64,000 bases of DNA from Mastigias papua (taxonomy: Eukaryota > Cnidaria > Scyphozoa > Rhizostomeae > Mastigiidae), in contig OZ025281.1 of assembly GCA_964019165.1 (NCBI GenBank), positions 12,521,888 to 12,585,887 of the forward strand, written 5' to 3'. A program made the translations under genes and the position numbers. The stretch's first letter is position 1, and every line of letters begins with the position of its first letter. Of this stretch, positions 1 through 64,000 are shown piece after piece. The notes under the pieces were generated by a model. That model was not told the origin of the DNA. It saw only the letters and a list, made by a program, of their open reading frames with translations, and made no database searches.

Positions 1-189
1 GAGAAGATACAGGCAAGAATGTAGACTTGAGAAATGCTAATGAATATCCAGTAGCAAGGCCTGGAAATGGAAATGATGGTGCGCAAACTTATTTATCCAC
101 ATATGTTATTGCTTTCTATTTTTGTATACGTGCTCTGTACCCAAGACGCATAAAAAGACTTGTGAATATACTGATCATAATAGTCAAAT

Positions 190-566
<377 letters not shown>

Positions 567-568
567 GT

Positions 569-1504
569 GGTGTCCTGGAGACAGATCTCTACTGCAAACC
601 CACTGATACACATCAGTATTTGCAGAAGACTTCTTGTCACCCAGGGCACGTTAAAAGAGCGATTCCATACAGTCAGGCTCTTAGAATAAGAAGAATATGT
701 TCAGATGAGGAGAAATTTAGAAATAGATCAGAAGATTTGGTAGGATGGTTAGTGCAGAGGGGATACAAGGAGAGCGTTGTTAGGGAACAGGTAGCTCGTG
801 CTAATAGTTTAGATAGAGCGACTCTACTAAGTCAGGAAAGTAGATGTAATGAGGAGAGGAAAGATCGTATTCCGTTTGTAGTATCATACCATCCAGCACT
901 TTGTGAGCTAAGGGGTTTAGTCAGTAGACTTCAAAACATGTTGGAGGCGTCTGAGGAACACAAGAGAGTGTTTCGACATGAGCCTCTTGTGGTATTCAGA
1001 CATGCCCCCAACCTTAAGGATAGTTTAGTTAGGGCCAAGCTTCCAAAGTTGCAGATAGAATCAGATAAGGGTTGTTTTAGATGCGGTAAATCGAGATGTC
1101 AGCTTTGTAGGTTCATGTCTGAGGGTAACAGTTTTAGATCCAATGTCTCTGGAAGTGAGTTTAAAATTAGCAGTAGATATACATGTGATTCGTCAGGGGT
1201 AGTATATTTATTAGGTTGTAAAGTTTGTGGTAAGCAGTATGTAGGTAGTACTTTTACGTCATTTAGGGTTAGATTTAATAATTACAAGTCAGCTAGCAGG
1301 AGGTATTCTAAGGGAGAAGTAGTCACACAGGCAGATTTTTTTAGACATTTTACTGAAGCTAATCATCACGGTTTTATGGAGGACGTTAGTTTTCAGATCA
1401 TAGACAGGGTTTTTGGGGAGTCTAGACATAGAGAAGGGTTTTGGCAGTTTAAGCTAGGTGGTTTTGCACCAGAAGGACTTAACGTCAGATTTGTAGACTC
1501 TTAA
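569..1504 (+). pseudogene. Penelope-like polymerase C-terminus with zinc motif and GIY-YIG endonuclease (5'-truncated)
   Basis: The frame is open from the end of the left arm. It starts in the motif TDLYCKPTDTHQYL, continues with SCHP and the KRAIPYSQALRIRRICSD block typical of the end of Penelope-like reverse transcriptases, and stops at TAA 1502-1504, about 311 residues in all. No genuine ATG opens it, because the whole palm domain is missing upstream. Near residue 170 a Cys cluster (CFRCGKSRCQLC, CX2CX4CX2C) precedes a GIY-YIG nuclease that begins GVVYLLGCKVCGKQYVGST and includes FRVRFNNYKSA. In this class the nuclease nicks the target so that the polymerase can prime. The frame has no internal stop, so truncation is the only visible damage. 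Confidence 0.85.
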
Positions 1505-1633
1505 CTTCTCTTTTAGAATGCCTGGTTTCTTAGTAGTGTCTGCCTATTGTTTTCAACTCTCCAGTGTTTCCCACCTATTTCTTTGTCTAGCATTCAATTT
1601 ACACTTCTTATATGGCCTTTGTCTACACCTTGT
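1505..1633 (+). other. 3' spacer of the Penelope-like element
   Basis: Pyrimidine-rich, non-coding sequence between the stop codon of the polymerase remnant and the right arm. The small ORF from about 1518 runs on into the arm and has no recognisable domain. Confidence 0.6.
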
Positions 1634-1853
1634 CACTCTATTGTTTCTTTCTTCACAGCTTTGGCCCTCCCCTGAATTACGCTCTACCACTGGAACAATT
1701 GTTAATAAGCAGGATCCCCTTGGGTAACACCTATTGTCACCCCATTGTTATGTAGGAAATTTAAGAAGGCCCCGTATCATTGTAATGTTAGTACTGATGA
1801 AGATAATATATCGAAACGTTTACAACAGAAGAAAGTATATTTTTGAATTCTCT
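1634..1853 (+). repeat. Right pLTR-like arm, direct copy
   Basis: 220 bp, the exact inverted partner of 347-566 as far as can be read. It starts CACTCTATTG and ends GAATTCTCT. The hammerhead motif sits near its 3' end, as expected for a pLTR that processes element transcripts. Confidence 0.93.
1786..1828 (+). ncRNA. Hammerhead ribozyme (type I, short stem III), plus strand
   Basis: CTGATGA at 1794-1800 is followed by a 3-bp stem II (1802-1804 with 1810-1812, loop AATAT), then GAAAC at 1813-1817 and GTT at 1818-1820. Stem I forms from GTA (1791-1793) with TAC (1821-1823), plus an outer TGT/ACA helix across a small internal loop. Predicted cleavage follows T1820. The AAACGTTT around stem III is self-complementary, which fits the dimer-acting minimal hammerheads described in Penelope-like elements. 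A1801 is unpaired or mispaired at the base of stem II, a small departure from the consensus. Confidence 0.78.
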
Positions 1854-1894
1854 ATGTTTTATTTATATACTAAGTTAGTGCGGCTTTGACTTTG

Positions 1895-1896
<2 letters not shown>

Positions 1897-1975
<79 letters not shown>
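1897..1975. repeat. (TA)n microsatellite
   Basis: About 78 bp of pure TA repeat, 44 bp beyond the right arm of the Penelope-like element. With the left tract it suggests that the element sits inside or beside a TA microsatellite. Confidence 0.97.
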
Positions 1976-1978
<3 letters not shown>

Positions 1979-3197
1979 AGAGCTTAGCCACGTTGAGCTT
2001 AGTGAAAGAAAAATAGCCCTTCCTTTCAGATCAGTTTCGTTTAAATACTTTTCCTTGCTTTTATGCCACAAGAAATCTGCCAACAGTCTATATATTAGCC
2101 GCGGCCAATATTGGCATAAGTATTGCATAATCAACACTGCATCACACTTTCGATCACTGGTGCGTTTTGCCAATGAATCAATTATATCCCGTGTGTTGTA
2201 ACTTACTCAAGTTGTATTTCGGTAGCTTCATACCTATGGTTAGTTTATTAACATCATATTTGTTAAAACACAAAAAGCACTTACAACCTTAAAAGATTTT
2301 AAGTGATTTATGTGTGTCAGCAATTATGGTTTTACTTAACCTAGCATAGGTACGACACTACCGACATACAATACTGCATGCTCTTCATATTAGTACTTTG
2401 GCCTTCGCATGTGTATAGTGAATATACTATTAGATTATCAATTTTACAATAGCTGAAGCATACAGCTGTCATAAGTCATATTACTGGGATGTAACTAAAG
2501 TTTATCCAATACATAGTGGCTGTTGTTGAAGCTGAATAAAAATACGTTATTTGTGATATGGTCCTAAGCCGTGATAGATTCAGAACTCAGAAGTTGTCCT
2601 TCTCTCTTGCATCCATAACACCGCTCGCAGAATACACAATAAATTTATCATTCTTTCTCAGCTTTATTTCATGGCAAATGAATCTGCTCTACTGTACTTT
2701 CAGATCTACGCATTATGTGTTCGGAAGGAGATCCAGCAACAATAGCTATCTATTTGGACGGCGGTACGTGATTTTTCTATACTGTCGTGTGATGTTATCA
2801 CGTCTTGTATGACATACAGCTGTGTGCATACGCGTCATTTCACAAATGACATCACCTATTTGATGTAGTGTAGGTTATACTTCTCTCGAGCAAGCTGAAA
2901 TCCTAAATCAAGTAGATTTTGACCAATCAACTTTTTAGAATGCCATTGCTTCAATGAATATTCTTTCAAATTGCCTGCTTTATCATGAGAAAATTAAGAT
3001 TGATGAAGAATGTATTTATACATGTAGTCAAAGTCCATTGCATGTATTTGTAAAACGTACTGAAGCTCTGCAGTCCCTATTGTTTTTTTTCTATCAATCA
3101 TTTATTTGTAATTACAAATAAACAGTCAAACACATTGCTTTTAGTAGCTTATAGATACAGTTAATTTGATTTATTCATACTAAACATTTGTTTTCAG
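1976..3197. other. Non-coding stretch
   Basis: AT-rich sequence. Short ORFs around 1974-2201 and 2558-2812 have no domain, no repeat homology I can see and no convincing splice sites. No gene recognised. Confidence 0.6.
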
Positions 3198-3263
3198 CTA
3201 AAGAGACTACCCAACTGCTAGATATTGGTGGATCAAAAAATGGTAGTGGAAAGATCAGTAAAG
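3198..3263 (+). CDS. Candidate mini-exon, phase 1-1 (22 codons)
   Basis: A strong acceptor (TTTGTTTTCAG) precedes CT AAA GAG and a donor G|GTATG follows. The 66-nt exon starts with two nucleotides completing a split codon and ends with one, so both introns are phase 1. It reads approximately KETTQLLDIGGSKNGSGKISK, hydrophilic and Gly/Ser/Lys-rich, with no domain. Its phase matches the other mini-exons in the window. It may belong to the tail or linker of a gene that begins upstream of the window. The call rests on splice signals and an open frame only. Confidence 0.45.
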
Positions 3264-3942
3264 GTATGAACTAGATACTTATCATAGATGGCTATGAAAG
3301 CTCTTTGTTTCCAAATCACTTAGCGCATTCACAAGGGTAACACAGCTATACATTGCAAACTGGCTGTAAGAATATGTTGATATGGAAGGGACTCTGGAAA
3401 GTTTCGAGCGTCACGTGACTATGCAATTTCGTCGAAGATTTGTAGTGGCTGAACGATTATCATGTGTTATGGTTCTAGTTCGATTACTCGTTGGGCTGAC
3501 TCTTGGAAATATCTCAAGACTCAAAAGTATAAAATGAAGTTCTGTAGTGTTGTCATTTTGCGTGCATCAAGTGATATTTTCACTTTGCTCTTCAAAATTG
3601 CAGTGCACGCTCCTTTTGACTTCCAATGATTAAATTGTAGCAATACAAGTTCCATAACAGTTTCTTAATTTCACTGCACATTTAGTGCCATAAAAATTGC
3701 AGAGACACAAGTAAAACATTAAAATCCTGAATATTGCTTGTGATTTTGGCTATAACGAAAGACCAATAAAACATTAAAGACTTGATACACGCATAACAAA
3801 CAATCTATTGGGGTTTTGATTGCAAATGAATGGAGCCGGCATCCAAATTCTTGATTGGTTGATGTTATAAAAATTTTTCAAATTAAAAGTTCTTTAGGGA
3901 ATTTTCCTTTATTGGTATAAATTCTATAATATTCTACAGGTA

Positions 3943-4221
3943 CAATAGTCTCCAAAAGCCTTTGGGATGCTTAGAAAAAAACTAAAAAAAGCCACTTTCC
4001 TCTACATATTGTCATAGTTGCTACAAACACGCACCCCTTCCCCCTAGAACAATGTTGGTTTTCGTCTGTTTGAAACTTGAAGTTGGCGGGCACGCAAAAT
4101 TTTCACAGTATCGCATGTACTGCTCCAAAAAAACAACATTGTTTCAGGGGGAGAGGGGGGATTAAAGTTCATTCCAGAATACTAAAAATGCAAAGTGTCC
4201 AAGGACTTTTGGCGACTATTG
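3943..4221. mobile_element. Mariner-like MITE, TA target duplication
   Basis: 279 bp flanked by TA (3941-3942 and 4222-4223). The terminal repeats are imperfect: CAATAGTCTCCAAAAGCC at the left, and CAATAGTCGCCAAAAGTCC as the reverse complement of the right end. An inner inverted pair around AACAATGTTG and AACATTGTTT flanks runs of C and G. There is no coding capacity. Related fragments lie at 22.8, 37.3 and 38.2 kb. Confidence 0.82.
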
Positions 4222-4223
4222 TA

Positions 4224-5340
4224 GGTTACTTACAAAGTGGTCCCTAATAAAGAACCGCGTAGTCTAGCAGTACCATCAGTGGTAACTCTCATCGTTCTAA
4301 CATAAACTGTCTAGGCCATAAAACTCTGACATTAAATCTCTGTGGGACCTTCTATAATGTAATACTTGAAATAAACAAGAACAGTTTAATAGAGAACAAA
4401 GTTGAAACAAATTGAAGCCTCTGAAGGGAAGCTATTCTTTCATGGACATTAAAAGTGTCCTAGTAGCTCGTATACAACGGCAAAATTTATCTACGCATAG
4501 ATCCCGAAAACCGAAAAAGTATTCCCCCACTTTTGTTTTCCTGAAGAAATTTTCTATTCCCCGCTCTTGTTAGGACCCTCCGCATATTAATTTCTCAGGT
4601 GTCTTACACAAGCCTGAAGAAGAGTTAAGTTATTGAGTTTCAAAGTCTTTAGCAGCAGTGCGTAAGCAGTACTTCAGTTTTACGAATGTTGTAGTCATGA
4701 CAAAATAATGACTGAGCATTATCTGCAGAGCTTTTTATCAGGGATTTTGTACTAAAACATATTGATACCACTTTGGACCAACTTCCCTCCCCCTGCTTAT
4801 TCCGACTCCCCGCTCATTTTATCTTGAGAATTTTCCAACACCCTCGCTTACTATGACCCCCCTCCCGCTTACTCGGCACCTAAGAGTATGCGTTGTGATT
4901 TTCTGCAATCAAACATCAATACAATCTTATTGTATCGCAGGGAATAAACCTACTGCTATAATATCAATAATGCGTTGATTGAAGTGGGACAACTGTATCC
5001 ACAAGTAAGTGATATGTGACATCTGGAAGTTTCGTTAATGATTTTCACTATTTTCACAATAAGTAAGCACAATCATTTCTACGCAATATGGCTACCACTG
5101 GATTTGAATTAAAAGTGATAATAGCATATGTATATGTCATATCAAGTTGATTTATAAAATAGTAGTACTCGATTGCTCAAATGTTAAGAACGTTCAGTAC
5201 TGGATTTTGATAGTCAGTAAGTCATATATCTTTGAAATTCTAATTTTTACGCAAGTCTCTTATCTCGTTTTATAATCTGCATAGATATCTTGTGTTAATC
5301 TTTGTATTCAAGTTTTATGCTTGTGTAGTGTCATCTGGCA
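4224..5340. other. Non-coding stretch
   Basis: No ORF, splice-bounded exon or clear repeat recognised. A C-rich patch near 4780-4880 is low complexity. Confidence 0.55.
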
Positions 5341-5371
5341 GACTCTCTCTCTCTCTGTCTGTCTGTCGGTT

Positions 5372-5403
<32 letters not shown>

Positions 5404-5408
5404 AGTCA

Positions 5409-5443
<35 letters not shown>

Positions 5444-5452
5444 CGTCTGTGT
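5341..5452. repeat. (CTGT)n microsatellite
   Basis: About 110 bp of tetranucleotide CTGT repeat with a short CT lead-in and scattered substitutions. Confidence 0.95.
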
Positions 5453-5644
5453 TACACTGTAGTGTTGGCAAAATTCAGATATTCTTGCTGAGAATATCGT
5501 AAGAAAGTGTTACTACTGAAGTCATGACAAAGCTGAGAAGGTTTCAGTACTGGACCAAAATAACTTTGTTAAAAACAATTGTACTATTGCTAGATGACAC
5601 ATCCCTTTGCATCTTGAATTCCTATAGTACGTAGTTGCTTTCAG

Positions 5645-5736
5645 GTAAAGGCAAAGGAAGTAGAGGCACAACATACGATAATCAACTATGGAAGAATGTC
5701 TTTGCGCACATGAGCTCTACCTGTTCATGGTTTTAA
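5645..5736 (+). CDS. Candidate terminal mini-exon with Tyr motif
   Basis: The acceptor GTTGCTTTCAG is followed by GT completing a phase-1 codon, then 29 codons and TAA at 5734-5736. It reads KGKGSRGTTYDNQLWKNVF and onward. The basic Gly/Lys start and a TTYDN tyrosine site resemble the other mini-exons. No donor is seen before the stop, so it would be a last exon. Compatible with a variant C-terminal tail ending; no domain. Confidence 0.35.
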
Positions 5737-7887
5737 TGTTTGATGACTGATAATGGAAACCATGACATAAATTGTTGAAATGTCTTTAATTATTTAATTA
5801 TTCTTTACCTATATTTCAATCATTCAATTACATTATCTTTAATAGAAAGTGAAGATAAGAGCAAAGTAGAACTAATTTAGAATGTTAGCATGTTGCTTGT
5901 CCTTGTTTCATCCAAGATATAATTTTCCTTCTCACTTGGAAACTTCTATTAGATGATTCAGTTATATAAGCTTTTATTAGATTACTAGGTTAAATATTTA
6001 GACCATTGTAATAACTAACCGACAATTTTTTACCTCATCCAAAGTTCTTGAGCGTTGTAAATGGTAACTCACTTAATTGCTAAACAACATATAGGAACAG
6101 TATCCAGACATGCCTCCTAAAAATAATACCCTGTCCTTAAATATTATACTTATTCTAGCGACAAACACTTGCAGATTTTACTTATGAAATATGAAATCCC
6201 ACTTACTATTCTCAAGAACAATTAGAAAAAAATTTTCTGTCATCGTTATATTGTCTTTTGCTTTGCTAAACTGTTACCAGGTGTGACCAATATGGAACCA
6301 TACAAGAAATTTGCTTGAAGCTTCTGATTTTAGTTTGAAGACAGTTGAGTTGAGAAATGTATCCTACGTTGCATTTGAATAACATTATTGAATTTATATG
6401 CACACAGCTAATTCTGATTTTTAGAGATTTAAAAGTAGATTTTGTCAGGTGTATGCACCGAAGTCAGCATTTGGATTTAGTGTCTTTTTCTATTGCAATT
6501 GACATGGAACAAAATGTGCCCCTTGTTTGTCACACACCTGACTTGATAGACATGCAGAGGGTAAACATGAAAATTACGAGACTACCAAGGTGATGAAAGG
6601 AGGAGGATTTTTATGATATTCTAGTGTGTGAATCTGTAAAATGAAATGCCAACATTGCTTAGAAAATCTGAAATGGTGCGTTGGAATCAGTGCACAAATA
6701 TCGTTGAAATGTCTCCTGATACTGCAGAATTTCGCTTTTGTAGGAAAGAGTTAGAATATTCCTTTACATACTGGCAACACTCCTTTTGTGTTCGACACTC
6801 GTCAGAGTATGAAACAACCGCTAAGAACTAAAAAAATTAACCGAAGTATGGATCCATATACGGGTAGATTCACGAGGCTGGCATTATGAATATTGTGTCC
6901 AACTGGCCTGCAAAATAATTAATATCCTTAATTATGTAGTAAAAGGCAAAAGTTGGTTGTTAGTCCAATATTTGTTGTTTATATAAGACAGTAGTTTGTA
7001 GGAAAACAGTTAGCGGCTGCTCGAAAAAGTTAAGAAAGTTCGATAGAAGATTTATGAGACCTATGGAAGTTGATAAGTTGGTATTCACTTGAAGTTCCAA
7101 TGTTGACGCAAACCAATCATTTGATTTATTTAATTTGCATTAGATTTCGTATAAAAATCTATGCATTTAAGTGCTATGTTTGTGTTGTGCCTGACTGTCT
7201 GTGCTACACTGAGGTGTAATACAGCCTCAGGTATTCTTACTGGGGAAGGGGACTTAGCAGGGGCTGAAAGTCTCTGAAGCATTTGATAAACAGGAGAGGG
7301 TCGAAATTAGCTGGGAAGGTGTCACATGTATGTAAGCACACTAAAAAATTGATTTACAAAGTTATTCTAAGCTGGTTCGCTTTCTCTATTAAGCATCAAA
7401 ATTCGCTAGCAATTATGGCTTCTATAGTCCTATGCAACAAGTAACAAATAACGAAAAGTCAGCTTGGCAATATCAACAGAGCATTTTTGTGGCTTTGAAA
7501 ACAGACTCTAATGTTTACGTATTATAATCAAGCACGAATACCAGCATTGAAATGTTTGTTGGCTTTGCTCTTCGTACGTTTAAATCTATATACGACGTGC
7601 TCTGTTTAAAGAAACTCTTCCAGGAACGGAAACGTCTACTTCAGTTTACAGATCGTCTTTTCCATCAAATCTAAGCTTTCTAGCACAAAGAGAGCATTCA
7701 TCCTTTTGCGTGTGAAAATCTGGACCGAGTGATTTGTTAACTATTCTCGACTAACGCAACACATCAAGTGCGCTACATTAGGTTTCATCGGACCTGACTT
7801 TGTATCATGCGACGATTGGAAATTTCCCAATTACTCTCTGTGTTACTCTTTTTGACAATGAAGCTAAATAACCTCGTTATTTGCAAG
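5737..7887. other. Non-coding stretch with a MITE remnant
   Basis: Mostly featureless AT-rich DNA. Around 6785-6850 a short stretch (GACACTCGTCAGAGTATGAA and following) matches the terminal repeat of the fold-back MITE at 28.8-29.2 kb. The ORFs at 6357-6593 and 6646-6831 have no domain. Confidence 0.5.
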
Positions 7888-7928
7888 GACCTGATGGTGA
7901 AATCTACCAAGAGGAACTCGTGATTTAG
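7888..7928 (+). CDS. Candidate terminal mini-exon ending EIYQEELVI
   Basis: After TATTTGCAAG the sequence GA completes a phase-1 codon, then PDGEIYQEELVI and TAG at 7926-7928. IYQEEL resembles an ITIM-like tyrosine motif, and the terminal LVI would suit a class II PDZ ligand. Both readings are motif-level inference. The exon is very short and the acceptor is not pyrimidine-perfect. Confidence 0.25.
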
Positions 7929-8379
7929 AAGTAAGCTATTTGTATTCCACATTTGCTTATCTAATTTAATACATATTAATCAGCTAACAACTGACTCTAA
8001 GCATTTGGATTTGACGTTTGTAGTCCCAAGTATAGGATGCAAATTCAATGTGAAATGTTGGGAGCAAATTCATTCTATCCTTTAATTACTTAAAAGTATA
8101 ACAGACACTAAAAGCTAGCAAGTTATCTATGAGTTGAAATGATACACCTTAAGCAACAAAGAGCCACATGGGACTTCAAAATAAAAGCAACTGAAATGAA
8201 ATGAAATTGAAAAACAATGTAAATAAAATCAGTTTTTGTCATTGCACAATGTTCGTCTATTATGCATCAGCTATGTAATTAAATGGACAATGGAAATGAA
8301 AGTAGCAGTTTGAATGCTTGCTTCCTTGCTACTTTTTGGTGATCAGAGCAAATCTGCCTTATATTAGTTGTCTGTCAAG

Positions 8380-9640
8380 TGTGGTAGTCTTTGTGCAGAG
8401 TTGAGAATAAGTTCAATAATTTTGCTATCATATGCTTTATCATTAATTTTCTATCCTGTTACACCGGCAATATCAGATGAATCAAATATTTGGCTACTGC
8501 ACAGCAGAGGATACATCGTAGTATTAAGATTCTGCTATGATAATGTTTCCATATTTTTGGTTGCACGTTTTATGTGGAATGATAGGGCTTATTCGGCACG
8601 CAACTCCAATCCCCGCAAAAGGCCTTGGAATACTTCATATGATTTATGCTATAGATGAGCTATAGTAACCTCTCTCCAGTTAAACAATGTTGTATGAAGC
8701 AAATATAAGTAACTCGAAAGGCAACAGTGATTATTGTGTAGAAAGCTGCGGGTTTTCGCTATCGAATCGACATTTTGCAATGGGGAGGAGTCTGAATTTT
8801 AGTTTGTGTGACGGAAAAGCGGCAGTAGTCGAAAATTCATACAATTGTGTGGGTTTTCCTTTGGCAGGAATTGCAGAAAGTTTCTCAGGGTAGGGATCTA
8901 ATCAACAGAAAGGGGACACTATACACGCTCTAAAAAGAATAAATCGTGAAATCATAGTTTCTTGAATTCAAAAACAATAGAAACGGCGCAGGAAGTATCA
9001 GGGTTTAGTTAATTTCATGAGCAAATAGGAACAAAAATACATACAGTTTCAAAATGTGTCAAAAGGGCATTTTTGCATTTTTTGAGGAAAAGTACAGGAG
9101 TTTAAACCCTCAGAACGAACCACTTAGTTGCGCGCCTGATATTATCCTACACTGTTTCCGAGGAAAAATAATGTCAATAAAAAAGCGAATTGTTGGAAAG
9201 TCTCCCTTTCAATTTAGATAATTCCTAAACATACAGCATCTAGATTCCCCATTGTTCCAAACCAGATCGAAAGCCATCTTATCTATTGTCAATGAAATTA
9301 AGTTTAAGTGTCCTTTCGCAATTAAATTCCTTTTAATTGCTTCTGTCTCCGTGTGTCGGCAATTTTTTCAACTCTGGTTAAAAATGAGTGTTGAAAGTGA
9401 AGTTAACAGAAGAAATTCATGGATAAAATTTCAGAACCGTATTTTCATTATACAGGTTCAAATAGAGAAGGAAAGTATTCTGTAGGTGTGGCGAATACAG
9501 ATTTTGAGAATGAGAAGAATGTCCGCCATGTTTTTTCACAATTGAACTGTGTATTGTTGTGCGTATATTTGAAATTGCAGACAAGTTCATTTACAAAGCA
9601 GCACATTAACAATGATTCATGGGACTGGATCTGCAATTGA
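8380..9640. repeat. Old dispersed duplication, copy 1
   Basis: Segments here have diverged counterparts at 15,690-17,000. 8,400-8,520 (through CAATATCAGATGAATCAAAT) matches about 15,730-15,830. 8,620-8,780 (through TTTTCGCTATCGAATC) matches about 16,840-16,970. 9,150-9,370 (through AAAGCGAATTG and CAGATCGAAA) matches about 15,920-16,130. The order of blocks differs between copies. Short ORFs in it (8368-8658, 8687-8893, 9252-9485) are not preserved in the second copy, so I do not call genes. Confidence 0.7.
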
Positions 9641-10247
9641 TAATATTATCTACCTCAGGGCTTTATAATATTATGTAATATTATCTATTCCCAGGGGTTT
9701 TGATTGACGAAAGCAGTTAGATACTCGGTTTGCCGGATTTTAGAAATTTAAATTTTTCGCAGCATTTTTAGATTACATGTGTCTAATAACTTCATATGTG
9801 ACTTTATTTGTGTAAATGGGTCTTCAAGGTCGAAGGTGTCGCTATGAGCCCAGGAAGCGATCAGCTGATCAAGTTATCATTTTAGTTCAGCACGCTTCCA
9901 TACGGCTTGTATAGAAGGCTAGAATCGTACATAGGACCTCTAGCCTGAAACTGCATATTTTATATCAATTAGGTGAAACTTTTCTTTCCAGCTTGATATT
10001 CTAACTAGTTTCTTATGAATGGTTTCATTCTCCATCTACTGAGAACTACATCCAGTCTCGTTGCCATTCAACCCAATTCAATGATGCTTCAAAACCCTCA
10101 CAAACATGACTGTGTTAGGCAAGTCTTGCAGGAGCAAGACTGGTGTGAAATTGGCTAGGCCAAGAATAAATAGATTTGGGTAAAATTCAAGGTTCACAGA
10201 TTATAATATTTCAATGCTAAGCTATCCCTCTTGTGGCATTTTTTTAG
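9641..10247. other. Non-coding stretch
   Basis: No recognisable gene or repeat. Confidence 0.55.
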
Positions 10248-10296
10248 GACCCCGTGTTAGAAACCTGCATCCTGGCTACAAGATATATCTCACTAG
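10248..10296 (+). CDS. Candidate mini-exon with strong splice sites
   Basis: The acceptor GGCATTTTTTTAG and donor CACTAG|GTAAGT are both near consensus and bound 49 nt. In the phase-1 frame used by the neighbouring mini-exons it reads PRVRNLHPGYKIYLT, with two tyrosines. The length is not a multiple of three, so inclusion would change the downstream frame. A phase-0 reading is also open. Confidence 0.3.
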
Positions 10297-10860
10297 GTAA
10301 GTACAAAAGAAGGCTCATTTCAAACTTATAGATTCTTATGTACGGGTGTTTACTGTAGTATAATACTTAAGCACAGAAGTAGGAAAGTTATAATTAAAGT
10401 TACAGAACAAGAATCTATATATAAAAATGCCATACTTCCAACAAGCACATTGGTTACAATAGTCTTGCATTAGCAACATTTTCCAGGACACTTTCGGGAT
10501 CCGAACCTCAAGAATTTACCCCGGTTTCCCCCCTCTTGACAGTACTAGTTCTAACTAAGTTTTGAAAGAAATCACTTTTCGGTACTACACATCTACCCTG
10601 GATTCAGCAGAAGAGCAAAATGCAAAATTCTATATAGCAAGGCTTGAGCGTAGTAAGATAAATAAATTACACAAATACCAATACTTGATTATTAGAACAG
10701 TCAACTTTATTATTACTAATGAGAAATACAAATCATACACTTGAGTACTGAATAAGCGGGGTTGAGGTATGAATAACTTGGGTGGGAGGAGTTGGAAAAT
10801 GTGCTGAACACCAAACATGTCATAAAGTTACAATCGGTGGGGGGGAGGTGGGCACTCAAG
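10297..10860. other. Non-coding stretch
   Basis: A remnant near 10,455-10,530 (ACAATAGTC, GGACACTTT, C-rich run) resembles the 3.9-kb mariner-like MITE but is badly decayed. No gene. Confidence 0.4.
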
Positions 10861-10876
10861 TGTACATGAAAACTAC

Positions 10877-11560
10877 TTGCAGCATCTTATCCAACAAGGT
10901 ATCTCTCGAACTGTGCGGACCAACGCAAGGGCAGTGCGGGCCAACGCAAGGGAAATGAAAATTCTGGGGAGCATGGCCCGTTGTACCACCATAGAACTGC
11001 CACTGCTCGTAGGTTCCACACCCTTGCTTTGGTATCCGAGAAGTACACATTTATCAAAAGATGGCCGAAGTCTCACGGAAACACATGTGCGGGAACACTT
11101 GTTTGCTGTGGTCTGCGAACTGGTTACTTCATCCATTTCATCCAATGACAATGAAGTATCACAAGTGCGCAATCCCGGCGGGATTATTACAAGATTTGAA
11201 CAGGGTGAAGAGGCATGCAAAACTATGCTTGGCCTAGCCATTAACTCGCATCTCGTGATTGTTGGACACGCTTTATTTTATGAATTCAGTGATGTATTAT
11301 CAGGCATTAATGTGTCTTTAGGGGGCACATACACTTCAATGGACATGTCAACTAGAGCATCAAGAGCAACCGTGAGTGGAAAGCTTGGATTTAGATATAA
11401 ATTGAATAAATCCTCAATTTGTGTCGTGCAGAAGGACAGGACTGAGAACTGAACTGCCAAGGAGCAAGGTGAAAATTGTCAAATATTTTGTATACCTCTG
11501 TATACCTTACTTGAGAAGATCTAGCATGAAGACGGAAAAGTTTTGAGCTTGGTGATTTAG
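10877..11560 (+). repeat. Dispersed repeat shared with 61.0-61.4 kb
   Basis: An ORF of 191 codons (10877-11452) is open here. A diverged copy of the same DNA at about 61,050-61,400 (shared blocks CGGCGGGATTA, TTTGAACAGG, CTTGTCAAATA-like) has stops in every frame, so the ORF may be fortuitous. I recognise no domain. It is best treated as a dispersed repeat of unknown type with a possible, unproven coding origin. Confidence 0.5.
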
Positions 11561-12240
11561 GATATTATAGAAAAGCAAGGATTCTTTATGCTTCGCTTGC
11601 AGTTCCATAAAACGGCGATATGTTGTGATTTGGCCTTGCAATTTGCACCCCGTTACAGATATTTGTAACTATGATTAATGCTTGATTAAGTAACATAATG
11701 ATATATATGGATATTTTATGTAAGGGGTTGAAAGACAACGTAAATATAAAACCAAATGAAGTAGAATGCAATACACTGTAAAAAAGTCAGCATTACCCCT
11801 TGCACAAGATGAACTTATAAAGAGGAACATATTCCATCAGTTGAACTTGAAAGAGACTCATTTGATATAATGTATTGTGTTTTGATAAAATGTGCGTAGT
11901 CAGCTGTTTCCCTTTAAAAATCCATTTCAGGAGAATCAACTGGCTACAACCAGCTAAACCCCAGCTATATCCATATCTTTGCACTTTACAAAGCTACACT
12001 TTACTTATTTCTCTGGTCTGTCCCTTACAGTCATTGGATAACTATAATAGATTTTCTATTGTCTATAGCCCATGGGGTTATATCAATCTGCCATGGTAAG
12101 AACACTATATGAGAGTCAAGCAGAGATGTCACCGTGTGGAGGGGTTGAGGGACTAGTGGGACATGTTTCCCCCAGTGTTCTCCAAGATAGAATACATAAT
12201 TCAGTTTAATTAAGTTTTTAGGAGGTGGTATATGTCCAAA
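11561..12240. other. Non-coding stretch
   Basis: Overlapping short ORFs on both strands without domains. No gene recognised. Confidence 0.5.
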
Positions 12241-12400
12241 ATGGTTGAGTGGCCAAGTGGTTAGAGCGCTTGACTGCTGAGCTAGACATCGATGGTTCGA
12301 GCCGAACAATCGAATCATAGTTTGGATGCTCGCCCACCGTCCACCGAACGTACGGAATCGTACGTGGGACTCACCTTTATCTTCATATATCCTCCTTTAT
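12241..12400 (+). mobile_element. tRNA-derived SINE
   Basis: An internal polymerase III promoter is visible. Box A is GTGGCCAAGTGGTTAGAGC (about 12,250) and box B is GGTTCGAGCC (about 12,294-12,303), correctly spaced for a tRNA head. The tRNA-like part is followed by a tRNA-unrelated region through GAACGTACGGAATCGTACG to about 12,400. The 3' half cannot refold as a tRNA acceptor arm, so this is a SINE rather than a tRNA gene. Confidence 0.72.
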
Positions 12401-13010
12401 AGTAAAGTTTATTCAATTTCTCAATATGAAAATTGTATCAAAATGTATTCTAATCACTCTTGTTCATAAAGAATGACTTCAAATACATGTTCTTTTGGCA
12501 CTCTGCAGAATTTTCAAATCTCTTCTTTACTTGTCTTCCCATCGATTTCAACTTTCTCTCATTATTTTTCTGTTCTTTCGATTGATTGCTGTTTCTTGCT
12601 TGTAATTACTATGTCGTATTTTGACTTTCCAGTTACTTTCCTCAGATTCTAATAGGTCCTATCCTAATCATTAAGGTATTATGTGCTTTTAGGAGATGAC
12701 TTCCTGAAGAACTTACAGTGACATCACAACCTTGGGATATATGCTGTTAACAAAAACTTAGGTCACATTGTTTGAAAGACTGTGTTTCACACAGAAAAAG
12801 AAACACCACAAATATACAGATAAGATATCAAGTTGTCTTCAGCTAGTGCCACACTGTCAAACATCTCACAGTTGTTAATTAATTTTTCAACGTCAGTAGA
12901 GCAAGGCTTTGAAGCAACAATGTGGCTCAAATAAGTCACAAGGCATTCAAAGGTACGTTTTCTCGTAACGTTTTGTTTAAGAAGTTGTCTTCGGTGAAGT
13001 GACTGCAGCA
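12401..13010. other. Non-coding stretch
   Basis: Pyrimidine-rich stretch, then AT-rich DNA. A 74-codon minus-strand ORF (12787-13011) has no domain. Confidence 0.5.
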
Positions 13011-13012
13011 TA

Positions 13013-13182
13013 ACCGCCAGATATTTTACGACCCGGACAGGCCTATTTTCTCGTAACCTAATTCACCAATCATCATACAGGAATCTGACCACACCTGCGA
13101 ATACTAGGCCAATTTTGCATGATGAATGGTCAATCTGGTTGGAAGAAAATAGATGTGACAAGGCTCTAAATCATTTGGCGGC
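13013..13182 (-). mobile_element. Fold-back MITE, family shared with 58.4 kb
   Basis: About 170 bp bounded by TA. The left end is ACCGCCAGATATTTTACGAC, and the reverse complement of the right end is GCCGCCAAATGATTTAGAGC. Read in reverse, its interior (CAAAATTGGCC, CAGGTGTGG, GATTGGT) parallels the element at 58,356-58,536, so the two are one family in opposite orientation. Confidence 0.68.
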
Positions 13183-13799
13183 TATGCCAGTCACTGCAGG
13201 TCTGTAACATATTTGTAGTCATAGAGAGATTGTTAAGACTCCAATCACAGCACGATACATGGTCTACATCTTAAAGCCTTTCATTTGTGACATTGCTATG
13301 TCATTTCTCTAAATACCATGTGTCCGTTCCGGAGTGGGAAGTCCTCCTACACGGGAAAGCTGAGCCTTTAGGGGTGGAAAAATATTCTGCTATCTTCGAT
13401 TGCGATAGATAGTTTTATATTACGCACTAGCTTGCACGGCCTGTCTAGCAATCCTTGTCCTATCTCCTTCTGAGATCAACAGTGTTGTCCGTAATCACAG
13501 ATTTACTAATCTAATAGGTAAGAAATGGCGTTATTTTCGGATAGTAAGCGTACGTCTAATGACCTCAGCTAGTGTAGATCTATGAAATAAATGCAATTAC
13601 CTCATGGAAGTTAGTCATGAAGTATCCTTTGCGTTTCCACTCGCGGATGTATTGCGATATTCTTTTTCTGCTCTCCAAAGATTCTGAACGGGTATGAATT
13701 GTCTTCTACCATTTTCCTCAGATTGAGTATTTCTCATCTATTCTTGCCTAAAAATACTATTAACAGTGCAAAAACAAGCTTTGACTTGGCACTGATGTA

Positions 13800-14770
13800 C
13801 AATCAACTCTCTCTTAGTAGACACTTTGATAAAGCAGACACCTCGTTAAGACGGACATTTATTGAAAGTCCCTTCCAAATCCAATAGTGATACTGTATCC
13901 TCGTATTCTATAAGACGGACACCACGTTAAGACGGACAGCGGACCCTAATTCTTTATCCCAACTGCATTAAACGTCTCAATGAAGCGGATAATAGACAAA
14001 CAACGTTTGGCTGAAAACAGGAATTTGAAGATAATTCTAAAAAACAAGAATTAGAGCTCATTCTATACATTGAATGTCACGGCAAATGGGAGTGACCAAT
14101 ATTTTTGAAAAATTCTCTTTCCTTTCCAATCTTGTGCAGAAGCAAGTCATCGGCTCTTGTGCCTCCTTCCTGCATATATTCACAAGTTATTTCCAATCCG
14201 TATCCGTCTCATCTTTTATTCGAGATCAGTTAATTAATCAATTGAACCCTTCATTGGTCTCAGAAGCATTGTCAACCAAGCACTGATATTCTTCTGAATA
14301 TACCCAACTACGTTTCCTTCTTTTGTGTTGCTTCATAAACAACAAACTTGCTCACAAGAGAATTGAAGCGATCAACAAACTTCATTGGCAACTGAGTGTG
14401 AAACACGTGTTGTTATTCTGAACGCATATTGGTAGTGTTCACAAAACTGGAATAGTGCACGCAATTTGCACAGGATAGTCTGGAAGACGAGGAGGTTGTC
14501 ACATCGTTTAATTCTGTCTGCAAATTGCTTCAAGAAAAATTCCAACGTCTCAAACAGGAAAACATTGAAGAATATTTTTCTTGAGCAAATACTTTTGCAT
14601 AAACACTCTATTTCTTGGGTCACATCTTATTTATTGAAGTGATAAAAAATGCTGTTTACACTGGAGCTCCTCCACACTTAGAAACGACAAATTTCTATAA
14701 AGCGGACACCTAGTGAAAACGGACACTTGTTCAAAGTCCTGGGGGTGTCCGCTTTAGAGAGAGCTGACTG
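13800..14770. mobile_element. Pogo-like non-autonomous DNA transposon
   Basis: 971 bp flanked by TA (13798-13799 and 14771-14772). The left end is CAATCAACTCTCTCTTAGTA, followed by repeats of the type GCAGACACC. The reverse complement of the right end is CAGTCAGCTCTCTCTAAAGC, followed by GGACACC and further GTCCGCTTT repeats. This terminal layout is that of pogo/Tigger-like elements of the Tc1/mariner superfamily. No DDE transposase frame is found inside; the ORFs at 14074-14286 and 14372-14623 have no domain. Confidence 0.75.
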
Positions 14771-14772
14771 TA

Positions 14773-15685
14773 TTGTGGTTCAGAATCAGAACAAACATGT
14801 TTTATAGTATCAATAATATTGAAACATTTGGAAAGAGGGAAACACAATTCGTCATTATTCATCTTCTGAGCAAGTGAATATTGACCCCACACTCTTCCAT
14901 CTGAAACCCTGCTGTTTGTTCCTTTATCTGCATAAATGCACTCATAATTAGCCCCAGCAACCAACAATAAGACCATAGAGTGTGAATGTTTGCATTTGTA
15001 CTATAGGGCTCCACAATCTGTTGGAGGCTGAATATCAATGTGCTTTCCATCAATGGTGCCTATAGAGTTTGGGCAGTCCCATCTTTCCTCAAGTTTATTG
15101 GATATTGCCGACCACTCATCACATCTTGTTCGACATTTCAATCAAACTGAGTTATGGGGCGATAACTGAACCCCGAATCTTCACACATTTAGTAAGAAAG
15201 TGTTGTTCAGGAGAATCTAAAATGAAAAGATAGAGACAAAGGTTTCACCAATGGCAAGACATCTTAAAGTCAATGCCAATCTTGCTTTTTGGCAAACCAC
15301 TTCATGTCCTTCAAGTGAGTTCAGTAAGAATATTGTTCAAAATATCCTGTTATCCAACCTCTAGTCTTTCTTCCTTTCACTACTCGCTCATGTTCATCGA
15401 CTAAACACCCTTACTCTGATAGCACGATAATTGCAACTGCTGTCCGTCGCTTACCCACCACTTCGAAATCAAATTTTGGTTCAGGATTCTCTTCTCTTGT
15501 TGCTGTTGTTGCGATGGACGAGATTCTTGTGATTGCGTTGCTCGAAGTTCGAAAGTCGAGTAAGTTGTAGAGTGAAATATATAGCCGTTTGGCCGCAATA
15601 CTATACAATATCAGATTTCTAAAGCACTAACGTATGATAAAATCAAGAGAAAAATCTAGTCATTTGGCAATAGCTTTACGATAAA
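14773..15685. other. Non-coding stretch
   Basis: Minus-strand ORFs at 14731-15053 and 15401-15608 overlap in different frames and carry no domain. No gene recognised. Confidence 0.5.
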
Positions 15686-15689
15686 CTAC

Positions 15690-17090
15690 CTCAGATGTTG
15701 ATATGAGCTATCATTTGTTACAACGTGAATTGGATTCAATAATTTTACTATCATACAGTTCTTCATTACTTTACTACCTGTCACATCATCAATATCAGAT
15801 GAACCAAATATTACACTACTGTACAACATAGAATGTACTGTAGCAATATTATAAGAGTTTTCTTTGGAAATGATTTCATGTGTGTCTGCATGTTTCATGA
15901 TGGAGGATAGTGGATGTTATCCTGCAGTGTGTCCTAGGAAAAACGACTTCATTGAAAAAGCGAATTGATTGAGTCTCTTTCAATTTAGGTTGAGCCCAGA
16001 CATCCATTAACAGGATCCCTCATTGATGCATAACAGATCGAAACTCGTCTTGTTTATTGTCGTTGAAATCAATTTTAAGTTTCTTTCAAAATTAAAATTC
16101 CTTTACTTGTCTCACTCTCCTTGTGTCTGCCATTTTCAATACTAGATTCCTATATGTCACAATAGGGAGTTAGAGTCGAATGCATACGCCATTCAAATAT
16201 AGAGTGGTACCTCGAATGATTGAGTTACTTGACGGGGTTGCTTGCGAACAGATATTGCTGTGCCGCCTAAACTAGGAAGTGAAATACTTTTGAAGAAATA
16301 GGGAAAGAGCTGTGGTATGTTGATTTTTGACTGTCTATCTGTCCTGTTAAGCATGTAGCTAGCATGTGTTGAAAGTTCGGGGAGTTTCAATTGATATACG
16401 AGCATTAACCTTTCGAAATCGACATGTGTGGTGCTCTGAACTGATTGACATGCAGGAATGTTTAAGCAAAGAATGAACATTTTGTTGATGAGATCACTAG
16501 GTTGTGGTGGACTTTGTAACTTTAGTCGGAAACAGTATGAAATGAAAGAAATAGTTGACATATTTTGATATTGTCTTCACCGAGACCAGGCAGAAAGTAT
16601 ATGTCTTTGGTAGGACGGCCTTCATTTACAAACCACGTGCGAAGGAGCGCATCGTAATGATACTTGAATTTTGCGGATTTGTCAAGCCCCCAGCCAGTAT
16701 CTCGGTACGGTGTTTCCTGATTGAGATTTCGATAATGGACTAAAGTGAGCGCCCTCGATTACTGTATATTTGAGTAAAGGTGTACTGCTTTATCGTATAG
16801 ATTCCTATACAAAATTCAGACAATATCTGGCAAAAGTCTTGGAACACTTGCTATGATTTGTGCTATAGACTAGCTATAGCATCCCTTTCCCCGTTGTATG
16901 AAACAAATGTGAGCAACTCAAAGGCCAAAAGTGCTGCATGTTTATAATGCTACATGTTTTCGCTATCGAATCAGCATTCAGGGGAGAAGGGGACTGAGAT
17001 ATTTACTGGAGTCACAGGGAATCGGTAGGAGTCGGGAATTTATACAGTTGTGTGGGTGTTTCAACTGCTACTGTTAGGCATTGTAAATGA
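15690..17090. repeat. Old dispersed duplication, copy 2
   Basis: Rearranged, diverged counterpart of 8,380-9,640. At about 16,818-16,845 a solo terminal repeat (ACAATATCTGGCAAAAGTC) matches the mariner-like MITE ends at 38.24 kb. The 122-codon minus-strand ORF 16193-16561 has no recognisable domain. Confidence 0.62.
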
Positions 17091-17155
17091 TTGCAGTAGA
17101 TCGTTTATATAGATCAAATCTAGCAATGGACAGAGACAAAATCATTGCGGGGCCC

Positions 17156-17605
17156 CTAGCTGTACTTTCTAAAAATTAGATACATGTCCATTGACCTTGC
17201 AGCATTGTTCAAAATTATTGAGGTTAGATACAAACCAGTGGCATTCCTTTCTGCGTACGCCGTAAATTTGCATTTTTGTAGTAATTTTTGATGGTCAACG
17301 GTGTCATAAGCGATCTTGAGGTGAATGAAAGTCATTGACATATGCTGCCCTTTATCTAAGTCGAGGTATCAGTGACTAGCACACCTAAGCAGGCTAGTTA
17401 AAATGGAGTGGAAACTTTGAAACATCGACTGGCCTGAGAATAGAAGATGTTCTTCATTATGGTACGAGTAAAGCTGTTCATAAATCAATATTTCAAAGAG
17501 TCTGGTAGCTACGGGCAAAACACAGATGGACCTATGATTAGAGCTTTCATCGGATGGACCATCCTTATTGTTCCATCCAGTTTGCACCTCAAAGAAGGGC
17601 CCCAC
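17156..17605 (-). pseudogene. LINE reverse transcriptase fragment (Jockey/CR1-type), frameshifted
   Basis: The upstream half (17605 down to 17369) contains NHRSICVLPVATRLFEIL and QSMFQSFHSILTSLLRC, the decayed form of the NYRPISVLP and QSGFR-HST-T motifs of non-LTR reverse transcriptases. After a frameshift the remainder reads MTFIHLKIAYDTVDHQKLLQK, the FIDLKKAFDTVDH block carrying the first catalytic Asp. The YADD block is absent, so this is an internal fragment. Confidence 0.8.
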
Positions 17606-17855
17606 CGTAGCTTACTGATTTTTCCCATATTTTACTATTTGAACTTTTTAGATAATTTAGTTGCTGTATCTTAATTCTTGGGGAAGGTCCTTTGCTCGAA
17701 ATATTTCTTTTATATGACACAAAGCAGAACTTTATACCAAGGTAGAAACGAGAGTGGAATCAAACCGTTACCTAAAAACTTGGATATATTTAATCTGCAC
17801 TGGCAAGTTTTCAAGCATTTATCTTCTCCATTCAGCTTCTCCCTTGGATGACGTC

Positions 17856-18276
17856 ACAGTATACCAACTGCCCATGTCTATCCGTCTACTTCATCCTCTT
17901 CTCCTATCCTTGTCTCTCTAATGACTACCTTCACAGCATCCATGGGTGTTCTTTTTGGCAGTACTTTTGCTCTCATTCCAGCTATGTCCATTGCCTATTG
18001 TCCTCTTCTTATATGATCGTCATCCTTTCTCATCATATGACCGAAACCGTATGGTCGACCCACCTTAGCTTTACATCTCTTAGGTTCTTGCGTACAGATA
18101 GATGATCTGACGAAATGTTTTATGCCAGGTGCCCTTCCTGTCGCAACCCTCTCAATCCAATAGGCCCATTGCGATGGGGTAAGTTCTTGATAGGACAGGC
18201 ACCAGTGTATATATATGACATGATGACAAAATGTATGCCAGAAGGAGTTCACCTGATCGAGGATGCGTTCTTGCAT
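17856..18276 (-). pseudogene. LINE ORF2 C-terminal fragment
   Basis: The minus-strand reading GFGHMMRKDDDHIRRG matches the FGHVxRxDD motif found after the reverse transcriptase of several non-LTR families. It is followed, with stops and shifts, by a region resembling the conserved extreme C-terminus. Probably the 3' end of a 5'-truncated insertion. Confidence 0.62.
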
Positions 18277-18559
18277 AGACTGACCACTTTCAGGAGTAAA
18301 AGCTTAGTCTGTTGAATTCTTCCCAGTGCTCCAGCAAAAGTCTGGAGTAGTAGCTTTCGTTAAAAATCCCTGTATTTGAGGAAACTTCGTCTTTTATGAT
18401 ATCTTAAAATAAGTTTTTAAATATTAAAATTGCATAGAAAATCACAAAATGATGTCATTTTTGATAGGGCTGAGTTACACGTTGCAAATGTTTATCAATA
18501 TTTATTTTTCTTCTTTCATTCCAAACCGATTCGGTTGTTGGAAGCTTCTATTTGGATAA

Positions 18560-19960
18560 TTATGATATTTTGTTGTTACATTCAAAATCCGTTTATTTTC
18601 TTCTCCACTCCAATCTGTTTTCTGCTAATTTCAAGTTCTGTTCTATTCTCTTTTCTCCAGTCATCTCTGAAACTGTGTCTATCCACTTGATTTTTCTCCT
18701 TCCTCTTCCTATCTCTTTGCTACTTGATCTTATTCACTCTCTTGGTACTTTACCAGCTGATCCTCTGGCCATATGACCAAAAATTGACATTGCCTACACA
18801 TTATCTTTTTAAAAATGCTGTGATTTCTGACTTCATTCTACTTAGTACTTCAGTGTACTTAGTCATTTTAATCTTCTTAATCTTCTCCACTTAATCTTCA
18901 GCAGTCTTCCATAGCACCAAAGTTCAAAGGAAGTAATTTTCTTGTTTAAAGTCTTTTTGAAACTAAAGGATTCTGAGCCATATCTAAAGACAGACCAAAT
19001 CATGGATTGTGGGAGTCTTTTTTTTAGTATCTAGATTTAAATCACTTGAGAGGAATTTCTTGCTTCTTCTTCTTCTTCTATTTCACCTAATATCTACCTC
19101 ATGATTAAGATTTTCATCCAGCAGTACTCCAAGATATTGAAATTTACTGACTTGCTCTATTCTTTCATCTCTAATTTTGACTTTAATTGTTTTATATCCT
19201 TTTGATGTAACTAGCATGGTTTTTGCCTTTTTCTTATTTATCTAAATAGAACATTTTTTACCAATATTTGAAAGCTTGTTCAGATATCTATTTAAGTCTT
19301 CTTCACTTTCAACCAGAATAACCTTGTCATCAGCATAAAATACATGATGAACTTTTAAGTTTCTGCTGATCTCAACCCCTTCCTCTTCTAATTGTTTGAA
19401 TGCTTCATCCACAAGAGTGTTAAAAAGAACTGGGGACAGTATGCAACCTTGTCTAACTCCACTTTTGATTGTAGTTTCTTGTGTCTTTCTTTTAGTGTCT
19501 CCTTTCATGTATGCTTTTTGTCTAGTATATATCTCATATAACAATGATATATCTCTATTGTGGACTCCTCTGTTTTGAAGAGCTTTGAATAGTAGACTAA
19601 ATCCAACTCTGTCACAGGCTTTTACAAAGTCAATGAAACATAGCACTGTGTCTTTTTTCAGGTTTAATCTGTTGGAGAGGGCAGTCTTTAGCATTGTGAC
19701 ACTCTCTATAGTTCCTACCTCTCGGTGAAATCCGTATTGCAATGGTCTATCTTGTCTAGAAGGTTACTGCTGATTCGCTCGTACATTACTTTTGATAGGA
19801 CTTCATAACATGTAGGAGTAAAGCAATAGTTCTGTACTCTTCTCATTTCAGTGTATTGCTCTGTTTTGCAATAGGGACAAATTGTGTTTCCAGCCATTCC
19901 TGTGGAATCTCTTCGCCGTTATAGATCCTCTGAATTAGATTTAGATTTACTATTTATCAG
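18560..19960 (-). pseudogene. 5'-truncated LINE: reverse transcriptase and C-terminus
   Basis: From 19,897 the frame gives a thumbprint of a reverse transcriptase. After one frameshift near 19,735, the 166-codon stretch has LCFIDFVKACDRVGFSLLFK (first Asp), SGVRQGCILSPVLFN and VFYADDKVILVESEEDL (catalytic ADD). Downstream at 18,780-18,640 the decayed C-terminus ends in GRRKIKWIDTVSE and AENRLEWRR, a common ending of RTE-like and related LINE ORF2 proteins. Several stops disable it. Clade assignment is uncertain. Confidence 0.82.
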
Positions 19961-20898
19961 CATTTCTCAGTAGAGAAAAATGTACAAGTATCACCGGATC
20001 TCCATCGAAAAATAACACAAAGTCCTGAAGTAAGTAGGTTTCTGCAAGTCTGCAACCCAAGGAATAAGCAGAATATAGCCTATATTTCCAAACGTCTGCA
20101 CTGTTGGTCCACTCCTCCAAACACAAACATTATTACTGGTGCATTAGGCAATCTCAAATTGAGACTAAATTGGATAAAAATTAAGCTTGGAGTTTAATAC
20201 ATCATAGGCTATTGACTTATTTTACCGTTGCATTCCAAGGAATTTATTTCATGAACTAGGACATTGCGGTTATCAGGTGTGGCTGTTGGGTCATTCAGAA
20301 CTTTTTTCTGACCTTTCGCTGTCTTTTATGAGTTAACTCGATCCTCCACTCTAGGTTTACAGATATTTCTGTCCCTGTCTAACTGGTATTGTTGATTTAC
20401 GATATTTTTAAACATTTACAATATCCAAGTTACTGAAAAATAGAGAAAAATCCATTTTCATCAATGACTACTGTAAATTTTCATTTTGATATACGTTTTG
20501 TATTGTTTCGTCGTTTTTACTTTCCTCCTCTATGAAAATTCATTGACTTCCTCACGCCACGTCACTCCAATCCGACGGTTTTAATGAAAAACTATTGGCC
20601 CGCGTTTTGCAAAATTCCATTGCTTTATATAAACATAGGTCTTAAGGTGCTTGAGACTATGATGTCATATATAGCTAGTCAACTATTTAATATCATGATA
20701 TGTCTACACGATAGAATATAAACATGATTATGTATACTTGCTGTTCGTCTGAATTTGTTTTTACCCATCTCAGGTTGAATCTCGTGTTGCTTGGTTGGAT
20801 GTCATGTGCTTAATGGTTGTCGTAGTGCTCAACTAAGCAATGTCTTCAAAGATCATTTCAGTAAGTTCAATTGGTCATCGTCAAACCTGCAATTACCG
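19961..20898. other. Non-coding stretch upstream of the four-pass exon
   Basis: A good splice acceptor (TTTTTACCCATCTCAG) ends at 20,774 and may start the exon that follows. The rest carries no recognised gene. Confidence 0.4.
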
Positions 20899-21600
20899 AT
20901 GAATCCCTTAATTACCTTCTTCGCGGGTCTGTTCAAATCGCAAACTCTCTTATCTGCAGTGTACCTCTTTTGTCTTATAGTCATATCTTGCTTTTTGGAG
21001 ATAAATTCCTCATATATTGCAGACTCAACACAGTTCTCATGCAAGGGAATTGCTGGTGATTTTCATAAATGTTATGTCTTAAAGTCTACAATAGTGGCCC
21101 AAATGCTTTGCACAAGTGGCTTTACATGGCCACTTCCTACGTTCCTCTTGGCATACTCATGATTGGAATGCTTACAATGACTTTTAAGAATATCAAGCTC
21201 AACACTCAATCCAGTGATCCACCCTCCTCTTGCAGTATACACATTCATCAGTATTACGTCGCCAGAATTGTTTTGAGTACCATAATCCACTTAGCAGTTG
21301 TAATGATCGCGGTTATATTTATTTGGATTTTTAAACGTAAACAAATGATCCTTGGCGATATTCATAAATGCCTGTTCGAAAATTCTACGATACGCTGTGT
21401 CGATGGAAAAGCTGGATCAAGATCAAACCTGAATATTGCATGCTTTTTGATTCACTGCGTCTTCTTTTTGTACAATTTGTTTGAGTTGGTATATTTCTTG
21501 CGTAAATGGAACCGTACAAAACGAAAGAGAGACGGCTACAATGGAAAGATTGCCTGTAACGTATGCGGCTATTTTATCAAGAAGTTTTACATCTTTGCAG
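20899..21600 (+). CDS. Four-pass membrane protein, connexin-like, one frameshift
   Basis: An ATG at 20899 opens MNPLITFFAGLFKSQTLL, then TM1 (LLSAVYLFCLIVISCFL) and a short loop with FSC...HKCY. The frame changes by one nucleotide between about 21,069 and 21,100, after which the protein continues ALHKW, TM2 (MATSYVPLGILMIGM, with a mid-helix Pro), a short polar loop, TM3 (YYVARIVLSTIIHLAV...), a second loop (KCLFENSTIRC) and TM4 ending LFELVYFLRKW. It then runs KRKRDGYNGK to a donor CAG|GTAAGT after 21600 (phase 1). The order, the CY and W before TM2 and the ELVYFLRK end of TM4 resemble connexins. Each loop has two cysteines instead of three, as in the divergent Cx23 type. A four-pass channel of another family is possible. 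The shift may be a sequencing error or inactivation. Confidence 0.5.
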
Positions 21601-22800
21601 GTAAGTTACCATTTTCAAACATTTTCCTCTTCAATCTTCCATTAGCTATATTTTTCTAGATCATGATTGTCTACAGATTTGAGACTAGGTTTCTTTCAAA
21701 ATATATTACATTGCAATTGTCTGATAATGTATGTATACTGACCAATGAATCTATTATTCTTGTAATAAATCCATAATTTTATTAATGAATCCATAATTCT
21801 ATTGAAGAATTCCTGATTTTGAATTGCTCTTTGAGAAATCCTAAATGTCCAGTACAGCGCCTCTTGATGGCCTACAGCTTTTCATTTTATCCAATTCTAG
21901 CTTTTAAATATTGATGATATCACTTCTAATTTCTAGTCCATGCTTTATATTGACGCAGATATTCTTGATATTTGCATAAACGAATTACATCCTGAATTTT
22001 ATAGAGCATACATTTATGAAGCCTAAAAGAGACTTACTGTTTGTAAACCCCCATTCTTTTCCGCGCATAAGCTATCATTAGCCCCTCCCCCTCCCCACCC
22101 ACATATACACAATCAAAACGACAGAGACAACGAACAACCACGGTCTGGGCACCCCAAGTGGGCCTGTTACTGAAGCGCAGAGTGGGAAGTCCAAAGATAC
22201 CAGAAGCCGCCCAAAAGTTCAAAGAAAAAACCAGCTGCCCAACCATTTCAACATGATGCTGCTTCAAGCGATGACAGACACTTGTATTGAATTGAAAACG
22301 AGAAATCTGCACCTTTCTCGAACAGTCCCAAAGCATTGGTCATCGTAAGAATCATAAATAGGATGATGCATTGATTGGTAAATATCTTCTGGTTCCACTG
22401 TGATATTATGATGCTGCTGTGCATCGCCCTGTAATATGAAGAATATAAGCCAGATCTATTCAGACGATAAAATGTACTTGATATGCCCTGGTGTTTCCTG
22501 CTGTTGCCTGTTGGCTCAACTGGGCGATAAAAGCAAAAGGTCGAAGTGAAAAACTTGTAGTTAAGGCGTCACGTGACTTGTAGTATGATGTTTGAAATGT
22601 ATGATGTATGATGTTTCCACATGAGATTTGCCACACCAAAAATAAGATTCCCACATGGCCCAACAGAGGCAAATTTTGTTACAACCAATCAAAAGCTGCT
22701 CTCAACAACCAATCAGAAACTTGAACGGTGATAATATTTGTTTACATTTTGCCTGTCATCCTATCTAGCAATGGTAAAACATAGCTGAACAGACAAGGAC
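21601..22800. other. Intron-like non-coding stretch
   Basis: Begins with the consensus donor GTAAGT after the four-pass exon. Minus-strand ORFs at 22034-22336 and 22460-22672 have no domain. Confidence 0.5.
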
Positions 22801-22804
22801 GTCA

Positions 22805-22961
22805 TCAGTACATACTTGCTTAAATCTCCCCCCCCCCAATAATGGGAAATTATCGCAGGTACTTCACCAGAAAACCAACATTGTTTCAGGGGGAGAGGGG
22901 GATGAAGTTCGTTGCAGAATACAAAAAGTGCGAAGTGTCCCAGGACTTTTGGCGAGTATTG
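22805..22961. mobile_element. Mariner-like MITE, 5'-truncated copy
   Basis: The right half matches 4,090-4,221 closely (AACATTGTTTCAGGGGGAGA, then GTGTCCCAGGACTTTTGGCG and ATTGTA). The left terminal repeat is missing or unrecognisable. Confidence 0.75.
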
Positions 22962-23708
22962 TACAAGTTACTAGCTCTATAGACTAAATAAAAATACTCT
23001 GGTCTTAGTTACAAAAGGTACTTTTATAATAAAGTTCTGTTTTTGGTAGTATTTGCATGAGAATTCTACATATCAAGAATTTTTTGCACGCTGACTCCGC
23101 TTCTCTGTCTTTCTTTTACTGTTCGGCTGTTATCTTTCTACTTACCGCAGACAATGAAACTCGTTGTGAATTTTGTTGGCTTGCTTGATTACATGATCTT
23201 TAATTGCCTCTGAGTTGTCAAATATGCAACTAGTGGAAGCGTCAAGTTCGAAGAAGTAGAAAGTAAGCAGCCTTGGTGCCAGTCTTTTACTTGGCTTCAG
23301 TACTACTTGACCATTTTGTCTTTTAATCAGTCATTCCAGTGGGTCTCAATGGGACAAGCACCATCTAACTTGCAAACTAATTGCAAACACTGCGATCTTT
23401 AAAACGGCTAAAATAGTAACGATGATACTCTACCTCCAGAAAAGGCAATGGCCTTCCAACAGTTGATACTCCCAGGTCTATTGGTTCGTCGCGAGTAGTT
23501 GTATTTGAGGCAGGACTGGTTTCCGCTAAACCGTAGGCAATCTACAAAACATAAACAAAGAGTTTTTATTTTGACTGTCTTTGCAATTGCCTCTTCAAGA
23601 GTGAAAAGAAGAATTTACTCTGGTGGAAGAGGATACGAAAGTACGCTCTCGAGTAAAATGTTTGCTGGAAAAAATTTTGAAATTATGCTTTTGTATCACA
23701 GACTGTAT
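22962..23708. other. Non-coding stretch
   Basis: No gene recognised. The 90-codon ORF 23499-23771 runs into the Harbinger terminal repeat and is not credible. Confidence 0.5.
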
Positions 23709-24412
23709 ATTAGAGAGTTTACGATTCGCGACGCAGTGACTGAAGACGGCTTACAGAAGTCTAGGCACTAGCGCTGAAAGGGGGATCTCACTGTGCCTGA
23801 GTCGTCTTATCTATTTCCGCAAATAGCTTCGGCACATTTTCACGTCGTGATCGCAACGCAGATTTGAAAGGTAAGATTTATCAAAAATTTGTTTGTATTA
23901 TGTCTTTTTACGGATAATTTCGAAATCTTCGTTAACGTCAAGTGTCAACTGTATTCAATGAATTGGTTAATGTATGGAACAAAACTGTCTTTTCAGCACT
24001 CGTCGATTTGATATACTGTTGGCCTAATACTCCGGAATGGCAGCATTAAATACACTTGCAGAATCACACAAAAGAATTCTCACGTTTGTATTTAATCTCT
24101 ACTTTGTTGCAACAGTTCATTGCTATGATGAAGAACTGGAAGGAACATTAAAGCACACAGCTGCATGGCTTGTACTTCCCTGTTTACTGACATTTATATA
24201 GAATCGTAACATGTAATGGAGATACTGGTTATGTCATATCATTTATGATATAAATTTCGCGAAAATGTTCTCTTTCCTCAACTTGTCTTCATTAATTCTC
24301 CTGAGGTTATTAAATGTGGACATGAGTTAGTGATAAAAGCCTGAACATTGATTTCTACCCTTGGTTTCTTTGCTAAGAATGTTTATGTATCATTACCTTG
24401 ATTAGGCCAAAA

Positions 24413-25219
24413 ATGACTTGGACAGAAGAACACGACATTTTGCTGTGTCGAGAAATACTCGTGGAAGAGCCCTATACATTAAGGCATGGATCCAGGGAGA
24501 GGGGGAAATGTTGGGATCGCATAGCAGAGAACTTAAACAAAGTTGAACGGCCTAAGTTTTCTGTAGATCAGAGAGCAGTGCGAGACCGATATGTGAAATT
24601 GGAAAAGGGGTTCAAGAAAAAGACACGGGAAGAATTAAGGGCTAGTGGCATTGCACCAGGTGAAGTTTCTGAGTTAGACCAGGCCCTGGAAGATATAATT
24701 GAAAGGAGTGAGAATGCAGAAGAAGAAAAGGATGCTACTCGTCAAGAAAAGCAGCAAGAACAGGAGAAAGAAAAAGAAACTGCTGAGAGTGTGAGGAGAA
24801 GGGCAATGGAGAGCCTGTCACAGACCAGGGCAAGAGAAGGATGTAAGAAAAGAAAGGGTGGGGAGACAAGTGAATATGTGGGTTATTTAAGAGAGAAAAG
24901 AGAAATGGACATGAAAGTTAGGGAAAATCAAGTAGATTTGAAACGCAGGGAGGTTTTTCTGGAGGAAAGGAGAGTTGAAGGTGAAATACAGTTGAAACAG
25001 AGAGAGCTGATGTTGAAAGAGAGGGAGCTGAGTTTAAAAGAGAAAAAGCTGGAATTGAAAGAGAGAGAAAATGAAAATTTGCATCAGAGATTGTTGAGGT
25101 ATGAACAGCAACAAGCAATGATGCAACAGCAGCTCATTAGCATGCAAAATCAAATGAGCCAGATCCAGAAACAAAATGATGACATTTTGAATTTATTTTT
25201 TAAGACACAAGAGAAGTAA
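24413..25219 (+). CDS. Harbinger Myb/SANT-like DNA-binding protein
   Basis: The frame is open from 24398, but the first ATG is at 24413 (AAAATGACTTGG), giving about 268 residues. The N-terminus MTWTEEHDILLCREILVEEP, followed by RGKCWDRIAENLN and VDQRAVRDRYVKL, is the trihelix/Myb-like domain of Harbinger accessory proteins. Residues from about 85 onward are a long charged coiled coil (repeated KERELSLKEKKLELKERE-type heptads) ending in a Gln-rich segment. In Harbinger this protein binds the terminal repeats, brings the nuclease into the nucleus and is required for transposition. It faces the nuclease gene 870 bp away. No stop or shift. Confidence 0.9.
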   Translation: MTWTEEHDILLCREILVEEPYTLRHGSRERGKCWDRIAENLNKVERPKFSVDQRAVRDRYVKLEKGFKKKTREELRASGIAPGEVSELDQALEDIIERSENAEEEKDATRQEKQQEQEKEKETAESVRRRAMESLSQTRAREGCKKRKGGETSEYVGYLREKREMDMKVRENQVDLKRREVFLEERRVEGEIQLKQRELMLKERELSLKEKKLELKERENENLHQRLLRYEQQQAMMQQQLISMQNQMSQIQKQNDDILNLFFKTQEK

Positions 25220-25696
25220 GAACACATAAAAACATGTTAACTTTTCTTCTTCAGTATTATTCTTGAGTCTTGTTCACAGTCACCTTGACAAAATTTTGTG
25301 GTTGACATGGGCTATAATTCCCTTATTAAGTTAGTTATTGATGTAATGTTTCCACAAATTGAATGGAGTAGTCAGTGTAAATCTTTTCAGAAAATCATTG
25401 CATTTCAAATATAAACTCTCTAATCATGCTGGGGGAGGGTTAGAACTTTGAGAGAAGTATTAACTGAAGTAGAGAATTCATACTATCTACTTTCTACCAA
25501 TGATAGTATGAGCCCTTTTCAAATAGAACATTATCATAAATACAGCAATAGCACACTGTTATGGCAAATTGCAAGTAGTGCTACATATGCAAAAATAGCA
25601 AACTTTATATACCCAATTTCCTTGAAAAGAAGACAGAATGTTATAAATTTTACATTATGATGTGTTGAGTGATGTGATGTGCAGCTAAGTGCAGCA

Positions 25697-25993
25697 ATCA
25701 AGTCTACATTGAGAATGGGTCTCATAAATGATCATGCAAATGATCATACTTGTTGTTTGTTACAGGGTAGGCTTTTAAATCTTTGAGAGAGATTCATGAC
25801 TGTAGCAATAAAAAATATATCATATATTGTATGGCTGGAGCAGAGAAAAATTAAGTCTACATTGAGATTGGATCTCATAAATGACAATGCAAATGATCAT
25901 ACTAGTGTTTGTTATTGGGCTTTTAAATCTTTAAAAAGGATTCAAGATTGTACCCATTAAAAAATATATCATGTATTGTATGGAAGGAGAAAA
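25697..25993. repeat. Tandem 150-bp duplication inside the Harbinger element
   Basis: 25,697-25,845 and 25,852-25,993 are diverged direct copies. Shared blocks include AAGTCTACATTGAGA, TCTCATAAATGA, GCAAATGATCATACT and AAAAAATATATCAT. The pair lies between the two convergent genes, probably in their 3' untranslated regions. Confidence 0.82.
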
Positions 25994-26087
25994 GACAACC
26001 TCTTGTTTTATCTGATAGCTTTTAAAAAAGCTGTTTTCTTGAAGGTTAAAAAAGCTGTTTTCTTGGAGGTCAGCAACTACATGGAGC

Positions 26088-27158
26088 CTAACCAAAGTAT
26101 TCTTCTAGAGTTGGAGGTCTCACTTCAAAGAAGGCAGCAGTGTTATTACCATACAAACATGTTAATGCATTGCGAAGTAGAGCACATACTATGTATATCT
26201 TGCCAACAGCACTCAGCCCAAGCTTTAGATTCTTTTTAAAGTCTGTGAATTTGAAGTAATTCACTACATCTCCAAATACCCATTCAACAGACACCCTAAC
26301 TTGGCTCATTGATTGATTGAATGCTTCTTCAGCCACTGTAAGATTTTGTCTACGAGCAAATGGGCACTGAATATGTATTCTATGTGGATATGCTGGATCC
26401 CCATAGATGCACATTGCCTGACCTGTAGGTGAGAAAGACATGTGTTGCAGTTGAGGAAGAAGACCTGACATTGCTAAGATTCCACTATCATGTCTTCTTC
26501 CTTCAACTGGACCAAAGAGATTTGCAATCAGACCATTTGGGGTTACAATGGACTGGAATTTTATGGCATGTACTCTCTTGTGGCCATTATACACCATTCT
26601 TTGGTTGTCCTTGGGTCGGCATATTGGCCTTACAGTGCCATCTATGAACCCCCAGCAGTTTTCTAATGCAGCACCTTTGTTGTGAATGGCATCTGCATAC
26701 ATCTGAAGATGGTGTGGAGCTAGCCAAGGCTGATCTAGGTTCTGCAATAAGTCACCATATCTATTAAACAGGTAATCAACCATATGGTTTGTTACCATGC
26801 ACAATTGTTGGACTGGTCTACCAAACCTTGGAAGAAGATCAGCATACCTGCATGGATACGTGAAACGCTTCAAGCATATGCATAGAGCTTCAACAGGTTG
26901 AAAAACTACTCCATTTTCCAACTTGATAATGTTCGGAAGGTGCAGTGCTGCAGCAAGCCTGTAAATATCTTGCTTTTTAAATCTAAATTCAACCTCACAT
27001 TCATCATCAGCAAGGTTTTCCAAGTCAAAACGTTCATACTTGTAATATGGCAGGCCTCCATGAAGATTTCTACGGCGGTTGACATCATAAAGGATAAGAA
27101 AATCCTCTTCATCAATCTCACCGTCATCATGCATCAGAACCAACATTTCATCCTCCAT
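26088..27158 (-). CDS. Harbinger transposase-derived DDE nuclease (HARBI1-like)
   Basis: 356 residues from ATG at 27158, uninterrupted. An acidic N-terminus is followed by a helical DNA-binding region (about 60-165), then the DDE_Tnp_4 nuclease fold. D173 lies in WGFIDGTVRPI, D224 in GPVEGRRHDSGIL, D254 in IYGDPAYP and E292 in SVEWVFG. Length and order match active Harbinger nucleases. It would cut at the terminal repeats and generate the 3-bp target duplication. Its reading frame starts about 150 bp inside the right terminal repeat. Confidence 0.93.
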   Translation of the reverse strand: MEDEMLVLMHDDGEIDEEDFLILYDVNRRRNLHGGLPYYKYERFDLENLADDECEVEFRFKKQDIYRLAAALHLPNIIKLENGVVFQPVEALCICLKRFTYPCRYADLLPRFGRPVQQLCMVTNHMVDYLFNRYGDLLQNLDQPWLAPHHLQMYADAIHNKGAALENCWGFIDGTVRPICRPKDNQRMVYNGHKRVHAIKFQSIVTPNGLIANLFGPVEGRRHDSGILAMSGLLPQLQHMSFSPTGQAMCIYGDPAYPHRIHIQCPFARRQNLTVAEEAFNQSMSQVRVSVEWVFGDVVNYFKFTDFKKNLKLGLSAVGKIYIVCALLRNALTCLYGNNTAAFFEVRPPTLEEYFG

Positions 27159-27313
27159 CTTACCTCAAAATCAATTTTGGCGCCTTATCTGAGTCGTCTG
27201 TGTCATTCGTAACAAGAATTTAACTCTCTAATCAGAACGCCTCAACTACTTTAGTACCTAGGCCTCCATGAGTCGTCTTCAGTCACCGCGTCGCGAATCG
27301 TAAACTCACTATT

Positions 27314-28361
27314 GTATCATTGCAGTCCAGTCAAGCAGCACTTGAAATGTTTACATATAACGTAAGAGGAGAATTTACATTTTGATCAAAAGCAAAATTT
27401 TAAGTGTCTAAACGAGGCTAAAGCACTGAAATATTGTTGAAATTAGCGCCCAAAAATTGACTAAGTGCATCGACTGCCATAAATAATGCCTTCGGGGACG
27501 ATCCTTCTTTCTCCGCTTCGTCTAATAGAAGTAAAGTTACATACAGTTGCTGAAAATCTTACCTTATTAAACGTAATTCCCAATCCTTTGCATGCATTTC
27601 ATGCTGCCAAATTTCAGATTTCTCAACAAATTTTTAATTTAGGTTTCTGAAACAATAAAAATTTCTATGCTAGAAAGCAGATGAAGAGTATCGACAGTGC
27701 GCGCCAGAGATATTTGGTAAATTACCCTTGAATTAATTAGGATGTCCACATTTCAGTGTTGGAGCTACACTGGAGTCCTGTACCATCCACAACCATCCAC
27801 AATCTACAATCAGTTTATTGACCCGCATTTTCTTCCTTCTGAATTTCATAAATGTATGCTACCAAGGCCATCATACTTTTGTTAATGTTCAATACATTAT
27901 GTTTCAGTACTAAATAAGTCATAGTTGCTTTATCGGCTTTTTGCTATTTTATAAGCACTCACTCTTTTATAATTGTTAGGACTTGCATTTTTATTTCTCT
28001 TTGCATTATGTTCTTCATTACTTTGTAACTTTTATTTGCATTGTAATTTTTCACTACTTCATTGATTTTCATTACCTCGTGCGCTTTAATTACTTCATTT
28101 GTTGTGCTTACTTTATAAGTTACTGTCACGGGATACTGTTTCAATACCTTATAACTTTCATTATGTTGTAATTTTTCTTTACTTTATTTCTTTATGTGAT
28201 GCATAATAGGAAACCATTGTGGAGGAGTTATAAAATGATATGCAACTGAGAAAGTATACAGTTCTGCTATCTGCATATTGTGAAAATTTACATTCGACAG
28301 TGGTTTAGCTGGATGTAGCATTAATGTCCAGCGATGAATTCTATCATATGCACCTTTGTAG
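27314..28361. other. Non-coding stretch
   Basis: AT-rich DNA with a locally repetitive TTACTTT/CATTAC-type pattern at 27,960-28,190. No gene. It ends in the acceptor of the next candidate exon. Confidence 0.5.
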
Positions 28362-28445
28362 GTGAAAACGGAGGTAATTTGGGTAAAGGTGATTCAAACA
28401 GAAACAACATGGAAGGCAAGACAAATCCTTATGAAGGTCTACAAG
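28362..28445 (+). CDS. Candidate mini-exon, phase 1-1, with NPYEGLQ motif
   Basis: The acceptor CACCTTTGTAG is followed by GT completing a phase-1 codon, then 27 codons and a final G before the donor GTAACT: 84 nt in all. It reads ENGGNLGKGDSNRNN then MEGKTNPYEGLQ. The YEGL site resembles half of an ITAM. It lies downstream of, and in phase with, the four-pass exon at 20.9-21.6 kb, so it could be part of that protein's cytoplasmic tail. Unproven. Confidence 0.48.
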
Positions 28446-28833
28446 GTAACTTGTATTTCCATGCTATGTTATTTTGTGATGAGACATCACCCTTCATATG
28501 CGACCATGCCCATAAGCATTTTTCCTTAGGCACAAATTATATTCTGCAGAATGAGGTTGGGGTTCACACATATGTGGCATTGTCCGGTATTACTAATGCA
28601 GCTCGATTTTATTGTTAGAGAATAAAAGCATGCCAAAGTGCGTGTAAAAATCACAATAATCAATTATCCTGAAAGTAACCATGCTCTTTCTTGAATGAAT
28701 TTTACAATGCCTGTATGCCTAGAGCCCATAGTTCAAAGTACTTGCTGTACATTTTGGCTAAAAGTTGGGAATTGTTTCAGAGCTATTAAAGAAAGAAATA
28801 AGTGAAAAGTCTGTTGCTACTACAGAACTACAC
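28446..28833. other. Non-coding stretch
   Basis: Intron-like DNA beginning at the GTAACT donor. No gene recognised. Confidence 0.5.
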
Positions 28834-28835
28834 TA

Positions 28836-29228
28836 CAGCACGAAAAAGCGACACCATGTTTTAGGAAAAATGAAAAGCATTTTTCGTCCGACACTCGTCA
28901 GAGTATGAAGCGTCAGATAGCGACCGAAAGGTGAACCGAAATATACAGCCAGATGCATTAGATTTACATAAAGACTCAAAAACAAGTCTTGTGTAAACAA
29001 AATAGTTCATTTTCCTCTTGGACTCTTCAAGTAAACAATGGTGAATAGGTGCCAAATGGCTAATCACACGGCTAACTGGACACATTGTTCATCATATCAC
29101 TTGTATCCGCATATGGCTATATATTTCGGTTGACCTTTCGGTCGCTATCCGACGTTTCATACTCTGACGAGTGTAGGACAAAAAAAGCTTTCAGCATGTC
29201 TAAAGCATGGCGCCGCTTTTTCGTGCTG
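28836..29228. mobile_element. Fold-back MITE with 118-bp terminal inverted repeats
   Basis: The left arm (CAGCACGAAAAAGCG to about 28,955) pairs with the right arm (about 29,110-29,228) with about 15 mismatches. TA lies on both sides (28834-28835 and 29229-29230). Pieces of the family recur near 6.8, 43.5 and 54.3 kb, recognisable by TTTCATACTCTGACGAGTGT and ACCTTTCGGTCG. Confidence 0.85.
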
Positions 29229-29230
29229 TA

Positions 29231-29513
29231 GTAAGCATATAAGTGCACAATTAAAACAAATATTAGAATAGTGAAAAATTTGTAGTGATTTAGTTCTCAG
29301 TCACTCTCATGGTGCGCCCCACGAGGAATGTTAATGGTCAATGACGACTTATGAATAGATAATAAATTCAATTTTACATATAAAAGATGTGCTAGCTATA
29401 AAAAAATACCCTTAGTGAAGAAACCTGTCGGCAATGCCTTCGCAGACTGTATTAACATGAAATTCAGCTATACACAGTAGGTGCCCGTCGGTTATTAGGG
29501 CGATTGGCCTTAA
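29231..29513. other. Non-coding spacer
   Basis: No feature recognised between the two fold-back elements. Confidence 0.5.
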
Positions 29514-29808
29514 GGCCGGTTTACACTTGTGCAATTCGACCGAAATTTCTCTGCATGCTGTCAATCTTGTAGGGATTGCTCCGATAGTGTATGTATGTGA
29601 ATGCTCTGGCGCCAAAAGTCCTAGTCGTGTTGTTTGAAGTTGTTGCACAGTTTATGACAACTTCCCCAGAAACTGTGCAACAACTCCAAACAACCCGACT
29701 AGGACTTATAGCACTAGAGAATTCTCCTACACACACTTGGGGCAATCCCTACAAGATTGACAGCATGCAGAGAAATCGGAGTAGACTTGCATAAGTGTAA
29801 ACCGGCCT
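29514..29808. mobile_element. Near-palindromic fold-back MITE
   Basis: 295 bp, almost entirely an inverted repeat. AGGCCGGTTTACACTTGTGC at the left pairs with the reverse complement AGGCCGGTTTACACTTATGC at the right. Pairing continues through TCTCTGCATGCTGTCAATCT and GTTGTTGCACAGTTT to the centre near 29,655. No clear target duplication, so superfamily is open. Confidence 0.85.
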
Positions 29809-30082
29809 ATATGATATGATGCCTCACGCTTACAGCTATCTTTCTTGATTTGGTATATTCACAGTGAATCTATCATACGACTTTCCTCTTGTATTAGCAA
29901 TAATACGCCTTAGCAAGGAACAGGCCTAACCAAAGGATGTTCAACAACAGCGACGCATATATATGAACTGAGTTACAATTGTATTAGCCCTTGTCCCCTG
30001 TCATCGTTGTTGAAGCACTTCATGTCGAAGTGAGTTACTCAAGTGTGAACCTTAGGCTAGAAGATATACACATATTTTGTGC
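29809..30082. other. Non-coding flank of the RAG1-like element
   Basis: The last 60 bases, including ACACATATTTTGTGCCCC, match the segment at about 37,510-37,555, showing that the flank belongs to an older duplication. Confidence 0.5.
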
Positions 30083-30087
30083 CCCAT

Positions 30088-30124
30088 GCACAGTGGGCTG
30101 GGACCTGGAAATTTCGAAAATTGG
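30088..30124 (+). repeat. Left terminal inverted repeat of the RAG1-like element
   Basis: The heptamer CACAGTG at 30088-30094 is followed by GGCTGGGACCTG (12 bases) and GAAATT at 30107-30112. Confidence 0.9.
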
Positions 30125-30840
30125 CCCCCCTCAAATTTTGTATTTGCTTCAAAGAGTCTTAAAATAGAAAGAAAAATCATTGCAGAAAAGCAAGAATCAA
30201 ATTGAAAGCTTGACTCTTTCCAAAGTTATAGCAGTTTGAATCTCAGCAAATCAACTATTTGTTGGTGGTCCACTTGCATATTATGTCCTGAGTTGCCAGA
30301 ACTTACCTATAATGTGACATTTCTCCAGACAAATTGAAAATTGAGCTTTTTCGTCATTTTCATATATGAAATGAACAGTTAGAAGCATAGTTTTTTTGGT
30401 GTTTAAGTTTTGGTAGTTTCCAATTCGTTAAATGGCAAGAATTTCCCTGTTTTTTAAGCAAAATTGATTTTAAAAATAGCAAATTCTGCGTAAAACGTCA
30501 CATTTTTTTGATAATAATTTCATGCGTTAGGGAAAAATCTCGAATTGCCATAAGCCAGACATAGTAAAGTACACATTTCCTGAAAGAATGGAATTTTAGC
30601 TGTTATTAAATCCATGTTTTGAAATGTCTGGCCTATGGCATCTCAAAAAAAACAGATTTGACGGGGAAGTAAGAAAGTCTACCATGGTCGGTCTCAAAAA
30701 TTGATGAAATTAGTATTCCCTCTAGTTATGTAGAAATATTAGGAAATAAATGTATATTATTTAGTAATGTCATTGTAAAAAGCCTCTTGGCAGTCAAGTT
30801 TCAAGAGCTGTCTTGAAAACTCAAAAATCAACAATTTAGT
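30125..30840. other. 5' non-coding region of the RAG1-like element
   Basis: About 700 bp between the left terminal repeat and the first credible coding frame. It presumably holds promoter and 5' untranslated sequence; nothing specific is recognised. Confidence 0.5.
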
Positions 30841-33579
30841 GTGAAACTTTCTGCCGAAATTTGGCGACCTTTTCATGAAAAAATTACAGTTGTGTACATG
30901 AAAGCTCTTATGAATATGTTTGGCACAGCTGTCGCTCTGGAAGATATTTTAGCAAAAAATTTCCGTCATTATGAAAAGATCAGGAACTGTCTTCACTGTT
31001 GTACCAATCTTTGCTTTTATAATAAGACACCCCAAATTAATGACTGGAAACAAAACAACTGTGTTGACATGAAAACAGTGGCATTTGCTATTGAAAAAAT
31101 TTCAAAAGTCACTGAGAAAGCCAGCGACAGACAAGACAGAAAAAACAGAATCTAGCGATTTTCTCAAAGGGGTAGAAGTCAGCTAATCCAAATTTGGATA
31201 ACATCAAACAAAGTTTTGATATTACAAACGCAGTAAAATGCTTTCGCACTTGCCCTATCGAGGAAGAGTGTGACAACATCTTACGTGAGTGCTGACGTGA
31301 TCGCAATCGTTCACTTGCAACGAACTTAAGGACTGAAAGTGATAAAAATTTCCCAAAACTGGGAAAACTTGTACATTTACAACATGAAATTGACTTGGGA
31401 TGAATTCTTCAACATCTGTCAAGCCCAAAAGCCCAATAATTTCAAGCCTCCAGATTGGGAAAAGGTGAAATCAGTGATAGTCGAGAAGCTTGCGGTGCTA
31501 GATGATGATCTGGTAAAGGATAAACTAAGTGTCTTGAGAACTCGCTACGGAAGATGCATCAAAGCACTCAGCTCCAAGACTAGTGCCGACAGAAAAGCGG
31601 AGTGCAGTGCTGTGGTACTTGACAGTGAGGAACTCAATCCAGTTGTCCTTGACGAGAAGCCACCATTAAAGAAAAGAAAAATAAAGTCACTTGATCAGCT
31701 AGGGGAGAAGCAATTGAAATATCGAACTGATGCTATATGGAAGAAGGTTGAAGAGTTTGCTGAAGAAAATGAAGAGTCAACATTACGAGTTATGGGAATG
31801 TTGCTAAAAAAATGTAAGGAAAAGAGTGCACGCGAGCTTGGTGATGAGATATGGCAACAACCAAGTTCATCACGGGAAACATCATCGTCCAGATCCAAGT
31901 TCATTTCAAAAGATGCTGCTATTGCCATCATGGTGAACTGTTCATTAGGTCGCGATACCTACTCAAAATTAAAGAAGATTCTGAAACAGCAAGGTCATGA
32001 TATTCTCCCCCTTGGATCCACATTAAAGCAGAACAGTCAAAAATCTCACCTAAACCCCAACCTTTACCTGTTCCACATGAAGGTGTTATGCTGACATATG
32101 TTGAATCTGTTTCTTTCACAGCACAGAGAATCATGGAAGACATGCCCATATCACTCATTCCAAATCCAGCTATCATGGACATCAAGTTTGGTTTTGATGG
32201 AAGTGGAAATCATGCAATTTACCGACAACTTAACAACGAGAAAACAAACAACATCATTATGACAATGTTTTGTCCACTTGCCTTAAAGTCTGAATCAGGT
32301 GAAGCTAAATGGTCTCAGAAGTCTCCTAACAGTGCCCTCACCCATCGCCCTTTGGCTTTACAGCTAGGTAGGAAGTCGAGCAAAACTCTTCAATCTTTGA
32401 CAGTGTTTGATGATGACATCAACAAAATGAAATCTGTTGGATGCAAGGTGAAAGTTGGGGATCTGGAGATTCCACTCAAGGTCAATGTTGCATCTCACAT
32501 GATGGACATGAAGGCAGCCAAGATATATCTTGGGCTTGGTGGAGCCTATTGTGATCTTTGCGAAACTTCAAAAGAAGATTTGCCACGATACCGATATTGT
32601 CGGTGAAGGTTTTGACATCACAAGAAATGTTGAAGATCTAAAAGGCTTGTTTAATGATCTTGGTCAAGATGATGGCTCTGTGTGGAAGGCACCACATGAC
32701 TATGGTATACGAAAGGGACTGACAGCCAAACCGATACCAGACCATGAAGTTACATCAGTTCAAGTTCTCCATTCATTGCTCAGGGTTTTCGATCATTACA
32801 TGAAGATCGCTGTACATCTCAGAGCTGCTGTTTTTATTTGGTCAGAGTCTCCCACAAGTCGAAGTCACCAGCTCTTGAAGAAGGCAAAGGCAGAAATCCA
32901 GGAGAAGATCGAGAATGAGATTGGGGAAAAATGGGATTATCCAGGTGGAACCGGCAATGGAGGGACAACTACAACTGGAAACACTGCCAGGAGACTTTTA
33001 TATGATGAGAAAGGGAGAGAGATTATCGTTCAGATGCTACCTGAGAAATATCAGCAGGTGATGAGGCAGATTGGGCAGTACCTGTCAGTAATTCTAAGGT
33101 TGTTTAGTTCCAGTAAAACTATAGATGTTACTGAGTACAGAAAATTGTGCACAACTCTCTACCTTCTGTATCTCCAGAGTTTTCCATCTCCTCACAATAC
33201 TGAAAAACAAACATGGATTAGCATCACTCCTTCATTGCATAAACTTCTTGGTCATTCTTGGGAGCTGATTGAGCTGAATGCTGATTGTGGACTTAAAAAC
33301 TTTGATGAGACTGGCCTTGAAGCTAACAACAAAATTCTGAGGTTGATCAGGCTTAAGCTTGCTAGAAAGACTTCACAGACTGCTAATCTTCATGATGTAA
33401 TTAACAGATTGTGGTTGGGATCTGATCCAAAAGTAAACAATATTTGCTTGAAGACTCAGCCATACCGTAGAAATTGCTGTGAATACGGGCATTCCAACAG
33501 ATATTGCAAGGCTAGAGAATCAATTCCAGGTCCACTGAGTGACGATGATACTTTGTTGCAAAATTTAATTGTTTTATGA
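30841..33579 (+). pseudogene. RAG1-like DDE transposase, several frameshifts
   Basis: The N-terminal part (30841-31320, shifted at least once) has Cys-rich patches NCLHCCTNLC and KCFRTCPIEEEC. From about 31,384 the frame runs MKLTWDEFFNICQ to 32,050, with a helical region like the RAG1 pre-core (LKYRTDAIWKKVEEFAEEN, AAIAIMVNCSLGRDTYSKL). An indel in an A-run near 32,040 leads to the catalytic core: FGFDGSGNHAIYRQL (D at 32196-32198, like RAG1 D600), PNSALTHRPLALQL, and YCDLC (like the RAG1 CxxC). A second shift near 32,580 leads to KAPHDY...AKPIPDHEV, VLHSLLRVFDHYMKI, GNTARRLL and DETGLEANNKILRLIRLKLAR, where E at 33319-33321 aligns with RAG1 E962. The residue expected to match D708 (LHCD) is Leu. 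It ends at TGA after 33,576. About 900 residues if continuous. Confidence 0.82.
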
Positions 33580-34080
33580 TTCGGTAGTTTTCTTCACATT
33601 CTTTAAAATACTTTTGTGCCTCTTATCTGGTACCATAGTGGGGAATAAAAAGGGCATTGGTCATAAGTAGAACCAATGTAAAGGGTGTTGTTTTAATAAA
33701 TTTCAAACCCCTCTCTCCCTCACACCCTCAGTTATGCACTTTCTCCACAATCAGGTGTTGCTTTCAAGTTTATCATATCAACAGAGCTTTCAGCTCGTAA
33801 AAAAGTAAGTACAACTGAAAGTGAAACTTTTTAGTTATCACATGATTCCACTAGCCCTTGAGTTTCTTGTGAGCCCTCAAACACGTTCCTTTTGTCATCC
33901 AAACTGAGAGAAAGGCAAATTCTGGATGTTTAGACCATCATGCCCAAATAAGGAAATTTGGCCCCAGATCCCAGATTTTGCGTATATGTTAGACTTTTTG
34001 ATGTCATCTGATTCGCCTTGTCTGTGTGCTTCTAACAAGCCCTCAACCACTTCCGTACGTAAATGTTTGGCTGAATTATG
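33580..34080. other. 3' non-coding region of the RAG1-like element
   Basis: Contains AATAAAAA near 33,645 as a possible polyadenylation signal. The overlapping ORFs 33895-34140 and 33926-34144 include the terminal repeat and have no kelch or PHD features. Confidence 0.5.
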
Positions 34081-34081
34081 C

Positions 34082-34118
34082 AATTTTTTCCATAATTTCG
34101 ATGCCCCAGCCCACTGTG
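34082..34118 (-). repeat. Right terminal inverted repeat of the RAG1-like element
   Basis: CACTGTG at 34112-34118 is the inverted heptamer. Inward on the minus strand it reads GGCTGGGGCATC (12 bases) and then GAAATT. Confidence 0.9.
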
Positions 34119-34123
34119 CCATG

Positions 34124-34930
34124 TACGAACACTGTGACAAGTAGTTTGTGTGCTCTATAGTATTACCAACTATTTAAATACCATGTGGAAAGCTTTTTGT
34201 GTTCATTTTGATTCACACCAAAAATCCCACTCGATTTTAGATAATCCTGATATTTTAATAAAAATATTTTATTAACACTCATAATTGTAGAGATATTTAA
34301 GGTTTCATAATAAGTATTGTCATTAAGATATTTGTAGCAACTAGCAAGTTGGAACAATGACTCATGGAACGCATCTGCTACTAGAACAGAGGTGACCAAT
34401 TAAATCTCCGATATTTTCTGTTTACACAGGATAGAACATTGATTTGCGTCTCCTAAGTCTCGTTCATCCTACTTATCATCAAAAAGAACTGTAGTACCGT
34501 AATTTCTTTTCAGATACATATGGGAGGAGGCCAACTCAAACAAGTAATGACGAGCCCGCATATACAGATAAAACCCCTCTAGTTGGTTGGACAGGTAACT
34601 CTACACCAGTTTTGTCATCATATAGGACAGCTATTTTTATCTAATTCCTATACTGTGCTAAGTTAGAAATTGTATTAGCCCAAAATACACGCTCATTTTT
34701 TCACAAGAAGTCCCAAGTTGTCACCTGATGAGTGACGGGTGTATACAAGATCCTCTTGTACCTACGTTGCTACATAAATATATGGAGAAATACAGACGAG
34801 CGTGTTGTCACATACACAATAATATGTCATTTCTCTTGTTATTTTCGTTCGTTGATCATGGGAAAACCATTATATGTGGTGGCTATATAGTTTTGGTATT
34901 TAAAGTTCACTGGAAAATGCAAAGGTGATT
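34124..34930. repeat. Segmental duplication, copy 1
   Basis: Closely matches about 37,556-38,650, excluding a MITE inserted there. The similarity also continues to the left of the RAG1-like insertion (about 30,030-30,087 against about 37,510-37,555). Copy 1 lacks the 29-bp insert and the MITE found in copy 2. Confidence 0.92.
34514..34594 (+). CDS. Candidate mini-exon, phase 1-1, duplicated (copy 1)
   Basis: The acceptor AATTTCTTTTCAG precedes 81 nt and the donor ACAG|GTAACT follows, with phase 1 on both sides. It reads TYGRRPTQTSNDEPAYTDK then TPLVGWT, with two tyrosines. The same exon, identical in sequence, lies at 37949-38029. It is in phase with the candidate exon at 28.4 kb and the four-pass exon. 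Conservation of exon and splice sites is no greater than that of the surrounding duplicated DNA, so the duplication alone does not prove function. Confidence 0.5.
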
Positions 34931-35360
34931 AGGTATGGAATACCTAGATAGAGGAAGGGCAATGGAAGCAGATTGCCACTGGCCCCAAGGCCTGAGAAGG
35001 GGGGTCAGAGTTGTGAGATAATACTTTGGTGATTGCATCAACATTGAAACTTTACATTGACCTCATGAGGGGCCACATATTTTCATTTGCCACAGCATTC
35101 AAAACAACTCTTGGGGACTGGCAGGTACTCCCTGTATATCACCCTAAATCTTCAAACTATCCCTTTGGGATACTTTAAATCATTAGCAGTCTTCCTCCTC
35201 ATCAATGCCGCAATCACAGACGATGGTGAATACCCTATTATCGACTGTTACCGAAATTTATTCGGCTCTCTTTTTATTTTTGAGCAATTTCCCTACCGCT
35301 TTGATCTCAGTGGCAATATTCGCTCAACATGGTACTACATAAACAAGATGAGTTCTGTAT
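34931..35360. other. Non-coding stretch
   Basis: A 128-codon ORF (35087-35473) crosses into the tandem duplication that follows. No domain recognised; not called. Confidence 0.45.
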
Positions 35361-35910
35361 GTTTGAGTAATGCTTGTCGATGCTATTGGCCTGGTTCTAC
35401 GAAGCTACACATTAGTACACAACACGAGAGAGTCAGGACAAAAGATCTTGTCGCCCCGTCAAAAGTGCATTAGAAAGAATCTATCTCATTTCGCCTGAGT
35501 TTTGAACATGTCCATCTTTTAAAAAGGGAAAAGTGAGAACATGATGACATGGAATGTGTCAAATATAATCTTGCTTGCTAGTGTTTTTTGACATCCAGCA
35601 GGTGAAAACGGAGGTAGAGAAGGACCGTGTATTTCGGGCTGAAGGCAGATCTCTATGCTGATCATACTCATATCACCATAGTATCACCGAACTATGTTTG
35701 TCGATTCTTTTGGTCTGGTTCTACCAGGCTACACGTTATTACGTAACGCGAGAGAGTCAGAACAAAAGACTTCTTGTTGCCTGTCGATAGCACTATAGAA
35801 AGCAGCTATCTGATTTCGCCAAAGGTTTTGAAAAGTGAGAACATGATGACATGGGATGTGTCAAAGATAGTCTTATTTTTTAGTGTTTTTGATGTCCACT
35901 ATGTAAGAAA
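35361..35910. repeat. Tandem duplication, unit about 335 bp
   Basis: 35,361-35,600 and 35,695-35,905 are diverged direct copies sharing GAGAGAGTCAG, ACAAAAGA, ATTTCGCC, AAAGTGAGAACATGATGACATGG and TAGTGTTTTT. The first copy is followed by CCAGCAG|GTGAAAACGGAGG, which resembles the start of the 28.4-kb exon but reaches TGA after 13 codons. The second is followed by the exon at 35,932. Confidence 0.82.
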
Positions 35911-35931
35911 TTTCAGATGCATTTCTTTCAG

Positions 35932-35967
35932 CTGTACAAGAGACTGCAGATGCTAACTACGGATCAA
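35932..35967 (+). CDS. Candidate mini-exon, phase 1-1 (12 codons)
   Basis: The acceptor CATTTCTTTCAG precedes 36 nt and the donor TCAA|GTATGT follows. It reads VQETADANYGS, similar to TKADAGYHSGS in the exon at 53,417. An alternative acceptor 15 nt upstream (AAATTTCAG) also keeps the frame open. Too short to call firmly. Confidence 0.38.
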
Positions 35968-36179
35968 GTATGTGAATGCAATTTACTACTGTGTAAATTT
36001 GAGTTGCTAACTATGCAATTATTTGGATATCTTGAATTTTGTTGCTTTATCCATTTAATCACTGTAGTCTTATAGTTTTGGGTGATTGGCATGCCTTAGT
36101 TTGCATTCTCCTCTTAGTTTCTGCTTATAGTAAGAGACTTCCATTACTAATGCAGTACCCTCTCCAGACTTTATTTTTG

Positions 36180-36242
36180 TCTAAAGTTTCGGCATGTGCT
36201 CCAGTTAGTAATATTAATGCCTTTGTTGATGTTTTGAAGTGA
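36180..36242 (+). CDS. Candidate terminal exon, APVSN type (copy 1)
   Basis: After TTTGTCTAAAG the frame reads VSACAPVSNINAFVDVLK and stops at TGA 36240-36242. A related end (ASAPVSNEMSLLFFLK then TGA) lies at 42,730-42,779. The paired arrangement suggests duplicated last exons, but the acceptor here is weak. Confidence 0.25.
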   Translation, partial: SKVSACAPVSNINAFVDVLK

Positions 36243-37325
36243 TAAGTCTGAAGTTGTCAAAAAGAAGCTGTTGTAGTATCGGTTAACAGTGCTATTGTGT
36301 TACTCTTATCGCTTTGTCTCTGTGTCAGTGTGAAGCAGGATCACGAGACAGCCTTTCGTTCTAGCATAGAGGTGATGGGCCCTATGACAAAGTCACGCTG
36401 TCCCTTCTCTGTCGACATATTCAATATGACTTGCCGATTGTATCAGAATTACAAGATACTGATTTCGTTTCCTAAATGCCATGGTGATAAGGGAAAACAG
36501 GGAAATAAGGGAATTTTCGGAAGTTATGTTCTTTGTCGTAAATAAAGGAAACATCAGGGAATTTACCATACGTTTTGTAAGCATCAGGGATTTCAGTAAT
36601 TCGTACTCTTTCAAACTTTAAGCTCTGTCATCTTTCTTGTACCAGAAAAATAGACAGAGAAACAGCTAAATGAACTGAACACAGCTATCTCAATAAGGAC
36701 CAAAGGATAATAGCTAAAAACCAATGAAATGCTGTAATGCATCATTTTGACCTCTTGGTAGTTTGACCTTTTGGACCCACACACTGAATGCAGAAACACT
36801 GAAAATGAAAGTAGATCATATCTTAGCAAGTAACATTATTTCCGTTCTGTCTTTGCATTGGGATATGCTTCATCCAAACACTTCTCTTAACTACTCTGAG
36901 ATTCCTCAAATATACAATGAATATTTACTGCATTTACTTAGACGTCCCCATGAACTGTATGATCTACACGTTGCAACAAATAACACGCTAATTTCTTTGT
37001 ATTTGTTGAGTGTTTAGTATTATACATCTCCTTAGAACCGGAGGGCTGTGTCATTTGATATTAAGTAAAAGTCATCTTCTCAATTATCAATTTGATACTC
37101 ATGGTATAGGGAATACGTTAAAGATATTGAATGCTTTCACCATTTACTCAGGTTTCATTCATTGCACAAAATTGCAAGACTGATCCACCATTGCAGTCTT
37201 AAGATATCTCAGCATTTATACCCAAATGTCAACTCTTTCTTTTTTTCCCCAATTCAATTCAATCTGTCGTCCCATAGTCTTTTTTGAAGGAATACACCCT
37301 GTTATTGTTTGGGAAACGCCCTTTT
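36243..37325. other. Mostly non-coding; one tyrosine-rich open frame
   Basis: An open frame at 36,763-37,017 could be entered at an acceptor near 36,787 (ACTGAATGCAG). It reads towards its end LNYSEIPQIYNEYLLHLL and HELYDLHVATNN before TAG. YSEI and LYDLH resemble tyrosine-based signalling motifs, but no repeat, conservation or donor supports it. The remainder shows nothing recognisable. Confidence 0.3.
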
Positions 37326-37410
37326 ACAATATAGACATATGCCCATAAAAGTTCATTGCAGAATACAAAAATGGCAGTGTCCCAGAACATTTCGCGACTA
37401 TTTTAGTTAC
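37325..37410. mobile_element. Mariner-like MITE, 3' remnant
   Basis: The stretch from AAAAGTTCATTGCAGAATAC to GTGTCCCAGAACATTTCGCGACTATTTTA matches the right end of the 3.9-kb element, with more decay. Confidence 0.6.
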
Positions 37411-37948
37411 CACCATGAGTACGATTATTCAAGATCAACAAAAAGCTAATTTCAGAGCCATATCAGAACTGAATTTGTTCCTATCAAGTAGCGATAGGGA
37501 CCGTGTGCTGATATTACTCAAGGTGTGACAGCTCCACATCACACATTCTGTGCCCCTATTCGAGCACTGTGACAAGTAGATTGTGTGCTCTATAGTATTA
37601 CCAACTATTTAAATACCATGTGGAAAGCTTTTTGTGTTCATTTTGATTCACACCAAAAATCCCACTCGATTTTAGATAATCCTGATATTTTGATAAAAAT
37701 AGTTTACTAACACTCATAATTGAAGAGATATTTAAGGTTTCACAATAAGTATTGTCATTAAGATAATCGTAGCAACCAGCAAGTTGGAACAATGACTCAT
37801 GGAACGCATCTGCTACTAGAACACAGACGACCAATTAAGTCTCCGATATTTTCTGTTTACACAGGATAGAACATTGATTTGCGTCTCCTAAGTCTCGTTC
37901 ATCCTACTTAACATCAAAAAGAACTGTAGTACCGTAATTTCTTTTCAG

Positions 37949-38029
37949 ATACATATGGGAGGAGGCCAACTCAAACAAGTAATGACGAGCCCGCATATAC
38001 AGATAAAACCCCTCTAGTTGGTTGGACAG
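37949..38029 (+). CDS. Candidate mini-exon, phase 1-1, duplicated (copy 2)
   Basis: Identical in sequence to 34514-34594, with the same acceptor and donor. If both copies are spliced in, the product carries the 27-residue block twice. They could instead be mutually exclusive or one may be silent. Confidence 0.5.
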
Positions 38030-38239
38030 GTAACTCTACACCAGTTTTGTCATCATATAGGACAGCTATTTTTATCTAATTCCTATACTGTGGTAAGTTA
38101 AAAATCGTATTAAGCCGGAAATACAAGCTCATTTTCTCACAAGAATTCCCAAGTTGTCACCTGATAGTCAGATAGGAGTCGGACAATGTGATGAGTGACG
38201 GGTGTTTACAAGATCTTCTTGTACCTCCGTTGCTACATA

Positions 38240-38516
38240 CAATCTCTGCCAAAAGTCCTTGGAACACCTATTGAACAATGAAGTTTATTTGACAATAGCG
38301 AATTTCCGGTCAAATTTGACAGCTACTGATCCCCTCCCCCCTTAAAACAATGTTGAGGTAAAAGCTTAGTTGCTAGAGTGCTATTTGAGAGCAAATTGAC
38401 GTGTCTGCTGGGAGTAACTCCTGATTAATTCAACATTGTTCTGAGGGGGGAGAGGGGGAGATTGCTCTACGAGTCAAAAAGTAATGCAAGTGTTCCAAGA
38501 CTTTTGGCAGTGATTG
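38240..38516. mobile_element. Mariner-like MITE with proven TA insertion site
   Basis: 277 bp with ends CAATCTCTGCCAAAAGTCC and, reversed, CAATCACTGCCAAAAGTC. It is flanked by TA on both sides (38238-38239 and 38517-38518). Copy 1 of the surrounding duplication has a single TA at the equivalent place (34,782 region), so the boundaries and 2-bp duplication are directly visible. Confidence 0.9.
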
Positions 38517-38751
38517 TAGATATATAGAGAAGTACAGACGATTGATGTTTTCATATACACAATAATATGTCATTTCTCTTGTTATTTTCGTTCTTTGATC
38601 ATGGGAAAACCAATATATGTGTTGCTCTATAGTAGCTGACACATATACTTTATTCGTTTTCCAATTATGAAAAGAATGAAAATAGCAAGAAAAATGGCAT
38701 ATTATTTTGTGTATGAAAACATCAATCGTCTGTACTTCTCTATATATTTAG

Positions 38752-38942
38752 GTAGCAATGGAGGTAAAAGAGGATCGTGTAAACTCCCATCACTCATCAA
38801 ATTGCCCTATTCCTATCTGGCTATTAGATGGAAACTTGTGAATTCTTGTGAAAAAGGACCGTGTATTTCGGGGTTTAGAGTATATCAGGCATTTTTCAAA
38901 GTCATTCAAGTATCTTATAAAGAGAAGAGGGCCAAGAAATGA
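38752..38942 (+). other. Open frame after a phase-1-compatible acceptor
   Basis: TATATATTTAG precedes GTAGCAATGGAGG, giving SNGGKRGSCKLPS and onward. The beginning resembles ENGGNLGKG of the 28.4-kb exon, and part of it repeats the GACCGTGTATTTCGGG string at 35,625. Weak evidence for another mini-exon. Confidence 0.22.
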
Positions 38943-39600
38943 GCCTGTGGGATACCACAAGTTGCTGTTTTAGCCCCCGACTCAAACCCATGTGCGGCAC
39001 AGTGCTGTTTTTTATTCTCGAGAAATGATTGAAATCAGTTCCCAGCAATATCTCGAATGCCGTATATCTTCCACTTTCCTAGCAACTTTTATGGGTAACA
39101 GTTCAACTGCCGTTTTCATGTGCAGGAACATTGTTAAATTGAGTTGCTTGTCGTCATTACTCTCATAACAGTTGTCAGTACCATTGCTGTAATTCTTGAA
39201 CAATCCTGTAATTGTTGAACAATATTTTGTGAAAGGCTGACCGACTCATTATCAGGAGCTTGGTTGCCACCAAATATTCATAGGTTTCAATATGAATTAT
39301 GCTTTTAAGAATCCTGGAGAACACTGAGATTACTGAAATGGGCCTATAGTTGTTTGCCTCACTTCTAGATCCCGATTTGAGAATAGGGGTTACTTTCACC
39401 ACTTTCCAGATATCAGGGAAGACGTCCTTTCTCAAGGAAGAGTTGAAAATCATAGTTAATGTCTTCTAAGTTAATCGCCTAATTTCTTCAGGACCAGGTG
39501 CTTTGCCATTTTTTAGCTGCTTTATGATGTTAAGAATATAGTTTCTAGCAACGGGATTAAGGCTCAATGAGCTTTGTTCGTGAGCTTTATCCCTCTTGCA
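38880..39600 (-). pseudogene. LINE reverse transcriptase fragment, frameshifted
   Basis: On the minus strand the reading runs LKNGKAPGPEEIRRLT, then FNSSLRKDVFPDIWKVVKVTPI, SEANNYRPISVISVFSRILK, and after shifts IAGN-FQSFLENKKQHCAAHG and TATCGIPQ at about 38,950. These are successive motifs of a Jockey/CR1-type polymerase up to the residues just before the YADD block, which is missing. Multiple stops. Confidence 0.82.
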
Positions 39601-40639
39601 TACAGAGCATTTGTTGCTTAACAAAACTCTGCTTAAATTGTAGCCCTTTAAATGAACATCGACACAACTTGGATTGCCTAAGTACGATCTGTTTTTGTAA
39701 AGCAGGCATTGAGGACAATGAGTACTTCTTCCTCCATTGACCTTTGTATGACCAAATGCGTAATGATCTCTTTAGTCACCTTTCGGAAATCCCAGGACCT
39801 GTGCTTGACAATCTTGGCTCCAAGGTCTTATGTGAACTACTCCTCTTTGGTAATGAATTTGTCAATAAAATTGATAATAAACTTATTTTAGAGACTACAA
39901 TTTCATACATATTGTTCACTGGACGGCTGGAGTAAGGCCTGCTGTCAGTGTGGCCGCCGTGATCTGGGGTGCCTCCAATGCGTCGGCGATACATATCGAG
40001 GATAGATTTTCCACACTTGGCATGACACGGTACCATCGAAAGGATGCCGTAACTGTTCGGTGAGGAGAATCCAGTCCTACTCTTCCAAACCTTCCTAGTA
40101 TGGCCTCCGATGTTGGCGATCAGTTACGGGCGTTGCAGGCGGCCCTCCACTGAATATTTTCATTTGAGGAGGGCTGCATGCGACATGTCTGCCGTCGGCT
40201 CGTGGTGCATTGTGGATTACCCTCCAGTAATTTTGGTTATATGGAAACCGGTCTTAATCTTAATCTGAATAATATATCAGCAGAGCGCTCAACCCCCTTA
40301 TGTATTGTTTTTGTGTTGCATTGCTAATGTTGAAATGTAAGCACCTCTTGCAGCTCGGACTAGATGACCTTGAGTCCTTTCCGCTGTGGGTGGTGCAGAG
40401 GAAAGAATTTTTATTTGTCTAATTAATACTTTGATAACAAAATGGCTTTGAAATGGCACAGTCATGTGATCTAAATTCCTAGACTAGCTCAATTAGCTTC
40501 AATTTTTGATAATTTACATTTGCATATCAAATGCATTTCTATAAAAGTTGCGATATCAAATTAATGTGCTTCAAACAAAGCTAGTCTTATCAACCAAAAA
40601 CATTACAATATCCATAGAATGAGGAGAGCTTTCAACTAC
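39601..40639. other. Repeat-like non-coding stretch
   Basis: A GC-richer block at 39,920-40,260 stands out from its surroundings and ends in CTTAATCTTAATCTGAATAA, a short-repeat tail typical of the 3' end of a non-LTR element or SINE. No coding motif recognised in it. Confidence 0.4.
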
Positions 40640-41646
40640 TATTATCATTCCAAAACACTTAAGCAAATTCGTAAAAATTTAAATAACTTAAATAGACAAC
40701 TTAAACGTGAATATTTCTCCAAAAAATTACAGTTCCTCAGGGTTCTTGTCTTGGTTCACTCTTATTCGTGATTTACATTAATGATCTGCCTCTTTCTCTG
40801 CAAAAATCTCATGTTAGCATGTATGCCGATGACACGGCTATCTCGCTCTCTTCAAAAAGCATCGATGACCTACAGAACGACCTAAACGTAGATCTTTTGA
40901 AGCTACAAGATTGGCTGCATGCAAGCAAACTTTCTTTAAATGTTGTGAAAATACAGTCACCTATTATGAGTTCTGGCCCAAACCTCCTTAGGATCGAAGG
41001 ACAGACAGATGTTCAACCATGTTTTTCTGAAGGTGATCAAGCAATTGATACGATTACTGATACAAGGTATCTAGGTCTTCAGATAGACATCCAACTAGAA
41101 TGGGATAAACACATCGACACTATAAAGACCAAGGCTAATCGTTCCCTTGCATTTATTAACTATTCAAAGAAATACCTTCCACCAACAAAGTGTACAGAGG
41201 AATTGTTGAGACCCATTTGAGTTACTGTTGCTCCGTCTGGGGCTGCGGTAGTGAATCCAAAATTAGCGCTTTGCAAAAAATCCAAAATAGAGCAGCAAGA
41301 ATTGTAACAAATAGCCCTTTGATGCCTCTGCTGCTCCGCTAATTCAGAAACTTGGTTGTTCAGCTATCAGTACACTTGTAAAAAAGAGACCACGATGCTG
41401 ATTTACGAGTCTCTGAATTCGCTTGTCCCTCACCACTTGAGAAAATTATTCATAACATGTTCAGATGACAGAGAATGGTCTCTGCGCTCATCAGATTCTG
41501 ATGTTAGGATACCGTTACTGAGAGCGATCAATGGCCAAAAGGCGATCTCTTTTCGCGTTGCAAAGCTCTGGAACAGTTTAGAAAGAGAAACAAAATCGGC
41601 GCCCTCCCTGAAAATTTTCATAAAACAACTATCGAAGGGGTTATAG
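40640..41646 (+). pseudogene. LINE ORF2 with internal deletion, 3' part
   Basis: The 5' portion (to about 40,728) reads RRAFNYYYHSKTLKQIRK and LKREYFSKK, the segment normally before the polymerase. It joins directly to VPQGSCLGSLLFVIYINDL, VSMYADDTAISL (catalytic YADD) and DTRYLGLQID, so most of the polymerase N-terminus is missing. After a stop at 41218-41220 the C-terminal region continues in other frames: HLSYCCSVWGCGS, IQNRAARIVTNSP, YESLNSLVPHHLRKLF, then FRVAKLWNSLERETKSAPSL. Jockey/CR1-like. Confidence 0.85.
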
Positions 41647-41793
41647 TCTTAATTTCATTTTTACTTTCTCTTTTATAGATTTTATATTTTATTACATTGT
41701 AAATTAGGTATATAAATTTCTTTTGTTCTTAGTACTAGTGCTTTCTTTTAAACAGGTCGGATTGAAAAACATATATTATGTGAAGCTTATAAC

Positions 41794-41853
<60 letters not shown>

Positions 41854-42729
41854 AAACAAAATGAAAATGAACCGCTACAATCGAATGTTAAAGCAGTTAT
41901 AGAAAGATAATGCGGAACATCTTCCAGACTTGATTTGATTTTGGAGGATTCTTGTTGAGGTGCATCTCCGTAGAGTCATAAAGCGCAACATTGAGGCTTC
42001 GAAACATGCAAAATATCTTCTGAAAATCTGAAGGAAATTACTGTTCTGCTTAATTAATGAGGAATAAAACACACTCTTCTAAAAAATTGTTACATGAAGG
42101 AAGTTCGAAAGTGTCTCAATACTTTTTGAACGTAAGTGTACACATCTGTTTTAGTGCATTATACAGTTTACAAACAAACATTGACGCACAGTTTGGACCT
42201 TGAGCACATAAATTGAACGTGACTAGGATACGCTTCCTCGATAAATTGATAAGATCACTTTTTCTAGTTTAGTTTTTAAGGACCATATTTGTTACCACTA
42301 TGCTGTTGCTAGGATAATAACCATTATTGCTATGGTAACACTTTTTTGTTAGGGTTGCTGACCCCATTTTATCTGTTTAGTGAAAGTAATTACATATGTT
42401 GTTCAATTTTCAAGATTTCATCTCATCTCTATCAGAAGCTGTTGTATGATATGTATCACATCGGACATGAAATGTTACCATTTCTTGCCTCCTGCGGCAA
42501 ATAAATTCTGTCAAATGGTTTTTAAGACAGTATCTCAGGTTGCGAAACTGAAAATTCGCATAACTTCCGTTTGCCTCTCATGATTTTGATGATTTAGATA
42601 CCAAACTGTTCAGAATTTAATCAGCTGGTTATATTTGTCATCTTATTCCTTGTTTTGTTGAGATATAAAAATCGCCTTACCTTCCTGATGAAGAACTCTC
42701 TCTAAAGCATAGCTGTTCTAAACTGGCAG
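41647..42729. other. LINE tail, (TA)n microsatellite and non-coding DNA
   Basis: A (TA)n tract occupies about 41,798-41,850. The remainder shows no recognised gene. Confidence 0.6.
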
Positions 42730-42779
42730 CAAGTGCTCCGGTTAGTAATGAAATGTCGTTATTGTTTTTTTTGAAGTGA
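42730..42779 (+). CDS. Candidate terminal exon, APVSN type (copy 2)
   Basis: The acceptor TAAACTGGCAG precedes CA and then SAPVSNEMSLLFFLK and TGA at 42777-42779. It parallels 36,180-36,242 in peptide and flanking DNA (GTGCTCC-GTTAGTAAT). Confidence 0.28.
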
Positions 42780-43312
42780 TCAGTGTGGAGAAGTCCAATC
42801 AAAAACGTAATCCAAAGCATTCAAAGCTGCAAAGTGACGAATCTCAGTTATAAGTTCATGAAATTTGAAGGTAGTATATGTAAAAATCTCAAATAAATAC
42901 CACGAATGGCTGTTAATGCAACAGGGGGAACATTTCCCGTATATCCTTTAAGGAGAAATACACGATGTAAATGTGACACTAAAGTGCTGTACACTTTCAG
43001 CACACTAAATAGGCATATTAAAACATGTTTCGACCCTTCGGTTTCCGTCAGTTGATGTCATTTGATGCCAACTTGAATTTGGTCAAAAGGCTCAGGTGGA
43101 ATGTTAAGCAGAACGGTTTTCGAATGTTACGTGGAATAGGCATATATGATGTTACGTAGAATAGGAGGTTATATGTCTATGATGTTATTCAGTTTTAATG
43201 AGAGACAGCCGTAGAAAGTGTGCTACTATTACAGTGTTGAAGTTTGATTCACTTAGGTGAGATTTTACCGGGCAGCAAATAGCTTTGTGACCAACTGTTT
43301 ATCTGTATGTAG
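42780..43312. other. Non-coding stretch
   Basis: No gene or repeat recognised. Confidence 0.5.
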
Positions 43313-43403
43313 ACCTGGTTTAATAATCGCTTTGCTAAACAAAGAAGAATGGAAAGGGAGGAGAGGTTGCGAAGACAAGCTGACGACAGAGAAGAAAATG
43401 GAG
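43313..43403 (+). CDS. Candidate exon: homeodomain-helix-like or basic juxtamembrane segment
   Basis: The acceptor TTATCTGTATGTAG precedes 91 nt and the donor GGAG|GTAATT follows (phase 0 to 1). It reads TWFNNRFAKQRRMEREERLR and RQADDREENG. WFNNRFAKQRR resembles homeodomain helix 3 (W48, F49, N51, R52, K55, R57), and the exon would begin at position 47, where many paired-like homeobox genes have an intron. R53, almost invariant, is Phe, and no exon for helices 1-2 was found upstream. It could equally be a basic coiled segment after a membrane helix. Confidence 0.3.
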
Positions 43404-43429
43404 GTAATTAAGAAAAAGATGTGAAAAAG

Positions 43430-43640
43430 CTACGTGATGGAAACCGAGATCGCGCTTTGTGTAAACAAAAGGAGTTAACTTTCTCCCTTGGGCTCTTCTA
43501 GTAAACGATGGTGAATGGATGCCGATTTGCTAATGAATCTTCCCACATCTGGCTATCTATGTCGATTCAACTTTCGGTCGTTAACCAAAGTTTCATACAA
43601 AGAGGATTATCGAACGAAAATAAGTCTTAGAGTATTCTTA
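43430..43640. mobile_element. Fold-back MITE remnant (28.8-kb family)
   Basis: CTTGTGTAAACAAAA, GGGCTCTTCTAGTAAACGATGGTGAA and ACTTTCGGTCGTTAACC-type blocks align with 28,990-29,160. Ends decayed. Confidence 0.6.
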
Positions 43641-44835
43641 AAGACAGTTTCCACTTTTTTGAGCAATATTGAGACTCTATAGTACCAACAGACTATTCAT
43701 CTAATTGGATCTAGGCACCGGAAAAGCTCCGAAAATTAAATAAGAATCACCTCGTTTAATGGAGACCAAACAGTAATTATGTTCTACTTAGCTCGCCTTA
43801 CCCTACAGCTCAAAGTGAGTTAATTTATATTGCATTCGAATTTGAAAGAATGTTTTTCAGAGTATCTCTCCCTATTTTCTCAAGAAACAAGATGCCAGTA
43901 CCCACTCAGTAGGCAACTATCTAACTTAGCAGTTTCTAGACTCTATTGGCCCCTTTCATCCCCCATACTTATTCAGTAGAACTATTTCAATCATAGATTA
44001 CAACAATAGCTAACTGGCAACAAGGTGCTTTTCCTTTCTAATGGCAAATACTCATACAAAGTGAAAGGAACATAAGCATTTATAAATAAGATTCATCTAT
44101 GTGTATATCAAGGGACCGGCTGGTAAATCTGCAAAATGGACTGTCAATCGTTTGCCCTTCTATTACTACTGAGATTGTACACCTCACAAATTGGATAGAT
44201 ATGCGCACGAGTGGACACCCACTGCAGTCAGTCATCGTTTTATTTACTTATAGCAGTTATTGAAGGAAAATGGATACCTTTGTTTTTACTTTCTTTCTCA
44301 AAATGTATTTACAGTATGCAAAGAAAGATTTATGCTGATATATAGATGTATAGCTACATATGTAATTTAAGTCTACTACATTAAAAATATAGCCAATGTG
44401 TCGATAATGATTTTAGTGAAGGAAGAAACAAAAATTATCTAGCTTTAGCAGTTTAGTATGAGTATGAATGTATCTTTTGTGATTTAACAATTTGTTCCCA
44501 ACTTTTTATAGATATTTGGTTCATCATTTTGAATATATTGCGTTAATGATATTTACCTTGAAAATCACATATATATCCCCCCCACACACACACGCACACA
44601 CACACGCGTGCGAAGGTCAGATCTTCCATTTGAACAGTAGCTGTCAAAGATTTCTGCGTGTAAAAACTATCTTTCATTCTTATTGTAGCAATTCATATCA
44701 TTGTACGTTGTTGTTTGCCTCCTGTCAAGTATTTTTTGATTTGTGTGATCCCCAAGGTCATACATTATACAGAACCAATTATTGTGTGCGACCTTCACAT
44801 AACATTAGCATCCACTTATCTGTGCATACGCAGAA
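43641..44835. other. Non-coding stretch with a CA-rich tract
   Basis: A short (CA)n/CACG tract lies at 44,578-44,608. ORF 44492-44848 spans it and is not credible. Confidence 0.5.
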
Positions 44836-44999
44836 AATTAGTACGTGAAAATTGTACCCCCAAAAGTTGTGCGAACTTCCGAATGGATGGTGCTATTAGT
44901 ACGTCAAAAATCAATAGGAAAGTGTATGGAGAAAATGGTTGTGCGAATGTGGTGAAGGTATTGGAATACTACGCTGAAGAAAAAGATATCTTCCTCTAA
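44836..44999 (+). other. Unidentified coding-like remnant
   Basis: The open frame reads CTPKSCANFRMDGAISTSK, INRKVYGENGCANVV and KVLEYYAEEKDIFL before TAA. Composition looks protein-like, with spaced cysteines, but I recognise no family. It abuts the LINE fragment that begins at about 45,001 and may be the target-side remnant or part of another repeat. Confidence 0.3.
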
Positions 45000-45000
45000 C

Positions 45001-45600
45001 TACAGTTCAGTCACTGTATAGAAGCATTATTAAACCACATTTCAGATTCTGCTGTTCGGTATGGGGAGTCTGCAGTGCTACCGCGCTTGATAAACTACAG
45101 AAACTACAAAATCACGCTGCTAGGATAGCTACAAATAGCCCTTACGATGCGCCGTCTCAGCCACTGCTAGAGAAAGGATGGCAACCTATAAAAGAACTTA
45201 TTAATATTGAAACGGCCATGATGGTGTATCGATCAATGAATAATGAAGCACCCAGCTACCTTACGAGTCTGTTCGAAAGGTCGTCTCAAAATACTGTTAG
45301 GAAGCTTCGAAATACAAAGATTGATCTTAATTTGCCTCTTTTTAAAACTTCCAGAGTCCATAAATGCTTCTCTTATAGAGGAGCACAACTCTGGAATAAT
45401 CTAAGTGCTGATGCCAAAAATGCGCAAACTCAATTTCAGTTCAAAAATGCATACTGTATCAGTAAGGAGTCCTTTGTTAACTCTGTTACTTTTTAATTAC
45501 ATTCAAATTTTCTTGTCTATTATATTATTGTATGTAGTTCTTATTGTAATTTCTTGTTTTATACGACTGTAATTAGATTATTTAGTTTCTTTATGTATAT
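45001..45600 (+). pseudogene. 5'-truncated LINE ORF2 C-terminus
   Basis: It starts YRSIIKPHFRFCCSVWGVC, then LQKLQNHAARIATNSPYDA, and after a shift MMVYRSMNNEAPSYLTSLFE and FSYRGAQLWNNLS to TAA at 45,494-45,496. This is the conserved C-terminal region of Jockey/CR1-type elements, homologous to 41,221-41,646. AT-rich 3' tail to about 45,600. Confidence 0.85.
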
Positions 45601-46669
45601 ATATATTTTTGCAGGGCAGTATAAAAATAAGTTCTTAGCTGCATGCTTTACCCTGCTTAAAGAATTTAAATTTGTGGTCCTTCAAGCACACCTTCTTTGA
45701 TCTTTGCAGGAGTTAGTCGAGGGTAGATATCTTTCATGACAATTTGGTTGGTTGCCCCTCATAGTTAAGTGAGGTCACAAAATTTTTTAAGATTCCAAGT
45801 TTAATATGCAGTGCAGGCCTTTCAATTAGTAAATTTGACGCGTGCTACCAATCGAGCGCGTGGGGTCGTTTGCGCGCTAAACATTCAATTGTGAGGGCTT
45901 TCCTTGGCACTTGGATATGAATCTTTGATAAAGCTGGCCAATCTTGCCAAATATTGTGCTCATCTCTAGCCCGGCTGTCCTACAGATATAGAAAGCAGCA
46001 GTACTTCGTATAGCCCTTCTGCATTCCAGTTAAATATCCAATCACCATTAAGTCACCTCCAGCATTCCATTGAAATTCATTATATCTGATCAGTGACAAA
46101 AAAGACTTAATTGTGTCATATGAATCGTATATCTTCCTTGAATAAGCCATTGGAATTTATATACCAAAGCCATATACCAATGGTGCACAAGCCAACAAAT
46201 GAGGGTGTAACAATCAAATGATCATGTATATATGCCTGTTCTAAAAATGAGGCTGACTCAGTTACTGATAGAATACTTTAAGTTGACATGTTGTGAAATC
46301 TCTATGTAATAAGCGTGTTAATTTCATAAAGGCTGTTCTAAAAATATGCCCGAATAAATTTGTAGTAGGAGAGATAACTTGGTTTGCTAAAAAGTAAATT
46401 GCATGAGAAACTAGTCCTGGGATTACCCTGATCGTCTAATGTAGCAAAAACTATAGTTACATGTAACATCAAAGTATAGACTTGTATGGCTGAATGCTGT
46501 CTTTTTTCTTTTTCTTTTCTTCCTTGTTTTGTTTTGTTTTGTTATGGCTTTTTTGACTATATTTGTAGTCATAATTATAGTTATAGTTATGTATTTAAGT
46601 CCCCAACTATAGTATTCACTATATTCTAGGGAAAGTACAATAGTAGGAAAATTTACAAATTACAAATTA
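45601..46669. other. Non-coding stretch
   Basis: No gene or clear repeat. A T-rich run occurs at about 46,500-46,550. Confidence 0.5.
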
Positions 46670-46930
46670 TAAGCTAATGTGTTTTCATCAATGATTTGAA
46701 GCAGTATATTTCCTTTGCACTCCTTTTGTCCAACCGTAAGTCATTCCATAAAGTGGGTCCTGCATATCCAAAAGACCGAGCACCAAGAGTCTTACATTTG
46801 CAACGACGAACTTTTAGCAGGAGTGCACTACCAGACCTCAGTGTCCTCGTAGGTATATGCCATCTAATCATCTCTTGCAAATAGGTTGGTGCCTCTCCTT
46901 ATAAACACTTGCTAAACATTACTTCTGTCT
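46670..46930 (-). pseudogene. LINE ORF2 C-terminal fragment
   Basis: The minus-strand reading APTYLQEMIRWHIPTRTLRS and GARSFGYAGPTLWNDLR ends FKSLMKTH. The RSFGYAGPTLWN block is the last conserved motif of CR1/L2-type polymerases. Only this end is present. Confidence 0.8.
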
Positions 46931-47490
46931 TTCAATCATTAATCATAAGACGGTTGGTGAGTGTGAGGACTCTTACCACCCCCGGATTTACTCCCGGTAG
47001 TTTAAGTACTTTTTTAGACACTAGAGTCTAGACTTAACGTGTGGTGAGCTGTTGTTGTTCGTGTATACGCCGCACAAATGTCTATGATATTCTAGAATGA
47101 GAAAGTGAAGAATATTCAGTACGCAATTGAAAAATCGCACAATTTTGGTGTTTATTTCTGTTCCTTGTGTAGCATATTGGTGTTCTATGTCTTAAATTAA
47201 ACTGTGTTTTATGTCGTGTCGCTTTACTTTTGATGTTGCGTTTTGGAATGGCGTATTTGTGTTAATTCCTGTTGTGTATGTAACTCGCTTGTAGTGTCAG
47301 TATCACTCTTTCCTGGCGATGTGTTTGTCCCTGTCAACATGTATTGTGCTTTGACGTAACGAATGTTGTATAGTGCTTACGATTATATTACGTGTGTTTT
47401 AGTATTTGATTCAGTTAGTCAGTGAATTCAGTTCTTACGGTTACAAATATAAGCCACATACGAAGAGCAGTTTCCTTGCGTTATATCTAA
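46931..47490. other. Non-coding stretch
   Basis: No gene recognised. Confidence 0.5.
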
Positions 47491-47491
47491 C

Positions 47492-47520
47492 TTAGGCCTA
47501 GGCCTATGGCCTAGGCTTAA
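47492..47520. repeat. Short perfect hairpin sequence
   Basis: TTAGGCCTAGGCC, then TAT, then GGCCTAGGC-TTAA forms an inverted repeat of 12-13 bp arms directly at the 3' boundary of the adjacent LINE fragment. Confidence 0.7.
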
Positions 47521-47523
47521 AGA

Positions 47524-48470
47524 CTAAAGACCAATCACCGGCCACCCGAAGTGAGACCCCTTGTACGTTACACTTGTCTCCTGAATATCGTGTGCATGCC
47601 ACATGAGCATCCAAACTATAATATCATTAACACATTGCTCCATTGCAATAACACTTTCAGCGGTAGATTTAGTGTCAGGATTAAATGATATATATAATTG
47701 ATGATAATCAGCATGGACGAAAGGAAGACTTTTGCTAATCATATCATAGAGAGAGCTAGTGTACGTAACAAAGCGTATGGGCACAAGGTAGCTGCCTTGG
47801 GGGCACCCCACAGGTAAAATTATTTGGTTCAGAACAAACATCTTTTACAAGAACTTTTTCCTGTCTAACATCCAGGTAAGGTTTGAACCATTTAAGCACA
47901 GTTCCAGATGTTCCAAATTGACCTTCAAGTGCTGAAAATAAGACGCTATACGAAACACTGCCAAAAGCTGCACTCAGATCAAGCAGCACAAGCAGAGTAA
48001 CATTTTGACTGTCCATACTCTCAAACATATCTGACTGAACTTTAAGTAAAGCTGTTTCTGTACTGTGATATTTCCTATAGGACGAAGCATGACTTGGTAT
48101 TAATCCATTGCACTCATTTTGGTCTCTCAGTTGAGTGACAACTGCACTTTCGACAAGTTTCGACAAATAAGGCAAATTACTGACAGGCCTAAAGTTCTTG
48201 AAAATGAGGTCCAGTCCAAATTTTTTTAGCAGAGGTATAACCAGAGCGCATTTCCAGGTAATGTGGAAGTATCCTAAGCGAAGATACAGGTTGATAATTG
48301 ATGTTATGATGGAAAGCAATAAGTCAAGACATTTCTTGAGCAACCAGGTTAGGATTGACCCAAACTACAACTCTTGCTTGCAGATTTCGTGATTATTTTC
48401 TTGACCTCATCTTCAGTCAGCAGGTTAAATTCAGAGAAAGGAATATTAAGGTCTTTTGCCTTCATTTCTT
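47524..48470 (-). pseudogene. LINE reverse transcriptase fragment (CR1/L2-type), frameshifted
   Basis: The minus-strand frame begins LTEDEVKKIITKSASKS at about 48,410, then LLKKCLDLLLSIITSIINL, KNFRPVSNLPYLSKLVESAV, YHSTETALLKVQSDMFESM, LVLLDLSAAFGSVSYSVLF (first Asp), and after a shift VGCPQGSYLVP and FVHADYHQLYISF. The YADD box has decayed to HADY, and Q replaces nothing essential in CPQGS, but the polymerase cannot be active. 5' and 3' ends missing. Confidence 0.87.
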
Positions 48471-51400
48471 ACAAGGCGGACTGCAGCCTCTGTCGCTATC
48501 TCCAGCAACTGCATCCTAGCCCCTATGTGAATAAGCTACATACTGTATAACATAGCATATAGTTGTAAATTAAATAATGTGAAGTCACTATTCCATCACA
48601 ACACTCAGAATTAGGAACTGAAAGCTGGACTCGCTACAGCGTTTGACGTGATTTCTCACTTTCACTTACTTGTACTTGTATTACTTGCATTTATTGTATT
48701 AACTCCAACTTACTAATTTTCAAGTCAAGAAAATGGACTTTTCAGAAGAGAATTTTCAGTTCTAAGAAGACTGCTGATTTCAACCAAACTACTTTCTACA
48801 TCCAGCTCGCCATTACCCACATCATACATTTGATATGCCTATAGTACTTAGACAATGAAAGTAATTGATTCAAAGATTTTCCTTCATTTGTCTTGTCTGG
48901 AATTGGTTACGGGTCAGAGAACAATTTTATTGTTTGATATAGAAAGTTGAGATTGCATTTCCTTGACCGTCGCTCGACTGATTCCTCGCTTCTTGGGTAG
49001 ATGTTGTGGTGTGGCAGAAGGAGCAACGTAAATCCGATGGCAAGATGGAGGATAAGACATGTGGTATGTAGAAGCTTGACTTTGATTTCCATTTATTTGA
49101 TACAAACATCATGCTTGTATTAATAGTCTGGCAATTTTATCTCGCACAATGGGTATGCTTCACCTGCCCACTGAAACGAGTAGATCCGTGCTATTCCAGG
49201 TGGCCGGCTATCGGTAAGTGTAATGTTCTGCTAAAGCTCAAGTCTGTTTCGGTGCCAAGTTTTGTGCAGCTCGTAAGTTACCGATGACATTTTGCCACTT
49301 AATGTAAATTCATATGAAAGTTGTAGTTTGTTGTCATATGAAGGCACAAGGAAGCAGGCCCAGTATAGAAAATTAGTTGCAAAAAGAGAGAGTACGGAAG
49401 ACATCTACCTGACAACATCATTCATATGAGAATTGAGTTCAATGATGAAGTAAGATTCCAATGGCTATAAATGTCATGTACGAATGTTTTCCCCTATTAC
49501 TTTTGCCCCAAATATCTAACGACATCTGTTGAACATTTTGCATAAATGGCCTTCGTCCCAGATTTTACTCTTTGTTTTTGGTGTGGGAATGTTATTCTCT
49601 TGTCATTTTCGGCGCATATGAAGGTTAGGAGTACAAAAATTGCATAGGAAATAATATGCAACATTTGTTGAGAGATTATGTTACGTCATGACACGTATGC
49701 GTGTAGAAGCAGCCAATATCTCCTAAGGGTGATGCTCCCCGCGCTTTGCAAAGAATGAAGATTGCCCTTGTTCGATATTGTCAATTTAATGCAATTTTGT
49801 CAAAAGAGTTGTGTATAAAGTCCATTAAGACACTGCGATGATATTTTCCCTGACATTTTTCAGAGTAAAATTAGTGTATTCCATGCTTTTCTTGAAACTT
49901 GACTGACTCTTTCACGGAGAAAAACTTACTTATACATTGTTGACTGGGACAAGACAGTAACGTTCCTGTGAAATTCGAAGGGATTGGATACACTCAGAAA
50001 AGTATTCCCGCAGAATATATTTTTACAGATAGTATTCCGTGCAGTTAAATTTTCGAACAATCTCCCTTGTGCAAGCCTCCTGCTTTCAATTGTTTGGCAA
50101 TAACAATGCAAGTGCAGTGAGTGCAGACTTCTATTGTTTATGACTGTTCACCAGTAAAATATTCAAAGCAATATGACCGTATAACGTTGCTAGCTACTCA
50201 GTTTTGCAAAACAGTATATGATAAATTTGCCAGTCAATATGAACAATAACGTTTGAGTTTCAAAAATATATGCTTCAATTCGTTTTATATTTTTACCAAA
50301 TGGAATTAAGAGGTAAATGTCAACTGCCTAAGATGCAATGAAATAGTCTGAAGTGGGTGAAATATGGCATTGTCATTGTAGGAAATTTACTATAGAGATC
50401 GTCATGTTTCTTTACTTCATTCGTAGCTTGTAGAACAGCACCAAAAGCACGATGATTCAATAGAAACTAAACGGACATTCAACTGCCTTCATTTCTAACA
50501 AAATATACCTGAGAAACCTGACATCCTGCACAAAGAGTTATTATGCAATGCTGTTTTGGAATATATTACCAATATTGGCTTGAGGTCTATTTACTCTATC
50601 CATACTGCGTCTTTTGATTGCACAAAGTAGGCCCATAGCCAGGGGGGGGCATTGCTAGAGGGCAAAGGTACTCCGAACAAGCAATTACCAATCTGCGTAG
50701 CGACGTATGGGTACCTATGGGAAGCTTGTTAGCCTCATTTGGTAATATATGAGGACCCACCGTAGTTGGTAACAACTCATAGCGAAACAAAGCAACTGTA
50801 CTGACTTAACCATAGGATGTCTCTTTGAAACATTGTACAAATACACGAAGAAATTAACTCAAAATTGACTTCCATAGAGTAAGAAGTATACAAGAATCTT
50901 TCTTGCATATAAGAGATACGCAAGGCCGCACTCTTTTTGACTGCGTTCACTTATAGACTTAAGGGAGAATCATTTCTGCCCAAGGCGGAAATTTTATGAA
51001 AAGTAGGTGATGATGAGCTGGGGCAAATAGAAAAACCACGATATAATGAACCTGTTTATGATTTGTAGGCCCTCTACTTGCTACTATGAAACGTTTATTT
51101 TGTAGTCTGTTTGCACTGGAGGAAAATCTGAGAAATTAAAAATGAAAAATGCTAAAAAGCAAAATGCTGTTAGTATATTCCTATGTGTTGGTATAGTCCT
51201 ATATTTGTCTGGGGGCACTGAAGCAGAATTCAAAGCTGTAACTAGTCGTGCACCCTTCCACCTTGGCTATAGGCCTGGCACGCAGATGGTTGCAGCTAGT
51301 TGGACTTACGTCCATTAGATTCAAAGTAATTAGCCCAGTAGATACCCTTGGTTTCGTTTTGATTTTTTCTATGTAGAATGTACGTATCTCTATGTGAAAC

Positions 51401-51783
51401 TATCATATCCTTAAGATTCATAGGGCGTGAAGCTGGCAGATTTTATGTAGCTTTGTTCCTAGATTTTCATTCTTCACAATCCATGCTAGACTTCCATTTC
51501 CTAATAGTTTGCGCTGTCATTGCTTTGTAGCAAGTAACACAACAGCTCAATAGGATTGTTTAAAGTTGAAACAGTTGAACAATCATGTAATCGAAGAGTT
51601 CTAACAGCTGTCAGCTATGTTTGAGCGAAGTATAAATAAATGCAGTTTCGAATAGATGTCATAAAATGATGTATGCTCATATTAATTGTCTTAGACTTTT
51701 CACATATTCCATGAATTATTTTGAATTGATGTTATAATAAGAAAGAGTAAACAAAGCAAACTGTTTTGCAACTTTCTTTCTAG
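48471..51783. other. Long non-coding stretch
   Basis: Three kilobases without a convincing exon. Minus-strand ORFs at 48,907-49,112 overlap one another in three frames, and 50,596-50,790 has no domain. No repeat family recognised. Confidence 0.5.
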
Positions 51784-51876
51784 TGATAAAGAACGCACCT
51801 CGGATTTTATTTAATCTATCCCCTGGAGCCACGGTTAATATTGAAAGTATTTGTAATTCATCTCTTTCTAGCAGTG
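51784..51876 (+). CDS. Candidate mini-exon, phase 1-1 (31 codons)
   Basis: The acceptor CAACTTTCTTTCTAG precedes 93 nt and the donor AGTG|GTAAGT follows, both near consensus. It reads IKNAPRILFNLSPGATVNIE then SICNSSLSSS. The phase agrees with the NACHT exon acceptor at 54,461, and it lies 2.6 kb upstream on the same strand, so it may be a linker or N-terminal exon of that gene. The TVNIESICNSS segment is beta-prone. Confidence 0.5.
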
Positions 51877-53416
51877 GTAAGTGAAAAGTTTGTAATTTTG
51901 GCTTTCTGGGTGTTGTAGCTTGTTAGAAATATACCAAACGCATCCAACAAAAATAAAAAGCCTTTTGCGATTATTTATTAACAGTTAGATGAATTCATCT
52001 TTGATTTACAGGAGTACCCACGAAATAAAATCACTGCAGTTATTGTACAAATGTAAAACACTTCTATTTGTTTTCACTGTAACTTTCAATGTAGACATTA
52101 CATTTAGCTTACGTAGGCTATATAAGTTGTAAATATTGTATCATATGGCATTAGTAAAGGTTGTAATAGATACTGTTGATTTTGCAGAATACATATTACA
52201 TTTACAACTATCACTGCTAAAAGGTGACCTGTAACTAGCTAGCATGAAGTACTTTAAACTGGAACAGATAAATAGCTGGGGAATTATATAGAGGGTTGTT
52301 GAAAACATGCAAAAAAGCCAAGCACACAATATAAATCTTAAAGATAATATAGGTCTGGGCTTGTCCATGCATTATCTTAACAGCAGAGGATTTAGTAGGT
52401 TTCATAAAGTTAAATCATAGATAGCTTGGAAATGAGATTTATTGTGTTGTCCTTGTCAACAGCTAGGAAGATGCACTGTCAAAAGATGAAAGACATTAAT
52501 TTTCAAAAAAGTTCCTCGAGAGATCTGTGTACTGAACTCTCAAATCAGAGACTAACTTCGGATCCTTGGAAGTGTCCCTGCATTGCTGTTAAGATTAGTT
52601 GCAAATCCTATCAATTAGTTCTAGAATATACAACCAGATTTTTTAAAGGTCGTAAGGGTAAAGCAGGATGTACATCATTTCCGGTTATGAATGAGGGCGA
52701 CGGGGAGCTTGGAATATCTGCAATTGGCATAGCAACGGAGCTGCAACGCCATGAGTGCCGAACTTGTCCAAGACAACAAGAATAAGAAAGCATTTTCAAA
52801 CTTGATTAAGATCGCTTCATGTCTCTCGATTACAGGTACAAGTAGAGCTTTGAAAAATGCGAAATTGTATAATCAATACCCTTCCTGCTTATAGGTTTAT
52901 TGTCAGAAAAATACGGGTACTGATAGAGATTTGTTCAGCTCCAGATGTGAAAGTCGTAGAAATTTTCATAATCATTCAACTGCCCATATTATTTTGGAAG
53001 AAATAGTCTGATTAGATTGTTAATAAACGTCTGTCTTTGTTGCTGTATGTTTAAAAGTAGCCTGGCCAGCTGTTAAAACACTGTATACTACATGCAGATT
53101 CTGAAATAATTGCCAAAATTACTCTTGAAATAGGAAACAGTTTATGAAAGTTTGAATTTAAAATTATCAAAAGAAATATAGAACATCAAGCTACAGAAAA
53201 AGTCATCGAGTTGCTTTGAATCAGAGTTTAAGGCGGTTTTGATTTAACTTCTGGAATGCAACGGACAGTATTGAAAATAAAGGACTAAAGCTTTATTTAC
53301 AATTGTCCTGTGTTGATTGCAAGTAGTTTGATTATTTTGATGATGACGATGATCACTATGATTTTGACTTTGATTACAGAGATTTTGATACTGGATAAAT
53401 TTACTGTGCCTTGCAG
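51877..53416. other. Intron-like stretch
   Basis: The 119-codon ORF 52426-52785 has no domain. A possible alternative terminal exon after GATTACAG at 52,836 reads TSRALKNAKLYNQYPSCL and stops. Otherwise nothing. Confidence 0.4.
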
Positions 53417-53473
53417 AAACGAAAGCTGATGCTGGGTATCATTCAGGCAGTCAGAGAGTGACGTCACAAGCAG
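53417..53473 (+). CDS. Candidate mini-exon, phase 1-1 (19 codons)
   Basis: The acceptor TGTGCCTTGCAG precedes 57 nt and the donor GCAG|GTGATT follows. It reads TKADAGYHSGSQRVTSQA. It is similar to VQETADANYGS at 35,932 and phase-compatible with both the 51.8-kb exon and the NACHT exon. Confidence 0.45.
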
Positions 53474-54460
53474 GTGATTTTGATGGCATTGATAAGCTTG
53501 ATTAAGAAGTCTGAAATGTACTGAAAAACCTGACAGCTTTGCTCAACCTAATGAATTAGCAAAGGTCTTAGATGTGTATTGATTGTAAGTAAAACTCTAC
53601 CAGATTTCTATAGTATATTCAAGTTTGAACACATGGATGAAAACAAACGTAGGATCATGTGATGAACGTAAGTGGGATAGAATTGCAAATAGGCTTTCCA
53701 TTTAATTGGCCAACCGCAACATGCATAAGGATATTTAGTTTAGAATAGTACGCGATATTTTATTGAAATGGCATCATAGAGCTTCCAAGGTGATATTTTC
53801 AGTTCCACAAACTTATGCCAACCCAAAACAAAAGCATCGCCCGCCATTTTTGCTAGCTAGAGACATAAAATACTGGCAATGGGCTTGATTCGATTTGATG
53901 TATATCTGTCTTTCATCTCACTCTGTAAGAGTACTTATAATTTGGTTAACATGTTATTTCTTGCAGTGTATCTCATACTGCAATACTTACCATCAAGGCA
54001 ATCACTATCATCTAAAGTATTTCTAAAGCTTTCCACTACAGACCACTTTTTGATTTGCTACTTGGTGTAAGACATTTGCTCTAGTGTATATATTATGATT
54101 GCGTTATACAATCTTGATACAGCAATCATTTAACTTTCTGTTTGATTAACTTTCTATTTGGCTTTACATAAATCATTTGTATATTTTGAAGTCAGTTTAC
54201 AGTAGGGCTGAAAAACCCGACCTAGTGTCAGACAAAACAATTTATATTTTCATTTCGACTCAATGCTGGATAGCTGCCTATTTGCCAATCATAGGGCCAA
54301 CTGGACACAGCATTCACCTTTCAGTCGTTATCCGACGTTTCATACTCTCAGGAGTGTCGGAAGAGAAGAGAGTGATAGAATGTCACTTCCTTTTCGAGCT
54401 ATAGTAAAGTTCTGTAGTACAAAAAGGCTACTCAAATTTATCTTTTTGTATTTTGCTTAG
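53474..54460. other. Intron-like stretch with MITE remnant
   Basis: 54,290-54,375 (CACCTTTCAGTCGTTATCCGAC, GTTTCATACTCTCAGGAGTG) is a piece of the 28.8-kb fold-back family, so ORFs 54177-54404 and 54263-54460 are not genes. Confidence 0.55.
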
Positions 54461-56175
54461 ATGACTTGAGGAGAAAGTATGACATATTAACCAAAAGCCA
54501 CGGAACTCCATGTTGGAGTGATCATTGCATTGTCACAAAAGTGGTTCCAATCCAACAATTTGACATTGAATTAACAATGACACTGAAGACACAATATCAC
54601 CTCAATGGCAACGAGGAAAGTTTGTCAAAAAGTCCAAACACAATTAAGCTGGACCGATTGATCGATGATACAACACGAGTCACTTTTATAAGTGGAATTC
54701 CGGGAAGTGGCAAATCGGTGCTTTCCAAGCAGATCGTCAATGCTTGGGCAAATCGGAAATTGTACAGAAACTTTGAGTTATGTCTATACTTCGAATGTAG
54801 CGAATTGAACAAGCATTTTGTTTGTGATCCCAGAAGGAAAGAACTATGCAGTCAAAAAGAAAGTCTCCAGGAGTTCATTAATAAGAAGTTGGATGGCTTG
54901 AGCTCCAAAAATCTTCTCATAGTTATAGATGGTGTTGACGAATTGCATGATGTTAGCTGCGAGAAATCTGTGATACATCAGTTTCTTGATATTAAGCAAG
55001 GCTACGGATCATCCAAGGTAATCATAACAGGGCGACCTCACACGATAAGTGTACTCTCAAAACTTATGATCGATTCTGGAGGATATAAAATACTGGAAAT
55101 AAACGAGCTAGATGACCAAAGCATCAGAAATTGCATATCTAAATTTTTCACACACTACAAGGAAAGGGAGTCAATTTGCAGCACCATTACCTCGCTGGGG
55201 AACATCCGTCCATTGTTGCGAGTAGCACAATTCTTACACGGTATTTGTTGTATTTTTATCTCCAATGGAAGAGGCGAGCCTAGGAACGAAGCTGAAATAT
55301 ACACATGGACACTGTATCTATACCTAAAGCAGCATTTCTTCGAAAGAGAGAAAATTAACGATAAGCGACTCGCTTCTACCGTGTTCGAACGGTATAGTAA
55401 AACAATACTATATATTTCGGAAATCGCGTTCGATGTGTACTCAAAGGGCACTGTCGTCTTTAAGAAAGAAGAGTACAGATATTTCTTTGGTACATACTAT
55501 AAGGAAGAAGCTTCAGATGGGGAGAGGAGGATAATCGACTCAATCTTTACAGATGCCTCAGATAATCGTAAAGATCTGCGTCAATTCTTACCAGTAATGT
55601 TCTTGGAATATTTATCTGCAATTCATGTCTATAATATCTCAAATGAGGGGAATCAAAATGCAACTATTGGGAGGCTTTTGAGCACGGAATTATTTGGCAG
55701 TGTTCGCTTGGCTTGTGCTCTGTATGGGGGAGTCTGTGAAGATGGAATCATAAGAGATTTGCTTGTATGTCTGGAAAAAGTAGGAAAGAACAAGAAAACC
55801 TGGATTCACTATAATTTTGAAAGAAGAGAGTATTCTAAGTACTTTGTTTTTAACGTTATCAACTTAACTCTTGCACCTCAATGCAACGAGAAAACAAGAT
55901 TCTCGATATCAATTGATTTCCTGTGTCAGTATTTGTTCCCAGATTTCAGGGGTATCTACACTTTGAGGTGCATTTTGAAATTGTTTCATAGGTTATCAGA
56001 TATAGTTTCTCTTAGAGAATCTGTGGATAGGAAGAAAATAGATCATTTAACTAAGGTCCTCAAAGACATTGGAGTACAAGAGAGTGATATCCAAGCTGCT
56101 TTCGGCTCTGGTGGGGCTCCTTCCGGAATTGTACGTACCACTGATCTGTCAGCAGTTCTCATCCCCCACAAATGA
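54461..56175 (+). CDS. NACHT-domain (NLR-type) protein, terminal exon
   Basis: The acceptor TTTTTGTATTTTGCTTAG ends at 54460. AT completes a phase-1 codon, then DLRRKYDILTK opens a 570-residue frame to TGA at 56173-56175. No ATG starts it, so earlier exons must supply the N-terminus. Numbering from 54466, Walker A is GIPGSGKS (77-84), Walker B LLIVIDGVDEL (150-160, with D155, D158 and E159), and the sensor-1 Arg lies in VIITGRP (185-191). ANRKLYRNFELCLYFECSEL is typical of the NLR NACHT core. The C-terminal 350 residues are helical, without recognisable LRR, WD40 or TPR repeats. NACHT proteins are nucleotide-switch oligomerising sensors, often in innate immunity. No frameshift. Confidence 0.88.
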
Positions 56176-57363
56176 ATACATGTTGACGAGCAGAAGCAGT
56201 ATTGGAAAGTAAGCTGAAAGTCTGATAAGGAAGTTAGAAGTTTGTAAATTGAAGTCTGTATTTAGAAAGAATCTGCGATTTCTGTAGATTCTTTGAACAA
56301 AAGAATAGACTCGAGGGATAAATTCATATTGGAATATTGGGACTTCCACATTGGCAAAGGTATTATGCAAGAGCGTTGATTTACTGGGGAAATATCATTT
56401 AGTCATAAATTGTGATAGCTGAACCGGAGTGAAGCTGATGATTCTCTTGGTGAAGATTCTATGTCAAGTTGATGTAGTGATAGCATTTGTAAAAGGGATC
56501 TGGCGAGAGTTGTAGAATGTGCTATGCTTTACCCGCATACTGAAAAAATGGTCTGAGGGAATAGCAGACGTGATCAACATGAGAAAGAAGGGTAGAAGTT
56601 AGGAATTACAAAAATCATTGGTATCTGAAGGGATCACGAAGGAATGGAGAAGGTAAGAGGATTTAAAATTCAGTCAAGACCAGTGTTCATATAGTCACGT
56701 TGGTCGTAGGAATGAGGGACTGGCATTATTAGCATGCGTAGTGAGCACAAAGCGTGTTTACTTCGATTAGCTTCACGTTCGCTCACTCAGTTGTTGAATT
56801 CAGCTGAAATACTGAGCATATTATAGTAATGTCGTCGCATTTCAAACAATACCAAGGCAGTAAAAATCCCTGCTACTCGCTGTAGTCGCGTGGAAATGTT
56901 GACAAGGCAAGCCAGTCCCTCAGCACTCGACAAAAGCGACTAGCTAGCGCTTTTAAAGTGACTGAGTGGAAACTTACCTATACATCCAGGCGTTTTACCT
57001 ATTATAAAACATTTTTTCATATGGGTGCAGCAAAGCAGTATCTTCGTTGAACCTTTCTTTCATGTTGAGAGAACAAAAGTTTTAACTATATGAATGCATG
57101 TGCATGATGAGTATTATGTAATGAGACAGGCGGGGAGAGCCTGGAAATGAAGGACAGCTAAGCAGAGCATAGCAAGCTAATCTCCATCAAATGTATATAA
57201 TCTTCGCTTCAAGTCTGCAATTATTCGACAAGAAGACTGAGGCTATATTTCATTTTCTAGCGTTCGTGTGGCTTGCAATCTTTATAAGGACTCTTTGATG
57301 GTAAGATCTTCCTTTAAATTTGTAGTTACTTTTGATATGACGTGCTAAATGTTTTTGCTACAG
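56176..57363. other. Non-coding stretch downstream of the NACHT exon
   Basis: Probably 3' untranslated and intergenic sequence. No gene recognised before the next acceptor. Confidence 0.5.
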
Positions 57364-57577
57364 TCTAAGAGATGCAGTGCACAGGGGAAAATTAGATAAA
57401 ACTCGTGGTTATGGAAAGCTTTGTGTAGAGTACAATGGGATTTTGCATAATTTTGCAATTACAGATGCAGATATTAGAAACAGGATAATTAGACGTTCTG
57501 TTTTTTATTTTCAATATCCGGTGATAAAGATAGTGGACAATATTTCACCATTTGTTCATACGGTACCATTAGCTTGA
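57364..57577 (+). CDS. Candidate terminal exon of unknown gene
   Basis: The acceptor GTTTTTGCTACAG ends at 57363. In phase 2 the frame reads LRDAVHRGKLDKTRGYGK, LCVEYNGILHNFAITDAD and onward for about 70 codons to a stop at 57575-57577. AATAAAAT lies 60 bp further. The frame has protein-like composition, but I recognise no family. It could be an alternative 3' end of the NACHT transcript or a separate gene. Confidence 0.4.
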
Positions 57578-57696
57578 TGATGGTGCTGGATATATGGTGA
57601 ATTATTGTAAATCATCCTCATGAAAGGGTATTGAAATAAAATTAAAATACACGTCTGCCTGTTCCAATTCCTATTAGATACAAATTCTAATTTACA

Positions 57697-57852
57697 ACAG
57701 TATAATATAATATAATATAATTTAATAAAATATAATATAATATAATATAATATAATATAATATAATATAATATAATATAATATAATATAATATAATATAA
57801 TATAATATAATATAATATAATATAATATAATTTACTATAATTTACTATAATA
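57697..57852. repeat. (TATAA)n minisatellite
   Basis: About 155 bp of pentanucleotide TATAA repeat with a few variant units. Confidence 0.96.
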
Positions 57853-58355
57853 TACAGGTAACATTTAATTACTTGTCATTTGGAATCACAATTTGCTAGA
57901 GTTATGCAATAATGTTATCTATCAACTTGAGAAGCTAGTTTTGAAGGGTAATATGGGCAAATATGGGCAAAGTTGTTATCAATCATCAAGGAATTATGCA
58001 ACGCATATAACAAGACATATAGCTAAGGTGTAGCAGTCGAAGGATGGTTTATCTGCAAGGATTGGATCCCATTTTGCGCTAAGACTGTCTGTCCTAGATA
58101 TATAGCAGTTATCTACAGCAGGGGCTCTTCAAATTATCTTTGTTTTAGATGCAAAACAGTGATGTAGTTTTGCAACATCAGAATACAAATGCAATTTCTC
58201 GTAAGGATTTTGGTGGCTAGGTGTGCTATACATTTCATTTAGATTTTCTCTCTTATTATAGTCCAGGTAAACACATTGGACTTATCTATGTAATGTGAAC
58301 TTTTACTACGGGAAGCATTTATACAAATCTCAAAAAATCATTGTGTTTTTGCAAA
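57853..58355. other. Non-coding stretch
   Basis: No feature recognised. Confidence 0.5.
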
Positions 58356-58536
58356 GCCACCAAATGTTTGAGACCTCTGATCAGGTCTGTTTTCTCCCAA
58401 ACTAACTGGCCAATCAGCGTGCAAAATGGGCCTAAACGCAGCTGTAGAATGCACGTGTGGCGATAGCTCTGTATAGTGATTGGTAAACTAGGTGTGGAGA
58501 AAGCACATCTGATCAGACTCTTAAACATTTGGCGAC
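58356..58536 (+). mobile_element. Fold-back MITE, family shared with 13.0 kb
   Basis: The left end GCCACCAAATGTTTGAGACC and the reverse complement of the right end GTCGCCAAATGTTTAAGAGT form the terminal repeat. CTGATCAG lies just inside each end. The interior matches the inverted copy at 13,013-13,182. Confidence 0.72.
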
Positions 58537-60098
58537 TATCATCATTGTGTTTTTCTTCTCAGCATAGCATCATCACTGTGAACTGAGATACAATGGCTGC
58601 AAGTTGGAAGCGTCATGACTCTGATGATTGAGATCTAATGCTATATCTCCAAGTGAATGCACACAAGAGTAATGTCTCTCTCGCTTTTATTTGTATGGAA
58701 AAGAGCCTGGGTATTTTTCGATCTATGTTGCATCTGCTGCTACAGTCAGATACTTTTATACTCAACTTTCGTTTGCTGTATTGTACCATTACTTTGATGC
58801 TTGGGATGTGACCCTAGATGCTCCTATGTTTTGCACGAAATAATTTCCCAAGCTAATTATCTGGTCCTTCATAGTCTGTGGTGACTGGTGACACCCCTAA
58901 TTTCCAGCTGCAGTTGTGAAAAAGATCTAGTAAGAGTAAGAACTGGCCAGATGTCGAATGACTGCAAACTGTTTGAAAGAGCACCAATTAGTAATGTGGT
59001 AGAACAATCTGTAATGCTATACGATAATTGTTCAAGACTTGAGCTCCATACTCTGTAATCGAATTAGTTTCCAATTTTGTAAGCATTTCGTATTAAATCA
59101 TTCTTTGGCTTCGTGCATAATCCTCTGTTTTGAAAATTTGTTGTAGAACGTCAGGAAGAAGCACTGTAGAATAACTTATTGCTTAGCTTTTGTAACTGAT
59201 TCATAGTTGAAGTAAATCATTTTCATTTTGAAATTGATAGTTCTAAAAGTTACCATCATTCTAGCAACGAGCCAGTTGTGCTGCCTTTGAAAGCATTCTA
59301 TCAAAATTGCACTTTTAGTTCTAAGAGAAATCTTGCATTAATGATACACTACCATCAAATTGCACAAATACCTAATTGGGTATACACACGTCCATAACTC
59401 ATTGTATTCCATATCGTGTCAAAAGAATTGATGGATTGAGTCATTCAAAGGCAGGAATTTAAGGCTATACACCCCCAACCAAAGTGTTCTCCCGACCTCC
59501 CAGACTGGCTGCCATCATTAAACATCAGTTTACAATCAAAAAATACCAATGCCATTTCAGCAAGGAAAGCAGTAGTTCGGTTAGAAATGTCTAGTTGGTC
59601 AGGGCTAACCAGAAGAAAATAGCATTGTTGTTATTGATGTTGACAGCTCCCTTTACCCCAAGGGCACAGATAAATTTGCAGAATAGATAACACAGCTTTA
59701 CAATTAAAAATGAAGTTCGTGGGGATTAAGGAAACAAAGTGCTTTTAGGATAATTTAAGAGTGCTGATTCCAAAAATGAAATTATATTTTTTCTATATGG
59801 TCTAGTTTTTGTGCAATTTGGCTTTCAAAATTAAAGCATTTTGTAATTTTTTAGTATTAGCATTGGAAATGTGAATTACTGTATATTTCGATAAAACTAT
59901 TTCAAAATATTATTTTAATAATTATGATGACTTTAAAAATATGCAAAAGTATGATAATATGTACTTAAACAACTCTCCGCATTAGGCTTTTCAAAATGTC
60001 AAAGAATTTTGCAGTAGTATAAAACACCAAACAATTGCAATAACGGCTGTTGGATAGGCAGCATCTTTCATATTCATTTTACGATATAAACTTTCATT
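58537..60098. other. Non-coding stretch
   Basis: No gene or repeat recognised. Confidence 0.5.
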
Positions 60099-60634
60099 TT
60101 ACGATATAACACTGCTGACTTCATTGTTTGGATCCTCAAAACCTTGACAAATTGGTACATGAAGATCATTGGAATAGGAAACAAGTCTAGTAGCCGATGG
60201 TATGCTAGGATATTCTACCTTGGAAAGTGTTCTCGAGTTTATTCCAGTGACGTGTACCATACGAAAATAGTAGTCATTTTGATGGTTTGAGGGCTCTCTC
60301 CAAACCATAGGAATACTAATCCAGTTTTTCTTTTTCCATTTGACCACTCTCTTAGATGTTCAGCACAAGATTTACAAGCCACATGAGGAGCACAAGGTTT
60401 ATTTTGGTCTCCAAGCTTTACGCCAAAGTAGGCGTAATAAGCCTTCTCAACAAATTTTGCAATTTTCACATGTCTGTGTTGAAATGTGTACTTTCCACAG
60501 ATATAACAGAATACATCTGGGTTGTTCTCACAATTTGTTCTTTTTTCAGCCATAACATCAGACTTCTGAGAACAAAATAGCAAGTTATGACCAAAGAAAC
60601 AGTTTTCCAATGAAGCCATTTGCTGCCACGTCAA
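60099..60634 (-). pseudogene. Zinc-motif protein fragment of a repetitive family, one frameshift
   Basis: The upstream frame reads NNPDVFCYICGKYTFQHRH, VEKAYYAYFGVKLGDQNKP and PHVACKSCAEHLREWSNGKR: a CxxC plus CxxC zinc-binding layout. After a frameshift near 60,335 the next frame continues WISIPMVWREPSNHQNDYYF, MVHVTGINSR and VEYPSIPSA. I recall this arrangement from multi-copy proteins of unknown function in invertebrate genomes, often in repeats. Most of the protein is missing. Function unknown. Confidence 0.62.
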
Positions 60635-61040
60635 ATTGAATTTTTTTGTATATGCGCCAAGTACTTTACATGTATTTATGATTTGTATTTTACCAAAGCA
60701 AATGACATAAAGGTTTCAAAGCTGGTAAGGAGGCCTTTTGTGACGCATTCAGAACTTTTATAGAAACAAACATTGATTTAAAGGATAAAGATATAATTCA
60801 GAATTTTGTTGAAAAGCTATCAAATGAGCAAAATGAGCAAGTTATGTAACAGCTAAACTAGACCATTTACTCAAAAAATAAGTTCATTTATGGAATCAGC
60901 ACATTTGAAAACCCCTATAATCACTCCCAACAGCAAGTCCCCAAAAATCTTGTAGACCGGTGTAATTTGTTTGGAGCTATCGCCTCTTCTAGAGAATCCC
61001 TTGTTTTGGAAACGAGACATAACTGAAGTATCCAATCAAA
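60635..61040. other. Non-coding stretch
   Basis: Remnant frames upstream of the zinc-motif fragment. Nothing assignable. Confidence 0.4.
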
Positions 61041-61049
61041 GCAAAGTAC

Positions 61050-61400
61050 CATCTGTGATTAATTCCGGCGGGATTACTATCGATTTTGAACAGGTTTAAC
61101 ATGCATGCAACATTGGTGCTCGTCTGCCACTATGCTCATATTGGCATTATTTGGACACAGTTTAATTCATGCGTTTAGCGATGTAACATAAGACATTACT
61201 GCATCTGAAGAACGAAGAAACACTTTGATGTATACGTTGCACAGGGCTCATAGAGTGGCCGACTGTAGAGAAATGATAGGACCTTGTTGGATTCAGACAC
61301 AACATAACTCTTTATTTGCTCACGTGCGAAAGCAAAAGACCCCGCGATTACCAACGAGTCAGGTAAAGCTTGTCAAATACTATGTATATCGTAAGTGAGG
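61050..61400 (+). repeat. Dispersed repeat shared with 10.9-11.5 kb
   Basis: Diverged counterpart of 11,165-11,500, with shared CCGGCGGGATTA, GATTTTGAACAGG and GTCAAATACTATGTATA-type blocks. No open frame. Confidence 0.6.
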
Positions 61401-61973
61401 AAATCTATCTTTCGCACAGGTGCAGAAATTTATAGCAATTCGTACAATGCTTGATTAAGATTTGACTTTCGTCAACTAGACGTAGCATCTGAGAAGGAAC
61501 TCAATATGGAGAAATTATAGCTGTCAGTGGCTTAACTCTCTTGTAGTGGGATTAGGGAATCCCTGTTATTTTCATTGGTGCTTGATAAATGTGTGATTGC
61601 TGGTAAATTGATCATAACTTGCAGAATTGTTTATAAAATGGGCTATAGAAATTAATAAGTATGATAAGCCCTTATAGCATGCCTCTGTTCTCATAGATAA
61701 AATGATACAACTTGTATTTTCGTCGGTGCAGTCTCCTTTGTTCACTCCACTACTCAGACTTATCAAGGACACCCTTCGTAACTTCAATTTTTAAGTGTTT
61801 AATTTATCAAAACGTTGGTTGCATTTCATTGTTTCATTTCTTGCATAGAATTTGATAACTGAATCCTATCATTGCAATTAACTCCATAAATATACATTTT
61901 CAACCCACTCTGCCTCCGTAATGAGGCTACTAGCTAGTGCTATCTGTGCATATCTTTGTTACAACTAGATCAG
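61401..61973. other. Non-coding stretch
   Basis: No feature recognised. Confidence 0.5.
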
Positions 61974-62250
61974 TATTGGCATCCAGCAGAAGCCTTGTTG
62001 CCTGTTGATGTAATTATCACGAATTGATAATCAAATAAGGTGGTACCTAAATGCAATAGAAGCCTGCATAGAAGAAGTGCAACATTGCACTCAGTTTCCA
62101 GAAGTTTACCACTTAGTTAATAGCTTAGCATACCCAGACAAGTGCCAAGCCCTTCTAAACAAGATGGTAGAGATTGACTTACTGTTCCAGCAAGAAAGCT
62201 GGTTGGTTTGGCTTCCAAGATATGAAGACAATTTCTTAATGTTTGACTAA
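61974..62250 (+). pseudogene. Unidentified coding remnant, one frameshift
   Basis: YWHPAEALLPVDVIITN reads from 61974 to a stop at 62025. A second frame (from 62014) continues RIDNQIRWYLNAIEACIEEV, FPEVYHLVNSLAYPDKC, LLNKMVEIDLLFQQESWLVW and LPRYEDNFLMFD to TAA at 62248-62250. Codon composition and the aromatic and charged pattern look like real protein, but I do not recognise it. It may be a processed pseudogene, since no splice site borders it. Confidence 0.4.
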
Positions 62251-63742
62251 AGAATTATTTGTGAGGAATGTTTATCCTCAATTAATCAGTCATACAGGAG
62301 CATCATCTTAGGGGACTGGGGACATGACCCCTAGCTCTCTCAAGGGCCAATGTCTAATTATTCTAAATGTAGGTCTTGAGAAATCTTTCAGGTATGGACT
62401 GGGATAATGGTAATGAAGTATATACAAGTTTTTAGGTAATTCATACCATTGCATTTTATGTCCCTTTTAGTTGGCTCTTTTATTGTATTCCAATGAATTA
62501 TAGGGCACTGGCTCAAAGGGTGTTGTCCTTAACAGGAAATTGCCTGTTGAAGTGTCCTGCCAGCCTGTGATGGCTGGTACTACCCTGGTAGTGAAATATC
62601 TTCTATAAGACCCTTTTGTGCATATGCCCAAAATGGGAGGTTCTATCACATGGGTTTTTACTGTAGGTTATGTAGTACTAATGAAAGAAATAAAAACTCA
62701 GTGAAAGAAATCATCTCTGATAAAGACATTATTACATGCCAAGGAATGCGTATGAATTTATGCAATGGGTACATGTTGGTTATTTGACTGGGCAATCATG
62801 TTATTGTTTAGTTTATTTGGTTGAATACAATCACCTTACCTTTGTGTGTATTTAGAGATGTTTCATTTCATTACACTGCAGCATTGATGACATAAGATAC
62901 CTACAGTAGTATGGCACATTGATTATCCAGCATAGACACTTCTACTTAACCATAAGCTATCAACAGTAAGGGCTGGTTTATAGTTCATTTGATTATGCAT
63001 GATGCTACATTCCATTTCACTTAACGTATGTCAAAATAGATAGCACACTTTGTGTTTGTGATCATGTCTCAGCAGGAATCCCTATTTTGTGACATCTGTA
63101 AATCCAGTTTGCATGATACAAGTCTGGAAAGTTGAAAGGAGTTCAACTCTGTTATTTTTTGTATCATGCAAGTGGACAATGCATTATGGGATCCCTCTGA
63201 TTGACCTCTGATTGACATTCTGTGCTGCCTCCTCATTATCAGTTTCATGCATTAAAGTGTTGGTGATGATGATGGGTTGCATGATACAAGCATGATGCCA
63301 ACTAAATTCACCCTCAAGCTATGTTTTCCTATAACTATGTAAACTCCCTTTCTTATTTCAGAGCTGGCAAATTTTGTTCCAAAATGTGGCATTAGCAGCA
63401 CTAGCTACTCATGAATTACTTTGTATTGTTTTGTGTTCAAAGGCCATTTAGGGTAGCCATAGCTATCCTGCCCCCAATTATATCATATCCATAAATATGT
63501 TTTGTTGAATTGTACATTTTTAGAGTGTGTTCAAAAAAACTCAATTTGTTAATCCTGTGAAAGGATTTAGTTTGAATATCTTGATTTAACTTTCATCTAA
63601 TGCTCTGTAAATGAATCCTATGGTTACTGTCTAGTCCTTACTTTTCCTTAAGAAATACGTATTTTCTAAAGGAACTTTATTTGATTTGTTGTATCTCAGA
63701 AAATAAGACCCAGATGAAACCAATATAAAAAGTGGAAGTGTT
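62251..63742. other. Non-coding stretch
   Basis: No gene recognised. The minus-strand ORF 62467-62649 has no domain. Confidence 0.5.
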
Positions 63743-64000
63743 GTTTTTCAGAAAGTTATTAATGTGCTGGCACATGCACATATTGAATTTGATAAGAACT
63801 GATTCTCAGAACACCTGGATTTGGCACTTGTGTACATATATTAGTAAGTTTACCAATTGCTTGAGAAAAATCGAGGATAAATTCACTCTCTCCATTGGAA
63901 CAATTCTGTGTTCATGAGGCAGAAGTTTCACTTTATGGGTCCTAGGTTGTATAGATTACTTCCTATTCACATCTGAGGAAGGTCTGTTGATTTTGGGACC
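63743..64000. other. Ambiguous open frame at window end
   Basis: The acceptor TTGTTTTTCAG near 63,750 is followed by a frame open to a GTAAGT donor near 63,843 (LLMCWHMHILNLIRTDSQ and onward). It could be an exon of a gene continuing past the window, but a competing frame stops after 16 codons. Confidence 0.22.

Follow-up and report, generated by a model that had tools for sequence, protein, structure and literature searches.

A transposon of the Transib or RAGL type is regarded as the source of RAG1 and its signals, and the steps that led from a one-gene Transib to the RAG1-RAG2 pair are debated. In the accessible part of Kapitonov and Koonin (2015), all Transibs known earlier encode a transposase only. 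A stretch of 64,000 nucleotides from the jellyfish Mastigias papua (assembly GCA_964019165.1, contig OZ025281.1, positions 12,521,888 to 12,585,887; hereafter the window) contains an element that was predicted, from its letters alone, to be a RAG1-like transposon with the V(D)J heptamer CACAGTG at both ends. The question raised by this locus is whether such an element belongs with RAG1 and ProtoRAG, with the canonical Transibs or with neither, and what it may say about the origin of RAG.

A transposon of the RAG1/Transib superfamily in the window

Delimited by its ends and by full-length copies elsewhere in the genome, the whole transposon occupies window positions 30089-34118 (+; 4,030 bp). 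End alignment identified a 14-bp terminal inverted repeat, CACAGTGGGCTGGG, at 30089-30102 (+), with its exact reverse complement at 34105-34118 (-); the RSS heptamer CACAGTG lies inside the 5' repeat at 30089-30095 (+). The target site duplication CCATG, to which no strand applies, was read directly from the sequence at 30084-30088 on the 5' side and 34119-34123 on the 3' side. The identical ends and CCATG flanks of the original prediction were thereby borne out, as was its end coordinate in 30083-34123, but its start lies one base outside the duplication. In most other complete copies, the first 16 bp at both ends read CACAGTGGGCTGGGGC. Ends that start with CAC and a target duplication of 5 bp are features of the RAG1/Transib superfamily, and both are found in the window family.

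The transposase gene of the window copy contains two frame changes, which leave three reading-frame stretches, all on the + strand. The first (31384-32094, frame 1) corresponds to the N-terminal, NBD/DDBD-like part, with homology stopping near 32025; the second (32001-32606, frame 0) carries the first and second Asp and a CxxC; and the third (32512-33579) carries the ZnB segment, HxxxxH, the catalytic Glu and a C-terminal CTT1 motif, in which the first Cys is replaced by Arg. The DDE triad was identified, guided by the catalytic residues of RAG1, as Asp 32196 (of DGSG), Asp 32505 and Glu 33319 (before NK). CxxC and RLIRLKLAR are also present, which completes the set of core features that had been predicted (DGSG with the first Asp, CxxC, E followed by NK, and RLIRLKLAR). 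Across 22 aligned sequences, D272, D375 and E646 are invariant, with the D-D-E aligned to that of RAG1/HzTransib, and HMMER aligned the window protein to both HzTransib and RAG1L. The window element is confirmed as a real DNA transposon of the RAG1/Transib superfamily with a single, broken gene.

Several other features were observed in the window. A DDE_Tnp_4 transposase frame, of PIF/Harbinger type, lies at 26088-27164 (-), and a coiled-coil-rich frame at 24377-25219 (+) may be its second gene. A 585-aa open frame at 54418-56175 (+) contains a NACHT domain. The frame at 563-1504 (+) has a weak match to GIY-YIG, below the cut-off, and is possibly of Penelope-like retroelement origin. Reverse-transcriptase-like frames at 19242-19763 and 47756-48364 (-) and at 40711-41220 and 44978-45496 (+) have, by eye, the look of LINE remnants. 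Elsewhere in the assembly, contig C121 has five COX1 matches that differ from the mitochondrial match on C172, and it possibly comes from a symbiont or another organism.

Copies in the genome and mobility

The 346.8-Mb genome contains the 14-mer CACAGTGGGCTGGG 25 times, against no occurrence of the same letters read backwards, so the terminal repeat is not a product of chance. At least 49 matches to the whole element were found by genome search, five of which are of full length (~4.03 kb): the window copy and those at C8:4639090, C19:4381307, C6:13322934 and C11:3308615. The latter four are 97-98% identical to the window copy, and pairwise identity among all five is 97.6-99.3%. The copy at C8:4639090 has an uninterrupted frame of 731 codons, and the frame is interrupted in the other four, the window copy included. 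An internal deletion with the same junction is common to four copies of 2,372-2,393 bp, and short derivatives that retain both ends measure 356 bp (C5) and ~338 bp (C6:15409228-15409565).

Perfect 5-bp duplications flank 8 of the 11 two-ended copies found, and all eight differ (CCATG, CCTTC, GGGGT, CACTG, CACGA, CTCTG, CAGTA and CATTG), which argues that the family, short derivatives included, moved recently by cut-and-paste. The duplication matches at 4/5 positions for C6:13322934 and 3/5 for C6:15409228, the outermost element base being taken as mutated; the flanks of the full-length copy at C19:4381307 match at only 1/5 and form no matching duplication. Because the deleted derivatives combine one internal junction with four different duplications, movement in trans is indicated. 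We infer from the sequences that some copy may be currently active. Further copies with the same ends and 5-bp duplications, which the original prediction had proposed looking for, thus exist, and its refutation by copies with other ends or another duplication length did not come about.

Relationship of the transposase to known proteins

When the joined protein was searched against PDB sequences, HzTransib scored 83.9 bits and BbRAG1L scored 28.7. Among proteins of solved structure, HzTransib and RAG1L/RAG1 come nearest, and no better match to another DDE superfamily emerged. The Pfam RAG1 model matched fragment 3 at 23.6 bits, below the cut-off of 25, and matched neither the joined protein nor the intact 731-aa protein. 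Among eight relatives scanned, five scored above the cut-off (P0001, P0002, P0010, P0020 and P0051), P0042 scored below it and P0069 and P0072 gave no match. The predicted fold of a relative with 61-65% identity is like those of RAG1 and HzTransib, the two being tied, with vertebrate RAG1 ~20% identical over the aligned fold; a RAG1/HzTransib-like fold is predicted for the window transposase. The protein search returned at least 75 proteins, of which 74 are relatives and one, P0075, is a distant Transib. Relatives listed with their organism include those of Bolinopsis microptera (38%) and Nymphon striatum (35%), and P0001 is 98% identical to the window protein; it comes from a 1.22-Mb contig, probably a second record of this host or of a close one.

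Coding capacity and the RAG2 partner

In the intact C8 copy, the 731-codon frame is flanked by ~1.3 kb on its 5' side and 0.54 kb on its 3' side. The 13 other listed stop-to-stop frames are 61-88 aa long, and the six of these that were scanned gave no Pfam match above the cut-off. Judged by its open frames, the element appears to contain a single transposase gene and no recognised RAG2L, a gene of many tiny exons being possible; within the element, the predicted apparent lack of a RAG2 partner agrees with this, no RAG2 gene having been recognised. A genome-wide Pfam search for RAG2 gave 0 matches but had no positive control, so genome-wide absence is not established by it. With oyster RAG1L as the query, tblastn gave nine matches in the genome, none above 42 bits; because all nine are the window family or its C15/C20 kin, a closer RAG1L was not detected in the assembly.

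These results bear on the idea that the element is a true RAGL (RAG1L-RAG2L) transposon minus its RAG2L gene, that is, a degenerate element of the ProtoRAG type. Its CTT1 motif and long ZnB segment also occur in RAG1L, and the Pfam RAG1 matches in five of eight relatives would suit such an origin. However, the five full copies of ~4.03 kb and the full C20 copy of 3,953 bp described below have room for one gene, no Pfam RING match was obtained at E 0.1 in the intact copy's protein, HzTransib outscores BbRAG1L by sequence, and the oyster RAG1L query retrieved the element's own kin only. Together with the tree presented below, in which the window clan is separated from the 16 RAG1L rows at 100/100, this makes a degenerate ProtoRAG-type element improbable.

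Comparison of the ends with V(D)J signals

The window heptamer is identical to the RSS consensus heptamer as given in the accessible part of PMC8289069, and the consensus is found at 17 of the 18 ends of nine aligned copies. In the window and C8 copies, in contrast, the nonamer ACAAAAACC was matched at no more than 5 of 9 positions with spacers of 11-13 and 22-24, and no 12/23 spacing was found at the ends of either. The expectation of RSS-identical ends is thus exact for the heptamer and fails for nonamer and spacing, and the element differs from vertebrate RAG1 and its RSS in lacking the nonamer, the 12/23 spacing and a RING match. For ProtoRAG, the accessible part of PMC8289069 gives the heptamer CACTATG and spacers of 27/31 bp.

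According to the portion of PMC6941560 available, certain Transibs carry exactly the heptamers and nonamers of RAG. RSS-identical Transib heptamers being already in print, heptamer identity is in itself not new. A direct relic of the element ancestral to the vertebrate V(D)J signals would account for the consensus heptamer at 17 of 18 ends, but this reading is extremely improbable: nonamer and 12/23 spacing are missing, the protein lies outside RAG1L, the related C20 family has CACAATG at 20 of 21 3' ends, and RSS-like heptamers are general in Transibs as far as the accessible parts of PMC8289069 and PMC6941560 go. Of the suggested relevance to how RAG arose, the usefulness of the family for studying RAG origins stands; a V(D)J relic or ancestor is disfavoured by the position of the protein outside RAG1L and the lack of a nonamer.

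Phylogenetic placement

Three sets of proteins were compared: the 74 relatives, 43 RAG1L and 43 Transibs of HzTransib type (P0075 plus the 42 matches listed for it). HzTransib type is a label of this analysis; the 18 members placed in the tree cluster with HzTransib. The motif Cx2Cx3GHx4C, which appears as CTT* in the accessible part of PMC7204232 and treated as CTT1 also in PMC9435367, was found in 46 of 74 relatives and 23 of 43 RAG1L but in none of the 43 HzTransib-type proteins. It is intact in the C8 copy, and its Cys and His residues are invariant in the 22 aligned sequences. The distance between the zinc CxxC and LH was used as a proxy for the RAG2-binding alpha11-alpha12 region of ZnB; its median is 68 residues in the relatives (measurable in 68/74), 66 in RAG1L (27/43) and 31 in the HzTransib type (35/43). 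Helices were predicted in this region of P0002 at 399-404 and 412-422. By this spacing, the window clan is shown to keep the long, putatively RAG2-binding ZnB segment.

An unrooted tree of 57 rows, picked by length and spread, contained an HzTransib group (19 rows, 100/100), a RAG1L group that includes BbRAG1L (16 rows, 100/100) and a group of 22 rows in which the window clan is joined by the ctenophore protein P0051 from Bolinopsis, with support of only 85/51. Forcing the window's near clade together with the HzTransib group was rejected by the AU test (p 0.002), and forcing it with RAG1L was marginally rejected (p 0.037), the group having been named after the tree was viewed. On this point the phylogeny does not support the original prediction, as the window protein falls neither with RAG1L nor with canonical Transib. 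The designation RAG1-like survives at the level of the RAG1/Transib superfamily but not for RAG1/ProtoRAG itself (PDB 6b40), whose branch is separate at 100/100, whose RAG2L has no recognised counterpart in the window element, and whose RAG1L scores 28.7 bits to HzTransib's 83.9. In this tree the window protein stands in a third clan, apart from RAG1/ProtoRAG and canonical Transib, and overall the original interpretation is partly supported.

The same data weigh on a canonical Subgroup II Transib of HzTransib type (PDB 6pqn, 6pqx) in which the RAG1-like features arose by convergence. By sequence, HzTransib scores highest in the PDB, and by fold it is tied with RAG1; the absence of CTT1 from all 43 HzTransib-type proteins, their short ZnB segment (31 against 68 residues, in the 35 of 43 measurable), their separate branch at 100/100 and the AU test at p 0.002 nevertheless render this reading very unlikely.

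No listing in the largely non-subscription literature searched names the window family. Tao et al. (2022; PMC9435367) describe Subgroup I Transibs, closer to RAG1L than Subgroup II, with CTT1, a ZnB region, asymmetric TIRs (said to be universal) and no RAG2L, and a legend in that study places ctenophore and Hydra Transibs beside RAG1L; these would be Subgroup I members. The window family is alike in CTT1, the ZnB region and the lack of RAG2L, and its clan includes the ctenophore protein P0051. On the text description by Tao et al., the window family is a putative member of Subgroup I. Its relatives C20 and C15 clearly show the TIR asymmetry of that subgroup; the window family itself gives an ambiguous picture.

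Related families and the asymmetry of their ends

The protein at C20:10931363 is 32% identical to that of the window family and has no internal stop. A full copy of this family, with an uninterrupted transposase frame, spans C20:10930567-10934519 (3,953 bp) and has CACAGTGGGCTCGT at its 5' end, CACAATGGGCCCAG at its 3' end and a perfect duplication, CCCTA; the score for ends plus duplication was reached by 2 of 60 shuffles. An inner 11-bp block, AAGCGGACATT, is separated from the heptamer by 7 bp at the 5' end and by 17 bp at the 3' end. The 5' end was found at 36 genome places with at most 3 mismatches (19 exact) and the 3' end at 21 (17 exact), with no places for either backwards control, and CACAATG is present at 20 of the 21 3' ends. 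For twenty of these 21, a 5' place lies at a distance of 1.0-4.0 kb, in a comparison that used 20 of the 36 5' places; the remaining 16, which all carry 2 or 3 mismatches, are without a partner among the listed 3' places. Because the search patterns fix the spacing, differently spaced C20 copies are invisible to them, and the 20 pairs record the spread of a 7/17 family, not the failure of other pairings. Nineteen shorter derivatives with the same ends measure ~1.01 kb (10), 1.22 kb (1), 1.54 kb (6) and 1.82 kb (2).

The element at C15:11117783 (45% protein identity) has CACAGTGGGCTGA at both ends and flanks that match at 1/5, i.e. no duplication, and an 810-bp element on C1 has CACAGTGGGCTGG at both ends and a 4/5 duplication. 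Other families of this genome lie at C6:3199584, C6:1875070, C25:9667257 and C12:16172762. An inner-block offset of 9-10 bp, a value chosen after the data were viewed, is the best one in C15 (shuffle p 0.0004); it is present in the C1 element but is not the best there (p 0.018, against p 0.008 for the symmetric arrangement). In the window family, the match at an offset of 9 bp scores 6 (shuffle p 0.017) and is equalled at offset -8, and higher matches, with a score of 7, occur at offset 0 (p 0.009 over offsets -1 to 1) and at offset 3. On these sequence comparisons, end asymmetry appears clear in C20 and C15 and is ambiguous in the window family.

Discussion

Taken as a whole, the window element is probably a copy, mobile in the recent past but defective now, of a cut-and-paste transposon in the RAG1/Transib superfamily, and its RAG2-less clan matches Subgroup I Transib as described. 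A transposase dimer would bind both ends by way of the CACAGTG heptamer and the GGGCTGGGGC next to it, and the CTT1 zinc motif and the NBD-like N-terminal part would read the inner TIR. The enzyme would then nick at CAC and cut by the nick-hairpin route of RAG/HzTransib, and insertion with a 5-bp stagger would give rise to the duplications. A lineage of this kind appears to have been described already (PMC9435367), and the element appears to be neither a missing link nor a newly found ancestor.

Of everything observed, the asymmetric ends of the C20 family stand out most. They suggest, tentatively and with rather more room for doubt than for belief, that the ends of the RAG2-less clan are two-part and asymmetrically paired, with CACA[G/A]TG followed by a second block that sits deeper at one end than at the other, by roughly a helical turn (9-10 bp). 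A 12/23-like rule, the ZnB segment and CTT1 would then predate RAG2 in single-gene transposons.

Several families of the RAG2-less clan are present in the genome of M. papua, and this clan has CTT1 and the RAG2-binding segment in common with RAG1L. In at least two of these families the frame is uninterrupted in one copy, short derivatives exist and the ends are defined, so that they offer pairs of enzyme and ends that can be tested. The window copy alone settles neither point, but with such pairs the role of end asymmetry without RAG2, and that of the ZnB segment before RAG2, become testable.
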